Part shown: positions 1 to 64,000 of the stretch, piece after piece
How the letters are laid out: the number at the start of each line of letters is the position of its first letter
Position numbering within the stretch: the first letter of the stretch is position 1
From: Clostridiales bacterium
GTDB taxonomy: Bacteria; Bacillota; Clostridia; Saccharofermentanales; Saccharofermentanaceae
NCBI GenBank assembly: GCA_017617525.1
Contig: JAFZWA010000021.1
Location: forward strand, 1-64,000
Length of the DNA stretch: 64,000 nt
Direction of reading: 5' to 3'
The notes under the pieces: generated by a model
What the model was told of the DNA's origin: nothing
What the model saw: only the letters and a program-made list of their open reading frames with translations
Database searches by the model: none
Position numbers and translations under genes: made by a program

Positions 1-1419
1 GAATACACCTTCGTCAACGCCCGAAAGGATCGTGGTGGAGTGCGCGTCACTGTGACGGAGATTATTGATCTGCTGCATGGCAAGCTCAGCGACCGGGTTT
101 GTCGCGGCACTCATGGCAAGCGCGATCAGTACTTCATCCGTGTGCAGTCTCGGGTTGTGGTTACCCATGTGGTTGACCTTGAGATCCTGGATCGGTCCGA
201 TAACGTTTGGCGAGATGAGCGGGATCTCATGCTGGATACCGCCGAGGACCTTAAGCGCGTTCAGAAGAACCGCCGCCGAAGCGCCGAGGAACTCGGAGTT
301 CTTACCTGTAACGATCTGTCCGTCCGGAAGTTCAAGAGCTACAGCCGGACCATGTGTAGACTCGGCACGAACGAGCGCCGCGGAAACGACACGACGGTCA
401 TTGATCTCGATGCCGGACTTATTCATCAGGAGCTCGATCTTGCTGACATCCTGACCCTCGGACAGGCCCTGACGGACCATGCACTTAGCCTGGAAGTATC
501 TTCTGATGATCTCCTGCTTACTTGCTTCTCTGCAGGCCTCGTCATCTACGATGGCAAAGCCGGCCATGTTAACGCCCATGTCCGTCGGGCTCTTGTACGG
601 AGACTCGCCGTAGATCTTTTCAAAGATCGCGTTAACGACCGGGAAGATCTCCACGTCACGGTTGTAGTTGACGGTGGTCTCGCCGTAAGCCTCGAGGTGG
701 AACGGGTCGATCATGTTGACGTCCGCGAGGTCAGCGGTTGCCGCCTCGTATGCAATATTGACAGGGTGTGTCAGCGGCAGGCTCCAGATCGGGAATGTCT
801 CGAACTTCGCGTAGCCGGCCTTGATGCCTCTGATATTTTCGTGATAGAGCTGGGAAAGGCATGTCGCCATCTTTCCGGAACCCGGGCCCGGTGCCGTTAC
901 GACAACGAGGGAACGTGTCGTCTCGATATATTCATTCTTACCGTATCCTTCGTCACTTACGATGAGCGGAACGTTCATCGGGTAGCCCGCGATCGGATAC
1001 TGCTTATAGACCTTGATGCCGAGCTGGTGAAGTCTCTTAGCGAACTGCTCAGCCAAAGGCTGGTTCGTGTACTGCGTGATCGTAACGGATCCTACATAGA
1101 GTCCGATCTCGGTGAAAGCGTCGATCAGGCGGAGCACTTCCTGGTCGTATGTGATGCCGAGGTCACCTCTTCTTTTGTTCTTCTCGATAGCGTCCGCGTT
1201 GATCGCGATAACGATCTCGGCCTCGTCCTTGAGTTCGAGGAGCATCTTTACTTTACTGTCCGGTTCAAAGCCCGGGAGAACACGGGAAGCGTGGTAGTCA
1301 TCGAAGAGCTTTCCGCCGAATTCCAGATAGAGTTTTCCGCCGAATTTTCCGATTCGATCGCGGATCTTCTGCGACTGCATCTGTACATACTTCTCATTGC
1401 TAAAGCCTTCTTTAAACAT
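1..1419 (-). CDS. DUF1846 domain-containing protein, C-terminus cut by the window edge
   Basis: The reverse strand encodes 473 uninterrupted residues beginning [20 protein letters not shown] and running off the window edge, so the stop codon is not seen. The sequence matches the DUF1846 family (PF08903), usually about 490-500 aa, so only a short tail should be missing. A glycine-rich P-loop-like stretch ([12 protein letters not shown]) lies near residue 180, suggesting nucleotide binding; the family's reaction is not established to my knowledge. The start is supported by AAAGGGG about 11 nt upstream. The gene diverges from dtd. Its leader contains a promoter and an intrinsic terminator, so regulation by attenuation is plausible. 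A long forward-strand frame here is the mirror of this gene. Confidence 0.85.
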
Positions 1420-1473
1420 ACAACTCACGCCCCTTTGCGGAAAGACGAGGCTTAATCGCCTTTCTCTTTTACC

Positions 1474-1513
1474 AAATAAAAAGAGCTCCTCGCGAACAAT
1501 TCTTGAGAAGCTC
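1474..1513 (-). terminator. Leader terminator (candidate attenuator) upstream of the DUF1846 gene
   Basis: The reverse-strand RNA has a 9-bp stem (GAGCTTCTC pairing with GAGGAGCTC, one U-G pair), a 13-nt loop and an immediate U-rich tail (TTTTTATTT). No reverse-strand gene ends upstream: the neighbour dtd diverges. It therefore lies inside the leader of the DUF1846 transcript and would stop it after about 60 nt. The leader's 5' end (AAAGAGC) can pair with the terminator's 3' arm (GCTCTTT), giving an alternative fold. Confidence 0.6.
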
Positions 1514-1540
1514 GTCAGCCTTTTTCAACGGCTCTTTGCA

Positions 1541-1568
1541 ATTATAACACATTTTGATATCCTGTCTA
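1541..1568 (-). promoter_or_regulatory. Sigma-A-type promoter for the DUF1846 gene
   Basis: On the reverse strand TAGACA (1568-1563) and TATAAT (1546-1541) are separated by 16 bp. This predicts a transcript starting near 1534 and a leader of about 115 nt. Confidence 0.6.
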
Positions 1569-1601
1569 CATAACAATTCGGTCAAAAAGGAGTACTTTTC
1601 T

Positions 1602-2060
1602 ATGCGATTTTTGATCCAGCGCGTGACCTCGGCAAAAGTAGACGTCGAAGGAAAAACGGTCGGTTCGATCGACCACGGATTCCTCGTTTTCATCGGTGTC
1701 TGTAATACGGATACGAAGGAGATCGCCGACGGCATGGTCAAGAAACTCCTGGGCCTTCGGATCTTCCGCGACGAGAACGGAAAGACCAACTTAAGCCTTT
1801 CCGATGTGGGCGGAAGCCTTCTTCTCATTTCCCAGTTCACACTCTATGCCGACTGCCATCACGGCAATCGTCCGTCGTTCATCAACGCGGGGTCCCCGGA
1901 TCTGGCAAATGACCTTTACGAGTACATCATTGATTCCTGCAAAAAGCAGATCCCGATCGTAAGAACCGGGATCTTCGGTGCGGATATGGCAGTATCTATC
2001 GAAAACCAGGGTCCTTTCACCATCATGCTCGACAGCGAAGAGATCCTGAAGAAAAAGTGA
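1602..2060 (+). CDS. dtd: D-aminoacyl-tRNA deacylase (Dtd)
   Basis: The protein is 152 aa, close to the usual 145-150. It hydrolyses D-amino acids mischarged onto tRNA (and glycine from tRNA-Ala) in the cytoplasm. The N-terminus MRFLIQRVTSAKVDVEGKTV is canonical. The family motif SQFTLYAD is present near residue 80 and the Gly-cisPro region appears as NQGPFTIML near residue 137. The start at 1602 is chosen over an upstream alternative because AAAGGAG lies 9 nt before it and because family proteins begin at this methionine. It is monocistronic, diverging from the DUF1846 gene and converging on serpin 1 across only about 30 nt, where I see no strong terminator. Confidence 0.93.
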   Translation: MRFLIQRVTSAKVDVEGKTVGSIDHGFLVFIGVCNTDTKEIADGMVKKLLGLRIFRDENGKTNLSLSDVGGSLLLISQFTLYADCHHGNRPSFINAGSPDLANDLYEYIIDSCKKQIPIVRTGIFGADMAVSIENQGPFTIMLDSEEILKKK

Positions 2061-2091
2061 TCAAGCCTTTTACGAGGATATCTCCCTCTCG

Positions 2092-3378
2092 TTAAACGTC
2101 TTCCACGGTTCCCAGGAAGATCGGAAGCCCTGTTGTCGTGTCGACGATCGCGTACGCGAACGGGCGGTCACATGTGACATAGGCCACGCCATCAGGGCCA
2201 ATTCCGAGCGTCATGACCGCGGTGGTCGCTGCCGCCGCCTGCGTGCCTTCAGGTGTCACACGGATGAACGTCTTGTGAAGAACGCTTCCGATGAATACCG
2301 GTTCTTCCGTCATATTCGAAAAATCCGCTTCCGATGAAAAAGCGTCTTCCATTCCCATTGCCGAGAGGATATCTTTCATTTCGACAGAGAATTCCGATTC
2401 AAACTGAGGCATGGATGTATAGACCCGCGTCCGAATACGGCTGTCCCAGAATGCCCGGTAATCTTCTGCCGTCATTTCCGAGATGAACTGGTTGATGTCC
2501 GCCTTCTCATCGAGCGGCAGGATCGTCAAAAAAGCGTAATGGCCTTCCACATAAGGCTTCAAAAAACCTTCCGCTTTTCCGTTGTTGAAATACGCTTCTT
2601 CCGATCCGTCGAGGAAGTCGACGTACTTCTCTTCACCGTTCCCGTTTGTGAAATAGTGTTTCGTTACCCCGTCCTCTACATATCGCTTCGCCCATCTTGC
2701 ATCGAAGGTGATCGTGTTGACAAGGACCATCAGGTCAGAGGGACTGAGGCTATCGATGATCTTATCGATCATGCCGTCGGTCTCTTCACTGACCCATCCG
2801 TTGACCTCGGAAACGCCCGCGTCATTAAATCCGATCGACTCTACTTCCGCCTCGAAGTGTTCTTTTACATAGGAAACATAATCCTCGTATACATAGTCGG
2901 CTTTTTCTTTATTGAACCAGACGGAGTTCGCGATCCCGAGCGTGTCGTCCGACTGCTCGTACATACGGTCCGACGCGTAAAGAAGCGCTTCCGCAGGGTC
3001 TGATCCGGGCACCATCGTTTCGATCATCTGGTCAAGCGTATCGCCTTCCGCGCCCGAAGCGACCATCATCATCGTATAGAATATCGAGTCCGGAGAGATC
3101 AGGACGTTTTCTTTTCCCGCTCCCGAAGAGCATTTATTCATCATCTCGAAAACGAAATCCAGATACGCGTCATTCATTTTATCCGTATCCAGAGAAGTCT
3201 TTCCGGACTTCGCTTCGGCAAGTTCAAAGACGGCTTCGTTTCCGTTATCTCTTGTCTTGGTCTTGATGTTGTACTCCGCGTCGCCGGAAGAACTGCCCGA
3301 TTTCTTCGAACATCCCGCCGACACCGACATAAGAAGTGACACGGTAAGTATCATGGAAAGAAGTTTTTTCATTCTCAT
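2092..3378 (-). CDS. Serpin-family protease inhibitor, lipoprotein (serpin 1)
   Basis: The 428-aa protein starts MRMKKLLSMILTVSLL with a lipobox ending in SAGC, so it should be lipid-anchored outside the membrane. The rest is a full serpin fold: the C-terminal signature CDRPFAYAIVDTTTGLPIFL is clear. The reactive-centre hinge EGTQAAAATT has the small residues needed for loop insertion, so it should be a true inhibitor. Counting from the hinge glycine as P15 puts P1 near Leu-Gly, an approximate assignment. The start is set by AGGAGG 8 nt upstream; an upstream GTG is less likely. It is a paralog of the serpin at 6150-7466. The target is unknown; host, competitor or self proteases are all possible. 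Confidence 0.92.
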   Translation of the reverse strand: MRMKKLLSMILTVSLLMSVSAGCSKKSGSSSGDAEYNIKTKTRDNGNEAVFELAEAKSGKTSLDTDKMNDAYLDFVFEMMNKCSSGAGKENVLISPDSIFYTMMMVASGAEGDTLDQMIETMVPGSDPAEALLYASDRMYEQSDDTLGIANSVWFNKEKADYVYEDYVSYVKEHFEAEVESIGFNDAGVSEVNGWVSEETDGMIDKIIDSLSPSDLMVLVNTITFDARWAKRYVEDGVTKHYFTNGNGEEKYVDFLDGSEEAYFNNGKAEGFLKPYVEGHYAFLTILPLDEKADINQFISEMTAEDYRAFWDSRIRTRVYTSMPQFESEFSVEMKDILSAMGMEDAFSSEADFSNMTEEPVFIGSVLHKTFIRVTPEGTQAAAATTAVMTLGIGPDGVAYVTCDRPFAYAIVDTTTGLPIFLGTVEDV

Positions 3379-3516
3379 CGTCTGCTCCTCCTTGCCTTTT
3401 GATCGACACACATTATTCCTTTTCGAAAAGCACCTTCGTGCAGCTCTATTTTACAACAGAAAGAGTTTCTTTTATAATTACATCTGTTCATTTCCCGAAG
3501 TTTCGGGGAACACGAT

Positions 3517-3591
3517 GCTTCGATCGTTCAACGGATAGGACTGCAGTTTCCGGTACTGCCAATGCGGGTTCGATTCCTGCTCGGAGCGCCA
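3517..3591 (+). tRNA. tRNA-Arg (anticodon CCG)
   Basis: A full cloverleaf can be drawn. The acceptor is GCTTCGA/TCGGAGC with one G-T pair and the D stem GTTC/GGAC. The anticodon stem GCAGT/ACTGC encloses loop TTCCGGT, placing CCG at 34-36, and the T arm is GCGGG-TTCGATT-CCTGC. The discriminator is G and CCA is encoded. It reads CGG codons. A small hairpin (CCCGAA..TTCGGG, 3494-3508) lies just before the 5' end and a terminator follows. Confidence 0.95.
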
Positions 3592-3601
3592 ACGAAAGAA
3601 T

Positions 3602-3648
3602 AACGTCTCCTATGCAGCATTTTCTGCGCAGGAGACGTTTATATTTTT
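3602..3648 (+). terminator. Intrinsic terminator after tRNA-Arg
   Basis: The arms AACGTCTCCT and AGGAGACGTT pair perfectly, with an extra inner GCAG/CTGC pairing, and are followed by TATATTTTT. It ends the tRNA transcript 10 nt downstream of CCA. Confidence 0.9.
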
Positions 3649-3654
3649 AGGATA

Positions 3655-3685
3655 TTGACCATGCCCCTGGGGCATCCTTTATCCT
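3655..3685 (+). promoter_or_regulatory. Candidate promoter with a palindrome in its spacer, upstream of the LigT/Nudix cluster
   Basis: TTGACC (3655-3660) is followed directly by the 15-bp palindrome ATGCCCCTGGGGCAT (3661-3675). Possible -10 hexamers are TTTATC (3678, 17-bp spacer) or TATCCT (3680, 19-bp spacer). A dyad filling a long spacer is the architecture of MerR-type operators, but no such regulator is in the window. Confidence 0.4.
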
Positions 3686-3747
3686 GATATCATCAAAAAT
3701 GGTATCATGTTGTATAGCAACATCACGATAGTGCGAAGGAGGTTCAA

Positions 3748-4239
3748 ATGGAAAATAAAGCACTGTATATTCTGGCAGGATATGACGATGAGACGGAAGC
3801 CCGTCTGGCCGGCATTCAAAACGGCCTTTATGAGCACGGATTTACCGGCGTCCACACGAAGGATCTCCCCCAGCATATCACGATGCATTCTTTTCCTACG
3901 GATCAGGAAGAAGCCCTGATCGAGAAGCTCAAAAAGATCGCATCCGAGACGAAGGCTTTTGAAGTGGTCTTCAGCCACATCGGCATCTTTACCGGCGGAG
4001 AAGTGCTGTTCATCGCGCCGGATAAAAACGCGCCGCTTCTTCGCCTGAAAGAAGAGTTCGGTGACAGCGACAGCTGGACACCTCATACGACGATGCTCAT
4101 CGACAAGCCGGACGTGATCTGTAAAGCGCTCCCTCTCGTGACGGAGTCTTTCTCCGATTTCTGCGGAAAGGTCACTTCGCTTCACCTTTATGAGTTTTTC
4201 CCGACTCGATATATCACGACCGTTGAACTTCAAAACTAA
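3748..4239 (+). CDS. 2'-5' RNA ligase / 2H phosphoesterase family protein (LigT-like)
   Basis: The 163-aa protein has the two hallmark HxTx motifs of the 2H phosphoesterase superfamily: HITMH near residue 48 and HTTML near residue 117. Members cleave or join 2',5' or cyclic phosphodiester bonds in RNA or nucleotides such as ADP-ribose 1'',2''-cyclic phosphate; the substrate cannot be told from sequence. GGAGG lies 5 nt before the ATG. It leads a same-strand cluster with two Nudix hydrolases (gaps 11 and 44 nt), suggesting a shared role in clearing nucleotide or RNA-end metabolites. Confidence 0.85.
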   Translation: MENKALYILAGYDDETEARLAGIQNGLYEHGFTGVHTKDLPQHITMHSFPTDQEEALIEKLKKIASETKAFEVVFSHIGIFTGGEVLFIAPDKNAPLLRLKEEFGDSDSWTPHTTMLIDKPDVICKALPLVTESFSDFCGKVTSLHLYEFFPTRYITTVELQN

Positions 4240-4250
4240 GGAGATCCGAA

Positions 4251-4751
4251 ATGGAATTCGACTGCTATCTTCAAAAAGAGAATTACTACTTCCGTTTCAG
4301 AACGGGATCGATCATCGTGCGCGACGGCAAGATGCTTTTCGTGCAGAACGAGTTCGGCAGATATTACTACATGATCGGCGGCGCCGTGCATCTCGGCGAG
4401 AACACCAAACACTGTATCGAGCGCGAGGTCCTCGAGGAAACAGGAGTCCCCTGTAAAGCGGTCCGAACCGGAATCATCTGCGAGAACTTTTTTGAGGGCG
4501 ACCGGCTTGATCCGAGGATCTGCGGCAAGACCTGCCACGTGCTGGAGTTTTACTACATTATGGAAGCACCCGAGGGCAGTACTTTTGCGGAGAAAACAGA
4601 CACCGGTGAAAAGCTCGTCTGGCTCCCGCTAGATGAACTGGATAAATACGACGTCCGCCCCATCATGCTGAAAACGAAATTGAAAGAAGCGATCGAAGGC
4701 GGCGTTGTTCTGCATGTCATCAACAACGACATCGATCGGACGATCGAATAA
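4251..4751 (+). CDS. Nudix hydrolase 1
   Basis: The 166-aa protein has a complete Nudix box (G-x5-E-x7-REVLEETG) at about residues 44-66, the Mg-dependent pyrophosphohydrolase motif. It hydrolyses some nucleoside diphosphate linked to X; the substrate is not predictable. The gene begins 11 nt after the LigT-like stop with AAGGAG upstream. A GC-rich hairpin and a second Nudix gene follow. The C-terminal half after the box matches no specific subfamily I can name. Confidence 0.88.
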   Translation: MEFDCYLQKENYYFRFRTGSIIVRDGKMLFVQNEFGRYYYMIGGAVHLGENTKHCIEREVLEETGVPCKAVRTGIICENFFEGDRLDPRICGKTCHVLEFYYIMEAPEGSTFAEKTDTGEKLVWLPLDELDKYDVRPIMLKTKLKEAIEGGVVLHVINNDIDRTIE

Positions 4752-4760
4752 ATTATCCAC

Positions 4761-4776
4761 GCCGCCGAAAGGCGGC
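4761..4776 (+). other. Intercistronic hairpin between the two Nudix genes
   Basis: GCCGCC-GAAA-GGCGGC is a 6-bp GC stem closed by a GNRA tetraloop, without a U-tract. It probably tunes mRNA stability or translation of the second Nudix gene, whose SD begins about 7 nt later. Confidence 0.5.
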
Positions 4777-4795
4777 GGCAACGGAGGAAATAACT

Positions 4796-5257
4796 ATGGG
4801 CTATATCATGGATCTTCGAAAAGTACTCGGACACAGACCAATCATCATTGCCGGCGCCGCGGTGCTTTTCTTTAACGAGAATAATGAGATCCTGCTACAT
4901 GAGCGCGCGGACAACGGCTTCTGGGGATACCCCGGCGGATCGATGGAGTACGGAGAGACTTTCGAGGATACCGCAAAAAGAGAAGCCTTCGAAGAGTCCG
5001 GTCTGATCGCGGACGAGCTCGAGTTTTTCGACACGGAATCCGGAGAGGAAACCCATTACATCTATCCGCACGGCGACGAGATCTACGTCGCGGGCATTCT
5101 TTTCATCTGCCGCAAATTTCACGGTGAAATGAAAGTGCAGGAAGAAGAGGTCATTCAGCAGCGGTTCTTCGCCGAAGATGAACTCCCGTCTCCGATGGAT
5201 CCGATGAACGAACGGTTCATCCGGAAAGCATTCCGATTCATCAAAGAGCATAAGTAA
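4796..5257 (+). CDS. Nudix hydrolase 2
   Basis: The 153-aa protein has a perfect Nudix box near residues 45-67 (GGSMEYGETFEDTAKREA followed by FEESG), preceded by the usual hydrophobic strand (AAVLFFNENNEILLHER). Its layout resembles ADP-ribose pyrophosphatase/MutT-type proteins; the substrate is unknown. GGAGG is placed 8 nt before the ATG. It is only distantly similar to Nudix 1, so a recent tandem duplication is unlikely. Confidence 0.88.
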   Translation: MGYIMDLRKVLGHRPIIIAGAAVLFFNENNEILLHERADNGFWGYPGGSMEYGETFEDTAKREAFEESGLIADELEFFDTESGEETHYIYPHGDEIYVAGILFICRKFHGEMKVQEEEVIQQRFFAEDELPSPMDPMNERFIRKAFRFIKEHK

Positions 5258-5402
5258 GCTTATACTAAGCCGCGCCGCGCAAATGTAAGCGGCAGGATGA
5301 TCCTCCGCAACGTATCGTAACAAGATCTCCACTTGCAGTTGATAGAGCTGCTCCTCTGTTCTGCGATATAATGCAGGTAACAAGAAACGGAGGGCAATGG
5401 AC

Positions 5403-6080
5403 ATGATCTTTCCTGAAAAACTGGTAGTACTTCGAAAGAGCAAAGGCATGACGCAGGAGGACCTGGCGTCTGCCCTGAACGTATCGCGTCAGGCGGTCGC
5501 CAAATGGGAGTCCGGACAAGGCTATCCGGATATCGGCAATCTCATCTCCATCAGCTCGCTTTTTAATGTCACCGTCGACTATCTCGTCAAAGACGCCGAC
5601 TGCCAAACTCGCCCGGTTTCTTCCGATCTCGACAGATCCGAGATCGATGAACTGATCGACTTCCGACTTCTTGCCAACAGAAACACCTACGCGGGATTCT
5701 CCAATGAGATCGCGGCCTCCCGCCCTTCCGCGCACGATTATAAATTCGAGCGGGGCGATTACACATACATCGATACCTATGTCGGCGGAGAGATCTTCTC
5801 TGGCGAGGAAGCGGTCTTTCACAAAGGCGTCGCGAAATACGCGATGAACTACTGTGGTCGAGTCATCGATGAGACGTTCAGCGGGGATTTTCTGAAAGAA
5901 GCCCTTCGCTCCGCGACAGCAGAACTTCCCTACCGCGGCCCCGAGCACTACAGTTCCGGAGAGTACACCTACACCTGCAAAGTCACGGGCGACGTCTCGT
6001 GGTTCCAAGGCTATGAAGAGATCTTCCACGCTGGAAAGAAAGTGTACGAGTGCTTTTTCCACGGCGGCCTGATGAAATAA
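5403..6080 (+). CDS. XRE-family HTH regulator with C-terminal DUF5680 domain
   Basis: The 225-aa protein carries an N-terminal XRE helix-turn-helix (KGMTQEDLASALNVSRQAV, residues about 12-65) and a C-terminal region of about 130 aa that I match to DUF5680, rich in aromatic residues and ending GGLMK. It probably binds DNA and senses something through the C-terminal domain. The ATG at 5403 is preferred to one two codons upstream because GGAGG lies 9 nt before it. A TATAAT at 5367-5372 gives a very short leader; I see no good -35. It may be transcribed apart from the Nudix genes (145-nt gap). Confidence 0.82.
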   Translation: MIFPEKLVVLRKSKGMTQEDLASALNVSRQAVAKWESGQGYPDIGNLISISSLFNVTVDYLVKDADCQTRPVSSDLDRSEIDELIDFRLLANRNTYAGFSNEIAASRPSAHDYKFERGDYTYIDTYVGGEIFSGEEAVFHKGVAKYAMNYCGRVIDETFSGDFLKEALRSATAELPYRGPEHYSSGEYTYTCKVTGDVSWFQGYEEIFHAGKKVYECFFHGGLMK

Positions 6081-6081
6081 A

Positions 6082-6120
6082 AAGGACCGGGACCTTTCAT
6101 CGGATCCCGGCTTTCTTTTT
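6082..6120 (+). terminator. Terminator after the XRE-DUF5680 gene
   Basis: The stem CCGGGA/TCCCGG extends outward by AAAG/CTTT and is followed by CTTTCTTTTT. It sits between convergent genes and may also slow the opposing serpin 2 transcript. Confidence 0.75.
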
Positions 6121-6149
6121 ATGGTTTGAGGGGTATGTTTTCTGTTTGA

Positions 6150-7466
6150 TCAGACGCTCTCTACTGTTCCGAGGAATACCGGAAGACCTGTATCCATATC
6201 AACGATCGCGTAAGCGTACGGACGATCACAGTAAACTGTATGGTACGGTTCCGGCTCCGCGACACAGGATTCGGTAATCAAAACAGCTGTTGCCGCAGCT
6301 GCCTTGGTGCCTTCTCGGTCGACTTCGATGTATGTCTTATGGATAACATCGGAAATATAAGCGTCGGTCTTGCAAAGATTCGAAAAATTCGCTTTTCTTT
6401 CGTCAAATGCATCTGTCATGCCCATTTTCTGAAGGGCCATCGGAAGGTGGACCTCATACTCGCTTTTGAACTGCGGCATCTTTGTCTGGACTTCCATCGA
6501 AGAGTCTTTACTGTTCCAGAATTCCCAGTACTCATCCGATGTCATGTCCGCCATGAACTCGTTGATGTCGATGGAAGCATCATTCGGAAGGATCGTCATG
6601 AAAGCGTACTTTCCGTCATCGTACTCCTTGATGAAACCGGTCGCCTCATCGTTACTGAGATACAGGGATTCTGTCGAGGACAGGAATGTCACTGTCGTTC
6701 TTTCGCCGTTTCCGTTTGTAAAAGCATCCTCGTAGACCTGGTAGTCTTCGTACCCGGTCTTCCATGTGCCGTCAAACGCGATCGCGTTGACCAGGACCAT
6801 CAGGCTGCTTCCATCTAAATCATCGACCAGTTTACTGATCCTGTTTTTTGTCTTCTGAGCGACCCAGTCATTGATCTGATCGACTGCGTTCGGACCAAAA
6901 GGCAGGACGGACACGCCGGCATCGAAATTCTGCTTAACATACTGAAGATAATCTTCATAAACGTTCTCGCTTCTTGCCTCATTGATCCATACGGAATTCG
7001 CGATCTGAAGAGAATCATTCTTCAGAGAATTCATGCGGTCTACACCATATCGGAAAGCCTGATCGTTACCTACTCCCGGCACCATCGTATTCATCATCTG
7101 TGTAAGCGTATCGCCGTCGGCACCCGCGGCTGTCATATCCAGCGCGAAAAGGATGGAGTCTGCGGAGATCAGTACATTCCCGCCGTCGGATTCTTCAGCA
7201 CAGCTCTTCATCAGTCCGAAGATGAAATCAGAATATGCTCTGTTCAATTCTTCTTCCGTCATCTGCGTTCCGGATGTCGCGGACAGCTCGAAAACCGCCT
7301 GCTTTCCGTTATCTCTTTTTACTGTTGGAACATCCAGTGTGATCACAACGGGATCCTCGCTTCCGAGTTTTCCCGTGTGCGTATTCTTACTTGTCTTTTT
7401 CGAGCATCCGGATGCCATCGACATGATGACGGATGCGATCAATAATGCGGCTACTCTTTTCTTCAT
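6150..7466 (-). CDS. Serpin-family protease inhibitor, lipoprotein (serpin 2)
   Basis: The 438-aa protein starts MKKRVAALLIASVIMSM and has a lipobox (MASGC). The serpin domain fills the rest, with hinge REGTKAAAATAV and C-terminal signature CDRPYAYAIVDMDTGLPVFL. P15 counting gives P1 near Ser with Cys at P1', so its target should differ from serpin 1. The two share a colinear layout (RDNGK/NxAVFEL start, NVLIS, GDTLxQM, TMVPG), showing duplication, but the reactive loops have diverged. AGG 9 nt upstream supports this start over an upstream TTG. Confidence 0.92.
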   Translation of the reverse strand: MKKRVAALLIASVIMSMASGCSKKTSKNTHTGKLGSEDPVVITLDVPTVKRDNGKQAVFELSATSGTQMTEEELNRAYSDFIFGLMKSCAEESDGGNVLISADSILFALDMTAAGADGDTLTQMMNTMVPGVGNDQAFRYGVDRMNSLKNDSLQIANSVWINEARSENVYEDYLQYVKQNFDAGVSVLPFGPNAVDQINDWVAQKTKNRISKLVDDLDGSSLMVLVNAIAFDGTWKTGYEDYQVYEDAFTNGNGERTTVTFLSSTESLYLSNDEATGFIKEYDDGKYAFMTILPNDASIDINEFMADMTSDEYWEFWNSKDSSMEVQTKMPQFKSEYEVHLPMALQKMGMTDAFDERKANFSNLCKTDAYISDVIHKTYIEVDREGTKAAAATAVLITESCVAEPEPYHTVYCDRPYAYAIVDMDTGLPVFLGTVESV

Positions 7467-7601
7467 TTTCTTTTTCCTCACTTTTTCAAAGTATGTATTC
7501 AAACTTCGCGTTGTTTGTATTGCATGAGAATCATCGATTCATCGCAAGGCCATTCTGCATATTAGACGACGCGAAAAGCACTTGTGTTGCACATCTCCGA
7601 G

Positions 7602-7636
7602 AAAAAAGAAAAAAGCGGGCCGAAAGACCCGCTTTT
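7602..7636 (-). terminator. Terminator of the NatAB-like operon
   Basis: On the reverse strand AAAAGCGGG-tctttcgg-CCCGCTTTT is followed by a run of T residues. It lies 21 nt after the permease stop. Confidence 0.85.
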
Positions 7637-7657
7637 AGATATATGATCATTTGCGAC

Positions 7658-8800
7658 TTACTCGTTAACGATCTTCTCGTTGTTGAACAGTGCGCTGACA
7701 ACACCCAGGCAGAAGATACCGAATATGATGTTGATCACACATGCCACAATGATGTCCGTTGTGGAAACACCTGTCAGAAGAATGTTCTTTGTAAGATAAG
7801 AAGCGTTCCACATCGGGATCATATAGTTCTTCGCGCCGAAGGAAGTCAGGAACGACTCGAATCCTGCATTAGATGTCAGGAAAGATCCGAGGAACAGAAC
7901 CATGATCGGGATAACGGAAAGTGTCTGTGCCTGACGCGCTGTCTTTGCCAGTGTGGAGATGATCAGGATCAGTCCTACCAGAGCGAATGCTTCGCAGATG
8001 ATGACTACGAATGTCATGATGTAGTCTTTCGTCGCATAGGAGACCGCATATTCTCCCAGCATCTCATTGAACTTCGACATCAGGTAGGCAAGACCCGCGA
8101 ACGCGGAGATCGCGCTGATACCGGCAGCCGTCATAACGGCAAGTGCTTTACCGATCGCGACACTGCTTCTCTTTACCGGAGTAATAAGAACGGTGTTGAG
8201 GAAGTTGCTCTCCTTATCACCCGCGATGATATTGCTCGCGAGAGACATGATACCGTAGATGATCGTCATAACGAGAAGACCCGGGACCATGCTGGCGATC
8301 ATGTTCTTTGCCTGATAATCTTCATCACCGAGATCGTATGTAATGGAAGTATCTGCGTTGATCGTGAATACCTCCGGGCGAAGCGCGTCCAGAAGCGTAG
8401 AGATCTTTTCACGAAGCTTCAGGGAATCGTTATCCGAAGAATTGTAGTAGATCTCAATGTTCGGAACATTTACGCCGTTCGGATCGATCGCAAAATCTTC
8501 CGGGAAGATGACGAGCATCTTGTCTTCTTTGTTTTTAATGTTCTCGACGCAGGTATCTCTGTCGACTTTTTTATCGGAAAAACCGATCGCTTTTAAGCCT
8601 TCTTCCAGTTCCTGCGGAGCATTGATGTAATAAGCGTTATAAGTGGTCTCCTTCTCATCTGTATCAGCCAATGCCGTCATCAGATAACCTTCCATGAACA
8701 TGATGCCGAACGGAAGAAGGATGCACATCAGAAGGACCGCTTTGTCTTTAAGGATCGACTTGATCTCTTTTTTGAATACTGTGGAAATATCTTTAAACAT
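7658..8800 (-). CDS. ABC-2 type transporter permease (NatB-like)
   Basis: The 380-aa membrane protein has one N-terminal transmembrane helix (VLLMCILLPFGIMFMEGYLM), a large extracytoplasmic domain (about residues 45-170), then about five helices. This is the NatB/ABC-2 exporter layout. It pairs with the ATPase encoded just upstream (35-nt gap). NatAB systems export sodium, antibiotics or peptides; the substrate here is unknown. The SD is weak (GGTGAAAG), consistent with translation coupled to the ATPase. Confidence 0.85.
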   Translation of the reverse strand: MFKDISTVFKKEIKSILKDKAVLLMCILLPFGIMFMEGYLMTALADTDEKETTYNAYYINAPQELEEGLKAIGFSDKKVDRDTCVENIKNKEDKMLVIFPEDFAIDPNGVNVPNIEIYYNSSDNDSLKLREKISTLLDALRPEVFTINADTSITYDLGDEDYQAKNMIASMVPGLLVMTIIYGIMSLASNIIAGDKESNFLNTVLITPVKRSSVAIGKALAVMTAAGISAISAFAGLAYLMSKFNEMLGEYAVSYATKDYIMTFVVIICEAFALVGLILIISTLAKTARQAQTLSVIPIMVLFLGSFLTSNAGFESFLTSFGAKNYMIPMWNASYLTKNILLTGVSTTDIIVACVINIIFGIFCLGVVSALFNNEKIVNE

Positions 8801-8835
8801 AATCTTTCACCTATCTTAATCTGTTTCTTTCGTGA

Positions 8836-9603
8836 TCACTTGTTCTGATACTGCGTGTAGATGTCGTAGAAAGAATCTTCCAGAGAACGGCCGTTCATGA
8901 GGTTCTCAAGCGTGTCATTCACGACGATCTTTCCGTTGACGATCATAGCCGCGCGGTCACAGATCTTTTCGACCAGATCGAAAAGATGGGTGGAGATGAT
9001 CATGCACTTTCCTTCTGCTTTCATGCGAAGGATGAACTCACGAACATCGCGCGAAGCGATAATATCCAGTCCGTTTGTCGGCTCATCGAAAATGATGAAA
9101 TCCGGGTCATGAATAACAGAGATGGCAAGTGATACCTTCTGTTTCATACCCTGAGAAAGTTTGCTGATCTTCGTGTCGGCAAAAGCATCTACACCGAATG
9201 TGGAAAACAGCTCCTTCTTTCTTGCTTCGACCTTTTCCTTCGGAACATGATAAAGTCCCGCGAAATATTCGAACATGTCATTGGCCGTGGACTTCTTGTC
9301 CAGCTGCAGATCCGTTGTCAAAAACGCGAAGTTGTTCTTGATCGTGACCGGATCCTCCTTAATGCTCTTTCCGTCATAGAGAACGTCACCATTGTCCGGC
9401 TTGATCAGTGTAGCCAGCATTCTCATCGTAGTTGTCTTACCGGCACCGTTCGGTCCCAAAAGGCCGAATACTTCTCCCGAGTGTGCAGTAAAGCTGATAT
9501 CGTCGACCGCTACCTTCTTTCTGCTCGGAAGATCCTGTGCCCGTCTCTGCCTCTCACTGAGTGTAAAAGACTTGCTCAGATTTTTAGCTTCCAGCGTATG
9601 CAT
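8836..9603 (-). CDS. ABC transporter ATP-binding protein (NatA-like)
   Basis: The 255-aa ATPase shows Walker A GPNGAGKTT near residue 53, signature LSQGMKQKVSLA near 155 and Walker B FIIFDEPTNGLD near 175. The NatA-type short helical domain suits an ABC-2 permease. SD GAGGAGGG is upstream. It is the first gene of a two-gene operon and diverges from the HAD/AraM pair. Direct repeats in the divergent region (9683-9700) could be its operator. Confidence 0.9.
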   Translation of the reverse strand: MHTLEAKNLSKSFTLSERQRRAQDLPSRKKVAVDDISFTAHSGEVFGLLGPNGAGKTTTMRMLATLIKPDNGDVLYDGKSIKEDPVTIKNNFAFLTTDLQLDKKSTANDMFEYFAGLYHVPKEKVEARKKELFSTFGVDAFADTKISKLSQGMKQKVSLAISVIHDPDFIIFDEPTNGLDIIASRDVREFILRMKAEGKCMIISTHLFDLVEKICDRAAMIVNGKIVVNDTLENLMNGRSLEDSFYDIYTQYQNK

Positions 9604-9682
9604 AAATTATACCCTCCTCGTTTCTTGTCCCCTACATGATAGATGTCGATATTAAAGTATTCGCTAATTTATCTATCTTAAA

Positions 9683-9700
9683 GGTAAAGATTTGGTAAAG
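9683..9700. repeat. Short direct repeats in a divergent promoter region
   Basis: GGTAAAG occurs twice with an 11-bp period (9683-9689 and 9694-9700). This helical-turn spacing is typical of OmpR-family response regulator sites. Nothing else recognisable was found in 9604-9805. Confidence 0.3.
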
Positions 9701-9805
9701 CTTTGCTTTCCAAACGCCACGTAATAGGGTACCACAATAATCCTGAAAACAAGTGACAATTTACACATTATGGTAAAATGAGGAAAACCCGAAGGAGAAG
9801 AGATC

Positions 9806-10465
9806 ATGAAAGAGAAAAAGGGAATTATCTTCGACATGGACGGCACGGTCTGGGACAGCTCCGAGAACGTCGCCAAGTCATGGACCGTTAAGGTACAGGA
9901 AGCGGGTTTCGATAAGATCGTCACCCAGGATGATATAAAGAGCGTAATGGGTAAGCCGATGGATGTCATCGCGGATACTCTCTTTACATATACGAAAAAA
10001 GGCAAGCAGCGAAACGCACTTCGCGAGGCCTGTGAGAATTACGAAAACGAGTATTTGAGAGAACATGGCGGAACGCTCTATCCGGATGTAATTAAGACAT
10101 GGGAAAAGCTGAAAAAAGCAGGCTTCCACCTCTATATCGTAAGCAACTGCCAGGCCGGCTACATCGAGGCATTCCTCGAATACTTCAAGATTCCATGGGG
10201 CGATCCGTCCTGCCTGATCGAAGATATCGAGTGCTACGGAAATAACTTCCTGCAGAAAGATGAAAACATCAAGCTCATGGCCGAAAGAAACAAGCTTACG
10301 AAAGCCTGCTATGTCGGCGATATCCAGAGCGATTACGATGCCACGGCTAAGGCGGGGCTTCCGTTTATCCACGCGAAATACGGATTCGGTACGATCAACG
10401 TTCCCGTTCCGGAGATCAATAAGTTCAGCGACTTAACAGCAGTAGCGAAGGAGGTCCTCAAATGA
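9806..10465 (+). CDS. HAD-family hydrolase (phosphatase)
   Basis: The 219-aa protein has HAD motif I DMDGT near residue 10, motif II VSN near 113, and a C-terminal GD motif (VGDIQSDYDAT). The alpha-helical cap between motifs I and II makes it a subclass I phosphatase like Gph/AraL. The start follows GAAGGAG. It overlaps the AraM-like gene by 4 nt (ATGA), so the two are translationally coupled. The same pairing, a HAD phosphatase before AraM, occurs in the Bacillus subtilis ara operon (araL-araM). That suggests it acts on a phosphorylated sugar or glycerol derivative, perhaps clearing a side product. Confidence 0.85.
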   Translation: MKEKKGIIFDMDGTVWDSSENVAKSWTVKVQEAGFDKIVTQDDIKSVMGKPMDVIADTLFTYTKKGKQRNALREACENYENEYLREHGGTLYPDVIKTWEKLKKAGFHLYIVSNCQAGYIEAFLEYFKIPWGDPSCLIEDIECYGNNFLQKDENIKLMAERNKLTKACYVGDIQSDYDATAKAGLPFIHAKYGFGTINVPVPEINKFSDLTAVAKEVLK

Positions 10466-11517
10466 ATAAGAATCACATCAACATTCCTTCTATCCTTAAG
10501 ATCGAAAAAGGCGTTACCGCCAAGATCGGCACATACCTGAAGGATGCCGATCTCACCGAGGTCACCATCCTTTTCGGAAACGGCCTGATCTCCATGTTCG
10601 GTGATACGGTATTTAAGTCCTGCGAAGAAGCAGGCGTCACGATTCTTCACCATCAGGAAATGGATACCGTCGATTTCAACGACATCTCGGATCTCGCTTT
10701 TCAGATCCCGAACAAGACAAAAGCCATCGTCGGCATGGGCGGCGGTAAGGTAATCGATGCAGCCAAGTACATCGGATACATTCTCCACATCCCGTTCATC
10801 AGCGTTCCGACCAGTTCCTCTTCTGACGGATTCTCCAGTTCAAGCGCGTCGCTGACGATCGGCGGCCACAGAAGATCCCTTCCGGCAAAGCTCGCTTTCG
10901 GTATCCTCGTTGATACTGACGTCATCAAGAGCGCGCCGGTCCGATTCCTCTATTCCGGTATCGGAGATATGGTCGCGAAGATCTCATCCACATATGACTG
11001 GCAGCACGAAGAGGATCTCGGCTATGACGAGGTCAACGACTTCGCTTTCATGATCGCCAAGAAGGCCGTCAATTCCTTCGTACGCACACCTTTTGAATCC
11101 ATTAACGAAGAACTGTTCTTAAAAGAACTTCTCGACTCCCTCGCGATGAGCGGCATCGCCAACGAGATCGCCGGATCTTCCGCGCCGACCTCCGGAAGTG
11201 AGCACCTCATTTCACACGCGCTCGACCTTCTTCTTGAAAAACCGCAGCTTCACGGTGTACAGGTCGGTATCGCGACATACATCATGTGTAAGATCTGCGA
11301 TCACAGATGGAAAAGAATCGACACGGTATTCACCAAAACAGGTTTCTGGGACTACTGCGCGACACTCGATCTGAAGGCATCCGATTACTGTGACGCGATC
11401 GATATGGCACCTCAGATCAAGCCGCACAGACATACATATCTGCACGAAGAAAAGTACAGAGAACTCGCCAAGAAACTTATCGCCGAAGATCCGAAACTCA
11501 CAGCGATCTTAAAGTGA
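10462..11517 (+). CDS. sn-glycerol-1-phosphate dehydrogenase (AraM/EgsA family)
   Basis: The 351-aa protein belongs to the iron-containing alcohol dehydrogenase superfamily. It has the NAD(P)-binding GMGGGKVIDAAKY near residue 92, PTSSSSDGFSS near 114, and metal-ligand regions SGSEHLISHALD, LHGVQVG and PHRHTYLH. AraM reduces dihydroxyacetone phosphate to sn-glycerol 1-phosphate, used in Bacillus for heptaprenylglyceryl phosphate. The length is slightly below the usual 390 aa. A strong terminator follows 28 nt after the stop. Confidence 0.85.
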   Translation: MNKNHINIPSILKIEKGVTAKIGTYLKDADLTEVTILFGNGLISMFGDTVFKSCEEAGVTILHHQEMDTVDFNDISDLAFQIPNKTKAIVGMGGGKVIDAAKYIGYILHIPFISVPTSSSSDGFSSSSASLTIGGHRRSLPAKLAFGILVDTDVIKSAPVRFLYSGIGDMVAKISSTYDWQHEEDLGYDEVNDFAFMIAKKAVNSFVRTPFESINEELFLKELLDSLAMSGIANEIAGSSAPTSGSEHLISHALDLLLEKPQLHGVQVGIATYIMCKICDHRWKRIDTVFTKTGFWDYCATLDLKASDYCDAIDMAPQIKPHRHTYLHEEKYRELAKKLIAEDPKLTAILK

Positions 11518-11544
11518 TACGATTGAGCCTAAGTCACACAAAGC

Positions 11545-11577
11545 AAAAGATCCGCGCGATACGCGCGGATCTTTTTT
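11545..11577. terminator. Bidirectional terminator between araM-like and GH3 genes
   Basis: AAAAGATCCGCGCG and CGCGCGGATCTTTT pair perfectly around a 3-nt loop, with a T-run on the forward side and an A/T-rich flank on the other. It serves two convergent operons. Confidence 0.9.
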
Positions 11578-11593
11578 CGTTTTTTAACTCTTC

Positions 11594-14089
11594 TTAGGAG
11601 AACAATTCCTCCGCGTTTTCGATTCGGCCGGTTTCAATGACGACCATCACATTCTCATCGATCTTCCTTACGTACCAGCAGAATAAGCCTCCTTCGAAAA
11701 TAGCGGATTCTTTAAGGTATTCATATTCGCCCAGCATCATGGTCTCTCTTGAATTGTAATTCGGAGTAATGCCGTATCCTCTGATCATGGCGTCGAAGAA
11801 TTCCTTTCTGTCATTTAAGTATTCCTCTTCGGTGTAGTCCGGATCATCCGGCACACCAAGCGAAGTGTTCAGGAATTTGATCTCTATATAACTGAAATCT
11901 TCTTCCCTGTTAAACCAGCTGTCGATGATCATCGAAGATTCGCGTTTTGCGTCCTTTTCGGATGTACACATGTCAACCGTACCTTGAATATCCGATGCGC
12001 AGAATTCTTCATCGAACTCCTCCATTCCGGAAGGTATACTGATCGTAAGACCTGCGTATTCGTTTTTGTAAGTACCGTCCTTACTGTATTCACCTCTTAC
12101 ATAATTCGTCCCGACCATAGGATCGTTTCGTTCTTCTGGCGCGGAAGGAACATCCAAAACAGCAACCGGTTCTTGTCTCGGAGCAAAGTCGTCCGGATAA
12201 GAAAGACCGTATCCTCTTTCGAACTTGCACTCTGCCGTACCGATCTCTTTGATCGAACTGTACCAGGGCTCCGGAAGTCTTCCGGTAAAGTCAGCGCATC
12301 CGCAAAGAACATCTGAAATACCCTTGCCCTCAGAACCCGGGAGATAGCACATGACTATGCTGTCCCAGCTATCGTAGTCAGCCGGATCGATGATGAGTTG
12401 TCTTCCTGCGATGATACATGTCACGGTTGGTTTACCAAGTGCTTTTGCCTCCTCGATCGCATCTCTGTTATCCGGAAGACCAAGGTCTGTGCAGAGCGTG
12501 AAAGTGGTTGCGTCTCCGTTCCATTCCGCATATGCGTTCTCGCCTACGCAGAGAAGTACAACATCGGCTTTATCTGCTTCGCTTGTTTCTGTGATCACTT
12601 CGATGCCGTATTCTTCCGCATATCTTTTGAACGCTTCCTTGATCGTCGTTACACCGGAAATATCTTTCTTCGGGCTTTGGTTCCATCCCATTGTCCAGCC
12701 GCCGCACTGTGCGCGCGGATTATCTGCGGCAGGACCTGTGATGTAAACTTTCGTGCCTTCTTTCAGCGGCAGTGTCTCATTCTCGTTTTTAACAAGTACG
12801 AGACTCTCCTCAACAAGTTTTTCAGCAACGGCTCTATAGTCCAAAGACCCGACTTCCTGCTTAACAGTTGAAATGTTTTCGCAGAACGGATCGTCAAAGA
12901 CGCCCGCGTCCTTCTTGAGTTTAATGATCCTCGTGACGGCTTCATCGATCCTTCCCATGGAGATCTTTCCATCATTGACCGCGTCGATGATGATCGTTCT
13001 CGCGTCATCGTATCGTATACCTTCCATAAGAAGATCGATACCGCAGTTGATCGCGGAAATGACCTGTTCTTCAAATGTCGCGGGCGACGTATTCTGGATC
13101 GCCATACTGTCGCTCATGATCACGCCGGTAAAACCCATTTCCGTTCTGAGTTTTTCCAGGTATTCCTTGTTCTCATGCATCTTCGTTCCGTTAAGCGAAG
13201 AATAGCTGACCATGATAGCCTGAACACCCGCGTCGATCTGTGCCTGATATACTTTGAGAAGTTCGTTGATCTCCTCCTCGGAAAGACGCGCGTCACCTCT
13301 GTCGATCAGACGCCAGAAGTCGGATTTTTCTCCGGTTCCGATCAATACGTTTCCGTCACCGAAAAAGTGCTTTGCCGTAGCGACCATGCCGCCATCGATG
13401 AGACCTTTGGTGTATGCGGTACTGAGCCTTGTGATCGTCTCCAGATCCGAGCTATAGCACTCGTAGTTTCTGCCCCAGCGAGGGTCATCGGACTGCGCGA
13501 CACATGGATACAGATTCCAGAGGATGTGACACTGCTTGGCTTCGTCCGCCGCGATAAGTCCCATCTGATAGGCCAGCTCTTCGTCATTGGCTGCGCCGAC
13601 ACCGATATTGTGCGGAAAGTAGACCGCGTCGATACAATAACCGACACCGTGCACGTTATCCTGCGCGACAAGATACGGGATCCCTGCTTCGGATTCGATC
13701 GCTTCTCTCTGATAGCCGTCCAGCATGGTGCGCCACTCTTCCGCGGAAAACTCTCCTTCGTCCCCGTACAAACTGCCGTAATCGTGTGTTCTAAACGGTG
13801 CTTCTTCGTCCTGGCTGACCATATACATGATCGGCTGGACCATCTGAGCCGCCTTCTGTTCAAGTGTCAGCGTCGCCGTGATCTCCTCCGGAGTCATGGT
13901 CGCGTACCACTGGTACTTATACTCATACTGGTCCGAAGGGAATGCGACTATCGTCTCGGACGGATCCGCCGATGATTCTGAAGGCATGTCGGACGAGATA
14001 TCCGTAGTGGATGTCTCCTTCGATTTCGCGTCACACGCGACAGAAAACAGCATGGCAAAAGTGAGTAACGATGCAATTAGCTTTTTCAT
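11594..14089 (-). CDS. GH3 beta-glucosidase/exoglucanase, lipoprotein
   Basis: The 831-aa protein begins MKKLIASLLTFAMLFS and has a lipobox ending at Cys19. The GH3 N-domain (about 75-400) contains KHF near 240 and the nucleophile Asp327 in GVIMSD. The GH3 C-domain spans about 430-650 (YITGPAADNPRAQCGGWTMG). Residues about 660-831 form an extra domain I do not recognise. It would release glucose from beta-glucans or cello-oligosaccharides at the cell surface. It is the last gene of a lipoprotein operon, 15 nt after the preceding stop. Confidence 0.92.
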   Translation of the reverse strand: MKKLIASLLTFAMLFSVACDAKSKETSTTDISSDMPSESSADPSETIVAFPSDQYEYKYQWYATMTPEEITATLTLEQKAAQMVQPIMYMVSQDEEAPFRTHDYGSLYGDEGEFSAEEWRTMLDGYQREAIESEAGIPYLVAQDNVHGVGYCIDAVYFPHNIGVGAANDEELAYQMGLIAADEAKQCHILWNLYPCVAQSDDPRWGRNYECYSSDLETITRLSTAYTKGLIDGGMVATAKHFFGDGNVLIGTGEKSDFWRLIDRGDARLSEEEINELLKVYQAQIDAGVQAIMVSYSSLNGTKMHENKEYLEKLRTEMGFTGVIMSDSMAIQNTSPATFEEQVISAINCGIDLLMEGIRYDDARTIIIDAVNDGKISMGRIDEAVTRIIKLKKDAGVFDDPFCENISTVKQEVGSLDYRAVAEKLVEESLVLVKNENETLPLKEGTKVYITGPAADNPRAQCGGWTMGWNQSPKKDISGVTTIKEAFKRYAEEYGIEVITETSEADKADVVLLCVGENAYAEWNGDATTFTLCTDLGLPDNRDAIEEAKALGKPTVTCIIAGRQLIIDPADYDSWDSIVMCYLPGSEGKGISDVLCGCADFTGRLPEPWYSSIKEIGTAECKFERGYGLSYPDDFAPRQEPVAVLDVPSAPEERNDPMVGTNYVRGEYSKDGTYKNEYAGLTISIPSGMEEFDEEFCASDIQGTVDMCTSEKDAKRESSMIIDSWFNREEDFSYIEIKFLNTSLGVPDDPDYTEEEYLNDRKEFFDAMIRGYGITPNYNSRETMMLGEYEYLKESAIFEGGLFCWYVRKIDENVMVVIETGRIENAEELFS

Positions 14090-14104
14090 GTTGATCTACC
14101 TTCC

Positions 14105-15322
14105 TTATTTCATTTCCAGATAACTGCTCACGTATAGGGCCATCTTCTCAAGATTTCTGGCCTGATCGGGATCCGATGTCGACGCGATCAGATAGACGCG
14201 TCCGAATTCTTCTGTCTCGATAACAATATTCTCGGATGTATAGCAGGCGACCGATCCCTGGTGCCCATACGAATTCTTTCCATACGAATATAGGCCACAG
14301 CCGTATTCTTTCGATTTGAAATCCTTCATGTGCATAAGGGATTTCACACTGACGAGGTCCCCTCCGAACAATGCTCTGTCAAAAGTGACCATGTCCGCCA
14401 TGCAGGAATGAATATCTCCCGCACCGCGCGCGCCTTCCTGAAACTGATGGTATCCGATCGCAGGATCCGGCATGCTCGTCTCATCTCCCGTGGTCATCGC
14501 GCTGGAATGCTCCATACCGAGAGGATCGAAGATCTCTTTTTTCACGACATCCCTAAAGCTTTCCCCTGTGATCTGTTCGATGATCAATGCCAGAAGATGA
14601 TAGTTCGTATTCGAATAATCGGTTCTTGTTCCGGGCTCAAAATACAATTCCTGAGCGTAAAGGTAACTGAGGAATTCTTCATCCGTCAGACCCGGTGTCG
14701 TGATGATCTCCTGCGGATCTCTTTCGGCTCCCTTAAAGAAAACATCTGCCCGATTGACGTAGTCAAGGATGCCAGACTGCATATTCAGAAGATTGGCGAT
14801 CGTGATTTCCCGCCCGTTCTTGTATTCGGGAAAGTACTTACTGAGAGTGTCATCCATCGTCATCTTTCCCTGGTCGATCAGTTTCATGATCATGACCGCC
14901 GTGTACGTTTTACTGATCGAACCGACCTCATAGATCGTATATGGATCTGCGGGGCTGTTGTCGATCGACATGGCTCCGGGAGAACCGAACAGAAGGACAT
15001 CATCGTCGGTAGCCAGTGCCATGACACCCTTATAGTAACTGTCTGAAGCACCCTTTATCGCAGCGTCGATCAACTCCTGATACTTCGGATCTTCGTTTAC
15101 CAGAAAATCGTTATCTCTTTCCTTCAGATCCGAAAAACCGACGGATGCTTTTTCCGTTGTTTCCTTTGTCGATGCTTCCGTTTTGACAGTAGTATCCGTC
15201 GACGATCCTGCCTCGGAGGAAGACGTCTCACTGCCGGCGCTCTTACTACAGCCGACGACCGAAAAGAGCATGACAATCGCCAGGATAAGAGAAAGTCTTT
15301 TCTGTCGGTTCTTCTGGATCAT
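14105..15322 (-). CDS. Serine hydrolase of the beta-lactamase/transpeptidase-like family, lipoprotein
   Basis: The 405-aa lipoprotein (lipobox VVGC) has the class C-like serine hydrolase fold. SISK is near residue 137 (nucleophile Ser, Lys), YSN near 218, and HQG near 355 replaces KTG. Such proteins act as esterases, D-aminopeptidases or peptidases; the HxG variant argues against penicillin hydrolysis. The ATG at 15322 is chosen because GGAGG lies 9 nt upstream; a TTG two codons earlier is possible. It starts 2 nt after the esterase stop, so translation is coupled. Between an esterase and a beta-glucosidase, a role in deacylating plant carbohydrates is an inference. Confidence 0.85.
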   Translation of the reverse strand: MIQKNRQKRLSLILAIVMLFSVVGCSKSAGSETSSSEAGSSTDTTVKTEASTKETTEKASVGFSDLKERDNDFLVNEDPKYQELIDAAIKGASDSYYKGVMALATDDDVLLFGSPGAMSIDNSPADPYTIYEVGSISKTYTAVMIMKLIDQGKMTMDDTLSKYFPEYKNGREITIANLLNMQSGILDYVNRADVFFKGAERDPQEIITTPGLTDEEFLSYLYAQELYFEPGTRTDYSNTNYHLLALIIEQITGESFRDVVKKEIFDPLGMEHSSAMTTGDETSMPDPAIGYHQFQEGARGAGDIHSCMADMVTFDRALFGGDLVSVKSLMHMKDFKSKEYGCGLYSYGKNSYGHQGSVACYTSENIVIETEEFGRVYLIASTSDPDQARNLEKMALYVSSYLEMK

Positions 15323-15324
15323 GA

Positions 15325-16884
15325 TCAATATCCTCCATCTACATATTCGATCAGCATGTCCGGAATGTACTGGTAATGGTGGCTCTTATAGAGTTTATCC
15401 TTCGCCATCGGAGAAGCAGGATCGCACTTCGCGTTGATCCTTTCTGCCAGATGTGCGATGCTCTCTGTGGTGGAATCACCATCTTCAAAATACTCCGCGT
15501 AATCTTCATCTTCGTCAGATCCCGCGGTGATAAAAACACGCTTGGTGATCGTATCGTTTCTGTCGAGATATCCGTAGTCATTGGCCTGCTTTGCGTAATC
15601 GCTCATCTCACGAGAATACGGTGACCAGAACGCCGGACTTCCGATGATGTAGCAGCCGAAAGGCTGGTTTTCATACTGATCGCTGTTGCAAAGCGCATAG
15701 TGAGCGAAAACACCGCCGAGGGAGTGACCGAAAAGCGTGGAGTTTTCATAGTCGATCGAGTACTTTTCACCGAGATACGGCATCAGGTTATTCGTGATGA
15801 AATCAAGGAACTTATCCTTGCCTTCACAAAAGAGCGCGGAGCGCTCGACATTATCGGAATTACAGATCTTATAGTCCTGTCCGATCGAGATCAGGATCTG
15901 AGGAGCAGCCCTTCCTTCTTCCATCTCTTTCAGGAGCTTTTCGATGTCGTTAAAGCGCCATACCGCGTCGGTCAGAACCAGTGCCGGAAGCGCCTCGGAT
16001 GATCCATCACAGTCCTTTGGAAGCGCAACATGAACCACGAGTTTTCGATCCAGTTCGGCGTCTACGAAAGTGTACTCGGTGACCTGATCTTTGATGCCTT
16101 CGATCTTGTCCTTATCCAGTTCCCAGGAAAGATCTTCTTCCTGCCGGAATCTGTTCATCATATACGCATCAGCGATGGCGTTTCTCGTGCCGATTGGAAG
16201 TTCCTTATATGTCTTTTCCTGATACGCTTCAAATGCCCGGATGATATCATTCTTCATCGTTTCTTCGTCGGAATTTTCCGCAATGAAAACATACTGATAG
16301 TCTTTCTTCTGGTATTCTTTCAAGATGTCCGGAAGTTTGTTTTTCAGATCCGAAAGATCTTTGATCTCATTACTTATAAACTGGTTTCCGTCAAAAGATA
16401 AATACCATCCGAACCAGCCGTTTTCATCGATCTCCGGGACGATCATGGAGCCGTAAGCCCGTCCGTCCACGACAAATCCTTCGATATACGGAGAAAAGTT
16501 CTCAATATACTGCTCCTTTTCCTCTTCCGTCCAACCTTCATAGTATTCCGGGTATTCCTCCATTTGGGAAAGCACATCTTCCTTCTCCCAAATCTCCAGA
16601 TATACTCCATCCGAATAGGAAGCGGCAATGGAATCGCTCTTATCCTGTTTCGTCCAGGGCTCATCCAGAACGGTAAGCGGACCTTCCGTCACACTCGCCA
16701 GTTCTATTTCGGTCATATGGTTTTTCAGTTTGGCAGGTTCTTTTGCCGAAGAAATATCAGCTTGAGATACGGTATCCGTCTCGGTCTTCGCTACTTCTTT
16801 TTTCTTTCCTTTACATCCGCAAAAGCACTGTGTCACAAGTATCGTACAAAGCGCGAGGGTAATGATCTTTTTTGTGTTTTTCAT
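15325..16884 (-). CDS. Putative esterase (Esterase D / enterochelin esterase-like), lipoprotein
   Basis: The 519-aa lipoprotein (MKNTKKIITLALCTILV, lipobox CFCGC) has an N-terminal region of about 230 aa without clear homology. An alpha/beta-hydrolase of the PF00756 type (about 260-515) follows, with nucleophile elbow GHSLGG near 390 and candidate Asp and His in its C-terminal part (SDEDED and HHYQY). Members include feruloyl and acetyl-xylan esterases as well as Fes. In a GH3 operon, a hemicellulose esterase is the most natural guess. It is the first gene of the three-gene operon. Confidence 0.82.
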   Translation of the reverse strand: MKNTKKIITLALCTILVTQCFCGCKGKKKEVAKTETDTVSQADISSAKEPAKLKNHMTEIELASVTEGPLTVLDEPWTKQDKSDSIAASYSDGVYLEIWEKEDVLSQMEEYPEYYEGWTEEEKEQYIENFSPYIEGFVVDGRAYGSMIVPEIDENGWFGWYLSFDGNQFISNEIKDLSDLKNKLPDILKEYQKKDYQYVFIAENSDEETMKNDIIRAFEAYQEKTYKELPIGTRNAIADAYMMNRFRQEEDLSWELDKDKIEGIKDQVTEYTFVDAELDRKLVVHVALPKDCDGSSEALPALVLTDAVWRFNDIEKLLKEMEEGRAAPQILISIGQDYKICNSDNVERSALFCEGKDKFLDFITNNLMPYLGEKYSIDYENSTLFGHSLGGVFAHYALCNSDQYENQPFGCYIIGSPAFWSPYSREMSDYAKQANDYGYLDRNDTITKRVFITAGSDEDEDYAEYFEDGDSTTESIAHLAERINAKCDPASPMAKDKLYKSHHYQYIPDMLIEYVDGGY

Positions 16885-16985
16885 GTTGTCATTCTTCCCT
16901 TCTATGTTGTCTTGATACTTATGCTACATTCTTAAAACGAATCTCTAAGGGAGGTTTTGTGGATTTTTTGTGGAGATGAAAAAAG

Positions 16986-17014
16986 ATAAAGAAAAAGGCA
17001 TCAGTAAAGATGCC
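16986..17014 (-). terminator. Terminator overlapping the end of the unknown 213-aa gene
   Basis: GGCATC-tttact-GATGCC followed by TTTTTCTTT on the reverse strand. The stop codon of the gene at 17001-17642 lies in the loop. Confidence 0.7.
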
Positions 17015-17642
17015 AGATCTCGCCGTTCGGCATGATGTGAATATCACCCGGAAATACTTCGGTCAGTTCGCCCGTTTCTTTATCGCGGACGACCGTCTCT
17101 TCGCGATAACTCGGATCCTCATCCCATCGGTTGAAATACAGCTTGTTGTCTTCCAGGTAAAAGAAACTTTCCCGTTCGCCGATCTTGATCGTCCGCTGCT
17201 CGGGCCAGACGAGATCCAGTGTCCCGTCATTTCCTTGGCGCGTCAGCGTCAGCGGGTGCTCAAACATGCGAAGATTGAAGCAGTCCTTTACCGAAGAAAG
17301 AGGGATCTCATCAAGTTTCTGAAGATCTTTTTTCTCACAGTCAAAGCTGTGGATACTGATGCATTCTTTTGCAAAATCCACGGCGATAAAAGAGATCTTG
17401 TTTTCGTAAAAGACCGGCTCACCGATGGCCACATTCGAAGCGGAGGCAAGAGGTTCGATCACTTCCGCGTCCGGGTAGTGGATCAGATAAAGACGGTTGC
17501 CGTCGACATGTCCGTTATGCTCGAAGATCTCCTGTGCTTCATAGATATCTCCGTTATCGTAATCCATGGCATAGTACCACTCGGACGTACCCTCGCGTAC
17601 CGGCCGCATAAAAGAGATTCCGTGAAGATCCAGTTCTTTCAT
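17001..17642 (-). CDS. Hypothetical protein in a two-component operon
   Basis: The 213-aa cytoplasmic protein has no signal peptide or membrane helix and no family I recognise. It is acidic, aromatic-rich and predicted mostly beta, with repeated short strands (for example NKISFIAVDFAKECISIHSF), reminiscent of propeller-like folds. The start at 17642 follows GGAGG by 8 nt; a start five codons earlier overlaps the kinase stop. It is the third gene after a response regulator and histidine kinase, so it may be an accessory or target of that system. Confidence 0.75.
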   Translation of the reverse strand: MKELDLHGISFMRPVREGTSEWYYAMDYDNGDIYEAQEIFEHNGHVDGNRLYLIHYPDAEVIEPLASASNVAIGEPVFYENKISFIAVDFAKECISIHSFDCEKKDLQKLDEIPLSSVKDCFNLRMFEHPLTLTRQGNDGTLDLVWPEQRTIKIGERESFFYLEDNKLYFNRWDEDPSYREETVVRDKETGELTEVFPGDIHIMPNGEIWHLY

Positions 17643-17656
17643 ACTTCTATCCTCCA

Positions 17657-19144
17657 TTACTTCTCAGAGCCTTCAGCATCTTTCGTATCTGCGGGAAGAC
17701 GGATCGTTGCCAGAACATCTTCTCCGCTGTTATCCATGTCGCAGGATCCTCCCTGTTTTTCCACAAGGAGCTTGGCCAGATAAAGCCCGAGACCGGACCC
17801 TCCGGATCGTCTGCTTCGTGACTTGTCCGCACGATAGAACGCTTCGAAAAGGTGCGGGAGATCTTCTTCATCGATATGACCTTTATTTCGGATCTCGACC
17901 TGAACCATTTCTTTGTCATCGTCCGAAGTGATCTTCTCGGCATCGACAAACACCTTTTCACCTTCGTTGGAGTAGAAGGCGGCGTTGCTGATAAACGCGC
18001 CGATCGCCATCGAAGTGAGGTCTTTATTTCCAATGAAAATGAGATCGTTTTCGAAAGACAGTTCCATCTTGATCCCGCGCGCGGAAAAGAGTTCTTCGCA
18101 TTCTTCCATCTTCTCCTCAAGAAGCTGGACCATATCTGTTTTTGACGATACGATCTCTTTTCCCGACTGCATGCGAGATGCCGTCAGGATGTCGTTGATG
18201 AGGCTTTCCATACGCTTGACCGTGCCCAGTGCTTTTGGAAGATATTCATCGTAATCGGAATACGGTTCGATCCCGTCGATCATGCCCCTGATCTGTCCTT
18301 CGAGAACGGTGACAGGCGTCTTCAATTCGTGAGATGCCGCGGAGAAGAATACGTCCTTCTGGCTCTCGAGTTCTTTTCGCTTAGTGACCTCATCCGAAAG
18401 CAGCTGATTCTTTCTTTCGAGGGACTGCATCTTCTCCTGAAGGGAGGCGGCCATCGCGTCAAGGTTTCTGGCGAGATCGCCGATCTCATCCTGACGATTC
18501 GACTCACATTTCTTGCTGAAATCCATTTGCGCCATTGACTGCGAAACCTCGCTGATCTTATTGACCGGCTTCGCGAAAAGCTTTGTGTAAATATAGGAAC
18601 ACAAAAGGGAGATCACCGTGATCACGCCCGCCATGATCGGAAGGCTCTTTTTTACCGAACGCGGGATGACATTTTCTTTCGTGTTATCGAAGAAATAGGC
18701 CAGTTCATAGAGGGTGTTATCCTGTCCCTGCATATATGAATCTTTGTTATAAAACCACAGATAAAAAGATCCCTTGTCTTTCTTATCTTTCACAGCCTGG
18801 GAATGCTCGAGCACTTCCTCTTCTGTTTTTAGGGAAAGCTTTGAATTGGTCTCGGCAAATACCTTTTTGTCATCCGTCGATTCATCTGCGTTGTAAAGAG
18901 CGATACTGATCCCGTTGTCACGGATAAAATCATCAATGATCTTTCCGCTTTGCTCCTCGGGAACGCTTCGAAGTTGATCGGCCAGTTTAAAGACTTTCAG
19001 ATAGTTCTCATCCGAGCTGGAAAGATATGTCTTCGGGGTAAAATAATACAGCGTCAGGCAGATCAGGATCCCTGCCGCGACCTGCATCAGGAACGTGATC
19101 AGAAACACTTTTACGGATAACCGGTTAAAGATCTTCTTTGGCAA
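17657..19144 (-). CDS. Sensor histidine kinase, transmembrane
   Basis: About 495 aa. TM1 (VFLITFLMQVAAGILICLTL) and TM2 near residue 170 (AGVITVISLLCSYIY) enclose an extracytoplasmic sensor domain of about 125 aa. A HAMP domain, HisKA with phospho-acceptor His in FFSAASHELKTPV, and an HATPase (N-box NAAFY, G-box GGSGLGLYLAK) follow. The start is probably TTG at 19144, overlapping the response regulator end by 20 nt; no ATG suits. It phosphorylates the regulator encoded just upstream. The ligand is unknown. Confidence 0.88.
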   Translation of the reverse strand: MPKKIFNRLSVKVFLITFLMQVAAGILICLTLYYFTPKTYLSSSDENYLKVFKLADQLRSVPEEQSGKIIDDFIRDNGISIALYNADESTDDKKVFAETNSKLSLKTEEEVLEHSQAVKDKKDKGSFYLWFYNKDSYMQGQDNTLYELAYFFDNTKENVIPRSVKKSLPIMAGVITVISLLCSYIYTKLFAKPVNKISEVSQSMAQMDFSKKCESNRQDEIGDLARNLDAMAASLQEKMQSLERKNQLLSDEVTKRKELESQKDVFFSAASHELKTPVTVLEGQIRGMIDGIEPYSDYDEYLPKALGTVKRMESLINDILTASRMQSGKEIVSSKTDMVQLLEEKMEECEELFSARGIKMELSFENDLIFIGNKDLTSMAIGAFISNAAFYSNEGEKVFVDAEKITSDDDKEMVQVEIRNKGHIDEEDLPHLFEAFYRADKSRSRRSGGSGLGLYLAKLLVEKQGGSCDMDNSGEDVLATIRLPADTKDAEGSEK

Positions 19145-19808
19145 CTTTATACCCCCGTCCGCGTACGGTCTCAATGCAATTTCCCGCCTCGCCGAGTTTA
19201 TGGCGAAGATTCTTGATATGGCTGTCGACGATCCTCTCATCGACAAAAGAGTTATAGTCCCAAAGCATGCTCAGGAGAGTCTCTCTTGTGTACACTCTTC
19301 CCGGGTGCTTTAAAAAGAGCGCCAGAAGGTCGAATTCTCTTGAAGTCAGATCAACTTTCTTACCCGAAGCAAATACCTCCATCGTATCCGAATTCATCGA
19401 GATGTCGCCGAAAACGAGGATCGACTGTGCTTTTGACGCATCTGAATTGCCTTCTCTTCGAAGTACCGCGCGTACTTTCTTAAGGAATACCGGCATGGAA
19501 AAAGGCTTGGTGACATAGTCGTCCGCCATCGAATCATAGCCCTTAAGGAGGGATTTCTCATCGCCTAATGCGGAAAGGAAAATGACCGGAACGTCCGACT
19601 GCTTCTTGATCACTTCGCAGACCCCGTACCCGTCGATCTTCGGGATCAGGATGTCCAGGATCACCAGATCAAACGGGCCTTTTGAGAACAACGCCAAAGC
19701 CGTGACTCCGTCCTCTGCTGAAGCCACTTCGTACCCCTCGTTTTTCAGGTAATTGACGAGAAGTTCTCTGATATCCGGTTCGTCTTCTACAACAAGTATC
19801 TTTTTCAT
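19125..19808 (-). CDS. OmpR-family response regulator
   Basis: The 227-aa protein has a receiver domain (acidic pair VEDEPD, phospho-Asp in LVILDILIPKIDGYG, KPF lysine) and a C-terminal winged helix (LTSREFDLLALFLKHPGRVY). It is the first gene of the operon with its kinase and the 213-aa unknown. A TATAAT lies only about 10 nt before the ATG, with no good -35 seen. It probably autoregulates. Confidence 0.92.
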   Translation of the reverse strand: MKKILVVEDEPDIRELLVNYLKNEGYEVASAEDGVTALALFSKGPFDLVILDILIPKIDGYGVCEVIKKQSDVPVIFLSALGDEKSLLKGYDSMADDYVTKPFSMPVFLKKVRAVLRREGNSDASKAQSILVFGDISMNSDTMEVFASGKKVDLTSREFDLLALFLKHPGRVYTRETLLSMLWDYNSFVDERIVDSHIKNLRHKLGEAGNCIETVRGRGYKVAKEDL

Positions 19809-19894
19809 GATCTCATTATAAATCAGGAATATGGATTTATTATGAATTCTTCCTGCCTTCTTTCGTGGAAGAAATAGCAGAGAGGTGCTGTCTG

Positions 19895-19903
19895 TGATAT
19901 AAT
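19895..19903 (+). promoter_or_regulatory. Extended -10 promoter for the zinc-ribbon gene
   Basis: TGATATAAT matches the TGnTATAAT extended -10 element, 42 nt before the start codon. No good -35 is seen. Confidence 0.5.
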
Positions 19904-19944
19904 CTGATTACTTGTTGATTTTAGGATTCGGGAGGAAAATCATC

Positions 19945-20502
19945 ATGGCATTTGAAGTCCCTTTTTGCAATACTTTCCCGCTGTATGATCCGAAGTACAG
20001 AAATCTCTTCGTATCGATCAACGGGAGCCTCCTGGTAGAATCCGATGACCCGAATCAGAATGTTCCCGGTTCTTATCAGACCGTTTCCATCGCATCCAAT
20101 CTTGCCAAGATCGCAACCGCCGATACCGTTATGAAATTCGGTTCTATCGGTTATAAGGACATCACCGCCCGTTACGGCGAACTGGTCAATAATATCGTTT
20201 CCTCTTTAAAGAAGAGAGGCTTCTCTGTCGTCGGTGCTTCCATCGATCCGGTTACTCCGGATGACGCGAGCATGGCACGCATCAAGAAGCAGGACGAAGT
20301 AGAAAAGATGATGAGCGCACCCGCTCAACCGATCCCGCAGCCTGTCGCACAGCCTTCATTTGCCGCCGCGCCTGTTGCTGCTCCCGCACCGGCAGCACCT
20401 GCCCAGCCTCAGCTGATGAAGTTCTGCATCCGCTGCGGAACGCTGGCATCGGGCACAAAGTTCTGCACCAACTGCGGAAGCTCCCTGATCCGTAAAAACT
20501 GA
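19945..20502 (+). CDS. Zinc-ribbon protein with an SPFH-like N-terminal fragment
   Basis: The 185-aa protein has three parts: an N-terminal region (1-105, FEVPFCNTFPLYDPKYR) that loosely resembles the C-terminal half of bacterial SPFH/virion-core-like proteins, an Ala/Pro/Gln linker (about 115-155), and a C-terminal double CxxC zinc ribbon (FCIRCG and FCTNCG). No membrane helix is present. Length and linker suggest a shortened relative of the SPFH-zinc-ribbon family; the assignment is tentative. The start follows GGGAGG. It is monocistronic, ended by a strong terminator. Confidence 0.6.
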   Translation: MAFEVPFCNTFPLYDPKYRNLFVSINGSLLVESDDPNQNVPGSYQTVSIASNLAKIATADTVMKFGSIGYKDITARYGELVNNIVSSLKKRGFSVVGASIDPVTPDDASMARIKKQDEVEKMMSAPAQPIPQPVAQPSFAAAPVAAPAPAAPAQPQLMKFCIRCGTLASGTKFCTNCGSSLIRKN

Positions 20503-20530
20503 TCCTGCGAATCAAGAATTCAAAGACGAC

Positions 20531-20570
20531 AAAAAAGAAGCCGTCTCAATGAGACGGCTTCTTTCATTTT
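20531..20570. terminator. Bidirectional terminator between zinc-ribbon and uracil permease genes
   Basis: AAAGAAGCCGTCTC and GAGACGGCTTCTTT pair perfectly around AAT, with A-rich and T-rich flanks on both sides. Confidence 0.92.
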
Positions 20571-20583
20571 CAATTGTTCAAGA

Positions 20584-22011
20584 TCACTTTCTGGATTTCT
20601 TCTTGTTTTCGATCTTTCTCTTGGAATCCATGCGCTTCGGCTGGTTAGAGATCGTTCCTTCACTTTCCGTAGTAAAGGACTTGCTTGCTCCCAAATACTC
20701 TTTTTCATCGAGCGGAAGGATCGCGTTGAAGATGATACCTACCAGAGCACCAACAGCCAGACCTGTGAGAGCGATGTCAACAGAACCGATGGAAATGTTG
20801 ATCGCGCCTGCCGCACAGTACTTAACGCCGACGGACAAGCCAAGGATAAGAGCTGCGATGATGACGTTTCTGCTCTTGCTGAAGTCTACCTGATTCTCTA
20901 CGATGTTACGAACACCGACTGCAGAGATCATACCGTAAAGTACGATGGATACACCGCCGATGGTCGCTACCGGAAGAGATCCGATCAGAGCCGCGAACTT
21001 CGGGCAGAAGGAGAAGAGGATCGCGCAGTAAGCAGCGATGCGGATGACTCTCGGATCGTAAACCTTTGTCAGGGAAAGAACACCTGTGTTCTCGCCGTAT
21101 GTGGTGTTTGCCGGAGCTCCGAAAACGGAAGCCAGCATGGTCGCAAGACCATCGCCGAGGAGGGTTCTGTGAAGACCCGGATCCTCGATGAAGTTTCTGT
21201 TTGTTGTGGAAGAGATCGCGGAAATATCACCGATGTGCTCAACCATTGTAGCCAGAGCGATCGGCATGATCGTAATAAGCGCGTTTGCGATCTTTGAGCT
21301 GTCCGGAGACTTGAAGACTTCGAAGACTGTGTCTTCCATCTTGAAAGGAAGACCGATCCATGCAGCTTCTTTTACCGCGTCGAAGCTTACGATACCGAGG
21401 CAGCATGCCGCGATATATGAAACAATAACACCGAGAAGGATCGGGATGATCTTGATCATGCCCTTACCGTAGATGCTGCATACGATAACGACCAGGATCG
21501 CCAGAATGGCAACTACCCAGTTGTCCTGGCAGCTGTCGATCGCCGAAGAAGAAAGCGTAAGACCGATCGCGATGATGATCGGACCTGTTACGATCGGCGG
21601 GAAGAAACGCATGACTTTCTTCTGTCCGAAAGCCTTGATCAGTGCCGCCAGCACGAGATAAAGAGCTCCGGCGCCCAGCACACCTAAGCATGCATACGGC
21701 AGGAGCTCAGGATGAAGGACTTCCACCTTCTGATCACCGACAGTTTCAACTGTCCATGCGACCATTTTATATCCTCCGATAAATGCGAAGGAAGAACCTA
21801 AGAATGCAGGGACCCTACCTTTTGTCAAAAAGTGGAAAAGTAATGTACCCAAACCTGCGAATAAAAGTGTCGCAGATACAGAAAGACCGGTCAGAGCCGG
21901 TACGAGAACAGTCGCGCCGAACATAGCAAACATATGCTGAAATCCGAGCACGAGCATCTTGGGATATCCGAGCGTTTTCGCATCGTATACCGCGTTTTTG
22001 TTGTCACCCAT
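20584..22011 (-). CDS. Uracil-xanthine permease (NCS2 family)
   Basis: The 475-aa membrane protein belongs to the nucleobase:cation symporter-2 family. The motif GSSFAFIGGYK near residue 72 and the MVEHIGDISAISSTTNRNF region near 250 (TM8 Glu for base binding) are typical of UraA-type carriers. It imports uracil (possibly xanthine) with protons. The start at 22011 follows AAGGAGGG; an upstream ATT-region start is unlikely. An inverted repeat in the leader overlaps this SD. The C-terminal tail of about 50 aa is basic and hydrophilic. Confidence 0.9.
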   Translation of the reverse strand: MGDNKNAVYDAKTLGYPKMLVLGFQHMFAMFGATVLVPALTGLSVSATLLFAGLGTLLFHFLTKGRVPAFLGSSFAFIGGYKMVAWTVETVGDQKVEVLHPELLPYACLGVLGAGALYLVLAALIKAFGQKKVMRFFPPIVTGPIIIAIGLTLSSSAIDSCQDNWVVAILAILVVIVCSIYGKGMIKIIPILLGVIVSYIAACCLGIVSFDAVKEAAWIGLPFKMEDTVFEVFKSPDSSKIANALITIMPIALATMVEHIGDISAISSTTNRNFIEDPGLHRTLLGDGLATMLASVFGAPANTTYGENTGVLSLTKVYDPRVIRIAAYCAILFSFCPKFAALIGSLPVATIGGVSIVLYGMISAVGVRNIVENQVDFSKSRNVIIAALILGLSVGVKYCAAGAINISIGSVDIALTGLAVGALVGIIFNAILPLDEKEYLGASKSFTTESEGTISNQPKRMDSKRKIENKKKSRK

Positions 22012-22021
22012 AACATACCCT

Positions 22022-22074
22022 CCTTGTGTTATTTCCATTAAGATAATTGTAGCACTCTTATCGAAAACACAAGG
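22022..22074 (-). promoter_or_regulatory. Inverted repeat overlapping the uracil permease ribosome binding site
   Basis: CCTTGTGTT and AACACAAGG (9-bp perfect arms, about 35 nt apart) flank the leader, and the downstream arm contains the first half of the SD (AAGGAGG). If both arms are transcribed they could hide the SD. If the promoter lies between them (TACAAT near 22052) the pair would instead be DNA operators. Confidence 0.35.
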
Positions 22075-22122
22075 TGTAAATGCGTGATTTTTTCCTAAGA
22101 ATTTTCTGTGATTTTTTCTTTC

Positions 22123-23478
22123 TCAGAAACCCTTATTCTTTAAGTCGGAAACGATCTGTACAAACACTTCGCGAACATCAAATCCGTCGATGTTTTCGCG
22201 GTTAAGATCGATGACGTCACCATGGGAGATTCCGCGCTTCCCTTTGACGGTCCAGAACTGATAATCCTGTCCCCAGGGAAAAGATTTTTCCCCGACGAGT
22301 CCGTCGTTCGGACCGTCGAAATGTTTGACGAGAAGCGTCGAAAAATTAAGAGGAAACTGACCCGAAGACGGGCGGTTCAGCTTCGATCCGAAACTCTGGC
22401 AATAGATGCCTTGCGGATCCGGCATTTCCTGATTCAGTTTCTCACATGCAGAATGCGTCAGGTCTGTGACCGCCGCGATGAAATCCGGATCCGGATCGCC
22501 CAGTTTCCGAAGTGCCGCGTCATACATAGCCGCGACTTTTTCCTTGATCGGTTCTCCGATCTTACTTAACAGATAATCGGCAAATTCGCAGCCTCTGTGC
22601 GGAGTATTGACCGTTGCCAGACTCGCAACATGAGGGCCCGCGCCGTACTTGGCGATCGCCATTCTGCAGTCGAGCCCTCCCTTGGAATGCGCGATGATGT
22701 TGACCTTTTCGCTGCCGGTTTCTTCACATACTTTTTTGATCCTCTCGGCAAGTTCTTTTCCCGATTCTTCGACGGAAGCCGCCGACTGCTGATTACCGTA
22801 AAAGACCTTCGCGCCGTTTATCTCAAGCTGCTCCGGAATACGTCCCCAGTAGTTAAAGAAACGGAAGTCACGGAAGAACACACCATGCACCATGAGGATC
22901 GGATATTTCGTGGCGCAGATCCTCTCTGCCGCTCTTGATTCATTGAGGATGATCTTGTCGTTTTCAAACTTCACTTCCTTGTCACAGACGCGGATCATCT
23001 TCACAAGGACGACCAGATGCACGATCGGGATCATACCGCAGAGAAAACCGACCAGACGGTACTTCACGCGAAGTTGTTCGGAAGAAAGATAGATACGGAT
23101 CATGCCGTTCCAGAATACGATGTTTTCGATCAGAACGATCAGAAGGATATGTCCTGTCCATCTCCATCCGGCATCACCGATCGCAGGTATTCCGGAAGAT
23201 TCCCATACCCCACACATGGCAGGAATATTGAATCCCAGGACGAGGATCATCGAGGCAAGAAAGATCTTCAGAAGTCTCGAACCTCTGTTAGTGATGCGAA
23301 GTCTTCTGGTGCGGAGTTTTTTTGATTCCGTCGGAAGTACCGGGAGAAAAACAATAACGATAAAAAACGGGATCAGAAGTAAAAGAGTCCAAAGCGGAAT
23401 GTCGAGCATCACGATATTTCCGAGCAGAAATGTACATGCCGTGCAGATGATAAGCCAAATGATCCCTATAATGCTCAT
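22123..23478 (-). CDS. Alpha/beta-hydrolase, triacylglycerol lipase-like, with N-terminal membrane helices
   Basis: The 451-aa protein has about four hydrophobic helices in residues 1-150, then a lipase domain. The latter has an HG oxyanion-hole motif (PILMVHGVFF), nucleophile elbow AHSKGG near 250, and LATVNTPHRG. It resembles class I lipases such as the B. subtilis/Staphylococcus group, but membrane-tethered. Its ATG overlaps the mfd stop (ATGA), making it the distal gene of the glmU-pth-mfd operon, an unusual partner. The substrate is unknown. Confidence 0.82.
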   Translation of the reverse strand: MSIIGIIWLIICTACTFLLGNIVMLDIPLWTLLLLIPFFIVIVFLPVLPTESKKLRTRRLRITNRGSRLLKIFLASMILVLGFNIPAMCGVWESSGIPAIGDAGWRWTGHILLIVLIENIVFWNGMIRIYLSSEQLRVKYRLVGFLCGMIPIVHLVVLVKMIRVCDKEVKFENDKIILNESRAAERICATKYPILMVHGVFFRDFRFFNYWGRIPEQLEINGAKVFYGNQQSAASVEESGKELAERIKKVCEETGSEKVNIIAHSKGGLDCRMAIAKYGAGPHVASLATVNTPHRGCEFADYLLSKIGEPIKEKVAAMYDAALRKLGDPDPDFIAAVTDLTHSACEKLNQEMPDPQGIYCQSFGSKLNRPSSGQFPLNFSTLLVKHFDGPNDGLVGEKSFPWGQDYQFWTVKGKRGISHGDVIDLNRENIDGFDVREVFVQIVSDLKNKGF

Positions 23479-26400
23479 GCTTTTACCTCTCCTTCTTCCG
23501 GTTTGGTGCTCATAAGATCCACCAGTTCCGCGACACGCGCGACGATCTCTTTCTGATCCTTCGGCGCGGGCTTATACTGCAGGAACGGTTTCTTCAGCGA
23601 GTACACCATGATGTGTCCGTCGAAGCGCTTGTCGCCTCCGGCCATGAGAAGCGCGGCCGCGGCATTGGAAACGCCCGGACGGTAATAAAGTCTCGCGGTA
23701 TCCTTTTCGATCTCGACCGTCTCGAATCCGAGCTTTGCCGCCTGGTGGCGGATGATCGAAATGTTGGCAAGGATCGTGACCTCCTTCGGAACATCTCCGA
23801 AACGGTCGGTCAGTTCATCCTCCAGATCCTCTCTTTCCTTCGTGGAAGCGATGCTCTGGATATGACGGTAGACATCCATACGCTGTCCGTCATCGGGGAT
23901 GTAGGCGGGCGAAATGTACGCGTCCTCGCTCATCTTGATGACGGTATCTTCGACTTCCGGCTCCCATGTGCCGGACAGTTTCTTGATCTCTTCGTCGAGC
24001 ATACGGCAGTAAAGCTCGTAGCCGATCACGTCCATCTGGCCGTGCTGTTCCGCGCCGAGAAGATTTCCGGCGCCACGCACCTCGAGGTCCTTAAGAGCGA
24101 TCTTGATACCCGAACCGAGCTCAGTAAAATCACGGATCGCGGCGAGTCGTTTTTCCGCGTCTTCCTTAAGGACTTTTTCCGGTTCGTAAGTGATGTACGC
24201 GTACGCCTGACGGTCGGATCTTCCGACACGTCCCTTCAACTGGTAAAGCTGTGAAAGACCGAAGCGGTCACTGTTTTCGACGACGATGGTATTCACGTTC
24301 GGCATATCCACGCCCGACTCGATGATCGTCGTGCAGACGAGGATATCCGCCTCTTTTCGGATGAATGCTTCGATGATGCTCTCGAGTTCTCTTTCGCTCA
24401 TCTTTCCGTGTGCGTACACGATACGGGCACCCGGAAGAAGTGCCGCGAGTTCCTCAGCTTTCTCCGCGATATGGTGCGTGTTGTTGTAAAGATAGAAGAC
24501 CTGGCCGTGTCTTTCGATCTCACGAAGACATGCTTCCGCGACGATCTGTGGATCGTACTCGATGACATAGGTCTGCACCGGACGACGATCCTGCGGCGGT
24601 TCCTCCAGAACGGAGATATCGCGGATACCCGAAAGCGACATGTGAAGTGTTCTCGGGATCGGTGTCGCGGTCAGTGTCAGCACGTCGACCGTGTTACGGA
24701 GCGTCTTCATCTTCTCTTTATGGTTAACGCCGAAACGCTGCTCTTCGTCGATGACCATCAGGCCGAGATTACTGGGCTGGACGTCTTTACTTAGGACGCG
24801 GTGCGTGCCGACGACGACATCAACAGAACCGTCGTTAATGCCCTGCACGGCGCGCTTGATCTCCTTCGGAGTCGCGAATCGGCTGAGCATCGCGATGCGG
24901 ATCGGATAGCCGCGCAGACGCTCTTTTAAGTTATCGTAATGCTGCTGGACAAGTACCGTGGTCGGCGCGAGAAGCACTGCCTGCTTTCCGTCCATAACGC
25001 ACTTGAATATCGCTCGGAAAGCAACTTCCGTCTTACCGAATCCGACGTCGCCGCACAGGAGTCTGTCCATCGACTTTTTCGATTCCATGTCTTTTTTGAT
25101 CTCGCGGATCGCGTTGAGCTGATCCTCGGTTTCCTGATACGGGAAATCGTCCTCAAACTGGTTCTGCCAGACGGTGTCCGGAGAGAATGCGTAGCCATCA
25201 ACGGCCTGCCTTTTCGCGTAGAGTTCGACGAGGTCAAAAGCGAGCTGCTTGATGGAATTCTTCGCGCGGCTGACCGACTTGCTCCATTCGGCGGAGCCGA
25301 GTCTTGCGAGCTTCGGAGTTCTTCCGTCGGAAGCGACGTATTTCTGGATATGGTCGAGACGATCCATCGGGATATACAGATGGTCGTCATTTGCGTATGT
25401 GATCTGCAGGTAGTCGCGCTTGGTGCCCTCGACTTCGAGGTTGACAAGTCCGTCGTATCGGCCGACACCGTTTTCATCGTCGACGACAAGTTCACCCGGA
25501 ACGAGGTCCGAGAACAGGTCGATCGTCATGCCGCCTTTTTTCTTCTTTTTGATACCGCGGTCCACACCGAAAATGTCCTGCGTTCCGATAAGGACCATGT
25601 TGATCGCGGGATAAACGAAACCGTTCGGAAGCGGCTTGGGAAGAAGGACAGGCATGCTGTTCTTCTCAAAAAGGAACGTACGGAGTTTCTCGGCACGGCT
25701 TCCGCTTCCGCTCATGATGTAGGTCGTCTGACCTGCTTTATTTCTTTCGGAAATGAGATCGGCGAGCGCGTCCTCGTGACCTCTGTAGCTGTTACATGCC
25801 GTACCCTGGACCTTGATGTGAGTTCCTCCGGGAAGGCCGTTATTACTGCTCGGCAGGATGGCCATGGCGACCACCTGTTTCTTGTCGAGTTCACGGAATA
25901 CATCCGGGATCTTGTGAAGGGCTGTCGAGCACTCCGCCGGGACAAGTCCTTTTTCAAAAGCATTTCGGAAACGCGCCTCAAAATCAGCCGCGACACCGTC
26001 CATTCTGGATCGGACCTGCGCGATCTCATCGACATAGATCGTGTCGCCCATGCCTCTTACAAAAGTCAGGATCGACTCGGTGTTTTCTTCGAGCACGGCT
26101 GCCCACTTTTCCCATCCGGAAAAAGAACCTCCGGTGCGAAGGGCTTCACTTTCTTTTCCGACCATGCGGAGCATCGTGTCGATATTGTTTCTGTCGGCGC
26201 TGACGGCCGCGGCTTTATTTGCTGCGGCGTCACCGATCTCTACCATCTTGTTCGCGAGTTTCTCCCAGTCCTTCATCGGGAGAAGGAGCTCGGAAGCAGG
26301 CAGGATCGTGAATTCTTTCAGCTGCTGTTCGGATCTCTGTGTATTGAGGTTAAAGAGCTTGATCTGGTCAACTTCGTCATCGAAGAACGAAAGGCGGACA

Positions 26401-27011
26401 CCCATGTCCGAACCGCTCGGGAAGAAGTCGAAGATGTCCCCTCGTTTGGAGAATTCACCTACACCCTCAACTTCACGTGTTCTGACATAACCCATGGAAA
26501 TGAGGGTCTGCGCGAGGTCTTCCGGCGGAAGTCTCTTACCGAGACGGACCGTGACCGTGGTCTTGATGAAACGACTCATCGGGAGCATCTTCGTAAGGAG
26601 CGCGCCCGCGGTAACGATCATGCATCCGCAGTCTCTCGTGACATATTTTACAAGCGCTCTGACACGTCCCTGCTCGATCTCACGGCTTGACGCAGAGACG
26701 GCAGACATGTGGGTCTCACGACCTCGAAGGATCACGCTTTCCTTTTCGAAAAACGCGTCGAGGTACGACTTCATGCGGCGGGCGGAAAGCTCGTCGGAAA
26801 CGAGGATCACAGGGATCGGGAACAGTTCTTTACTATCGTTTTCGCTCTGATAAAGAGCGGCAGCCGCGATCAGGAATGCCTTCTGCGTTTCGGTCATTCC
26901 GGTCAGGTTGATGTGTCCTTTTTGCGCAGAAAAAGAATCGACCAGTTCCTTAAAGGCGGGGTCGACAAAAGCTTCTCTGAGCATCTTTTCTATGGAAGGA
27001 AGAAAATTCAT
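23475..27011 (-). CDS. mfd: Transcription-repair coupling factor Mfd
   Basis: The 1178-aa protein matches full-length Mfd (about 1150). It has a UvrB-like N-terminal module, an RNA polymerase interaction domain near 500-560 (DLVPGELVVDDENGVGRY), and a RecG-like translocase with Walker A GDVGFGKTEVA, the DEEQ box VIDEEQRFGV and the motif GRVGRSDRQAYAY. A C-terminal D7 domain follows. It displaces stalled RNA polymerase from DNA lesions and recruits UvrA. It overlaps pth upstream and the lipase downstream by 4 nt each. Confidence 0.97.
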   Translation of the reverse strand: MNFLPSIEKMLREAFVDPAFKELVDSFSAQKGHINLTGMTETQKAFLIAAAALYQSENDSKELFPIPVILVSDELSARRMKSYLDAFFEKESVILRGRETHMSAVSASSREIEQGRVRALVKYVTRDCGCMIVTAGALLTKMLPMSRFIKTTVTVRLGKRLPPEDLAQTLISMGYVRTREVEGVGEFSKRGDIFDFFPSGSDMGVRLSFFDDEVDQIKLFNLNTQRSEQQLKEFTILPASELLLPMKDWEKLANKMVEIGDAAANKAAAVSADRNNIDTMLRMVGKESEALRTGGSFSGWEKWAAVLEENTESILTFVRGMGDTIYVDEIAQVRSRMDGVAADFEARFRNAFEKGLVPAECSTALHKIPDVFRELDKKQVVAMAILPSSNNGLPGGTHIKVQGTACNSYRGHEDALADLISERNKAGQTTYIMSGSGSRAEKLRTFLFEKNSMPVLLPKPLPNGFVYPAINMVLIGTQDIFGVDRGIKKKKKGGMTIDLFSDLVPGELVVDDENGVGRYDGLVNLEVEGTKRDYLQITYANDDHLYIPMDRLDHIQKYVASDGRTPKLARLGSAEWSKSVSRAKNSIKQLAFDLVELYAKRQAVDGYAFSPDTVWQNQFEDDFPYQETEDQLNAIREIKKDMESKKSMDRLLCGDVGFGKTEVAFRAIFKCVMDGKQAVLLAPTTVLVQQHYDNLKERLRGYPIRIAMLSRFATPKEIKRAVQGINDGSVDVVVGTHRVLSKDVQPSNLGLMVIDEEQRFGVNHKEKMKTLRNTVDVLTLTATPIPRTLHMSLSGIRDISVLEEPPQDRRPVQTYVIEYDPQIVAEACLREIERHGQVFYLYNNTHHIAEKAEELAALLPGARIVYAHGKMSERELESIIEAFIRKEADILVCTTIIESGVDMPNVNTIVVENSDRFGLSQLYQLKGRVGRSDRQAYAYITYEPEKVLKEDAEKRLAAIRDFTELGSGIKIALKDLEVRGAGNLLGAEQHGQMDVIGYELYCRMLDEEIKKLSGTWEPEVEDTVIKMSEDAYISPAYIPDDGQRMDVYRHIQSIASTKEREDLEDELTDRFGDVPKEVTILANISIIRHQAAKLGFETVEIEKDTARLYYRPGVSNAAAALLMAGGDKRFDGHIMVYSLKKPFLQYKPAPKDQKEIVARVAELVDLMSTKPEEGEVKA

Positions 27012-27577
27012 GAACGGCCTCCGCCACGATTTCTGCCGCCCGGGATCGGTTTTCCGGAAAGGATATCCTCGACGGCCTTTGCTCCTTCTTCGAATGCCTT
27101 ATACATCGTCTCCTGCTCATCCTTCGGGATGGTCGAGAGAACGAAATCCGCGAGGTCCCATTTCTCGGGGACCGGACCGCAGCCGATACGTACACGCGGA
27201 AAGTCCTGGGATTCCACGCAGTAGATGACGGACTTCATGCCGTTATGCGTGCCCGCGGAACCGCTCGATCTGACGCGGATCTTTCCTCTTTGGATATCGA
27301 TATCGTCATAGATGACGATCAGGTGGTCAAGCGGGATCTTAAAGAACTTCATGACCTCGATGACGCTCTGTCCGGAAAGGTTCATGAAGGTATGCGGACG
27401 CAGAAGGATACAATCCTCACCCTGGATCGTTCCTCTTCCGTATTCGCCTTTCCACTTGAGTCTGTCTACCTTGATATTGTTCTTCTGCGCAAGGACTTCC
27501 AGCGTCATGAAGCCGCAGTTATGGAAGGTGGATGTATATTCTTTTCCCGGATTTCCCAGGCCTACGATCAGCCACAT
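27008..27577 (-). CDS. pth: Peptidyl-tRNA hydrolase
   Basis: The 189-aa enzyme releases peptides from peptidyl-tRNA. The start MWLIVGLGNPGKEY is the conserved family N-terminus and has GGGG 5 nt upstream; a start 19 codons earlier would add an atypical basic extension. The catalytic His lies in TFHNCG (usually TRHN), the Asn in FMNLSG and the Asp in YDDIDIQRGK. The C-terminal tail is Gly/Arg-rich (GGRNRGGGRS). In many Bacillota, pth lies between glmU-prs and mfd; here prs is absent. Confidence 0.94.
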   Translation of the reverse strand: MWLIVGLGNPGKEYTSTFHNCGFMTLEVLAQKNNIKVDRLKWKGEYGRGTIQGEDCILLRPHTFMNLSGQSVIEVMKFFKIPLDHLIVIYDDIDIQRGKIRVRSSGSAGTHNGMKSVIYCVESQDFPRVRIGCGPVPEKWDLADFVLSTIPKDEQETMYKAFEEGAKAVEDILSGKPIPGGRNRGGGRS

Positions 27578-27638
27578 ATTATCCCCTATAGCCGTCCAGT
27601 CGTTTTCCGCTTTTTGTTTCTTTCGGAACCACATCGGA

Positions 27639-29051
27639 TCACATTCCGCTGGTACGCTTCTTATCCGGCTGGATCACTGTCGCGGCACGAGAACGGTTCT
27701 TCTTTGCGACCCAGTTCTCCTTGACGACCTGCTGGGATCTGGCGATCGCAAGACCGAGCTCAGGAACATCTTCCGTGATGGTGGAACCCGCGGCGATGTA
27801 GGAGTTCTCTTCGAGCGTTACAGGAGAGATCAGGTTGCTGTTACCACCGATAAAAACGTTATCGCCGATGACGCACCAGGTCTTATCCATACCATCGTAG
27901 TTACAGGTTACCGTACCGCATCCGAAGTTAACGTTCTTACCGACCTTCGCGTCACCGACATAGGTCAGGTGGCGGGCACGGGAATAATCGCCGATGGTCG
28001 CGTTCTTGACTTCAACATACGCGCCGATGGTGACATTGTCGTTGAGGATCGTATCCGGACGCAGGTGAGAGTAAGGTCCAATACGGCAGTTCTTACCGAC
28101 CTGGCAGTTCGATGCGATCGAGTTGTCGATCGTGGATCCGTCGCCTACGATAACGTTATCCAGACGGGAGTTTTCACCGATCTCACATTCGTCACCGATG
28201 ACGGTATTTCCGAGAAGCACGGTGCCAGGAAGGATGATCGTATCCTTGCCGATCTGAACCGTATCCGCGATCCATGTCGTCTCGGTATCTACGATCTGCA
28301 CGCCCTGCTGCATGAGCTTAAGGCATGTTCTTCTGTTGAGCATCTTGCCGACTTCCTGAAGCTGGACACGGTCGTTAACACCACGTGTCTCATCGAAGTC
28401 CGCGACATACGCGCCGACCTTATGACCGTCACGGATGAGGATCTCGATGGTATCTGTCAGGTAGTATTCCTTCTGCGCGTTCTTCGCGTCGATCCTTCCG
28501 AGCGCGGACAGAAGAAGCGGTGTCTTGAAGCAGTAGATGGAAGAGTTGATCTCATTGACCTTCAGCTCTTCTTCCGTGCAGTCACGGTGCTCGACGATCT
28601 TTACAACGTTGCCTTCGCTGTTTCTGATGACACGTCCGTAGCCCTTCGGATCCGGAGCCAGACCTGTGATGATGACAGCGCCGTAATCGCCCTGCTCGAA
28701 CATCTCCAGTGCTTTTGCGATCGTATCGGAAGTAATGAGCGGAGCGTCGCCCGGAAGGACGATCGTGCATCCGTTTCTTCCCTCGAGGAAAGGAGCTGCC
28801 TGCATAACGGCGTGTCCGGTACCAAGCTGCTGCTCCTGGAATACGAAAGCGACATCTTCACCGAGTACTTCTCTTACCTCTTCCTGCCTGTGACCTACGA
28901 TATATACCTGCTCGGTAGCGCCTACTCCGGTAAGTGCGTCAGCGACCCAGCGGACCAGCGGTTTACCGGCTGCCAACTGTACGACCTTCGAATGATTGGA
29001 ATGCATACGCTTCCCTTCTCCGGCTGCCATGACAACTGCACAAAGCTCCAT
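27639..29051 (-). CDS. glmU: Bifunctional UDP-GlcNAc pyrophosphorylase / glucosamine-1-P acetyltransferase
   Basis: The 470-aa enzyme makes UDP-N-acetylglucosamine for peptidoglycan. The N-terminal uridyltransferase shows the VVMAAGEGKRM nucleotide loop and LPGDAPL. A left-handed beta-helix with hexapeptide repeats covers about 250-440, including RHLTYVGDAKVG and the acetyl-CoA region TVTCNYDG. SD AAAGGAG is upstream. It is the first gene of glmU-pth-mfd-lipase. Its leader contains a strong terminator, suggesting attenuation of the whole operon. Confidence 0.96.
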   Translation of the reverse strand: MELCAVVMAAGEGKRMHSNHSKVVQLAAGKPLVRWVADALTGVGATEQVYIVGHRQEEVREVLGEDVAFVFQEQQLGTGHAVMQAAPFLEGRNGCTIVLPGDAPLITSDTIAKALEMFEQGDYGAVIITGLAPDPKGYGRVIRNSEGNVVKIVEHRDCTEEELKVNEINSSIYCFKTPLLLSALGRIDAKNAQKEYYLTDTIEILIRDGHKVGAYVADFDETRGVNDRVQLQEVGKMLNRRTCLKLMQQGVQIVDTETTWIADTVQIGKDTIILPGTVLLGNTVIGDECEIGENSRLDNVIVGDGSTIDNSIASNCQVGKNCRIGPYSHLRPDTILNDNVTIGAYVEVKNATIGDYSRARHLTYVGDAKVGKNVNFGCGTVTCNYDGMDKTWCVIGDNVFIGGNSNLISPVTLEENSYIAAGSTITEDVPELGLAIARSQQVVKENWVAKKNRSRAATVIQPDKKRTSGM

Positions 29052-29095
29052 ATTGTGATTCTCCTTTAGAATATTCTAGTCTCGTCTATGCGCGC

Positions 29096-29134
29096 AAAAA
29101 GCCCAATGATCCTGCCTATCCTCGATCATCGGAC
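29096..29134 (-). terminator. Leader terminator (candidate attenuator) upstream of glmU
   Basis: On the reverse strand an 11-bp stem (GTCCGATGATC with GATCATTGGGC, two G-U pairs) around a 12-nt loop is followed directly by TTTTT. It lies between a TATAAT at 29165-29160 and the glmU start. No reverse-strand gene ends upstream, so it can only act on the glmU transcript, cutting it at about 57 nt. Confidence 0.6.
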
Positions 29135-29159
29135 GAACGCGCTTATCTTTTCTTTACCT

Positions 29160-29165
29160 ATTATA
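29160..29165 (-). promoter_or_regulatory. Candidate -10 element for glmU
   Basis: Perfect TATAAT on the reverse strand, about 109 nt before the glmU start. No convincing -35 at 16-18 bp. Confidence 0.4.
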
Positions 29166-29395
29166 ACGGTTTTTCATGCTTCCCGCCACAGTTTCTTTAT
29201 ACTGTAAAACTACTTTTTGCACACTTTTTCCGTTCCATTTTGCGGTTTATCTGTCGATAAGCCCGATTTGTCTTTGTCAATAGATTTTTATGTCATTTTC
29301 TGATAAGATAGTGAAAATGACTTTACTCGCCGCAGGCGTTTTTTCCGGTATGTGTCTTCAATGGAGAAGCGCCTGGGTTCACGAAAGGAACTCAA
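29166..29395. other. Divergent intergenic stretch, AT-rich
   Basis: Together with the glmU leader this makes 344 bp without a gene. I see only AT-rich sequence that should hold promoter parts for the forward nucleotidyltransferase (TGATAAGATAG near 29303). No RNA gene or repeat was recognised. Confidence 0.4.
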
Positions 29396-30163
29396 ATGAT
29401 CGCTTTGGTTTTAGCTGCCGGATATGCCACAAGACTTTATCCGCTGACGATAAATACACCGAAACCTCTTCTGCCCGTTGGACCGAAGACGATGATCGAT
29501 TACATCGTTGATGAGATCGAGACGATCTCCGATGTAAATAAGATCGTTGTCGTTACCAACCACCGCTTCGCCGGCCACTTTGACGAGTGGGCGGAAAAGC
29601 GCCTTGCCGAAGACTCGGAAAACGGGATCGATCTTCCGATCGAGATCATTGACGACGGAACGACCGACGATTCCAATAAGCTCGGCGCCATCGGCGACAT
29701 CCAGTTCGTGATCGATAAGCTTTCGATCGACGAGGATCTGATGATCATCGCCGGCGATAACCTTTTCACATATAAGCTTTCCGACATGTATGACTTCTTC
29801 AAGACGAACGGAAAAGATACGCTCGTCGCGATCCATGTCGAACCCATCGAGCAGTTAAGAAAGCTCGCTGTCGCGATCCTCGATGATGACTGCAAGGTCC
29901 TTTCCCTGGCCGAAAAGCCGAAGGAGCCGAAGTCCCATACCGCGATCTACGCGACATACATGTATCTTCGTGAGACTCTTCCGATGATCCGAAAGTACCT
30001 TGACGAAGGCAATACGCCGGATGCTCCCGGCAACTTCCCTTCCTGGCTTTACACAAGGAAAGATGTTCTTGCCTATCGCGCACCCGGCGTATGTATCGAC
30101 ATCGGCACGCCCGAAAACTATAAGGACGTGTGTGACAACTACGAAGAGATCTTAGGCTTATGA
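29396..30163 (+). CDS. Sugar-phosphate nucleotidyltransferase (RmlA-like)
   Basis: The 255-aa enzyme has the G-x-G-T-R-type loop LVLAAGYATRLYPLT and PKPLLPV of NTP-transferase family proteins, plus GDNLF (metal Asp) near residue 121 and IDIGTPENY near the C-terminus. It would join a sugar-1-phosphate to a nucleotide for glycan synthesis; whether it uses glucose, mannose or another sugar is not clear. It lacks the left-handed helix of GlmU. SD AAAGGA is upstream. Its stop overlaps the convergent riboflavin transporter stop (TTATGA), leaving no space for a terminator. Confidence 0.88.
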   Translation: MIALVLAAGYATRLYPLTINTPKPLLPVGPKTMIDYIVDEIETISDVNKIVVVTNHRFAGHFDEWAEKRLAEDSENGIDLPIEIIDDGTTDDSNKLGAIGDIQFVIDKLSIDEDLMIIAGDNLFTYKLSDMYDFFKTNGKDTLVAIHVEPIEQLRKLAVAILDDDCKVLSLAEKPKEPKSHTAIYATYMYLRETLPMIRKYLDEGNTPDAPGNFPSWLYTRKDVLAYRAPGVCIDIGTPENYKDVCDNYEEILGL

Positions 30164-30847
30164 GGCCTTCTCTTCAGTAGTTTCTTTAGTTCCTTTTCCC
30201 GTCTCAAGCTTGTCCTCATTAAAGAAGCGGCTGAGAGGGATATAAACAAGAAGTGTCACGAGAGAGATCGAAAGTCCCTTGAAAATGTTGAACGGAACGA
30301 ATGTCATCAGGATCACGTCCAGCTTGGAGTTGATCTTGACGAATGTGTTCGCTTCGTCGCACATTCCGATGATCGCAGGAAGCGGGAATCCCATTACCTT
30401 CTCATAAAGAGGCAGGCAGAAGAAGTAGTTGACGATGCTTGTCGCAAGCGTAAGCGCAACTGTTCCCGAGATGAGCGAGTAGATGATCGCTTCACTTCTC
30501 TTGCTTCTGAGAGCACGGAATACCATGGCTCCTGTGATAACAAAAACGCTTCCGGAAATAAAGTTCGCTACCTCACCGATATACTGTGTGTTCGTAAACG
30601 GCATGTGCAGGAGGTTCTTAAGAAACTCTACGATCACGCCCGCGACCGGACCACAGACGAAGCCGGCGAAAAGCGCCGGAATGTCGGAAAAGTCGTACTT
30701 AAGAAAACCCGGCATAAGAGGAAGCGGGATCTCGAGCATCATGAGCACTTCCGCCAAAGCCGTCATTACACCCATAAGCGCGACTCGGTAGATCATTTTC
30801 TTTCTGGATTGATTTTGTTCTTTGAGATTTGTTGTTACTTCTGACAT
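30158..30847 (-). CDS. ribU: Riboflavin ECF transporter S component
   Basis: The 229-aa membrane protein has about six helices and the RibU-type segment MPFTNTQYIGEVANFISG near residue 82. It binds riboflavin and works with the shared EcfAAT module, which is not in this window. The FMN riboswitch directly upstream makes the assignment firm. The start at 30847 uses AAGGAG, the last bases of the riboswitch region. The N-terminus (about 20 aa) and C-terminus are charged and cytoplasmic. Confidence 0.95.
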   Translation of the reverse strand: MSEVTTNLKEQNQSRKKMIYRVALMGVMTALAEVLMMLEIPLPLMPGFLKYDFSDIPALFAGFVCGPVAGVIVEFLKNLLHMPFTNTQYIGEVANFISGSVFVITGAMVFRALRSKRSEAIIYSLISGTVALTLATSIVNYFFCLPLYEKVMGFPLPAIIGMCDEANTFVKINSKLDVILMTFVPFNIFKGLSISLVTLLVYIPLSRFFNEDKLETGKGTKETTEEKAS

Positions 30848-30858
30848 TTATACCACTC

Positions 30859-30976
30859 CTTCCATCCGGACTATACCGTCGGCACCGGATTCGCACCGGT
30901 TCTGCTCTTCGCTCGCGGGCTCGTATCTTCTCGTGATACATCACCGCCGGTGGGGAATCACACCCCGCCCTGAAGT
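30859..30976 (-). ncRNA. FMN riboswitch (RFN element)
   Basis: The reverse strand contains the conserved FMN aptamer blocks in order: CTTCAGGGCGGGG, TTCCCCACCGGCGGT, AGCCCGCGAGC, CCGGTGCGAATCCGGTG, CCGACGGTATAGTCCGGATG and GGAAG. The 3' strand of P1 (GGAAG) overlaps the ribU Shine-Dalgarno (AAGGAG, 30861-30856). No terminator lies before the ATG, so control should be at translation initiation: FMN binding closes P1 and hides the SD. Confidence 0.96.
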
Positions 30977-30985
30977 TACGACAGG

Positions 30986-31014
30986 ATTATAAGACTTCAC
31001 CTATACCTCGTCAA
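30986..31014 (-). promoter_or_regulatory. Promoter of the FMN riboswitch-ribU transcript
   Basis: TTGACG (31014-31009), 17 bp, TATAAT (30991-30986) on the reverse strand. The predicted start near 30979 is within a few bases of the aptamer. Confidence 0.8.
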
Positions 31015-31099
31015 GTGGTAATCAAAGTGAAACACCATCGTCTCAGTTTCTGCGATATACTATAGCATGAGAAAAACTCTTAGGATGGGGTCTTAGGGA

Positions 31100-32011
31100 A
31101 TGAAACGTAATCTTATGCCGGTAGTACTGGCAATCGCAATCGTAGTATCATCCGTATTCTGTTGCGCCTGCGACAACAAAAAGACGATCGGGACCACCGG
31201 CACCGTGACCTGGACCGCGCCTTCTTCGACCGCGGGCTCTGATCAGGCCGCCCCTTCCGAAACCACATCATCCGAAACACCTACCCCGACACCTTCTCCG
31301 GCACCGACGGAAACACCGACACCAACACCTTCCCCGACACCTGTCCCGGAATATGTGGAGCCGATCATTGAAGGAGGACCCGTCTGGTACAGCGGCTATG
31401 TGGATCCGAGATCCGTCCGCGCGGAAGTTGTCTCCAACCCGGAAGACATCGCCGTTCTCGTCAACAAATACTACACGACCACAGCGGAATACGTTCCCGA
31501 ACTGGTCTGGGCAAAATACTCCGCCAACCAGCAGCTTCGTCCGGAAGCCGCTACCGCCTGGGAGCAGATGCATGACGCGTGCCTTGCCGATATCGGCGAA
31601 GATCTTTACCTGATCTCCGGCTACAGATCCTGGGCCACGCAGACCGCGAGCTTCAATAACGCGATCCCCAGACGTGGTCTGGATAAGGCCGTCTGTAAGA
31701 ACGCGTACCCCGGAAGATCCGAGCATCCTCTCGGACTGGCACTGGATATCAACATCAAGAGCGACCCGGAGATCCGCGATAATTTCGTCTACACAAGAGC
31801 CGGCGAATGGGTCCTCGAACACGGTCACGAATACGGCTTCATCTGGCGTTATCCGAAGGACTACGGTCACATCACGGGCTACGGCGTAGAAGGCTGGCAC
31901 TTCCGTTATGTAGGCGTTGATGTCGCGACCGAGATGTACGAAAACAATATCATGACTCTGGAAGAATACTACGGAAAACCGCAGATCCTTCCGGACGACT
32001 ATAACGAGTAA
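31100..32011 (+). CDS. D-alanyl-D-alanine carboxypeptidase (VanY family), lipoprotein
   Basis: The 303-aa protein has a signal peptide with lipobox (VFCCAC), a long Thr/Pro/Ser linker with TPTPSP repeats (about residues 55-85), then a VanY/LAS peptidase domain. The zinc site is visible: His and Asp in SEHPLGLALDI and the final His in EGWHFRYVG, with the catalytic Glu just before. It trims D-Ala from peptidoglycan stem peptides at the cell surface. A TATACT lies at 31056-31061. The MBL-fold gene follows 12 nt later. Confidence 0.9.
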   Translation: MKRNLMPVVLAIAIVVSSVFCCACDNKKTIGTTGTVTWTAPSSTAGSDQAAPSETTSSETPTPTPSPAPTETPTPTPSPTPVPEYVEPIIEGGPVWYSGYVDPRSVRAEVVSNPEDIAVLVNKYYTTTAEYVPELVWAKYSANQQLRPEAATAWEQMHDACLADIGEDLYLISGYRSWATQTASFNNAIPRRGLDKAVCKNAYPGRSEHPLGLALDINIKSDPEIRDNFVYTRAGEWVLEHGHEYGFIWRYPKDYGHITGYGVEGWHFRYVGVDVATEMYENNIMTLEEYYGKPQILPDDYNE

Positions 32012-32023
32012 GGAAAAGAACCT

Positions 32024-32710
32024 ATGCTGATCAGCCACGACGGAGATTATCAGTTTTTCAACATCGGCGGAAAGACCTATTCCTGCTATTGCGTCACCTA
32101 TAAAGACAAGGCCGTCATGATCGACTGCGGTCCTCTTGCCGACCGCGACACCATCGAAAAGAACATGCAGAAGGACTTCCTTTTTGATGTCGACGCGATC
32201 TTTCTGACACACGCGCACGCGGATACCGCGGGCAACGCCGAGTACTTTTCCATGCTCTACAACTGCCCCGTCTACTGCATGAAAGAATCCATGGAATATC
32301 TGAAAAAAGGAGCTTATCCGCGTCCCGCAAAGAACCACCCGTATATCAAAAAAGCAGGTCCCGCGGGAAATATCGTTCCGAAGCTTCCGGCATTTATGCC
32401 GTTTGAGCCCTGCAGAAATCTCGAGGTCCTCACCAGAACGGTCGCGGAAGAATACCTCGGAAAAGACGTTATGCTCCTTATGACACCGGGTCACTCGGAA
32501 GATTCCATTTCACTTAAGATCGGCGATATCGCGCTGATCGGAGATGCCGCGCAGTTCAATAAGCGCGTACTCGCTCCGATTTTCGTGGATAACGAAGCGC
32601 AGCTCGGAAGAACGTGGGAGACCTTACTCGGACTTTCCTGCAAGCAGTATCTGAGCGCGCACGGCAGAGCTTTTTCCGCGGAAGAATGGATGGATCCAAA
32701 GGAAAAATAA
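32024..32710 (+). CDS. MBL-fold metallohydrolase with a variant HxHxD motif
   Basis: The 228-aa cytoplasmic protein has a metallo-beta-lactamase fold with THAHADTAG near residue 63, where the usual second His after Asp (HxHxDH) is Thr. Further motifs are TPGHSEDS near 155 and GDAA near 172. The loss of one metal ligand suggests a mononuclear site or altered activity. The substrate is unknown. It is likely co-transcribed with the VanY-type gene. Confidence 0.82.
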   Translation: MLISHDGDYQFFNIGGKTYSCYCVTYKDKAVMIDCGPLADRDTIEKNMQKDFLFDVDAIFLTHAHADTAGNAEYFSMLYNCPVYCMKESMEYLKKGAYPRPAKNHPYIKKAGPAGNIVPKLPAFMPFEPCRNLEVLTRTVAEEYLGKDVMLLMTPGHSEDSISLKIGDIALIGDAAQFNKRVLAPIFVDNEAQLGRTWETLLGLSCKQYLSAHGRAFSAEEWMDPKEK

Positions 32711-32740
32711 ACGATCCCGAACAGTGCTTTTGGCGAAGTA

Positions 32741-35371
32741 TCAGTAATACTCTTTTCGAATTCCCTCGACAACGTCGTCTGTCATGGTCGTGGAAAGACC
32801 GATAGCTGTAGTTCCTACGACGACAAGCATATGCACGAGGACAACGATGGCGAAGTACGGGAGGTTGATGTATCCCGTGAGGTTTCTTCCCATCGTGACG
32901 GCGATCATTCCGAGGGACGCGTAAAGGATCAGAAGCAGCGTCGCGATACTCTCGAAGAAGTAGATGATACTCTCGAAAATGACCATCCGGAAAAGAGTTT
33001 TTCTGGACATGCCGACGGCCGTAAGAAGAATGTATTCCTTCCTTCTGAAAACGATGTTGCTGATTACGGTCATGACGACGTTCAAAAAACACATGAAACT
33101 CAGCATCGCGACATATCCGTACATAATGATGCGGACGAGCGAATTGACGGCGCGGGCCGCGCGCGAATTGATGCCCATGTCGACGAGATGATCCGTCAGA
33201 TAGAGGTTGTTCTGCAGGATCTCCTTCATGGTTCCGATCGCGGAGACCGGTTTTTCCGCCATGTACTGGAATACCTCAAGTCCCGGAGTGTCTTTCAGAC
33301 GATAGTAATCGAGACGGGAAAGCGGGACATAGATCACCGGAACCGAATCTCGGATCAAGGTCTCCTTGGAAAGATCGATATCCTGTATCGGAACGAGCGG
33401 GACCGAAAGAGAATCTAATTCCCCATAGCGGATATGCAGAACCATACTTTCCGGCAGCGAAGAAAAAGCATTTTTTTCTCCCAGGTTAGTTCCTTCCTCA
33501 TCGTAATACAAGTACGAGCCGTTAATGAGGCATACCTGTGATCCGTAGGAAAGGGACGGGTCCGGATCGATGCCGTTCCTGTTGCAGATATCGCGCCAGG
33601 AAGCGTCATCGATGAACACCATATTCACTTCAAGAAACTCATTCGTTCCATCGGATTTCGGTTGAAGCAGCGCCCGATCTGTTTCGGAAGAAGCGTACCC
33701 TTTCGGAATCTCGACCCACTGCTCGAATACCTCATACTCCAGTCGTCCGGAAGTGACGGTATCCACTCCCTGAAGTTCGTAGAATATGGCCTCGTCTTCA
33801 TTGGTCAGGCCGCGGTCACCCGTATAATTCATGTAGCTGATGACGTTGTCGGAGCCCTCCTCATGCACCTGGAAATTTTTCGTAACGGACGTAACGAGCA
33901 TATTCGCGAAAAGGATCATGAAGCAGCTGGCCATGATCGAAATGACCGTGGCAAGATATCTTTTTCTGTAGCGCTGATAATTCTTAAGTGAAAGCGCTCC
34001 GGTAAATCCCAGAAGGCGCGCGGTGATCGCGTGCGTTTTCTTTCTTTCACGGCCTCTGCCGTAATTGTCCTTGACGCGGACCGCTTCGATCGGAAGGACT
34101 CTGGAGACCTGAAGTACCGGCAGAAAGATCGCGACAAAGATCGTAACGAGCGACATGAAAGCGGCGCCGAGCGTGTTCTGATATCCGATCCTGAAGGTCA
34201 GGTCGATGCTCTTTACGATGAAGTAGTTTCCGGCATCGCTTCCGAGGTCACTTAAGGCGTTAAGAAGAAGGTAACTGCTTCCCTGACCAAGAAGGATACC
34301 GATCGGAATACCGATGATCGAATACAGGAACGCCTCCGTAAACATCAGTTCCCGAACCTGTCTTCTCGTGGCGCCTACGGACTTCAAAAGTCCGATCGCG
34401 CGAAGTCTCTCCGCCGAGGAGGATGAGAAGGAATTGTAGATGAGCATGATGGCGAGAAGCGCGATCATGCTGATGGTCGCGGCCGAAACGATACCAATGA
34501 TGAGATGCACGCGGCTGTCATCCGCGGAGTTCTCCATTCGGATAAAGTCCTTGTTGTACAGGCAGTCATCCTCGAGGTCAAAATGGTCGTTGGTGAACAC
34601 GATATAGTCCGCAGGATCCTTTAGCTGAAAAAACGCGTTTACCGCCGCGCCGCCCATGAGATCATCCGATGTGGTGAGCACGGTGTTGGTGGCGAATTCT
34701 TTCCACTTCGCGTACTCCGGTACGGCAAAATAACCGACGATCGTATATTCTTTAGATCCGATCGCGAAAAGCTGTTCGTTTATGGTTCCGTCCTTGTCAC
34801 GGCATATCCCCTGAAGGTTCATGACCTTCTTGCCCTCCGAATAGCGGGCATACATATCCAGCCGGATCGTCGATCCAAGTGCGAACTGTTCTCTTCCGTC
34901 CGAATACATCTCCAGGGAAATGATCGCTTCGGAACTGTTTTCCGGAAGTCGTCCGAGGACGACCGGAAGGTCGCAGAGCTCGGCAAAATTCGGACTCATC
35001 GCTCCGACGAAATACATGTACTTATAGTTGCTGGAATAATAAGGGATCGTGACCGCGTCCGTGTCGTTTCTTCTGTTGAAGCCGGGATTATATCCGATCT
35101 CCTGGATATACGCGGGGCTGCTGATGCGATCGTCTTTTAAGACTCTCTGGTAATCCATGGAAGTCATAGAATAGGCCTGCACATGCCACTTTCCGTAATC
35201 GTCGTCAGCGAAGCTCTGAAGGACGTCCACCGCGCACTGATGCGCCGAAGCGACGATACAAAACATCATCGTCGCGACGATGATTCCGATCAGCGTCAGG
35301 ATCGAACGTCCCTTATTGGCAAATACCGTACGTTTGGCATACCTGCTGACGATATTGGGAGTGCGGCTCAT
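32741..35371 (-). CDS. ABC transporter permease, FtsX/MacB-type with two FtsX domains
   Basis: The 876-aa protein shows about eight membrane helices arranged as two FtsX units. TM1 (LTLIGIIVATMMFCIVAS) is followed by an extracytoplasmic domain (about 45-285) and a helix cluster near 290-420 with LKSVGATRRQV. The second unit starts near 480, with a second extracytoplasmic domain and C-terminal helices. Such permeases are mechanotransmission transporters or peptide/lipid exporters. It overlaps the ATPase stop by 4 nt and is the last gene of the RR-HK-ATPase-permease operon. Confidence 0.88.
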   Translation of the reverse strand: MSRTPNIVSRYAKRTVFANKGRSILTLIGIIVATMMFCIVASAHQCAVDVLQSFADDDYGKWHVQAYSMTSMDYQRVLKDDRISSPAYIQEIGYNPGFNRRNDTDAVTIPYYSSNYKYMYFVGAMSPNFAELCDLPVVLGRLPENSSEAIISLEMYSDGREQFALGSTIRLDMYARYSEGKKVMNLQGICRDKDGTINEQLFAIGSKEYTIVGYFAVPEYAKWKEFATNTVLTTSDDLMGGAAVNAFFQLKDPADYIVFTNDHFDLEDDCLYNKDFIRMENSADDSRVHLIIGIVSAATISMIALLAIMLIYNSFSSSSAERLRAIGLLKSVGATRRQVRELMFTEAFLYSIIGIPIGILLGQGSSYLLLNALSDLGSDAGNYFIVKSIDLTFRIGYQNTLGAAFMSLVTIFVAIFLPVLQVSRVLPIEAVRVKDNYGRGRERKKTHAITARLLGFTGALSLKNYQRYRKRYLATVISIMASCFMILFANMLVTSVTKNFQVHEEGSDNVISYMNYTGDRGLTNEDEAIFYELQGVDTVTSGRLEYEVFEQWVEIPKGYASSETDRALLQPKSDGTNEFLEVNMVFIDDASWRDICNRNGIDPDPSLSYGSQVCLINGSYLYYDEEGTNLGEKNAFSSLPESMVLHIRYGELDSLSVPLVPIQDIDLSKETLIRDSVPVIYVPLSRLDYYRLKDTPGLEVFQYMAEKPVSAIGTMKEILQNNLYLTDHLVDMGINSRAARAVNSLVRIIMYGYVAMLSFMCFLNVVMTVISNIVFRRKEYILLTAVGMSRKTLFRMVIFESIIYFFESIATLLLILYASLGMIAVTMGRNLTGYINLPYFAIVVLVHMLVVVGTTAIGLSTTMTDDVVEGIRKEYY

Positions 35372-36051
35372 TTACGGATCACCTCATCATGCTCGATCCG
35401 TCCGTCGCGGATCGTAATGATGCGTTTGGCCTGAAGCGCGACATTCTCATCATGCGTGATAAGCACTGTCGTCTGGTTGTATTTCTGATTGGAATAGCGG
35501 AGAAGCTCAACGACTTCCTGGCTGTTTTTCGAGTCCAGGTTACCTGTCGGTTCGTCCGCGAGAAGGATCGTCGGCGCGTTGATCAGCGCACGGCCGATCG
35601 CGACACGCTGCTGCTGACCGCCGGAAAGCTGATTCGGGAAAGCGTCTCTTTTTTCGGAAAGCCCCAGAAGCTCCAAAAGCTCATCGAGTCGTTCCTGATT
35701 GACTTTTCTATGATCCAAAAGCACCGGCATCGTGATATTTTCGACGACCGTCAGTACCGGGATGAGGTTAAAGAACTGGTACACAAGTCCGATCTCTCTT
35801 CTTCGGAAGATCGAGAGCTGCTCGTCGTTCTGCTTGAAAATATCCTTTCCGTCCACCATGACCGTGCCGGATGTCGGTCGGTCAACACCTCCGAGCATGT
35901 GAAGGAGTGTGGATTTTCCGGAACCGGAAGCACCGATGATCGCGACGAACTCACCTTTTTCAATACTCAGCGAAACATCGTTCAGAGCGGCAACGACGTT
36001 CTCGTCCTTACCGTATGTTTTTGTCAGATGTTCTGCTCTTAAGATCTCCAT
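35368..36051 (-). CDS. ABC transporter ATP-binding protein (MacB/LolD type)
   Basis: The 227-aa ATPase has Walker A GASGSGKST, Q-loop YQFFNL, signature LSGGQQQRVAIGRAL and Walker B ILLADEPTGNLD. The YQFFNL/LADEPTGNLD pattern is typical of the LolD/MacB/BceA group that drives FtsX-type permeases. It is encoded 3 nt after the kinase and overlaps the permease start. Confidence 0.93.
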   Translation of the reverse strand: MEILRAEHLTKTYGKDENVVAALNDVSLSIEKGEFVAIIGASGSGKSTLLHMLGGVDRPTSGTVMVDGKDIFKQNDEQLSIFRRREIGLVYQFFNLIPVLTVVENITMPVLLDHRKVNQERLDELLELLGLSEKRDAFPNQLSGGQQQRVAIGRALINAPTILLADEPTGNLDSKNSQEVVELLRYSNQKYNQTTVLITHDENVALQAKRIITIRDGRIEHDEVIRK

Positions 36052-36054
36052 AGC

Positions 36055-37065
36055 TTACCTCTTCGACGAATAGAAACGCACCGTGAATACCGCGCCTGTC
36101 TCAGGCTTTTCGCGGTTGCCCGCGCGGATGGTTCCGTTCTGTCTTTCCACGATCATTTTACTTAAAGCCAGGCCGATACCGATGCTGGTATTAAGGGCCA
36201 CTTTTCCTCGGTAAAAGCGCTCGAATACGTGCGGGATGTCTTCGGGATCGATACCCGTTCCCGTATCCTGGATCACGATCTCCGTATAGATCGGAGTGTG
36301 TTTGACGTTGATCTCGATCTTTCCTCCGGACGGCGTATGTTCCATACAGTTCTTAAGGATGTTTCCGATCGCTTCGCAGGTCCACATCATGTCGCCGCGT
36401 ACGATCGCGTCATCCGGAACGTTCATCGACAGCGTAACGCCGTTGATATCGAGCGGAACGGCAAGCGTATCGGAAGCTCTTCTCAGCATATCTTTGACGT
36501 TATATTCTTTCGTTTCGAAGAAGACGGTATCGGCGTCGATCTTACTCATCTTCAGGAGCGTATTGATCAGCCACTCGATACGGTTTAAGCCCTGCATCAT
36601 CTCGCCGAGAAGATCGAATCTCTTGTCATCAGAAAGCTCCGCGTCCGAAAACATATCGACGACGATATTCATGGAAGTAAGCGGTGTTCGAAGCTGATGG
36701 GCGATATCCGCGATGGAGTCCGAAAGGAATCTCTTATCCGCCATGAGCTGGGAAGCCTGCTCGCGAAGGCGGATGACCAGCTTATGGATCTCCGAGCTTA
36801 AGATCGCGACCTCTCCCTCTTTATACTCTTCGAACTTGACATCTTCCGCGCCGTGAAGGATCTTGTCGATCGAATCCGAAAGCTCGGCGATCCTTCTGTA
36901 GCGAGTAATGTCCGCGATCACACGGATCAAAAGAAGCAAAAGAGCCGTTACAATGACAGCAACGGCTGAAGTCCAACTCAGAAGCGAAGCCGCTCCCGCA
37001 AGAAGGATCACGATCACTATGGAAATAAGATACTCACGGCGTAATTCCGCGTTATTTCGAAACAT
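36055..37065 (-). CDS. Intramembrane-sensing histidine kinase
   Basis: The 336-aa kinase has two N-terminal helices (about 13-30 and 33-50) with almost no loop between them, the mark of intramembrane-sensing kinases. HisKA (phospho-His in DIAHQLRTPLTS near residue 121) and an HATPase (N-box NILKNCMEHT, G-box GIGLALSKMIV) follow. Such kinases usually take their signal from the adjacent ABC transporter rather than binding a ligand. It begins 2 nt after the response regulator. Confidence 0.9.
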   Translation of the reverse strand: MFRNNAELRREYLISIVIVILLAGAASLLSWTSAVAVIVTALLLLLIRVIADITRYRRIAELSDSIDKILHGAEDVKFEEYKEGEVAILSSEIHKLVIRLREQASQLMADKRFLSDSIADIAHQLRTPLTSMNIVVDMFSDAELSDDKRFDLLGEMMQGLNRIEWLINTLLKMSKIDADTVFFETKEYNVKDMLRRASDTLAVPLDINGVTLSMNVPDDAIVRGDMMWTCEAIGNILKNCMEHTPSGGKIEINVKHTPIYTEIVIQDTGTGIDPEDIPHVFERFYRGKVALNTSIGIGLALSKMIVERQNGTIRAGNREKPETGAVFTVRFYSSKR

Positions 37066-37067
37066 GC

Positions 37068-37742
37068 TTACTCCCCGGCTTTATAACCGAAACCGCGGAT
37101 CGTACGGATCAGTACCGGTTCTGCCGGATCGTCCTCGATCTTTTCGCGGAGACGCTTGATATATACGGTAAGGGTGTTGTCGTTAACATACTCGCCGCCG
37201 ACATCCCAGAGATCCTGGAGAAGCTTGGCGCGTGTCAGTACGACACCCTGATTATTGGCAAACAGAAGTAAGAGACGATACTCCAAAGCGGAAAGGATGA
37301 TCTCGTTTCCGTTCTTGCTGACATTGGCACGTGCGGTATCGATCTTGACGTTTCCGAGTTCAACGACATCGGAAGCCTTGTGGCTTCTTCTCATGACGCT
37401 CTTGATACGGGAGAGCATCTCTCTCGGACGGAAAGGCTTGCTGATGTAGTCATCCGCGCCCATATCCAGGCCCGTGACGACACTGTACTCATCACCGGAC
37501 GCCGTTACGAAAATGACCGGGATATCGGCTTTCTGAGCCTTGATCGCCGCGCAGACGGCATATCCGTTTCCGTCGGTCAGGGAAATATCGATCAGCGCAA
37601 GATCAAAGGTTTCCGTCTCGATCTTGTTCATCGCCGTCGTCTGACCCGGAGCCCAGATAACTTCGAATCCTTCAGATTTCAAAAACGCAGATAATGTGGT
37701 TACGATGCTGGAATCGTCTTCAACAAGTAAAATTCTTCCCAT
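37068..37742 (-). CDS. OmpR-family response regulator
   Basis: The 224-aa regulator has a receiver domain (VEDDSS, phospho-Asp in LALIDISLTDGNGYA, SKPF) and a winged helix (LSALEYRLLLLFANNQGVVL). It is the first gene of a four-gene operon with kinase, ATPase and FtsX permease, a Bce-like envelope-stress or antimicrobial-peptide response arrangement. A promoter lies about 90 nt upstream. Confidence 0.93.
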   Translation of the reverse strand: MGRILLVEDDSSIVTTLSAFLKSEGFEVIWAPGQTTAMNKIETETFDLALIDISLTDGNGYAVCAAIKAQKADIPVIFVTASGDEYSVVTGLDMGADDYISKPFRPREMLSRIKSVMRRSHKASDVVELGNVKIDTARANVSKNGNEIILSALEYRLLLLFANNQGVVLTRAKLLQDLWDVGGEYVNDNTLTVYIKRLREKIEDDPAEPVLIRTIRGFGYKAGE

Positions 37743-37828
37743 AATCTATCCTCACTATTCCCTTTGGGCAGAAAGATGGTCACATCCCTCGTCTACTGCC
37801 TTCTCAAAAGCATACCTCTGCCCCTATC

Positions 37829-37858
37829 AGTATAATTAAATTCTACAATTATTTACAA
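37829..37858 (-). promoter_or_regulatory. Promoter of the RR-HK-ABC operon
   Basis: TTGTAA (37858-37853), 18 bp, TATACT (37834-37829) on the reverse strand, between the ABC-CPBP gene and the response regulator. Confidence 0.5.
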
Positions 37859-37876
37859 GGAAATATGTGACTAAAA

Positions 37877-40147
37877 TCACACATTAGCGGGTTTTTCATT
37901 TTTTCTTGTCACAAAGAAGATGATAAACGCGATCGCGATCACGATCGTAACGCACAGGCCGCCCTCCGGTCCGAAGTCGCCGCCGCTCATAAGATCCGTG
38001 CTCATTTTGGTATAGCCCGAAGCAAAGATCGATGCCGACTGTGGGTTTCCGCTGACCTCAAGTCCGAAAAGGTTGCCCTGGCAGAAATTCCAGAGAGTAT
38101 GCATCGCGCAGACCCGGTAGATGTGTCCGTCACGAAGCGCGATCAGCGCGAAAAGCACCGCGATCAGAACAAGGTTGATCATCGCGAGGACCGAGAATCC
38201 GGCGTTTGATGCGTGCATTATGGAGAAGCAGAACGACGAGAAGAATACGGCAAAAGGTACTCCCAGTCTTCCGGCGATACGAGGCATCATGTAGCCTCTC
38301 ATCATGATCTCTTCCGTCGCGCCCTGCGGGATCCACATCAGGATATAGAAGATGAACAGGAGTGCGTTGTCCGAAGAAAGGGCGAAGCCTTTAAAGGAGA
38401 CCTGACCGGTAACAAACATCACGACATAAACGCAGGAGATCATCAGGAAGCCGAGACCCATGCCCATGAGATACATCTTCCAGGGGGCCTTCTTTCCTTG
38501 CTCGGAAAGTGCTTTTCCCGAAGAAAAGCCCATCGTCGAGAGCTTGTTCTTCTCGAGAAATCTCACGATCAGCATGTACGCGCCGATGATGCACCAGTAG
38601 CCGATACCCATGAACAGGATAAAGTAGTTGTTCGACATGAATTCCGAGAACAGTGCCGCGGACTCGTCCATGACGTCGCGGACTTTGCCGAGTCCCGAGA
38701 TATCACGGAACATGTTGAGGAAGCGGACGGACGCCGTTGTCTTCATGTAGGAGATGATCGCGGGGATCATCGCGAGCAGCTGGAATACGGAAAGAAGCGC
38801 GAGCGGGAGCATCGCGTGGCCGAACAGGAAGCGGACCAGCGGCTTTCTCTTACGAGGACGGTAACCGAATACATTTGCTCTCGCGCGGGAAACGTAGTCG
38901 TCCGCCTCTTTCTTCGCACGGGCGGCCGCTTTTCGAAGCTCCTTATCCGACTTGGACTCGACCGCTACCGTGAACATCTCGGTCTGAAGGAGACGGTGGG
39001 ATACAAGAAGCGCGATGACGGCAAGCAATACAGACGTCAGGCAGCACGCGGCGATCGGAAGGACTTTCATCGTTCCCATCAGGCAGTCGCCGATGCCGTA
39101 GAAATGTCCGTAGATCGGCAGATAGTAGTTGATCAGGTTCGGAGATGTCGTGTTCATGCAGGTCACGCAGGCAACAAGAACGATCAGGAAGATCGGCAGG
39201 AAGGCCGTCTGCGCGGACACGATCGAGTTACTCATGCAGGAGATGAGGATCGTGATCGCGGCGATCATGATCGCAAGTGACAGCGCCAGGAAAAGCGTTC
39301 CGATGACACCGGAAGGAGGTGTCCCGAACATGATCAGAATTATGAGGATGCCGCACGGGATAAGCGCGTGCAGAAGAACACCCAGGAAGTTTCCGAGTAC
39401 GATCGTTCCCCTCGTCATCGGAGTCATCAGAAGCGCGGCAAATGTACCTCTCTCCTTCTCACCCGCGATCGCGTTCATGCCGATCAGCATACATACGTAC
39501 ATGATGAAGATGAAGAACAGAAGGGGCACGACGAGACGGAACAGCCTGTCTTTGGCCATATTCCCGTATGTAGGTCTTTCCAGCGCCTCTGTCGTGATCC
39601 ACGGAGTGTCAAACTCCGGGAGAGCGACGCCCAGTTCATCAGAAAGATATCGATAGTATCTGTTATCAAAAACTTCTTCCAGGAAGGTATCCCGCATGCT
39701 GGCATACTCGAGATGATCCGTAGATATAAACGTCAGGATCTCCGGCTTTTCGGGGACGTATTTTTCCAGTGCTTTTTCATCAAAATCTTCTTCGAAAACA
39801 ATGACCATATACGCGTCGTATTCATCCATCCATTTCGAGAACGTGAACACATCGTAGTAAGCATCCGTTTTCTTGTACTTGATCCCGTAGCGCAGATTCA
39901 GGTATTTCGACTTCGCGTATTCTCTAAAGGAATCCGGCGCGTTGACCATGACGACATTTGAGTCATAGTCGTTGCCGTCTTCTCCCGTCCTGCGCTCGTA
40001 CCACATACGCATGATGCTGGTAAAAAAGAGGAGCACTACAAGGACAAATCCGAGGCATGCCACAAGTGTGATCACAGAAGCCTGTGACCTCATCGAATGG
40101 TTTTTGCCGAATGTTTTTCGGATCAAAGCCCGTAGTGAGCGATTCAT
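37877..40147 (-). CDS. ABC-2 permease fused to a CPBP intramembrane metalloprotease
   Basis: The 756-aa protein has two parts. Residues 1 to about 390 form an ABC-2/NatB-type permease: a first helix, an extracytoplasmic domain (about 60-200), and five helices with GEKERGTFAALLMTPM. After a charged linker, residues about 440-745 carry a CPBP (Abi) protease: EEIMMRG (catalytic EExxxR), FSIMHAS (FxxxH) and HTLWNF (HxxxN). The fusion links transport to membrane proteolysis. It starts 2 nt after the ATPase stop, with its SD inside that gene. Confidence 0.9.
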   Translation of the reverse strand: MNRSLRALIRKTFGKNHSMRSQASVITLVACLGFVLVVLLFFTSIMRMWYERRTGEDGNDYDSNVVMVNAPDSFREYAKSKYLNLRYGIKYKKTDAYYDVFTFSKWMDEYDAYMVIVFEEDFDEKALEKYVPEKPEILTFISTDHLEYASMRDTFLEEVFDNRYYRYLSDELGVALPEFDTPWITTEALERPTYGNMAKDRLFRLVVPLLFFIFIMYVCMLIGMNAIAGEKERGTFAALLMTPMTRGTIVLGNFLGVLLHALIPCGILIILIMFGTPPSGVIGTLFLALSLAIMIAAITILISCMSNSIVSAQTAFLPIFLIVLVACVTCMNTTSPNLINYYLPIYGHFYGIGDCLMGTMKVLPIAACCLTSVLLAVIALLVSHRLLQTEMFTVAVESKSDKELRKAAARAKKEADDYVSRARANVFGYRPRKRKPLVRFLFGHAMLPLALLSVFQLLAMIPAIISYMKTTASVRFLNMFRDISGLGKVRDVMDESAALFSEFMSNNYFILFMGIGYWCIIGAYMLIVRFLEKNKLSTMGFSSGKALSEQGKKAPWKMYLMGMGLGFLMISCVYVVMFVTGQVSFKGFALSSDNALLFIFYILMWIPQGATEEIMMRGYMMPRIAGRLGVPFAVFFSSFCFSIMHASNAGFSVLAMINLVLIAVLFALIALRDGHIYRVCAMHTLWNFCQGNLFGLEVSGNPQSASIFASGYTKMSTDLMSGGDFGPEGGLCVTIVIAIAFIIFFVTRKNEKPANV

Positions 40148-40149
40148 TC

Positions 40150-40884
40150 TTAACCCTCCCTGTGGTATTCGGAATACAGTTTGAAGAATGCCTCTTCAAA
40201 GTTTTTACTGTTGGTCTTTGCAGTAAGTTCGGGGGCCGATCCCTGATCGACGATACGTCCGTCCACCAGGATCGCGATCTCATCGCAGAGCTGCTCGGCG
40301 ACCGAGAAAATGTGTGTGGAAAGAAGCACGCAGCAGTTCTTTTCCTTCAGTTCCAGAAGATAATCCATGACCTGTCTTGAAGTCAGGATGTCCAGTCCGT
40401 TCGTCGGTTCGTCGAAGATGATCACCTCCGGACGGTGGATCAGAGAGATCACGATGGAGACCTTCTGCTTCATGCCGGTGGAAAGCTCGGCGATCTTTTT
40501 GTCCGCGAAAGGGGTGATGCCGAATCTGGTGAAGCTCTCTGCTTTTCTCGCCTCGATCTCCTCTTGCGGGATATCATAAAGCTCGCTGAAAAAGCGGAAG
40601 AGCTGATTCGGCGTTGAAAGCGGGTCGAGCTTGATCTCTGTCGTGAGAAAACCGATCCTTTTTCTAACTTCCTGCGCGGAGGAAGTCGTGTCCATTCCGC
40701 AGATCGAGACCAGTCCGGATGTCGGCATAAGGAGAGTCGCGATCATCTGCATGAGCGTTGTCTTGCCGGCTCCGTTCGGGCCGAGAAGACCGAAGATCTG
40801 CCCCTTTTCTACCTGGAAGCTGACATCGTTCACGACCATGTCGCGCTTGTTATATCTTTTACTTACGTGATTTACCGAAATCAT
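40150..40884 (-). CDS. ABC transporter ATP-binding protein (NatA-like)
   Basis: The 244-aa ATPase has Walker A GPNGAGKTT near residue 38, signature LSTGMKQKVSIV, and Walker B VIIFDEPTNGLD. It resembles the ATPase at 8836-9603 and probably arose from the same family. Its start has SD AAGGAGG and overlaps the preceding permease by 26 nt. It likely drives both flanking permeases as an asymmetric ABC-2 exporter. Confidence 0.92.
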   Translation of the reverse strand: MISVNHVSKRYNKRDMVVNDVSFQVEKGQIFGLLGPNGAGKTTLMQMIATLLMPTSGLVSICGMDTTSSAQEVRKRIGFLTTEIKLDPLSTPNQLFRFFSELYDIPQEEIEARKAESFTRFGITPFADKKIAELSTGMKQKVSIVISLIHRPEVIIFDEPTNGLDILTSRQVMDYLLELKEKNCCVLLSTHIFSVAEQLCDEIAILVDGRIVDQGSAPELTAKTNSKNFEEAFFKLYSEYHREG

Positions 40885-42166
40885 CTTGACCTCCTTCTGA
40901 GATATGGATCATGCCGTCCTGACTTCTGATGCATGCCGCAAAGAGCAATGCCGCGACGAGCAGATTGAATGTGCTTACTAAGATGAAAGTGCCGACCGTT
41001 TCTTTTCCGAGGAATATATCCCGGATCAGCATGATCGAGTTATGGATCGGGATCAGATATTCCGCCAGAAGCGCGTCAGACGGGCGGAACATATTTCCGA
41101 AGAATTCAAAGATCAGAAGGACCAGCGGAACCTGAAGATTCATGATCACATCCTGCATTCTTCGGATCTTAAACGTAATACCGAAGCAGACCATGGCCAT
41201 GATGATCGCCGCGAACAGAAGCGCGATCATGAACATAAGGAACTGCGGCAGAGTCAAGAACAGACCGAACGGCAGAAGGGAATATGCGCTGTTGCTTCGG
41301 TTCAGCCACGAGGAGAAAAACATGAGAAGATATGTCACAACGGCGCCAACCATTCCGACAAATATGACCATCAGTGCTTTTCCCGTGATCATCGCCTGCT
41401 TGGAAATAGGTGTCAGATAGACCTTCGTAAGGAATCCGTTCTGGCGCTGGGAAGCGAGAGTCTCCGCGGTCAGCGAATAGATGCAGTAATACATCAGAAG
41501 GATCATCATGCTCGGGATGGTTCTCGCGGCACCGGCATTTGCCGTCGCGCGGTTTCTCGTGACAAAAGTAAACGGGTTAAACGCGTCTACCGACCAGCGT
41601 TCTCCTCCGCCCGCTTTCACATAGGCCTCTCCGAGATTGTCCAACAGGTAGTCGGAATAGGCATCTCCCATGTCCACCCTGAACTGTTCTGCCTGAAGGT
41701 AATTGGCGTAGTTTCCGTCGTAAAAGATCTCCACACGAGAAAAAAGCGTCCGCGTGCTCTGCCCGAGCGCGAGACGTTCATAGTATTCTTCGATAACATC
41801 ATCAAAATCGGTTCTCTGATTGTTCTCGGAAGCGCCGAAACAAACAACGATGCGGCCTTTTTCCATCAGATCGGAAAAGTACTTCGCACCCATCTCGACC
41901 GCTTCCTCTTCGTCGTACCATGTAAATGAATAGAAGGATGATTTATTATATGATTCCGCAAATTCCACAAAGGAATCCGGAGCTCCGATCACGGTAACGG
42001 GGCGGCTCTGAAGGCTGCCGGTAGTAAGATAATTCATCAGAAGCGGGAATACGTTGATCGCGGCCAGAAGAAGAAGCGCAGGCAGAAGAAAAACCGTCAT
42101 GGTTTTTCTCCAGTTGCCGATGATCTTACTCATCTCCCATTTAAAGATCGTAGATGTGTGCCGCAT
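40859..42166 (-). CDS. ABC-2 type transporter permease
   Basis: The 435-aa permease has a first helix (MTVFLLPALLLLAAINVFPLL), an extracytoplasmic domain (about 45-200) and about five further helices. The segment ETLASQRQNGFLTKVYLTPI is the typical ABC-2 cytoplasmic loop. It parallels the N-terminal half of the ABC-CPBP fusion two genes downstream. The start at 42166 follows GAGG by 5 nt; an ATG seven codons earlier has no SD. A TATAAT at 42252-42247 is the likely -10. Confidence 0.85.
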   Translation of the reverse strand: MRHTSTIFKWEMSKIIGNWRKTMTVFLLPALLLLAAINVFPLLMNYLTTGSLQSRPVTVIGAPDSFVEFAESYNKSSFYSFTWYDEEEAVEMGAKYFSDLMEKGRIVVCFGASENNQRTDFDDVIEEYYERLALGQSTRTLFSRVEIFYDGNYANYLQAEQFRVDMGDAYSDYLLDNLGEAYVKAGGGERWSVDAFNPFTFVTRNRATANAGAARTIPSMMILLMYYCIYSLTAETLASQRQNGFLTKVYLTPISKQAMITGKALMVIFVGMVGAVVTYLLMFFSSWLNRSNSAYSLLPFGLFLTLPQFLMFMIALLFAAIIMAMVCFGITFKIRRMQDVIMNLQVPLVLLIFEFFGNMFRPSDALLAEYLIPIHNSIMLIRDIFLGKETVGTFILVSTFNLLVAALLFAACIRSQDGMIHISEGGQDDFGKSRK

Positions 42167-42328
42167 GTTTACCTCAATAAATACCATTTACCATTCTGCC
42201 TTAGTGGAAGAAAATTCGCAACAGAAATGCTTGATCTACGTTTTCATTATATCGGCTCACCCCTTCAAAAAGGTTAAAGCAAAGATTCAGTTTCTATGAA
42301 CATTCTGAAAACGCAAACGAATAAAGAG

Positions 42329-42373
42329 CAAAAAGTATCTCCCTTGTGGCGCTGTTTGAGCCACAAGGGAGAT
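42329..42373 (-). terminator. Terminator of the pta-ackA operon
   Basis: A perfect 14-bp stem (ATCTCCCTTGTGGC/GCCACAAGGGAGAT) around a 9-nt loop, with TTTTT after it on the reverse strand, 38 nt beyond the ackA stop. Confidence 0.92.
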
Positions 42374-42410
42374 CTTTTACTCTTTAATATTCGGTCGTCA
42401 GAGACGGAAG

Positions 42411-43604
42411 TTATTTAACGAGTTCCTCTGTCTCCTGAGCGATCGCGAGCTCCTCGTTTGTCGGGATGATCGCGACTGTTACCTTGGAATCGTCAGCAGA
42501 GATAACTGCTTCGGAACGCAGACCGTCGTTCTTCTTCGGATCGATCTTAACGCCCATGAACTCGAGGCCTTCGCAAGCGTGAGCACGGATGTAGTCTGTG
42601 TTCTCGCCGATACCTGCGGTGAAAGCGATAACGTCAACACCACCCATAGCGGCAGCGTAGGAACCGATGATCTTTCTTGCCTGATACTCGAACATTTCGA
42701 GAGCGAGTGTCGCACGCTCGTTACCTTCGCGGGAAGCCTTCTCGAGATCTCTGAAGTCAGAGGATACACCGGACAGACCTTCAACACCGGACTTCTTGTT
42801 CATGAGAACATCGATGTCATCCGGGCTCATGTTCTCGTTTGTCATAAGGAACGGAACGATCGCCGGGTCGATGTCACCGCAGCGTGTACCCATGCAGATA
42901 CCTGCCAGAGGTGTAAGACCCATGGATGTATCTACGCACTTACCATGGTCAACAGCTGCGAAAGAGGAGCCGTTACCGAGGTGGCATGTGATGATCTTGA
43001 TGTTGTTGTAGTCCTTACCGAGGAACTCAGCAGCACGACGGGAAACATAACGGTGGGAAGTACCATGGAAACCGTAACGGCGGATGGAATACTTCTCTGT
43101 CAGTTCATAAGGAAGTGCGTATGTGTAAGCCTTCGGCGGCATTGTCATGTGGAAAGCCGTATCGAATACAGCAACTTGCGGTGTGCCCTCAGGGAGAACG
43201 GACTCGCATGCCTCGATACCCGTGAGGTTTGCCGGGTTATGAAGAGGTCCCAGAGGGAAGCACTCGCGGATAACTCTCTTAACGTCATCGTTTACGATAA
43301 CGGACTTGCTGTAGTACTTACCACCGTGGAGTACGCGGTGACCTACTGCCTTGATCTCGGCGATATCGGAAAGAACACCGTGATCCTTGTCAACGAGAGC
43401 GTTAAGGATCATCTTAACGGCAACCTTATGATCCGGCATCGGATCTGTGCAGATGAAATCTTCCTTGCCCGGAGCCTTGTATGTGAGTTTGCCGTCGATA
43501 CCGATACGCTCGGCATTACCCTTGGCAAGAACGTCGCCGGTGGATGTTTCAAAGAGCTGGAACTTGCAGGAAGAACTTCCGCAGTTGATAACTAAAATCT
43601 TCAT
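42411..43604 (-). CDS. ackA: Acetate kinase
   Basis: The 397-aa enzyme converts acetyl phosphate and ADP to acetate and ATP. The N-terminus [15 protein letters not shown], the segments [12 protein letters not shown] and [12 protein letters not shown], and [10 protein letters not shown] near residue 325 are all standard. It is the second gene of pta-ackA, 70 nt after pta. A hairpin lies in the gap, which may set the ratio of the two proteins. It makes ATP in fermentation to acetate. Confidence 0.97.
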
Positions 43605-43640
43605 TCATTTTCTCCTTCGATAATGTTATTTCAAAAGTAA

Positions 43641-43662
43641 AGCGGGGCATTTCTGTCCCGCT
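43641..43662 (-). other. Intercistronic hairpin between pta and ackA
   Basis: AGCGGG and CCCGCT pair around a 10-nt loop. On the reverse strand a weak T-rich stretch follows (TTTACTTTTG), so it may act as a partial terminator or an RNA-stability element. Confidence 0.5.
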
Positions 43663-43674
43663 TCTGATTTTGAC

Positions 43675-44670
43675 TTAGGAATTCTGAGCCTGTACTGCTG
43701 TGATAGCGATTACACCAACGATATCCTTCGCGGAGCATCCACGGGAAAGATCGTTGACCGGCTTTGCGATACCCTGGCACATCGGGCCGTAAGCTTCTGC
43801 CTTGCCCAGTCTCTGAACCAGCTTGTATCCGATGTTACCTGCGTCGAGGTCAGGGAAGATAAGAACGTTTGCCTTACCTGCAACGTTGCTGTTCGGAGCC
43901 TTGCTTGCGCCGATGGACGGAACCATAGCAGCGTCAGCCTGGAGCTCACCGTCGATAGCGAACTGCGGATATTCTTCTTTAGCGATCTTTGTAGCTTCAA
44001 CAACCTTTGTAACGTCGTCGTGCTTCGCGGAACCCATGGAAGAGTGGGAAAGCAGAGCGACTACCGGCTCTTTGCCGACGAGCTGCTTGAAGGAAGCTGC
44101 GGAAGAACCTGCGATAGCAGCGAGCTCTTCCGGATTCGGGTTCTGAACGAGACCGCAGTCACCGAATACGAATACACCGTCTTCACCGTACTCGCAGTCC
44201 GGAACGACCATTACGAAGAAAGCGGAAACGAGCTTTGTGCCCGGAGCTGTCTTGATGATCTGAAGGGACGGACGAAGTGTGTTTGCCGTGGAGTGGCAGG
44301 CACCGGAAACGATACCGTCACCGTCGCCCATCTTGACCATCATGCAAGCGTAGTACATATAGTCGGAAAGGAGAGTCTTCTCAGCTTCTTCCGGTGTCAT
44401 TCCCTTTGCCTTACGGAGCTCATAGAAGCCGTTGATGTACTCCTGTGTCTTCTCGTAGGTGTGCGGGTTGATAATAGTTGCCTTGGAAATATCAAGTCCT
44501 TCGCTGTTTGCCTTGACCTCTTCATCTGTACCGATGATGATGAGGTTCGCGATGTCCTCAGCGAGGATCTCTGCTGCCGCCTCAAAAGTTCTTCTGTCCA
44601 TGGACTCAGGAAGAATGACGGTCTTCTTGTTGCTCTTAGCTTTTGCTTTAATCTCGTCAATAAATGCCAT
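43675..44670 (-). CDS. pta: Phosphate acetyltransferase
   Basis: The 331-aa short-form Pta converts acetyl-CoA and phosphate to acetyl phosphate. Recognisable segments are VILPESMDRRTFEAA near the start, GACHSTANTLRPSLQII near residue 120 and the catalytic region LSHSSMGSAKHDDV near 210. The length fits the class without an N-terminal DRTGG domain. It precedes ackA and is driven by a strong promoter 50 nt upstream. Confidence 0.97.
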   Translation of the reverse strand: MAFIDEIKAKAKSNKKTVILPESMDRRTFEAAAEILAEDIANLIIIGTDEEVKANSEGLDISKATIINPHTYEKTQEYINGFYELRKAKGMTPEEAEKTLLSDYMYYACMMVKMGDGDGIVSGACHSTANTLRPSLQIIKTAPGTKLVSAFFVMVVPDCEYGEDGVFVFGDCGLVQNPNPEELAAIAGSSAASFKQLVGKEPVVALLSHSSMGSAKHDDVTKVVEATKIAKEEYPQFAIDGELQADAAMVPSIGASKAPNSNVAGKANVLIFPDLDAGNIGYKLVQRLGKAEAYGPMCQGIAKPVNDLSRGCSAKDIVGVIAITAVQAQNS

Positions 44671-44718
44671 AAATCAATCGCCTGCCTTATTCATTATTTT
44701 AAATAATTATGCCTAAAT

Positions 44719-44747
44719 ATTATACTCTCGTCATTTCTGCTTGGCAA
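44719..44747 (-). promoter_or_regulatory. Sigma-A promoter of pta-ackA
   Basis: TTGCCA (44747-44742), 17 bp, TATAAT (44724-44719) on the reverse strand. This is one of the best promoter matches in the window, fitting a highly expressed fermentation operon. Confidence 0.8.
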
Positions 44748-44760
44748 CGTCACGGAAACG

Positions 44761-44792
44761 AAAAAAGAAGTGCTTTTCTGCTCGAAAAGCAC
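44761..44792 (-). terminator. Terminator built from an inverted pair of the AAAAGCAC octamer
   Basis: GTGCTTTTC (44770-44778) and GAAAAGCAC (44784-44792) pair perfectly around a 5-nt loop. On the reverse strand TTCTTTTTTCG follows. It ends the unknown gene at 44809-45465. Both arms are copies of the dispersed octamer. Confidence 0.85.
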
Positions 44793-44808
44793 CTCTCTGC
44801 TTGTCCGT

Positions 44809-45465
44809 TTATTTGGTCTTCAGTCTCTCCCGGACCTGATCGTAATCCACTTCTCCGATATCCGGACGGTAGCGCTTGACCATCTGCGCGAAGGTTGCCG
44901 AATCGGCTTCCAGCTCAAAACCGACCGAGACGTACTTCAGATCGCCTTTTTTGATCTTCTTCGCCAGTGACTTGTCCATCTTTCCGGTACATCTGACCTC
45001 AGGAATGATCGGGCGCAGATTTTCATCAAGAAGCGAGACCATATATGTCGTCGACATGACCGAGTTTCCGTGGCCGTATTTGTTGACCATCTTGACCGTA
45101 TGCGTATACATCATGACACTCTTGATGTCGTCCAGTTTGTAGAAGTAGGCCAGATATCCCATCGCCTTCTGCGTTCTGGTCATCAAGATCGAGTTATTGT
45201 CGATCGGGACTCCGTCGTATGTCTCATGGATGATGTAGCCGTCCTCAGTGAAATGAATGGCTTTAAACGACTCCTTAAAAGGATGTTCAGCATTCAGATC
45301 CTCGAGGAACTTGTCGCCGATCTTCTTGTTCTTTTTCTTACTGGCTTTACTCGTCAGGACAACGATGATCACGATAACGAGCGGAATGATGAGCATCCCC
45401 GCGATGCCTCTGATGACAGTGCCTGCAGATTTCTCGGACTGCGCGAGCAAAAATAGAATATTCAT
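44809..45465 (-). CDS. Hypothetical single-pass membrane protein
   Basis: The 218-aa protein has one hydrophobic helix near residues 22-40 (GIAGMLIIPLVIVIIVVL) followed by a lysine-rich stretch and a soluble cytoplasmic domain of about 170 aa with no family I know. The start at 45465 is chosen by position after the extended -10 promoter and a G-rich SD-like stretch; an earlier start would sit on the promoter-proximal leader. It is monocistronic, with its own promoter and terminator. Confidence 0.72.
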   Translation of the reverse strand: MNILFLLAQSEKSAGTVIRGIAGMLIIPLVIVIIVVLTSKASKKKNKKIGDKFLEDLNAEHPFKESFKAIHFTEDGYIIHETYDGVPIDNNSILMTRTQKAMGYLAYFYKLDDIKSVMMYTHTVKMVNKYGHGNSVMSTTYMVSLLDENLRPIIPEVRCTGKMDKSLAKKIKKGDLKYVSVGFELEADSATFAQMVKRYRPDIGEVDYDQVRERLKTK

Positions 45466-45496
45466 AGAACCCAACCCCTTCCATGCAATTACAGTC

Positions 45497-45505
45497 ATTA
45501 TATCA
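45497..45505 (-). promoter_or_regulatory. Extended -10 promoter of the unknown membrane protein gene
   Basis: TGATATAAT on the reverse strand, 32 nt before the start codon. Confidence 0.5.
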
Positions 45506-45533
45506 TGCAGAGGCAGTTATTCCCGAGAAAAGA

Positions 45534-48164
45534 TCAGGATGGCTCTGTTCCGATTATCGCCTTGTCTCCGGATCTTATCACGATCTTATCCGTGGCGCCT
45601 CTGGAGTAGTCATCGGAAAGGTCAAAGTCGGACCAGTCGTTGTGATGGATCGAGAACTGAACGACGAGCTTATCCCCGGATCCAAGTTTTCCCGATCCGA
45701 AAGAACCGATCGTGCAGATCGTATCCGCGCCCGTCTTTTTCGGATCCACCTTGGCAAAAGTACCCGTAACGCTGTTGATCGCCGTGTAGTTTCCGCCTTT
45801 GGCGTTTACCGCCGAATGATAGCAGTCGAAAGCAAGCGCTCCCGAGTTTTCGTTCGTGAAGTAGTAAAGGATCGAAAGTGAACCGAGGTCGATCGTGTCT
45901 TTCCCTGTGTTCTCGATCGTCATGTTACCCGCGATCGCGTTGCCTTTGCCGCTCATGTTGTACTCGATCGAAACAGATACCGTGCCGTTTCCGGAAGGCG
46001 CCGAAGGCGCCGCCGGAGCGGTCGTTGTCTGAGCCGGTGTCGTATCCGAAGGCGCAGCCGGAACCGGCGCCACACTGCTTCCTTCCGGAGTCTGTCCATA
46101 AACGAGAACACCGTCTTCAAAGAGGCAAATCTGTGCCGAAGACGCGGCATCCGAAGGAAGTCCGGTCACACGGAACTGTACTTCTTTTTTGTATTCTTCC
46201 TGTCCGCCCGGATAGCAGGAATACTCCTTGAAAAGCACCTGTACATAGGCGTTTCCGCTCTGATCCTGTTTGATCTCGATGGAACGGGTATCCTGTGAAT
46301 ACGAAGACGAAACCGAAAGGTCGGACAGTGCTTTTCCCGAAGGAAGCGCGAAATAGTAGCGAAGCTCGAGATCCTTCGGCGCTCTTGCCGGCCATCCCGT
46401 CATATTGTAAGTGATCGCCTTGATCTCCAAAAAGTCAGATCCGCTCGCGTTGACGGTCGCGTCCACTTTATATTCTTCGCCGACTGCCTCTCCCGCGCCG
46501 AATCCGGTCAGTGTCTGGCCGTGATAGCGGGTATAGAGCTTGGCCATAAGGCCCGTAAAACCGGCATTATAGTCGCACGCAACTTCGTTGGTGTTGTAGT
46601 TAGAAACTTCATCGGTATATCCGTCCGAAGCGTCCGGGCCGCCGACCAGCGCGCCGCAAAGCACGTGTCTCGAAGTTCCGGGTTCGTTCATGTTATCGCA
46701 GTAGGAACCCTGCGCCGTACGGTGGTGCGGGTGCTGCGGATAGCTGTCGCCGAATCCGATCACATAGGAAAAGCCCGTGTCGCCCAGCGCGTAGTTCGCC
46801 TGTGAAACGGCGAAGTTCCAGTATGTATCCTTCTTTGCCGACGGGCAAAGATCCGTCTCGCTGTAGACCGCCGCGACAAATCCCGTGGTCGTCGCGTAGC
46901 GCAGAGATCCCCAGCTGTCCAGCCATGCAAGGCCCTTCGGCGTATACGTGATGCGGTCGCCCGAAGCGGTTCCCGTCGTCCAGAAATCGAGGTGGTTCTC
47001 GACCGCCTGCGTATAGGTGCTCTCACCTGTTTCCTGCGCGAGTAGGACCGCCGCGCCGATGTGCACATCGTCCCAGCACAAAGACCAGTTGTAGTCCTGA
47101 TTTGCCTTCGGATAGTACTCTTTTGCCTTACTTAAGTAAGCACCGTCGCCGGTCGCGCGATAAAGCCACACACCTGCCCAGCAGAGCTCGTCGTAGTACC
47201 CGCTCCAGGAGTTGTAGAAGCCGTTCGCGGCGGTGTATCCGTCATCGCTCTTGTACTTGTCGGCAAAAGCGTAAAGGGACTTCGCGTGCTCGAGACAAGT
47301 CGAGCTGAAAGCAGGATCGATCTCCTTGAAAAGGATGCTGCAGACGGCTAAAGAAGCGGCCGATTCCGCGGAAACCGCGGAGCCAGGATGATTCGCGTCA
47401 ACATAGTAGGACGGGCGTCCCATCTGATACTCAACGCACTCGCCGCTGCCCCACCAGCCGTGATCCGCGTTACCGTCACCGACCTGGTAGTAATAAAGCT
47501 CATCCGAAGGATGGCACTTGATGAAATACTCATTTGCCCAGCGGATATCCGCGAGCGCGTACTCAAGCTGCTTGCTCTCTACATATGCGTCCGGATCTTC
47601 GTAGACCGACCAGCCGAGAACAGACGCGGTATAGGCCATCGGAAGATTGAATTTGACGTTATCGCCGGCATCGAACCAGCCTCCGGAAAGATCGATCCCC
47701 GCGTCGGATCCGTCCTTCAGACAGGAGTCTCCGCGCCAGTTCGAACGTGTCTGTTCCGGAAGATCTCCGCTTCGTTGCAGTTCATAGAAAAGAAGCGACT
47801 TCTGAAGCGCTTCGCCGTAGTTATATTTTCCGCTGCCTTCGGTTCCCTCGTAACCGTCACCGTTGATCGTTCCGATCTTTCCATCAGATCCGGAATCCAC
47901 CACCGACGGAAGTGTCGGAAGCGAAATGTCCGCCGACTCAGAAGCCTCAGTATCCGTAACTTCGGAAGATACTTCTCCGCTTTCCGAAGAAGCATCGACG
48001 ACATTCTCGATCGAGGGTTCTCCCGATGTATCTTTCGCGTCGTTTTTCTTCGCGAAAGTCTTTTTCCATGCGTAAACGACGCCGCCGATGACCAGTACCA
48101 CGGCAAGAAAAATGCCGCATAACACGGCGATCTTAGTCTTCTCTTTCATCTTTTCCGACTTCAT
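45534..48164 (-). CDS. Membrane-anchored GH9 endoglucanase with CBM3c and a second CBM3
   Basis: About 876 aa. Residues near 10-35 form a single helix (IAVLCGIFLAVVLVIGGVVY) followed by lysines rather than a signal cleavage site, so it looks like a signal anchor. A Ser/Glu-rich linker follows. The GH9 module (about 110-560) has the catalytic WFDAGDNVKF, the PQHPHHRTA motif and the acid Glu in NYNTNEVACDYNAGF. A CBM3c (about 570-700), a Pro/Thr linker and a second CBM3 (about 725-875) follow. This is the layout of processive endoglucanases. No dockerin is present. The start follows AGGAG and overlaps the helicase by 32 nt; ATG at 48149 is an alternative. Confidence 0.92.
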   Translation of the reverse strand: MKSEKMKEKTKIAVLCGIFLAVVLVIGGVVYAWKKTFAKKNDAKDTSGEPSIENVVDASSESGEVSSEVTDTEASESADISLPTLPSVVDSGSDGKIGTINGDGYEGTEGSGKYNYGEALQKSLLFYELQRSGDLPEQTRSNWRGDSCLKDGSDAGIDLSGGWFDAGDNVKFNLPMAYTASVLGWSVYEDPDAYVESKQLEYALADIRWANEYFIKCHPSDELYYYQVGDGNADHGWWGSGECVEYQMGRPSYYVDANHPGSAVSAESAASLAVCSILFKEIDPAFSSTCLEHAKSLYAFADKYKSDDGYTAANGFYNSWSGYYDELCWAGVWLYRATGDGAYLSKAKEYYPKANQDYNWSLCWDDVHIGAAVLLAQETGESTYTQAVENHLDFWTTGTASGDRITYTPKGLAWLDSWGSLRYATTTGFVAAVYSETDLCPSAKKDTYWNFAVSQANYALGDTGFSYVIGFGDSYPQHPHHRTAQGSYCDNMNEPGTSRHVLCGALVGGPDASDGYTDEVSNYNTNEVACDYNAGFTGLMAKLYTRYHGQTLTGFGAGEAVGEEYKVDATVNASGSDFLEIKAITYNMTGWPARAPKDLELRYYFALPSGKALSDLSVSSSYSQDTRSIEIKQDQSGNAYVQVLFKEYSCYPGGQEEYKKEVQFRVTGLPSDAASSAQICLFEDGVLVYGQTPEGSSVAPVPAAPSDTTPAQTTTAPAAPSAPSGNGTVSVSIEYNMSGKGNAIAGNMTIENTGKDTIDLGSLSILYYFTNENSGALAFDCYHSAVNAKGGNYTAINSVTGTFAKVDPKKTGADTICTIGSFGSGKLGSGDKLVVQFSIHHNDWSDFDLSDDYSRGATDKIVIRSGDKAIIGTEPS

Positions 48165-49278
48165 TGATGTCCAGCTCCTGTGTTGAGACTTTGGTGTAGT
48201 GAAGGATGTCATCCATCCTCAGACTCTGCGCGTAATTGACAAAAGTGAAGGCCTGTCCGGCTCTTCCGGCTCGGCCCGTTCTTCCGATACGGTGCAGATA
48301 GTATTCGTTTTCATTCGGCACTTCAAAGTTGAAGACCGTATCGATATCGGAAACGTCGATACCTCTCGCGGCAACGTCCGTCGCGACGAGTATGTTGAAC
48401 TTTCCTTTTCGGAAATCGTCCATGATCCTGTTTCTCGCGCCTTGTCCGATATCGCCGTGCAGGCATTCCGCCTTGTAGCCGAGTCTCTTGATGCCCTCGG
48501 TCACGACACGCACACGTGTCTTCGTGTTGCAGAAAGCCATGACGCGGTTGCAGTTATACGTTTCCATGAGTTTGCCGAACGCGTCCATCTTCTCTCTTTC
48601 TTCGAGATGCAGGATGTACTGGCTGATCTTCGGCATATCCTCTTCCTTCGGAGCGACCTCGATCTCGTCCGCGCCGTCCATGTATTCCCATGTGATGTTC
48701 ATGACCTCTCGGCTCATCGTCGCCGAGAACATGGCGATCTGCTTGTCGGGCGGAGTGAGCTTCATGATCTTTCGGATGTCCTTGATGAAGCCCATGTCGA
48801 GCATCTTATCCGCCTCGTCGAGAACAAGGGTATAGATATCGGAGATGTTGATGTTCTTGTGCTGCACGTGATCAAGAAGTCTTCCCGGAGTCGCAACTAC
48901 GATGTGCGGTTTTTTCTTGAGCATCTGGATCTGCTTATCCATCTTCTGTCCGCCGATGATCCCGCAGATCTTTAATCCCTTGATAAAAGCACCGAGCGCA
49001 CGAAGTTCCGTGCAGATCTGAAGCGCGAGCTCTCTTGTCGGGCAAAGGATCAGAGCCTGAACGAAATCGGCATCCATGTTGAGGTACTCCAGGATCGGGA
49101 TTCCGAACGCGAACGTCTTACCCGTTCCCGTCGGCGCCTTCGCGATCACGCAATGGTTATCCATGAGAAGCGGGATCGCCTGTTTCTGTACTGAAGTCGG
49201 TGTTGTCATGCCCATTTTCGCAAGGGCGCGCATGATCTCATCAGAGAGATCCATCTGATCAAAAGAAGTGTATTCCAA
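48133..49278 (-). CDS. DEAD-box RNA helicase
   Basis: The 381-aa helicase core has Walker A APTGTGKT, DEAD in VLDEADKML, SAT in MFSATM, ARGIDV and HRIGRTGRAGR. It has almost no extensions, so it is a minimal RhlE/CshB-like enzyme for RNA remodelling. The start is TTG with AGGA about 10 nt upstream; the next Met would remove part of the Q motif. It begins 5 nt after the LtaS-like stop and overlaps the GH9 start, an odd mixed operon. Confidence 0.93.
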   Translation of the reverse strand: MEYTSFDQMDLSDEIMRALAKMGMTTPTSVQKQAIPLLMDNHCVIAKAPTGTGKTFAFGIPILEYLNMDADFVQALILCPTRELALQICTELRALGAFIKGLKICGIIGGQKMDKQIQMLKKKPHIVVATPGRLLDHVQHKNINISDIYTLVLDEADKMLDMGFIKDIRKIMKLTPPDKQIAMFSATMSREVMNITWEYMDGADEIEVAPKEEDMPKISQYILHLEEREKMDAFGKLMETYNCNRVMAFCNTKTRVRVVTEGIKRLGYKAECLHGDIGQGARNRIMDDFRKGKFNILVATDVAARGIDVSDIDTVFNFEVPNENEYYLHRIGRTGRAGRAGQAFTFVNYAQSLRMDDILHYTKVSTQELDINEVGKDERED

Positions 49279-49283
49279 ATTAA

Positions 49284-51872
49284 TTATTCCTCGATTTCCG
49301 TTTCCTTTTTCTGCGGCACAAAATAAACCATATCGTAGAGTTCGGAACGCCGCTTCGTAGATTCGAAAACATTATTGTATGTAAGGATGTTGTACTCGTT
49401 GATGATGCCGGTCCTGTCCGGAACATCCTGCAGATCATAGTATTTGTTTCCGAGACTGTCGTGGATACCCATAGGTGTAAGGATCGGGTACTGGTCGTAG
49501 CAGTCCGCGATCAGCAGGTTATACGCCGGAAGATCGATGTCCGCCATCTGAAGAAGCAGAGTGGACAGGTAGTTCAGGCTGATCTCCTTGACCTCATATT
49601 CCGGAATGTCGTAGTTCGCCCAGATGAAGAAGTCGGTCTTATAAAGCTGCATCAGTTCTTCACTGGAAAGATCCTCAAGTTCTTTTCCGAGAAGTGTCTC
49701 ATAGAAACCGTTGAGCATACTCGGCAGATGGTCACCGAAGAAGCAGATGAGTACCGGCTCATCGACGGCGCTGAAGTAGTCGATCAGCTCTTGGATGGCG
49801 ATATCGCTCTGTCTGGCAAGAGTAAGATACTGCTCTGTTTCCGGGAACTTTTCCGGATACTCGACAAGACGGACGTCCTGATTGAAATCCGGATCGTTGC
49901 TGTTATAAGCGCCGTGGTTCTGCATCGTTACGTTGAACAGGAACAGCGGGTGCTTCGGATCCTTATGCTCATAAAGATCGATCAGTTTTTCGTACGAGCT
50001 GTGGTCGGATATATACGAACGGAAATATGTGCAGTCATCATCGAAATCGTCGATGGAAAGGAAGCGGTCAAAAGCCATACTTCCGTAAACCGCCGGACGG
50101 TTCCAGCCGCTTGCCAGATACGGATGGATGGCTGCCGTCTGATATCCCTGGCTCTTCAAGAAACGCGGAAGAGATCCTGTGATCGAACCGATGTACTGCT
50201 GATACGGGATACTTCCATCCGGGAAGAAAAGCATCGAGTTACCCGTCAGGAATTCGAACTCGGAATTCGCCGTACCGCCGCCGTATACGGAAACGCTCAG
50301 ATCGCCGTATACGATATTATCGCCCTGCTTTAAGGCATCCATGTTCGGATGCATCGGCAGGTTCGTTTCAAAATCACCGACCGCGGACATGTCGGAATAA
50401 GACTCGTTCATGATGCAGATGATCGTCGGTTTCTCATCTTCCTGAAGGACCCTCTGGCCTTCCAGCGCGTGCTGTTCTTTTTCGGCTTCATATTCGAGCA
50501 TGACATCGTTCGGAAGGATATAATGCTCGACCTGATTCTCGATCTTTTCTCCGAGCATCTGTACCGAGTCGATACTGTAATCGTCCGGAACGTCGACGAT
50601 CAGGTGCTGGGCATTCATCGTAAGTGCCACCAGAAGACCGTTTTTCATGTAGTTCAGACGCTGGTTGCTCGCGTCATTCACGACACCCATTCTTTCCATC
50701 ATACTGAAATTCGCTTCCTGATATCTTCTGGAGTCGATCAGCGTGACCGTCAGGAAAACAACCAGAACGGCACCCACCATACCTAAGAAAGCACGGTGCT
50801 TTTTGCTCGCGATACCGTATCTGCACTTGGTAATAAGCAGGATCGTTAAGATGAAAAGAAGTGTCGCGATAATAAGGATCGGCGTCAGTTCCACGCGATA
50901 GCTTCCGGAAACGTTCATGGCCGTTTTCAGTGTAACGACATCCCAAACTACCATCGGCGTGCCTCTCCAGACGAGCTTGAAGTAGTTAAAGATCGCGACC
51001 GAGAAGATGAGGATATTCGCGATGATCGTCGTCAGACGGAATCGGTTAAAGATGACGAACAGCACGACATAGATCACGAGGTAATAAACGTAGTTGAGGA
51101 AATATGCCGCAATGGATTTCTCCAGAACGGAGTTGCCGTTAAGAAGCTCCGTGACGATGAACATCAGGATCGGCATGGAGAACAGTACCGCGAAGGTCAT
51201 ATACTCTCTGCCCTTTTCAGACAGATCGACGTGCACGATCGCGATCAGCGCACAGAGGAATACCAGCATGATACTGACGAACATCGCAAGATAATCCATG
51301 CGGGAATAGCGTACCTGCGTATTGCACTGCAGATGCAGACCCGGCGACATGCCCGGGTAGGAAACTTCGCCCAGCGCGTCCTGAACATCGGAAGATACCC
51401 AGACTGACGGAACTTCTTCACCGTAAGTATCGACCGCCTCGAGAGAGATGATATATGTGGTCGTGATATCCAGGTCTTTTTTGATCTTAAAGCGCAGATA
51501 TTCGTTGTCCTTGATCTTGCTGATCGGAACAGACTCTTCGTAAACGACCTTTCCGTCTTCCTTGGAAAGGGTAAAGTGCAACGATCCCTGAGGAGCCATA
51601 ACATTGCCGGACTCCAGGTTAGTCGCCATTCGGATCTCGATAAAATCGACATGAGGCTGCTCAGGAGTAAACGGCTGCTGAAGCGGCTTTCCGCCGTTGA
51701 GCTTTCCGATCGGGTGCGGATTTGTACCCAGGCAGGAAACCGTCTTTCGGAAAGCAAAGACTCCCGACGCGAATACGACTGTAAGCAGAAGCGCGACCAT
51801 AACTATGAGCACCATAGTCCAGCGCAGTCTGTTCTTCGTCAAACTGAAAGGTTTTTTCGTAAACTTGATCAA
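49284..51872 (-). CDS. LTA synthase family phosphoglycerol transferase (sulfatase fold)
   Basis: The 862-aa protein has an N-terminal helix, an extracytoplasmic domain (about 50-165), five or so helices (about 170-370), and a C-terminal sulfatase-fold domain. The latter has metal Glu in MNESYSDMS, catalytic Thr in GTANSEFEF and FFGDHLPS. It would add glycerol phosphate units to a surface polymer. LtaS proper is about 650 aa, so the N-terminal domain is an addition. The start is TTG after GAGGG; no suitable ATG exists before the first helix. Confidence 0.87.
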   Translation of the reverse strand: MIKFTKKPFSLTKNRLRWTMVLIVMVALLLTVVFASGVFAFRKTVSCLGTNPHPIGKLNGGKPLQQPFTPEQPHVDFIEIRMATNLESGNVMAPQGSLHFTLSKEDGKVVYEESVPISKIKDNEYLRFKIKKDLDITTTYIISLEAVDTYGEEVPSVWVSSDVQDALGEVSYPGMSPGLHLQCNTQVRYSRMDYLAMFVSIMLVFLCALIAIVHVDLSEKGREYMTFAVLFSMPILMFIVTELLNGNSVLEKSIAAYFLNYVYYLVIYVVLFVIFNRFRLTTIIANILIFSVAIFNYFKLVWRGTPMVVWDVVTLKTAMNVSGSYRVELTPILIIATLLFILTILLITKCRYGIASKKHRAFLGMVGAVLVVFLTVTLIDSRRYQEANFSMMERMGVVNDASNQRLNYMKNGLLVALTMNAQHLIVDVPDDYSIDSVQMLGEKIENQVEHYILPNDVMLEYEAEKEQHALEGQRVLQEDEKPTIICIMNESYSDMSAVGDFETNLPMHPNMDALKQGDNIVYGDLSVSVYGGGTANSEFEFLTGNSMLFFPDGSIPYQQYIGSITGSLPRFLKSQGYQTAAIHPYLASGWNRPAVYGSMAFDRFLSIDDFDDDCTYFRSYISDHSSYEKLIDLYEHKDPKHPLFLFNVTMQNHGAYNSNDPDFNQDVRLVEYPEKFPETEQYLTLARQSDIAIQELIDYFSAVDEPVLICFFGDHLPSMLNGFYETLLGKELEDLSSEELMQLYKTDFFIWANYDIPEYEVKEISLNYLSTLLLQMADIDLPAYNLLIADCYDQYPILTPMGIHDSLGNKYYDLQDVPDRTGIINEYNILTYNNVFESTKRRSELYDMVYFVPQKKETEIEE

Positions 51873-51929
51873 GTGTCCCTCACATCACACGGATACGCAT
51901 ACATATCCTAGTTTAATCGTACGCTACCT

Positions 51930-51957
51930 ATTATAAGGAGTTTTTCATTTCTTTCAA
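51930..51957 (-). promoter_or_regulatory. Promoter of the LtaS-helicase-GH9 operon
   Basis: TTGAAA (51957-51952), 16 bp, TATAAT (51935-51930) on the reverse strand, giving a leader of about 50 nt. Confidence 0.7.
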
Positions 51958-52018
51958 TCTCATACCCGATTGTATAATTGCACAGAATTCGGCGCGTTAC
52001 ACGTTATTCGTTATAAAA

Positions 52019-52071
52019 TTATCGTTTTTCGATAAAAAATGCTTGCATTTCGATAATGACCGTGTTACTAT
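52019..52071 (+). promoter_or_regulatory. Promoter with operator-like CGATAA repeats upstream of the DUF2975/HTH operon
   Basis: TTGCAT (52043-52048), 17 bp, TACTAT (52066-52071) form a good sigma-A promoter. An inverted repeat TTATCG-ttttt-CGATAA (52019-52035) lies just upstream, and a third CGATAA (52051-52056) lies in the spacer, exactly 21 bp (two helical turns) from the previous copy. This fits autorepression by the HTH protein encoded downstream. Confidence 0.6.
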
Positions 52072-52108
52072 AAGCTCAAGCTACATTCTGTATTGGAGGT
52101 GCATTGAT

Positions 52109-52609
52109 ATGAAAACATCTAACAAGACCGGTTATGGCGTCTGGCTCAACCTGACCCTGGCTGCCTGCGCCGTCTTTTTCTTCAGCTGCCTGATGGGCGA
52201 TATCTTCGGTTATTCCGTCTGTGATTTTTACTGGAAAGGGACCCTTTCCAATGAAGGATACTGTTCCGGACTGTCTTTCCTGAGTGACGAAAAGGTCCGC
52301 TTCTACGTATTCCTTACTTGCTTTTACCTTTCCACGATACTGACTTATCCGATCATCTACTGCGTCATAAAACTGATCCTGAACATCAAAAAGGACGTGA
52401 TCTTCGATAAGGCAAATACCCGCCTGATGATGATCATCAGTGCCTGCTGCTTCCTGATCTGCCTGATCTGCATCATCGGAGCGGCCGCTACGTTCTTCCT
52501 CTTCGTTATCTCTCTGGTCGGTCTTTTCGTAGGACTTGTCGTCCAGTGTGTTCGCCTTGTCATGGATAAAGCCATCGATATGCGAAACGAACTGGATCTC
52601 ACAGTGTAA
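52109..52609 (+). CDS. DUF2975 domain-containing membrane protein
   Basis: The 166-aa protein has four membrane helices, with the DUF2975 core (LNIKKDVIFDKANTRLMMII) near residues 92-112. The function is unknown. DUF2975 genes are regularly followed by a small YozG-like HTH gene, as here (12-nt gap). That suggests a membrane protein that senses something and controls the HTH partner. The start at 52109 follows GGAGG; an upstream in-frame start would sit in the promoter. Confidence 0.85.
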   Translation: MKTSNKTGYGVWLNLTLAACAVFFFSCLMGDIFGYSVCDFYWKGTLSNEGYCSGLSFLSDEKVRFYVFLTCFYLSTILTYPIIYCVIKLILNIKKDVIFDKANTRLMMIISACCFLICLICIIGAAATFFLFVISLVGLFVGLVVQCVRLVMDKAIDMRNELDLTV

Positions 52610-52621
52610 GGTGGTGATCAT

Positions 52622-52840
52622 ATGGCAATCATAGTTAACTTAGACGTAATGATGGCAAAGAGAAAGATCTCCTCGGGAGACCTTGCCGAAAAGATCGGGA
52701 TCACCCCGGCCAATCTCTCTATCTTGAAGAATCAGAAAGCCAAAGCCGTCCGCTTCAGTACACTGAACGACATCTGCGAAGCGCTTTCCTGCCAACCGGG
52801 AGATATCCTGGAATACCAGCCGGATCAAAAGGAATCGTAA
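52622..52840 (+). CDS. Small XRE/Cro-type HTH regulator (YozG-like)
   Basis: The 72-aa protein is essentially one helix-turn-helix (SGDLAEKIGITPANLSILKN) with the SCQPGDILEY tail typical of YozG. It should bind as a dimer, and the CGATAA repeats in the operon promoter are the obvious site. The GGTGGTGATCAT leader supplies the SD. Confidence 0.9.
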   Translation: MAIIVNLDVMMAKRKISSGDLAEKIGITPANLSILKNQKAKAVRFSTLNDICEALSCQPGDILEYQPDQKES

Positions 52841-52873
52841 GACCGGCATAAGAACCCGCTAAAGGAGCAAAAA

Positions 52874-54196
52874 ATGGACACGAAAACAAAGCAGGCTGAG
52901 ACCCTGAAATATCTCAGCCTTGGGTTAAGCTACGCTTTTTCATACGCTTACATCTGGCTATTTACCATGCACAGCAATAGCCCTGTCGCGATCACGGTCT
53001 TCCTGACATGCCTTTCTCTCGGAGCGATCCTGTGGCTGGAGATCTCCATCCGAAGACAACATCTTCTCGGGCATTTCACCCCGAACCGTTTCCAGCGAAA
53101 AGAGACGATCTTCTGGGAAGTGATCCTGGTCCTTCTTTCCGTCAGCACCCTCTCCGGTGACATGCAGGCACTGAGTCTTTTCTTCATCCACGTCGTCGCC
53201 ATCTACATGGTGCTTTCCGGAACCGGACATCTTCTTTCCGAACGCACTTCCTGCCTGCTCCCGGCAGACCTTGTGAACGGAGGCATCCGTCTTCCTTTCG
53301 GAAACATCTTCTCCAGGATCCCCACCATCATCGGTTATTTCCGTGGGTCGGACGAGACCGTCGAAGTCGTCCTTCCAGACGGAACGACCGTCGCCGGACA
53401 GAAAGTGAAAAAGCCGGCCGGTTACTCCTTTGGCATCTTTTTCGTACTTGTCATCATCGTCGGATTCTTCTTCGCGGCCCTAGATAACCTTGTGTCCGTC
53501 GACAGCCATTTCGGAGAAGCGGCCATCGCTTTTGACCGCTTCCTCGAATCGCTTACATTCACCGAAGCGTTCGGCAGATTCATCCTGAGTATCCCTGTCG
53601 GAGCGTTCCTTTTCGGACTGTTCCACGGAAGTGTGAAGAAAGATATTTCCACGGAAAAAGCACTGCACGAGAAACTTGAGTCTTCTTGCCCGAAACTGCG
53701 TTTCATGCCGGACAAGATCCTCACCGTAGTTCTTCTTCTCTTCTCCACACTTTACGTGATCTTCTTCATCTCGCAGGCAAGCTACATGTTCAGTGCTTTC
53801 GCGGGAGTCTTGCCGGAAGAATTCACCGCCTCGGAATACGCCGTCAGCGGATTTCACGAACTGATCAATGTCGTGCTCATCAACTTCGCTCTTCTGGCCA
53901 CGATCCGCGTCTTCGGATCTCATGACAGCAAGATCCTTCGAAATCTGAGCGTGGTCCTCATGACCGAAAGCATGCTCTTCGCCACTATCTCCGCGTCAAA
54001 GATCATCCTGTACATGTCGAGATTCGGATACACCTACTCCAGGATCCTCGGCCTCTGGGGAACATCCGTAGTATTCGTAGGATCGATCCTCGCGATCATC
54101 TATCTTGCGAAGAAAAAGCAGACATTCGCACCCTGGATGTGGTACTCCTCAAGCAGTTATGTTTTAACAGCATTTATCACCTGGTGTTTTACATAA
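52874..54196 (+). CDS. DUF4173-like polytopic membrane protein
   Basis: The 440-aa protein has about 11 membrane helices. The segment EYAVSGFHELINVVLINFAL near residue 318 matches the Tyr-Ala-x-x-Gly-Phe core of DUF4173/DUF4153 proteins. The function is unknown. It is the third gene of the HTH operon (SD AAAGGAG, 33-nt gap) and is followed by a large structured terminator. Confidence 0.78.
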   Translation: MDTKTKQAETLKYLSLGLSYAFSYAYIWLFTMHSNSPVAITVFLTCLSLGAILWLEISIRRQHLLGHFTPNRFQRKETIFWEVILVLLSVSTLSGDMQALSLFFIHVVAIYMVLSGTGHLLSERTSCLLPADLVNGGIRLPFGNIFSRIPTIIGYFRGSDETVEVVLPDGTTVAGQKVKKPAGYSFGIFFVLVIIVGFFFAALDNLVSVDSHFGEAAIAFDRFLESLTFTEAFGRFILSIPVGAFLFGLFHGSVKKDISTEKALHEKLESSCPKLRFMPDKILTVVLLLFSTLYVIFFISQASYMFSAFAGVLPEEFTASEYAVSGFHELINVVLINFALLATIRVFGSHDSKILRNLSVVLMTESMLFATISASKIILYMSRFGYTYSRILGLWGTSVVFVGSILAIIYLAKKKQTFAPWMWYSSSSYVLTAFITWCFT

Positions 54197-54200
54197 AAGT

Positions 54201-54283
54201 TGCGCTAAGATAGTTTCTCGTGCTTCGCTTCGAACTTCGTTCTCAGAGGCACTTCGAAAGCTTTCTTAGCGCATTCTTTTTCT
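54201..54283. terminator. Large structured bidirectional terminator between convergent genes
   Basis: TGCGCTAAGA (54201-54210) and TCTTAGCGCA (54264-54273) pair perfectly across a 53-nt interior that contains GTGC/GCAC and several CTTCG/CGAAG pairings. TTCTTTTTC follows on the forward strand. The interior is far larger than in a usual terminator. Confidence 0.65.
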
Positions 54284-54294
54284 AAACCAAGTGA

Positions 54295-54699
54295 TTATTT
54301 GTCAAATACAAAGGCTTTCGGGAGAAGCTCCGAGAGTGTGCAAGGCACTGCTTTTCCATTCTCTTCAACGATGACTCTGAAAGCAGAAAGATCAACATGT
54401 TCGCTTAATACCTGTCGGCACACGCCGCATGGGTAGCATGGATCTTTGGGTTCCTCACCTGAAGGCGCGCCGACGATGGCGATCGCGCTGAACTCTTTTT
54501 CTCCTTCGCTGATGGCCTTGGCAAGAGCGACACGCTCCGCGCAAAGGCTTGGCGAAAAGACGGATGATTCGATATTACAACCGCGGTACACCTTCCCCTC
54601 CTTGGTTACGAGTGCCGCGCCGACGGAGAATCCGGAGTACGGTGCATACGCCATCTTCCGCGCCTCTTTTGCTTCTTTCAGAAGTTTCCCGTTATCCAT
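54295..54699 (-). CDS. cdd: Cytidine deaminase
   Basis: The 134-aa enzyme deaminates cytidine and deoxycytidine. The zinc site is clear: CAERVALAKA near residue 53 and PCYPCGVCRQ near 88. The length is typical of the homotetrameric form. It is the last gene of deoB-deoC-cdd. A GC-rich hairpin precedes its SD, which may lower its translation relative to deoC. Confidence 0.95.
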   Translation of the reverse strand: MDNGKLLKEAKEARKMAYAPYSGFSVGAALVTKEGKVYRGCNIESSVFSPSLCAERVALAKAISEGEKEFSAIAIVGAPSGEEPKDPCYPCGVCRQVLSEHVDLSAFRVIVEENGKAVPCTLSELLPKAFVFDK

Positions 54700-54726
54700 T
54701 TTTCTCCCGCCTTTCTCTTCTTTTTC

Positions 54727-54741
54727 GCGGCCGAAGGCCGC
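54727..54741 (-). other. Intercistronic GC hairpin between deoC and cdd
   Basis: GCGGCC-GAA-GGCCGC, a 6-bp perfect GC stem, closely resembling the hairpin between the Nudix genes. It has no U-tract in the transcription direction. Confidence 0.5.
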
Positions 54742-54758
54742 CCGCGTTTTTAATGCCT

Positions 54759-55409
54759 TTACTTCACCAGACGGCTTGTTCCGAGACGGTCCGCGCCGGC
54801 CTCGATCATGGCCTCCGCGTCAGCAAAATCCTTGATTCCGCCGGCCGCCTTTACCTTCACTTCCGGTGCCGAATATTTACGCAGCAGCGCGACATCTTCT
54901 ACCGTCGCTCCGCCCGTTGAAAAACCGGTCGATGTTTTGATGAAATCCGCCTTGGCCTTGCTGACCAGTTCGCACATCTTGATCTTCTCTTCTTCCGTCA
55001 GCTGGCAGGTCTCGATGATGACCTTCAAGATCACGCCCTCGCAGGCTTCTCTCATCGCCAGAAGCTCGAGATACACGCGGTCGAAATTTCCGTTTTTCAC
55101 GTCACAGAGATTGATGACCATGTCGATCTCCGTGGCTCCCTGACGGATCGCTTCTTTCGCTTCAAAAACCTTCGTCGCCGCCGTGGAATATCCATTCGGA
55201 AAACCGATGACCGTGCACACCGGAAGGCGCCCTTTCAGAAACTGCGCCGCGTCATTGACGTAGCACGGAGGGATGCAGACACTCGCCGTTCCCGCCTCGA
55301 GCGCCGCCTCACAGAGCGCTCTGATCTCGTCCAGCGTCGACGTCGTGCGAAGGAGCGTATGGTCTACTTTCGCGATGATCTTTTTTTCTTCTTCCGTGTA
55401 TTCTTTCAT
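54759..55409 (-). CDS. deoC: Deoxyribose-phosphate aldolase
   Basis: The 216-aa class I aldolase splits 2-deoxyribose 5-phosphate into acetaldehyde and glyceraldehyde 3-phosphate. The Schiff-base Lys is in DFIKTSTGF near residue 150 and the second Lys in KVKAAGGI near 180. It takes the product of deoB upstream (55-nt gap, which contains one AAAAGCAC octamer). Confidence 0.96.
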   Translation of the reverse strand: MKEYTEEEKKIIAKVDHTLLRTTSTLDEIRALCEAALEAGTASVCIPPCYVNDAAQFLKGRLPVCTVIGFPNGYSTAATKVFEAKEAIRQGATEIDMVINLCDVKNGNFDRVYLELLAMREACEGVILKVIIETCQLTEEEKIKMCELVSKAKADFIKTSTGFSTGGATVEDVALLRKYSAPEVKVKAAGGIKDFADAEAMIEAGADRLGTSRLVK

Positions 55410-55464
55410 AAGCTTTCCTCTCTCTTTTTCGGTTATTCTTTCTTCTCGAAAAGCACCTGTCTTC

Positions 55465-56643
55465 TTACTTCTTTCTCATCTCTTTCCAGAAGGATTCACC
55501 GTCCAGATTCGTGGTGTTGATCCCGAAGTAATCACCGATCGTTTTCGCGATGTCCGCGAAGCTCGATCTTGTGCCGAGATCCGTGCCCGGACGGACTTTT
55601 TCACCATATGCCAAAAACGGCACATTCTCTCTGGAATGATCCGTTGACGGAGTCGACGGATCGCAGCCGTGATCCGCTGTGATCATGAGGATATCGTCCT
55701 TCTGCATGCGCGACAGGATCTCCGGCAGGCGGTCATCAAAATACGTCAGCGCCTCGGCATATCCGTGCACGTCATTTCTGTGTCCGTAGAGCATATCGAA
55801 GTCCACGAGATTTACGAAGATCAGACCTTCCTTCTGCGCGTCCATCGCGCCTAGCGTCTGCTCGATACCGTCCTCGTTTCCGGAAGTTCTAACCGACATG
55901 CCCACGCCTTTTCCGGCGAAGATATCGAAGATCTTTCCAACACCGAAGACCGGGATCTTCGCCTCGGTCAGATCATCAAGGAGCGTCGCTCTCGGCGGCT
56001 CGATCGAAAAATCGTGGCGGTTGCTCGTTCTTTCGTAATTCGGATATTCACCGATAAACGGTCTTGCGATCACTCGTCCGACACCGTGCTTTCCCACGAG
56101 CATTTTTCTCGCGATCTCGCAGTAGCGATACAGTTCTTTTACCGGCACGACATCCTCGTGCGCCGCGATCTGGAAAACGCTGTCCGCCGATGTATAAACG
56201 ATGAGGTCACCTGTTTTCACATGCTCCTGACCGTAATCGCGGATAACTTCCGTTCCCGAATAAGGCTTGTTGCAAAGTGCTTTTCGACCGGTCTTTTCTT
56301 CGAATTCCGAGATGACTTCCTCCGGAAAACCATTCGGATATGTCGGCATCGGATCGGGCGAAATAATACCTGCGATCTCCCAATGTCCGATCGTCGTGTC
56401 CTTGCCCATGGAGGCCTCTTCCAGCCTTGCCCACGCGCCGACGCCCTTGCCGTCCGGCTCGTCATACGGAAGCGCGTCCTTGATGCACCCCATGCCGATC
56501 CGTCTCATATTCGCTATGGAAAAAGCACTGTCCTTCGAGCATGCCGCCAGCGTATGCGACCCTTCGTCTCCGAATGCCGCCGCATCCTTTGCGCCGCCGA
56601 TCCCGCAGCTGTCCAGTACAATGAGTATGACTCTTTTGCCCAT
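55465..56643 (-). CDS. deoB: Phosphopentomutase
   Basis: The 392-aa alkaline phosphatase superfamily enzyme interconverts (deoxy)ribose 1- and 5-phosphate. Metal site VLDSCGIGGAKDA at the N-terminus, phospho-Thr in GKDTTIGHWE near residue 82, and ADHGCDPSTPSTDHSRE near 335 are canonical. It is the first gene of the operon with deoC and cdd; SD GAGGAACC. A TATAAT (56689-56684) lies 41 nt upstream. It diverges from the phosphodiesterase gene. Confidence 0.97.
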   Translation of the reverse strand: MGKRVILIVLDSCGIGGAKDAAAFGDEGSHTLAACSKDSAFSIANMRRIGMGCIKDALPYDEPDGKGVGAWARLEEASMGKDTTIGHWEIAGIISPDPMPTYPNGFPEEVISEFEEKTGRKALCNKPYSGTEVIRDYGQEHVKTGDLIVYTSADSVFQIAAHEDVVPVKELYRYCEIARKMLVGKHGVGRVIARPFIGEYPNYERTSNRHDFSIEPPRATLLDDLTEAKIPVFGVGKIFDIFAGKGVGMSVRTSGNEDGIEQTLGAMDAQKEGLIFVNLVDFDMLYGHRNDVHGYAEALTYFDDRLPEILSRMQKDDILMITADHGCDPSTPSTDHSRENVPFLAYGEKVRPGTDLGTRSSFADIAKTIGDYFGINTTNLDGESFWKEMRKK

Positions 56644-56731
56644 GTCGGTTCCTCGTTTTCTTTGTTTACTAAAATCACTTCTTATTATATCGTATAGTTG
56701 AAAGAAATCGACCTTGTCGGAGGATCTTCAC

Positions 56732-57961
56732 ATGCGCAAAAACTTAACGGGACGTCCGATCATCATGATCTCCCTGGACGCCATTTCAGACACTGACATC
56801 AACTATCTCCTCACGCTTCCGAACTTCAAAAAACTCGCTTCCTGGGGACTTCTGCACCGTCAGGTAGACTCGATATTCATCTCGAACACATACCCCGTGC
56901 ACACCAGTATTTCGACAGGTGTCCTTCCTTCGGAACACGGGCTTTTCGATAACGTCATCTACGATCCGTTCAAGGATTCCGAGAAGTGGCGCGCGCACAA
57001 AAAACTCATCAAGGTGAAGACTCTTCCCGAAAGAGCCAGAGAAAAAGGACTCGTTTCCTGCGCCATGATGTACCCCTGCACCCCGGGCGAGAAGATCCGC
57101 TATCACCTGGCCGAGGTCCCGGGCACCGAGAGCATGCTGTTCCGCGGCTTTAAGTTCGTCCACTACAGCTCGACCTTCCGCCTCTGCCCGAAATTCTTCC
57201 GCTACATGAAAAAGTGCAAGTCCTTCAACTACTTCGGCATCGACACCTTTATCGCCTACACCGCGCGAGATCTGATCGCGAAGGAAAAGGCCGATTTTTA
57301 CATGCTGCACCTGCAGGACACCGACCATCAGAAGCACCACACCGGCATCGATTCCGACATCACGAAGAAGTCGATCGAGTACGATGACAAGCTCCTCGGC
57401 AAGATCATCGAAGGCGTCGAAGAAGCCGAAAAAAGAGCCGGCGGCGATCCGGAAAAGGGCATCGAGCATTTCGATATCTTAATCTTCAGCGACCACGCCT
57501 GCTTCAATGTAAAAACGAACATCAAGCCGAATGATCTTCTAAAGGAAGCCGGCATCCCCTTCGAAAATGCCTGGTTCCAGACCGTGAACGGCGCGTGCTT
57601 CCTGCATGTTGCTCCGGATCTTTCTTCCGACGCGAAAAAAGCACTGGACAAGTTCCTTGAAGATTTCAAGAACATGCCCGGCGTAAAACGCGAACTTACC
57701 AAAGAGGAAATGCATGACAGCGGTGCGATCGACGCGGGATTTACGACCGGTTTCACACCGGTTCCGGGAACCACTTTCGGCGCCATGAAAAAAGGCCAGC
57801 ACGGCTATACTCTCGATAACGACGATTACAAGATCTTCTATCTCGAGATCGGCCCCGGCCTCATCAAACCCGACCAAAAAGGCACCGAGACCTCCGGCGG
57901 AACTATCCTCGAAGTCGGCAAAAAAGCGATAGCGCTGGTAGAGAATACAAAGATTAATTAA
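56732..57961 (+). CDS. Alkaline phosphatase superfamily phosphodiesterase/nucleotide pyrophosphatase-like protein
   Basis: The 409-aa cytoplasmic protein (no signal peptide) has the type I phosphodiesterase layout: metal Asp in ISLDAISD, nucleophile Thr in SNTYPVHTSIS near residue 53, QDTDHQKHH, SDHACF and HGYTLDN. It probably cleaves a phosphodiester or pyrophosphate; the substrate is not known. The start at 56732 follows GGAGG; TTG six codons earlier is less likely. It diverges from deoB. A large inverted repeat follows 5 nt after the stop. Confidence 0.85.
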   Translation: MRKNLTGRPIIMISLDAISDTDINYLLTLPNFKKLASWGLLHRQVDSIFISNTYPVHTSISTGVLPSEHGLFDNVIYDPFKDSEKWRAHKKLIKVKTLPERAREKGLVSCAMMYPCTPGEKIRYHLAEVPGTESMLFRGFKFVHYSSTFRLCPKFFRYMKKCKSFNYFGIDTFIAYTARDLIAKEKADFYMLHLQDTDHQKHHTGIDSDITKKSIEYDDKLLGKIIEGVEEAEKRAGGDPEKGIEHFDILIFSDHACFNVKTNIKPNDLLKEAGIPFENAWFQTVNGACFLHVAPDLSSDAKKALDKFLEDFKNMPGVKRELTKEEMHDSGAIDAGFTTGFTPVPGTTFGAMKKGQHGYTLDNDDYKIFYLEIGPGLIKPDQKGTETSGGTILEVGKKAIALVENTKIN

Positions 57962-57965
57962 ATAA

Positions 57966-58043
57966 AGTCCGAAAGATTTTTCGAAGGCGCGATTACGCAG
58001 ACGCGAAGCGTCGAGGACCAGCGCCAAGATTATCTTTCGGACT
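57966..58043. terminator. Large nested-stem element between convergent genes
   Basis: Three stems nest: AGTCCGAAAGAT/ATCTTTCGGACT (12 bp, 57966-57977 with 58032-58043), GGCGC/GCGCC (57986-57990 with 58021-58025), and the hairpin GACGC-gaa-GCGTC (58000-58012). On the reverse strand a T-rich stretch follows (TTTATTTAATT), serving kdgK. The architecture goes beyond a simple terminator. Confidence 0.65.
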
Positions 58044-58049
58044 CTTTGA

Positions 58050-59078
58050 TTATCTTTGTACTCTTCCCGACCCGTCCCCGTTCATCAAGATCTCCACTTC
58101 CTTGACGCTGACGCGGTTAAAGTCACCCGGGATCGAATGCTTCAGGCAGCTTGCCGCTACCGCGAATTCGAGTGCTTCCGTATCATGCTCATACGTGCGA
58201 AGGCCGTAGATCAGGCCTGCCGCAAAGGAATCTCCGCCGCCGACACGATCGACGATATCGCGGATCTCATACTTCTTGCTGACGTAAAAGACCGAACCGT
58301 TGTTGATGCATGCCGACCATCCGTTATGGTCCGCGCTGTGGCTCTCGCGAAGCGTGACCGCGACCTTCTTCACGTTCGGATAATCTGCGAGCACCTTGCT
58401 CGTCAGTTTCTCGTATTTATCAACATCGAGGCTTCCTTCTTCGACATCTACATCGAGCTCGATGCCCAGCGACTTCTGGCAGTCTTCTTCGTTGCCGATG
58501 ACTACGTCCGTATACTTCGTGATCTCCTGCATGATCTCCTTCGCGTCAACTCCGTATTTCCACAGATTCTTTCGGAAATTGAGGTCCACGGAAACGGTGA
58601 TGTCGCGCGCTTTTGCTTCTTTTACCGCCGCGATGGAAAGGTCCGCCGCGGACTTACTGATCGCAGGTGTGATACCCGTAATATGAAGCCAGTCTACCTC
58701 GGCAAAAGCACTGTCCCAGTCAATGTCGGAAGGATTCGCTTCGGCCATCGTCGAACCGGCTCTGTCATAGATGACTTTACTCGGACGCTGGTTCGCGCCT
58801 GTCTCGAGAAAATAGATGCCCATTCTTCCGTCTTTACGGATGATCTTATCCGTTCCGACGCCGAAACGACGAAGCTCGGCGATGCATTCATCACCGATCG
58901 TATTCTTCGGAAGGACCGAAAGGAATTCACACGGCATATTGAAATTGGAAAGCGATACAGCGACGTTCGCTTCGCCTCCTCCGAATGTCGCTTCGAATTC
59001 CGGACTTTGGAAAAAGCGCTCGTTTCCCTTTGTCTTTAAACGCAGCATGATCTCGCCGATCGTCAGTATCTTCTTCAT
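58050..59078 (-). CDS. kdgK: 2-keto-3-deoxygluconate kinase (PfkB family)
   Basis: The 342-aa PfkB kinase has the N-terminal signature [12 protein letters not shown] near residue 34 and the C-terminal signature [18 protein letters not shown] near 278 with catalytic Asp. It phosphorylates KDG to KDPG, the step before the aldolase encoded just upstream (12-nt gap). The genomic pairing makes KDG the probable substrate rather than fructose or ribose. SD GAGGAAG. Confidence 0.92.
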
Positions 59079-59090
59079 GGATCTTCCTCC

Positions 59091-59735
59091 TTATTGCTTC
59101 GCGGAAAGGATCTTTTCCTTCGCGCTTTTGCAGAGCTCCGTGATCTTTTCGAAATTGTGCTCACGGATGTCTTTTCCCGTCGCGACGAAACTGCCGCCGA
59201 CGGCAACGATGCTTTTCTCTGAAGCGAACTCGGAAATGTTATCGAGATTTACGCCGCCTGTCGGAAGGAAACGCATATCACGGAAAACTCCCGATAATGT
59301 TTTGATCGCTTTGATCCCGCCGAAAAGATCCGCGGGGAAAAACTTCACGACAGATAATCCGAGAGCTCTTGCCGCCATGATCTCCGTCGGAGTCACACAT
59401 CCCGGAACGACCGCGATGTTTTTTTCTATACACATTTTTACCACTTCTTCGGAAAAACCCGGAGACACGATAAACTCGGCGCCTGCTTCGATCGCTCTAC
59501 TGAACTGATCGGTATCAAGAACTGTTCCCGCGCCGACGATCATGTCGGGAACTTCTTTCTTTACCTTAGCGATCGCCTCCGCCGCACAGGCCGTACGAAA
59601 GGTGATCTCCATCATATCAACACCACCTGCGAGAAGTGCTTTTGCACAGGGAACGGCATCCTCTATGTTCTCGATAACGATGACCGGAACGATGCCGACT
59701 TCTTCTACCCTTTTCATGATGCTGCAACTATCCAT
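59091..59735 (-). CDS. eda: KDPG/KHG aldolase
   Basis: The 214-aa class I aldolase splits 2-keto-3-deoxy-6-phosphogluconate into pyruvate and glyceraldehyde 3-phosphate. Catalytic Glu lies in MEITFRT near residue 42 and the Schiff-base Lys in VVKFFPAD near 135. The start follows GGAGG by 7 nt. It is the first gene of eda-kdgK and diverges from uxaC, with a palindrome between them. Confidence 0.94.
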   Translation of the reverse strand: MDSCSIMKRVEEVGIVPVIVIENIEDAVPCAKALLAGGVDMMEITFRTACAAEAIAKVKKEVPDMIVGAGTVLDTDQFSRAIEAGAEFIVSPGFSEEVVKMCIEKNIAVVPGCVTPTEIMAARALGLSVVKFFPADLFGGIKAIKTLSGVFRDMRFLPTGGVNLDNISEFASEKSIVAVGGSFVATGKDIREHNFEKITELCKSAKEKILSAKQ

Positions 59736-59790
59736 GACAGCGCCTCCGAATATGTGTTTTTAACCTCTGACATTCTAGCATATTTTAGAA

Positions 59791-59805
59791 AAGAATACTA
59801 TTCTT
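59791..59805. promoter_or_regulatory. Palindromic operator candidate between eda-kdgK and uxaC
   Basis: AAGAATACTATTCTT is a perfect 15-bp palindrome centred at 59798, 55 bp from eda and 91 bp from uxaC. It could bind a dimeric uronate-responsive repressor (GntR or LacI type), though no regulator gene is in the window. Confidence 0.45.
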
Positions 59806-59896
59806 GCCACGCTTTTTTCTGTTCTCTTACTGTTCTTTCTGTTATGATGTTGTATAAGGGGATTTCTAAGTAGGGGATCTATTATAGGAGGCGGAT

Positions 59897-61309
59897 ATGG
59901 CTAATTTGATCAACAACCAGTTTATGCTCAAGTCTTCCACGGCTGAGCGTCTTTATTTCGACTATGCGAAAAACTGTCCAATCATTGACTATCACTGTCA
60001 TCTCGACGCGAAAGATATCGCCGATGACATTTCTTTCGAGAACATCACACAGCTCTGGCTCGCCGGTGATCACTACAAATGGAGACTGATGCGCTCCGCC
60101 GGTATCGATGAAGAATTCATCACAGGTGATGCTGACGACTATGAGAAGTTTCTTGCCTGGGCAAGCGTAGTCGAGCGCGCCATCGGCAACCCGATGTACC
60201 ACTGGTCCAGTCTCGAGCTTTACCGCTACTTTGATATCAAGGAACCTCTCGGTCTGAACAATGCCGATCAGGTCTGGGAGACCGCAAACGAGAAGATCCA
60301 GAGCGGACTTTTTACCGCGCGTCAGTTGATCGACAGATCCAATGTTGAACTTCTGTGCACAACAGATGACCCGATCGATGATCTTTCCGCGCACAGAAGG
60401 ATCGCCGAGGATCTTTCCATGCAGACACTCGTACTTCCGACATTCCGTCCGGATCGTGTCATGGACATCGAGAAGAACGGATTCTATGACTATCTTTCCG
60501 CCCTGGCTCATCCGAGCAGCACACCGACAAGCTGGATCGACCTGAAGATCATCTTAAGCCAGCGACTGGATCACTTCGCTGAAAACGGCTGCCGCCTCGC
60601 TGACCATGCTATGGAAAGATTTGTGTTTGTCCCGACAACAGACAGCGAAGCCGAGCAGGTCTTCCACAAGAAAATGGCTGATCCGGATACTCCGCTTACC
60701 GAACAAGAGATCGTCATTTATAAGAGTGCTCTCCTTCTGTTCTTCGCGACTGAATATCATGCGCGCGGATGGACGATGCAGCTCCACTTCGGATGCAGAA
60801 GAGACAATAATGCGTCTAAGTTCTTCACTCTCGGACCGAATACCGGTTATGACACGATCGCCGGCGACAGCAATTTCGTCGCTCCTCTGGCAGACTACAT
60901 GAGCCTTCTCGATTCTCATGATTCTCTTCCGAGGATGATCCTTTACAGTCTGAATCCGAATGATGACCCGATCATCGACACATTGATCGGATGCTTCCAG
61001 AACGGCGGCAAGTCCATGTGGATCCAGCACGGTGCGGCCTGGTGGTTCAACGATAACGAGCGCGGTATCAGAAATCATCTGCGTTCTCTTGCTTCCCAGA
61101 GTTATCTTCCGGGATTCATCGGAATGCTCACAGACTCCAGAAGTCTTCTCTCTTATACCCGTCACGAGTATTTCAGAAGGATCCTCTGCGATTACATCGG
61201 TGAACTCGTCGAGCGCGGAGAATTCGTCAAAAACATGGATCTTGTCGGATCCATCGTACAGGACATTTGCTATAACAATTCGAGAAGCATCTTCATTCCC
61301 GAAGAGTAA
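59897..61309 (+). CDS. uxaC: Glucuronate isomerase
   Basis: The 470-aa enzyme isomerises D-glucuronate to fructuronate (or galacturonate to tagaturonate). Family markers: PIIDYHCHLDAKDIADD near residue 30, LLCTTDDP near 153, MQLHFGCRRDNN near 300, and the C-terminal RHEYFRRILCDYIGELVE. SD AGGAGG is present. With kdgK and eda divergent, it marks a uronate catabolic locus; the reductase and dehydratase steps (uxaB/uxuB, uxaA/uxuA) are not in the window. Confidence 0.96.
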   Translation: MANLINNQFMLKSSTAERLYFDYAKNCPIIDYHCHLDAKDIADDISFENITQLWLAGDHYKWRLMRSAGIDEEFITGDADDYEKFLAWASVVERAIGNPMYHWSSLELYRYFDIKEPLGLNNADQVWETANEKIQSGLFTARQLIDRSNVELLCTTDDPIDDLSAHRRIAEDLSMQTLVLPTFRPDRVMDIEKNGFYDYLSALAHPSSTPTSWIDLKIILSQRLDHFAENGCRLADHAMERFVFVPTTDSEAEQVFHKKMADPDTPLTEQEIVIYKSALLLFFATEYHARGWTMQLHFGCRRDNNASKFFTLGPNTGYDTIAGDSNFVAPLADYMSLLDSHDSLPRMILYSLNPNDDPIIDTLIGCFQNGGKSMWIQHGAAWWFNDNERGIRNHLRSLASQSYLPGFIGMLTDSRSLLSYTRHEYFRRILCDYIGELVERGEFVKNMDLVGSIVQDICYNNSRSIFIPEE

Positions 61310-61336
61310 TCATCAGATCCGAAAACCGAATAAGAC

Positions 61337-61389
61337 AAAAAAAGAACTGTTCGCGTGGAACCCGATTCCAAGCAAGCAGTTCTTTTTTT
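61337..61389 (+). terminator. Terminator after uxaC
   Basis: AAAAAAAGAACTG pairs with CAGTTCTTTTTTT, with an inner TGGAA/TTCCA stem. The U-tract is inside the 3' arm. Confidence 0.85.
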
Positions 61390-61414
61390 GAAAAAATGAA
61401 AAAGACGATCCAGG

Positions 61415-61436
61415 ATAATGTGGGAGAACATTATCT
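61415..61436 (-). terminator. Possible terminator after the pilin-like gene
   Basis: GATAATGT and ACATTATC form a perfect 8-bp stem around a 6-nt loop. A T-rich run on the reverse strand starts only about 10 nt later, so it may be a stability hairpin. Confidence 0.4.
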
Positions 61437-61470
61437 AACGGATTTCGAAAATGAATAAACCGCCAGTCGT

Positions 61471-61662
61471 TTAAGCAATCTCAGAGAGAACATCACTGAT
61501 CGCCTGATTGTGCTCAGAAATGCTCTGTGTGGCGGATTGTGCCTTGTTCATGTATACAGAAACAGTGAACCAGACAACGATTGCAAGAATCACGATGATC
61601 GCGATAACGATCACCATTTCAACCAATGTAAAACCCTTTTTTGACTTATTTAATTTAACCAT
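61471..61662 (-). CDS. Very short type IV pilin/competence pseudopilin-like protein
   Basis: The 63-aa protein has a class III signal: basic leader, then G-FTLVE at the prepilin peptidase site (KKGFTLVEM, residues 8-16), and a hydrophobic helix to about residue 36 (MVIVIAIIVILAIVVWFTVS). Only about 27 polar residues follow, so there is almost no globular head; ComGC-like proteins are near 100 aa. There is no frameshift sign: it ends cleanly. The start at 61662 follows GGAGG; TTG five codons earlier is less likely. It stands alone, with a strong promoter. Confidence 0.85.
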   Translation of the reverse strand: MVKLNKSKKGFTLVEMVIVIAIIVILAIVVWFTVSVYMNKAQSATQSISEHNQAISDVLSEIA

Positions 61663-61720
61663 TCCCCTGTCCTCCAACCCGATATGTGGTTATTCACAGT
61701 TCGTTCATATTTATGACACA

Positions 61721-61749
61721 ATTATACTCTGCGTTTTTTGGTAATGCAA
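61721..61749 (-). promoter_or_regulatory. Sigma-A promoter of the pilin-like gene
   Basis: TTGCAT (61749-61744), 17 bp, TATAAT (61726-61721) on the reverse strand, giving a leader of about 50 nt. Confidence 0.8.
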
Positions 61750-61877
61750 CGCCCTTTTCTAAAAATTTCCGCTTTTTTCAGTGTTTTTTGCACTTTTTTG
61801 ACCTAATTGCCAGTGGAAATTTTTATTTTTCTCTTTCCGATATGCTTTTTCGTCACAAATTCGAGTAAAAAACAGAA

Positions 61878-61906
61878 CAAAAAAGAGCCGCCGGTTATCC
61901 GGCGGC
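61878..61906 (-). terminator. Terminator after the sugar-binding lipoprotein gene
   Basis: GCCGCCGG-ttat-CCGGCGGC, followed by TTTTTT on the reverse strand. Confidence 0.9.
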
Positions 61907-61947
61907 CCCTTTCGGTGGTAGGCTGATCGTAATGAGATCAGACGTTC

Positions 61948-63711
61948 TTATTTAGAAGCCTTATAGATTTCATTGTAAAGGTCAACGAGTTCCTGGCATC
62001 TCTTTTCCTGGCAGACTTTGACGAATTCATCCCAGTCTTTCTCAACATCCTTCTGTCCTGTGACAAAGGAGAGTGTCCATGTGTTGACTTCGTCGATGAG
62101 CGGTGTAACGATCAGCGTGAGCTCTTCATTCTCATCTTCATTCGGAGCGACCGGCGGAGCCGGGTTCTGAACATCACGATACTCAATGTTCGCGTCTACG
62201 AAGTGCTTTACTGCAGGAATGTAGTTATCTGTCATTTCTGCTACGGAGTGACCATACCAGAAGTTACCGCCTGCATAACCCCACTTCTTACGGATATCGA
62301 TATCATCTTCGCTCTTGGCACCGATTCCCAGACCGCCGCAGCAGTAACCCGGGAGAAGTTCCTTAGAACCGTCGGCATTTACTTTGAAGGTCTCGCCTTC
62401 TACGCCCCACTTATAAAGTGTATAAGCTTCCGGAGAATAGAACAGCCAGTCAACGAAACGGAGCATCTTGATGAAGCCCTCTTCGCCGAGCTCGTCGAGA
62501 GCTCTCTGGGAGATCATGACACCATTCTCGAGACGGACATCACCGGCTGTGGAATAGTTGTAAAGCTTACTTCTCGGCGGGATCGTTGCATACAGTTCAT
62601 AGTTTCCTTCACCAAGGATCTCTTTGCACTTGGACTCGTATGTAGCGTACTGGGACTGGTTAACACTCATGATGACTGTCTTGCCGTTATAGAACTGGTT
62701 AGTAGCTGTATCATCATCCTGAGTAAATGTACCCGGATCCAGGATTCCTTCGTTTACAAAGCGTGCAGCCATAGTAAGGAACTCTTTGTATTCATCTGTT
62801 GTCGGGCTGAAGTACCATTCATCCTTGACTTCGTCGTATCTCAGACCGTTTCCTACTGCCCAACCTGCATTAACGTTATAAGTAATACCCATAACTTTCA
62901 GAAGGTTACCGCCGCTGTTCTTACCGGTCTGGTTTCCGCACCACAGGTCGGACCAGATGTAGTCATTCTCTTTGCACATACCCTGCTCAACCATGTAAGC
63001 CTTAACTTTCTTGAGTGCTTCGAGAAGATCTTCCCATGTCCATGTAGCTTCCATAGCCGCTACATCAACACCAGCCGCCTTGAAAATATCCTGACGGATA
63101 ACGAAGGTGTAGTTCAGGAGACACTGCTCAAGCATACCCGGAAGACGATAGTACTTACCGTTGCTCTTTGTGATCGTACGAACATCCGGACCCATGTTGT
63201 ATGTGTTGTAGAAATCACAATAGTTCGGCATGTTCTCAACACTTACATAATCAGAGATCGGTACGATAGCTCCGCCATCTACAAAAGCGCTCTCGTCGTA
63301 AACCTTCGGAATGATGTACGCAGACTCACCGGCACTGATGTTCAGTGTGATATTCTTCTCGTAGTCGTTCGAGTCATAAGAGATCAGGTCAAGGTGTACA
63401 TTGGTCAGTTCCTCGATCTTCTTGAAGATACCTTCACTCTCCCATTCCGGCTGCTTAGCATACCAGTTTGCATCACTAAAGAACATAGTGTAGGTAACCG
63501 GCTCATCGGAATGGAAAGTTGTTCCCAATCCATACTGATAGTCCAGCTTTTCCTCTGGTGCAGTCTCACTCTCTGACGTGCTCTGGGTTTCGATCTTGTC
63601 CGGTGCAAGCGTCATTTCCTTGGACTCAGTTGTTTCTTTTTTCTCGGAACAACCTGCCGTTGCCAGCAACATAGAAGCTGCCAGCGAAAGACTTAAAATT
63701 CTTCTTTTCAT
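61948..63711 (-). CDS. ABC transporter extracellular sugar-binding lipoprotein (LplA-like)
   Basis: The 587-aa lipoprotein (MKRRILSLSLAASMLLATAGC, cut at Cys) is a family 1 solute-binding protein of the large LplA/LipO type. Features include VTYTMFFSDANWYAKQPEW near residue 70, FVIRQDIFKAAGVD near 210 and a C-terminus YNEIYKASK. It binds an oligosaccharide for import. The permease upstream (partly in the window) and the nearby uronate genes suggest, but do not prove, a uronic-acid-containing ligand. SD GAGGAGG. Its own terminator ends the operon. Confidence 0.9.
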   Translation of the reverse strand: MKRRILSLSLAASMLLATAGCSEKKETTESKEMTLAPDKIETQSTSESETAPEEKLDYQYGLGTTFHSDEPVTYTMFFSDANWYAKQPEWESEGIFKKIEELTNVHLDLISYDSNDYEKNITLNISAGESAYIIPKVYDESAFVDGGAIVPISDYVSVENMPNYCDFYNTYNMGPDVRTITKSNGKYYRLPGMLEQCLLNYTFVIRQDIFKAAGVDVAAMEATWTWEDLLEALKKVKAYMVEQGMCKENDYIWSDLWCGNQTGKNSGGNLLKVMGITYNVNAGWAVGNGLRYDEVKDEWYFSPTTDEYKEFLTMAARFVNEGILDPGTFTQDDDTATNQFYNGKTVIMSVNQSQYATYESKCKEILGEGNYELYATIPPRSKLYNYSTAGDVRLENGVMISQRALDELGEEGFIKMLRFVDWLFYSPEAYTLYKWGVEGETFKVNADGSKELLPGYCCGGLGIGAKSEDDIDIRKKWGYAGGNFWYGHSVAEMTDNYIPAVKHFVDANIEYRDVQNPAPPVAPNEDENEELTLIVTPLIDEVNTWTLSFVTGQKDVEKDWDEFVKVCQEKRCQELVDLYNEIYKASK

Positions 63712-63799
63712 TGTTTTCCTCCTCAAATCTTGTTTCAGATTATTTCTGCACCGCGCCCGCCGCTCCGACCCGACACACACGGTAACATACAAAAACGGA

Positions 63800-64000
63800 T
63801 CACTCTTTTACGCCGCCGAGCATCATGCCCTGCACGTAATATTTCTGGATGAACGGATAAACACATATGATCGGAAGTGCCGTGAGCACCATGGAACAGG
63901 AGCGGATATTCGTTGCCACCTGTTGCGCGTCCTGATCGGTCTGTGTCGCTCCGCGGATGATATTCTGCAGATAATAGGCCACCGGCCATTTTTCTTTTCG
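63800..64000 (-). CDS. Carbohydrate ABC transporter permease (LplC/MalG type), C-terminal fragment
   Basis: Only the last 66 codons are in the window; the frame is open to the edge. The segments KEKWPVAYYLQNIIRGA and CVYPFIQKYYVQGMMLGGVK are characteristic of the C-terminal end of LplC-type permeases. It is transcribed toward the sugar-binding lipoprotein gene (88-nt gap), so the order is permease then binding protein. Confidence 0.85.
   Translation of the reverse strand, partial: RKEKWPVAYYLQNIIRGATQTDQDAQQVATNIRSCSMVLTALPIICVYPFIQKYYVQGMMLGGVKE

Follow-up and report, generated by a model that had tools for sequence, protein, structure and literature searches.

What is an intrinsic terminator doing between the promoter and the start codon of a DUF1846 gene? 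The question arises in a window of 64,000 nucleotides (the whole stretch of Saccharofermentanaceae DNA analysed here), whose minus strand carries a promoter, a leader of about 60 nt and then a terminator upstream of such a gene (Table 1). DUF1846 genes are widespread in Gram-positive bacteria and their function is disputed; a dedicated, conserved switch would be a handle on that function in vitro, as anything altering termination on the short leader would become a candidate substrate, product or partner of the protein. We consider it probable (roughly 60%) that the leader attenuates the transcription of DUF1846 in cis, and that a bound factor would shift the balance between an antiterminator and the terminator.

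Table 1. Features of the DUF1846 leader region in the window (g1, g2, g4 and g5 are genera of the Saccharofermentanaceae; L numbers are individual loci)
Feature	Position	Strand	Remarks
-35 hexamer TAGACA	1563..1568	-	kept in most of 23 aligned g1 leaders; TGGACA in L012 and L014
-10 hexamer TATAAT, extended TG	1541..1546	-	unchanged in all 28 leaders
5' core AAAGAGCC, at or adjoining the putative transcription start	1530..1537	-	invariant; start placed from spacing to the -10 hexamer
Small hairpin H1, AGCC (1533-1530):GGCU (1520-1517)	1517..1533	-	23 of 25 distinct leaders have all of GCC:GGC; no covariation
Candidate antiterminator, AGAGCCGUU (1535-1527):terminator 5' arm region (1516-1506)	1506..1535	-	bulges at 1512 and about 1509/1508; seen in prefix folds of all 25 distinct leaders
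Intrinsic terminator	1478..1513	-	5' arm 1513-1505, 3' arm 1491-1483, U-run 1482-1478
Variable rest of 5' UTR, with ribosome-binding sequence AAAGGGG (1436-1430)	1420..1477	-	from alignment; 22-24 nt in L017, L019, L020 and L021
DUF1846 / UPF0371 gene	1..1419	-	runs past window start; PF08903, PF20921; folds 7f00, 3bh1

Promoter scanning and RNA folding bear out the coordinates, the promoter (TAGACA-16-TATAAT) and the hairpin of the original prediction, which had been made from the letters of the DNA. The promoter agrees with the consensus at 11 of 12 positions and has the extended TG; it shares first place among the promoter-like sites in the first 5 kb with one plus-strand site, and a 261-base stretch holds two such sites where shuffles lead one to expect 0.2. 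Judged from the spacing to the -10 hexamer, transcription would start just past TATAAT, near the 5' core, and the predicted transcript from about position 1537 reads AAAGAGCCGUUGAAAAAGGCUGACGAGCUUCUCAAGAAUUGUUCGCGAGGAGCUCUUUUU. By eye, the promoter spacer (1535-1560) is unusually conserved in the g1 alignment; on the plus strand the same interval contains TTGCAA-16-TATGCT/TATCCT, which may be a divergent dtd promoter overlapping that of DUF1846.

The terminator combines a 9-bp stem with five U residues, and its U-run ends 58 nt ahead of the DUF1846 start codon. The region 1469-1534 folds at -20.9 kcal/mol, which is a modest departure from chance (z = -2.0, with 8 of 200 shuffles equally good), and the stability of the whole 115-nt 5' UTR is not unusual (z -1.2). 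Because its loop is longer than 8 nt, a simple terminator scan does not report the hairpin, which was found by folding. Across 25 distinct leaders three of its nine pairs are altered on both sides (11 cells), through concerted changes from A-U to G-C, from C-G to U-A and from U-A to G-C, and 98.2% of cells pair; the covariation score, which takes in the terminator pairs together with the three pairs of the small hairpin H1, is 0.204 against 0.125 in shuffles, and none of 500 shuffles reaches it. H1 itself can almost always form. The locus therefore shows two marks of a transcription attenuator, namely a promoter followed by an intrinsic terminator and then by a start codon on the same strand, and a terminator whose structure is conserved. 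As the original prediction had also said, no upstream minus-strand gene requires a terminator here, since the neighbour is the divergent gene dtd (PF02580; window 1602-2060, plus strand).

Three Saccharofermentanaceae genera have the leader before DUF1846 in each of their 28 genomes (23 of g1, two of g2 and three of g4). All 23 g1 genomes possess the gene, with promoter, core and hairpin in every upstream region; a model of 21 distinct g1 leaders (R1) also matches before DUF1846 in the three g4 genomes, and the two g2 leaders were added by reading the DUF1846 upstream regions. The exact pattern TATAATNGNAAAGAGCC occurs once per genome in all 28. Of the order's remaining 160 genomes one contains it, though not before DUF1846 and, by eye, without a hairpin. 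The block TATAAT-N-G-N-AAAGAGCC is invariant across the 25 distinct leaders. Between g1 and g2/g4 the DUF1846 protein is 75-77% identical, while the fourfold synonymous sites of its gene (nine genes compared) are only 31-43% identical; synonymous sites are thus near saturation among the three genera, yet the leader core is invariant. With synonymous sites near saturation, and with a covarying terminator, the conservation of the leader, which is almost unchanged among these related gut and biogas bacteria, is more than chance or mere relatedness.

The expectation that relatives would share the leader holds in g1, g2 and g4 but not in g5 (the family's largest genus), where 16 of 16 DUF1846 upstream regions read are without it. 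Inspection by eye found it in none of 11 further DUF1846 upstream regions (ten from three other families and one from g5; the gene start of one of them, L133, is misplaced), and those of most other sampled Clostridia lack such a leader as well. Since DUF1846 genes elsewhere stand without it, the leader is lineage-specific and not a general feature of DUF1846. Over 391 genomes of the class, model R3 gave one strong match, which is the window itself, and six other genomes matched at E 0.01-0.05, the level of chance for 391 genomes. In a named genome collection the exact core pattern was found at 42 loci, 26 of which have DUF1846 in the fetched stretch; the remaining 16, without DUF1846 there and by eye without a terminator, were taken as chance. 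The named records with the leader include Candidatus Scatonaster (Saccharofermentanaceae, Saccharofermentanales), and viral contigs gave no match to the core pattern. A home-made scan of the 200 bases upstream of DUF1846, which recovers seven of seven positive controls (the gene start is misplaced for at least L195 and L202), flagged four of 27 class-level loci (L199, L205, L209 and L210), with hairpins 96-122 nt before the gene that could instead end an upstream gene, as well as weaker or odd hairpins at L072, L078, L127 and L130. A search for further copies of the leader in its own genome yielded weak DNA and model matches only, among them TGCAAAGAGCCGTCGAAAA (locus L029, contig C62, about 1501-1519, minus strand), which shares 18 of 19 bases with the DUF1846 leader, lacks the full terminator arrangement and, at E 0.22-0.23, was put down to chance. 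This match sits before a SerC-like aminotransferase gene.

Does the leader act on DUF1846, or does it merely lie beside it? The dtd gene is the divergent neighbour in g1; in g2 and g4 (L085, L086, L087, L088 and L089, read from named records of the same genomes) that place is taken by a MATE-like transporter, identified by sequence, and the leader still precedes DUF1846. In four of the 23 g1 loci (L017, L019, L020 and L021), moreover, only 22-24 nt separate the U-run from the ATG, so that another promoter would hardly fit and DUF1846 would have to be reached by read-through. From the change of neighbour and the short gap together, we infer that DUF1846 is most likely transcribed by read-through and that the leader is a cis attenuator, as the original prediction had proposed and as the joint conservation of leader and gene and the covarying terminator also support. 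The same facts weigh on a quite different reading, in which the terminated RNA of about 60 nt would be a trans-acting small RNA with AAAGAGCC as its seed and read-through into DUF1846 would be secondary: small RNAs typically combine a conserved 5' end and a variable terminator, and there is a single leader copy per genome, but the leader always lies directly before DUF1846 while the other neighbour varies, and the four short loci leave no room for a separate DUF1846 promoter. We regard such a small RNA as very unlikely.

The original prediction had proposed a fold that competes with the terminator, in which AAAGAGC at the 5' end pairs with the terminator 3' arm (GCUCUUU). This fold is possible in the window and throughout g1, where 21 distinct leaders give 146 paired cells out of 147 and G-U replacements preserve the pairing, but in g2 and g4 the partner is gone: the arms end in CGCCCGUUUU or similar in the alignment, although AAAGAGCC is unchanged. 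The U-run itself, furthermore, supplies part of the match, and in five g1 leaders the enforced fold reaches -11 to -14 kcal/mol as against -19 to -22 for the terminator fold, so that we give a switch of this kind scant credence.

A second competitor pairs the 5' core with the terminator 5' arm; when the RNA is folded only as far as that arm extends, it comes out as the optimal structure in 25 of 25 distinct leaders. In g1, AGAGCCGUU pairs with GACG[A]GC[U]UCU (the predicted fold ends at GAGC:GCUU; the outer pairs, AG:CU beside a shifted bulge, come from a manual reading); in g2 and g4, AGAGCC pairs with GGC[G]UCU, with a mismatch at the pair following GCC. In nine leaders folded at increasing length, this hairpin becomes the optimal structure at about 28-30 nt and remains so until 40-50 nt, later than H1 and ahead of the terminator. 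Placed on the alignment, its nine pairs are formed in 96.4% of cells, against at most 57.8% when the pairing is slid, and within the 5'-arm columns 34-41 the two most variable columns are the two bulged ones. We take it as the better candidate for the competing fold than the pairing with the 3' arm, and as a candidate antiterminator rather than a proven one, because none of its pairs is changed on both sides (five are invariant), its covariation score is nothing unusual, being reached by 316 of 500 shuffles, and its energy is no better than that of shuffled sequences, 3-44% of dinucleotide shuffles being as stable.

On the attenuator reading that we prefer, RNA polymerase would reach the terminator about 45-60 nt after the start, and without read-through DUF1846 would not be transcribed. 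The nascent RNA can adopt three mutually exclusive folds, and would pass through them in order: H1, then the antiterminator, in which AGAGCC(RYY) would be paired with the terminator 5' arm, and then the terminator. As the terminator, at -12 to -25 kcal/mol, is far more stable than the antiterminator, at -6 to -8 kcal/mol, a factor would be required; bound to the antiterminator hairpin or to the invariant 5' end, it would shift the balance between the two folds, and it might be a small ligand or a protein, DUF1846 itself being one possibility. The alignment of three genera names the nucleotides to mutate.

The weakness of the antiterminator, which is no stabler than shuffles and shows no covariation, would suit a static attenuator, in which a partial terminator sets a low, constant level of DUF1846 and the 5' core serves initiation (start region or escape) and not sensing; that promoter and core are conserved as a single block points the same way. 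The invariance, however, runs on past +8 and takes in GRGC-N-UCUC within the 5' arm, more conservation than a terminator or start site usually needs, and we hold this reading to be unlikely, if one to be reckoned with. At the other extreme, the extreme 5' end of the RNA might itself be a new and very small class of regulatory RNA, with some 25-30 nt (AAAGAGCCRYY plus the terminator 5' arm) sensing a metabolite or binding DUF1846. This possibility seems to us decidedly doubtful; if true, the switch would be autogenous or ligand-driven, and its signal would reveal what DUF1846, an essential protein in Clostridioides difficile, does.

The design of the leader is of a known type, yet it falls outside every catalogued Rfam family: no family matched above its gathering score. 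Riboswitch expression platforms resemble it in their three exclusive folds, their compact conserved 5' part and their cis linkage to one gene, and differ in that the DUF1846 leader has neither an Rfam match nor a covarying aptamer, its conserved part being only about 25-30 nt. A peptide-coding, ribosome-mediated attenuator is excluded, because one-base differences in loop length (GTTGAAAAA, GTTAAAAA) break any reading frame and no ATG is conserved, as read by eye from the alignments.

The RAT sites recognised by LicT, SacY and BglG are antiterminator hairpins that overlap the 5' arm of a terminator. The DUF1846 leader is similarly built: a short hairpin, some 30 nt long, extends into the 5' part of the terminator, and stabilising that hairpin would permit read-through. 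The leader sequence, however, is unlike the RAT consensus, the gene downstream is DUF1846 and not a sugar operon, and no LicT-type CAT_RBD protein exceeded the cut-off in any of 22 genomes (one weak match, in G024). ANTAR leaders of the EutV type likewise have, close to the 5' end, a hairpin and a terminator that exclude each other, and their motif, according to PMC8934654, requires hexaloops whose first base is A and whose fourth is G. Of 17 leader-bearing genomes tested, 16 carry one ANTAR gene, as against one of five g5 genomes that lack the leader; phylogeny by itself could account for this correlation. The hexaloop GCC-AxxGxx-GGC, however, is not conserved: among 25 leaders scanned, 20 of them from g1, it occurs only in L087, L088 and L089 (g2 plus L087), L016 and L018 have an AAGGAA loop on a weak GUU:GGC stem, and the 5' part of the other 20, L085 and L086 included, has no ANTAR hexaloop, so that the rule fails in g1. 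The ANTAR gene, moreover, adjoins a glutamine synthetase gene whose own leader bears an A1/G4 hexaloop. Small hairpins overlapping a terminator are common to all these systems, but antitermination by a known protein family, whether ANTAR or LicT/BglG, appears highly improbable for DUF1846. The glutamine synthetase leader (L214 2357-2760, contig C46 of the same genome), in which an AAAGGC hexaloop hairpin overlaps a terminator-like stem next to the ANTAR response regulator gene, resembles a conventional ANTAR target.

The assignment of the gene itself is clear (PF08903, E=1e-180; PF20921, E=1.4e-56; NF010184 also over its cut-off), and its solved relatives of the same family, SPD_0310 (7f00) and DIP2346 (3bh1), match at E=2e-196 and 5e-180 with TM of about 0.9. 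A protein fold search for a functional hint scored well only within the family. The original prediction is largely correct in calling the function of DUF1846 not well established, but two claims have been published: SPD_0310 is reported to bind hemin, with a structure and a proposed role in the pneumococcus (PMC9238395), and knockdown of C. difficile CDR20291_0828 is reported to give a strong viability defect and elongated cells, with essentiality in print (PMC12548448). The available portions of the literature on DUF1846/UPF0371, SPD_0310 and DIP2346 included, mention no RNA leader, and a literature search for riboswitches in Saccharofermentanales returned nothing.

Elsewhere in the window, two serpin genes lie within 6 kb of each other (2092-3411 and 6150-7502, both on the minus strand; PF00079, E 5e-80 and 6e-82), and both have, by eye, lipoprotein-like signal regions. 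An FMN riboswitch (30850-30981, minus strand, 106 bits) stands directly before a gene for an ECF transporter S component (30158-30847, PF12822), a textbook arrangement for the control of riboflavin uptake.
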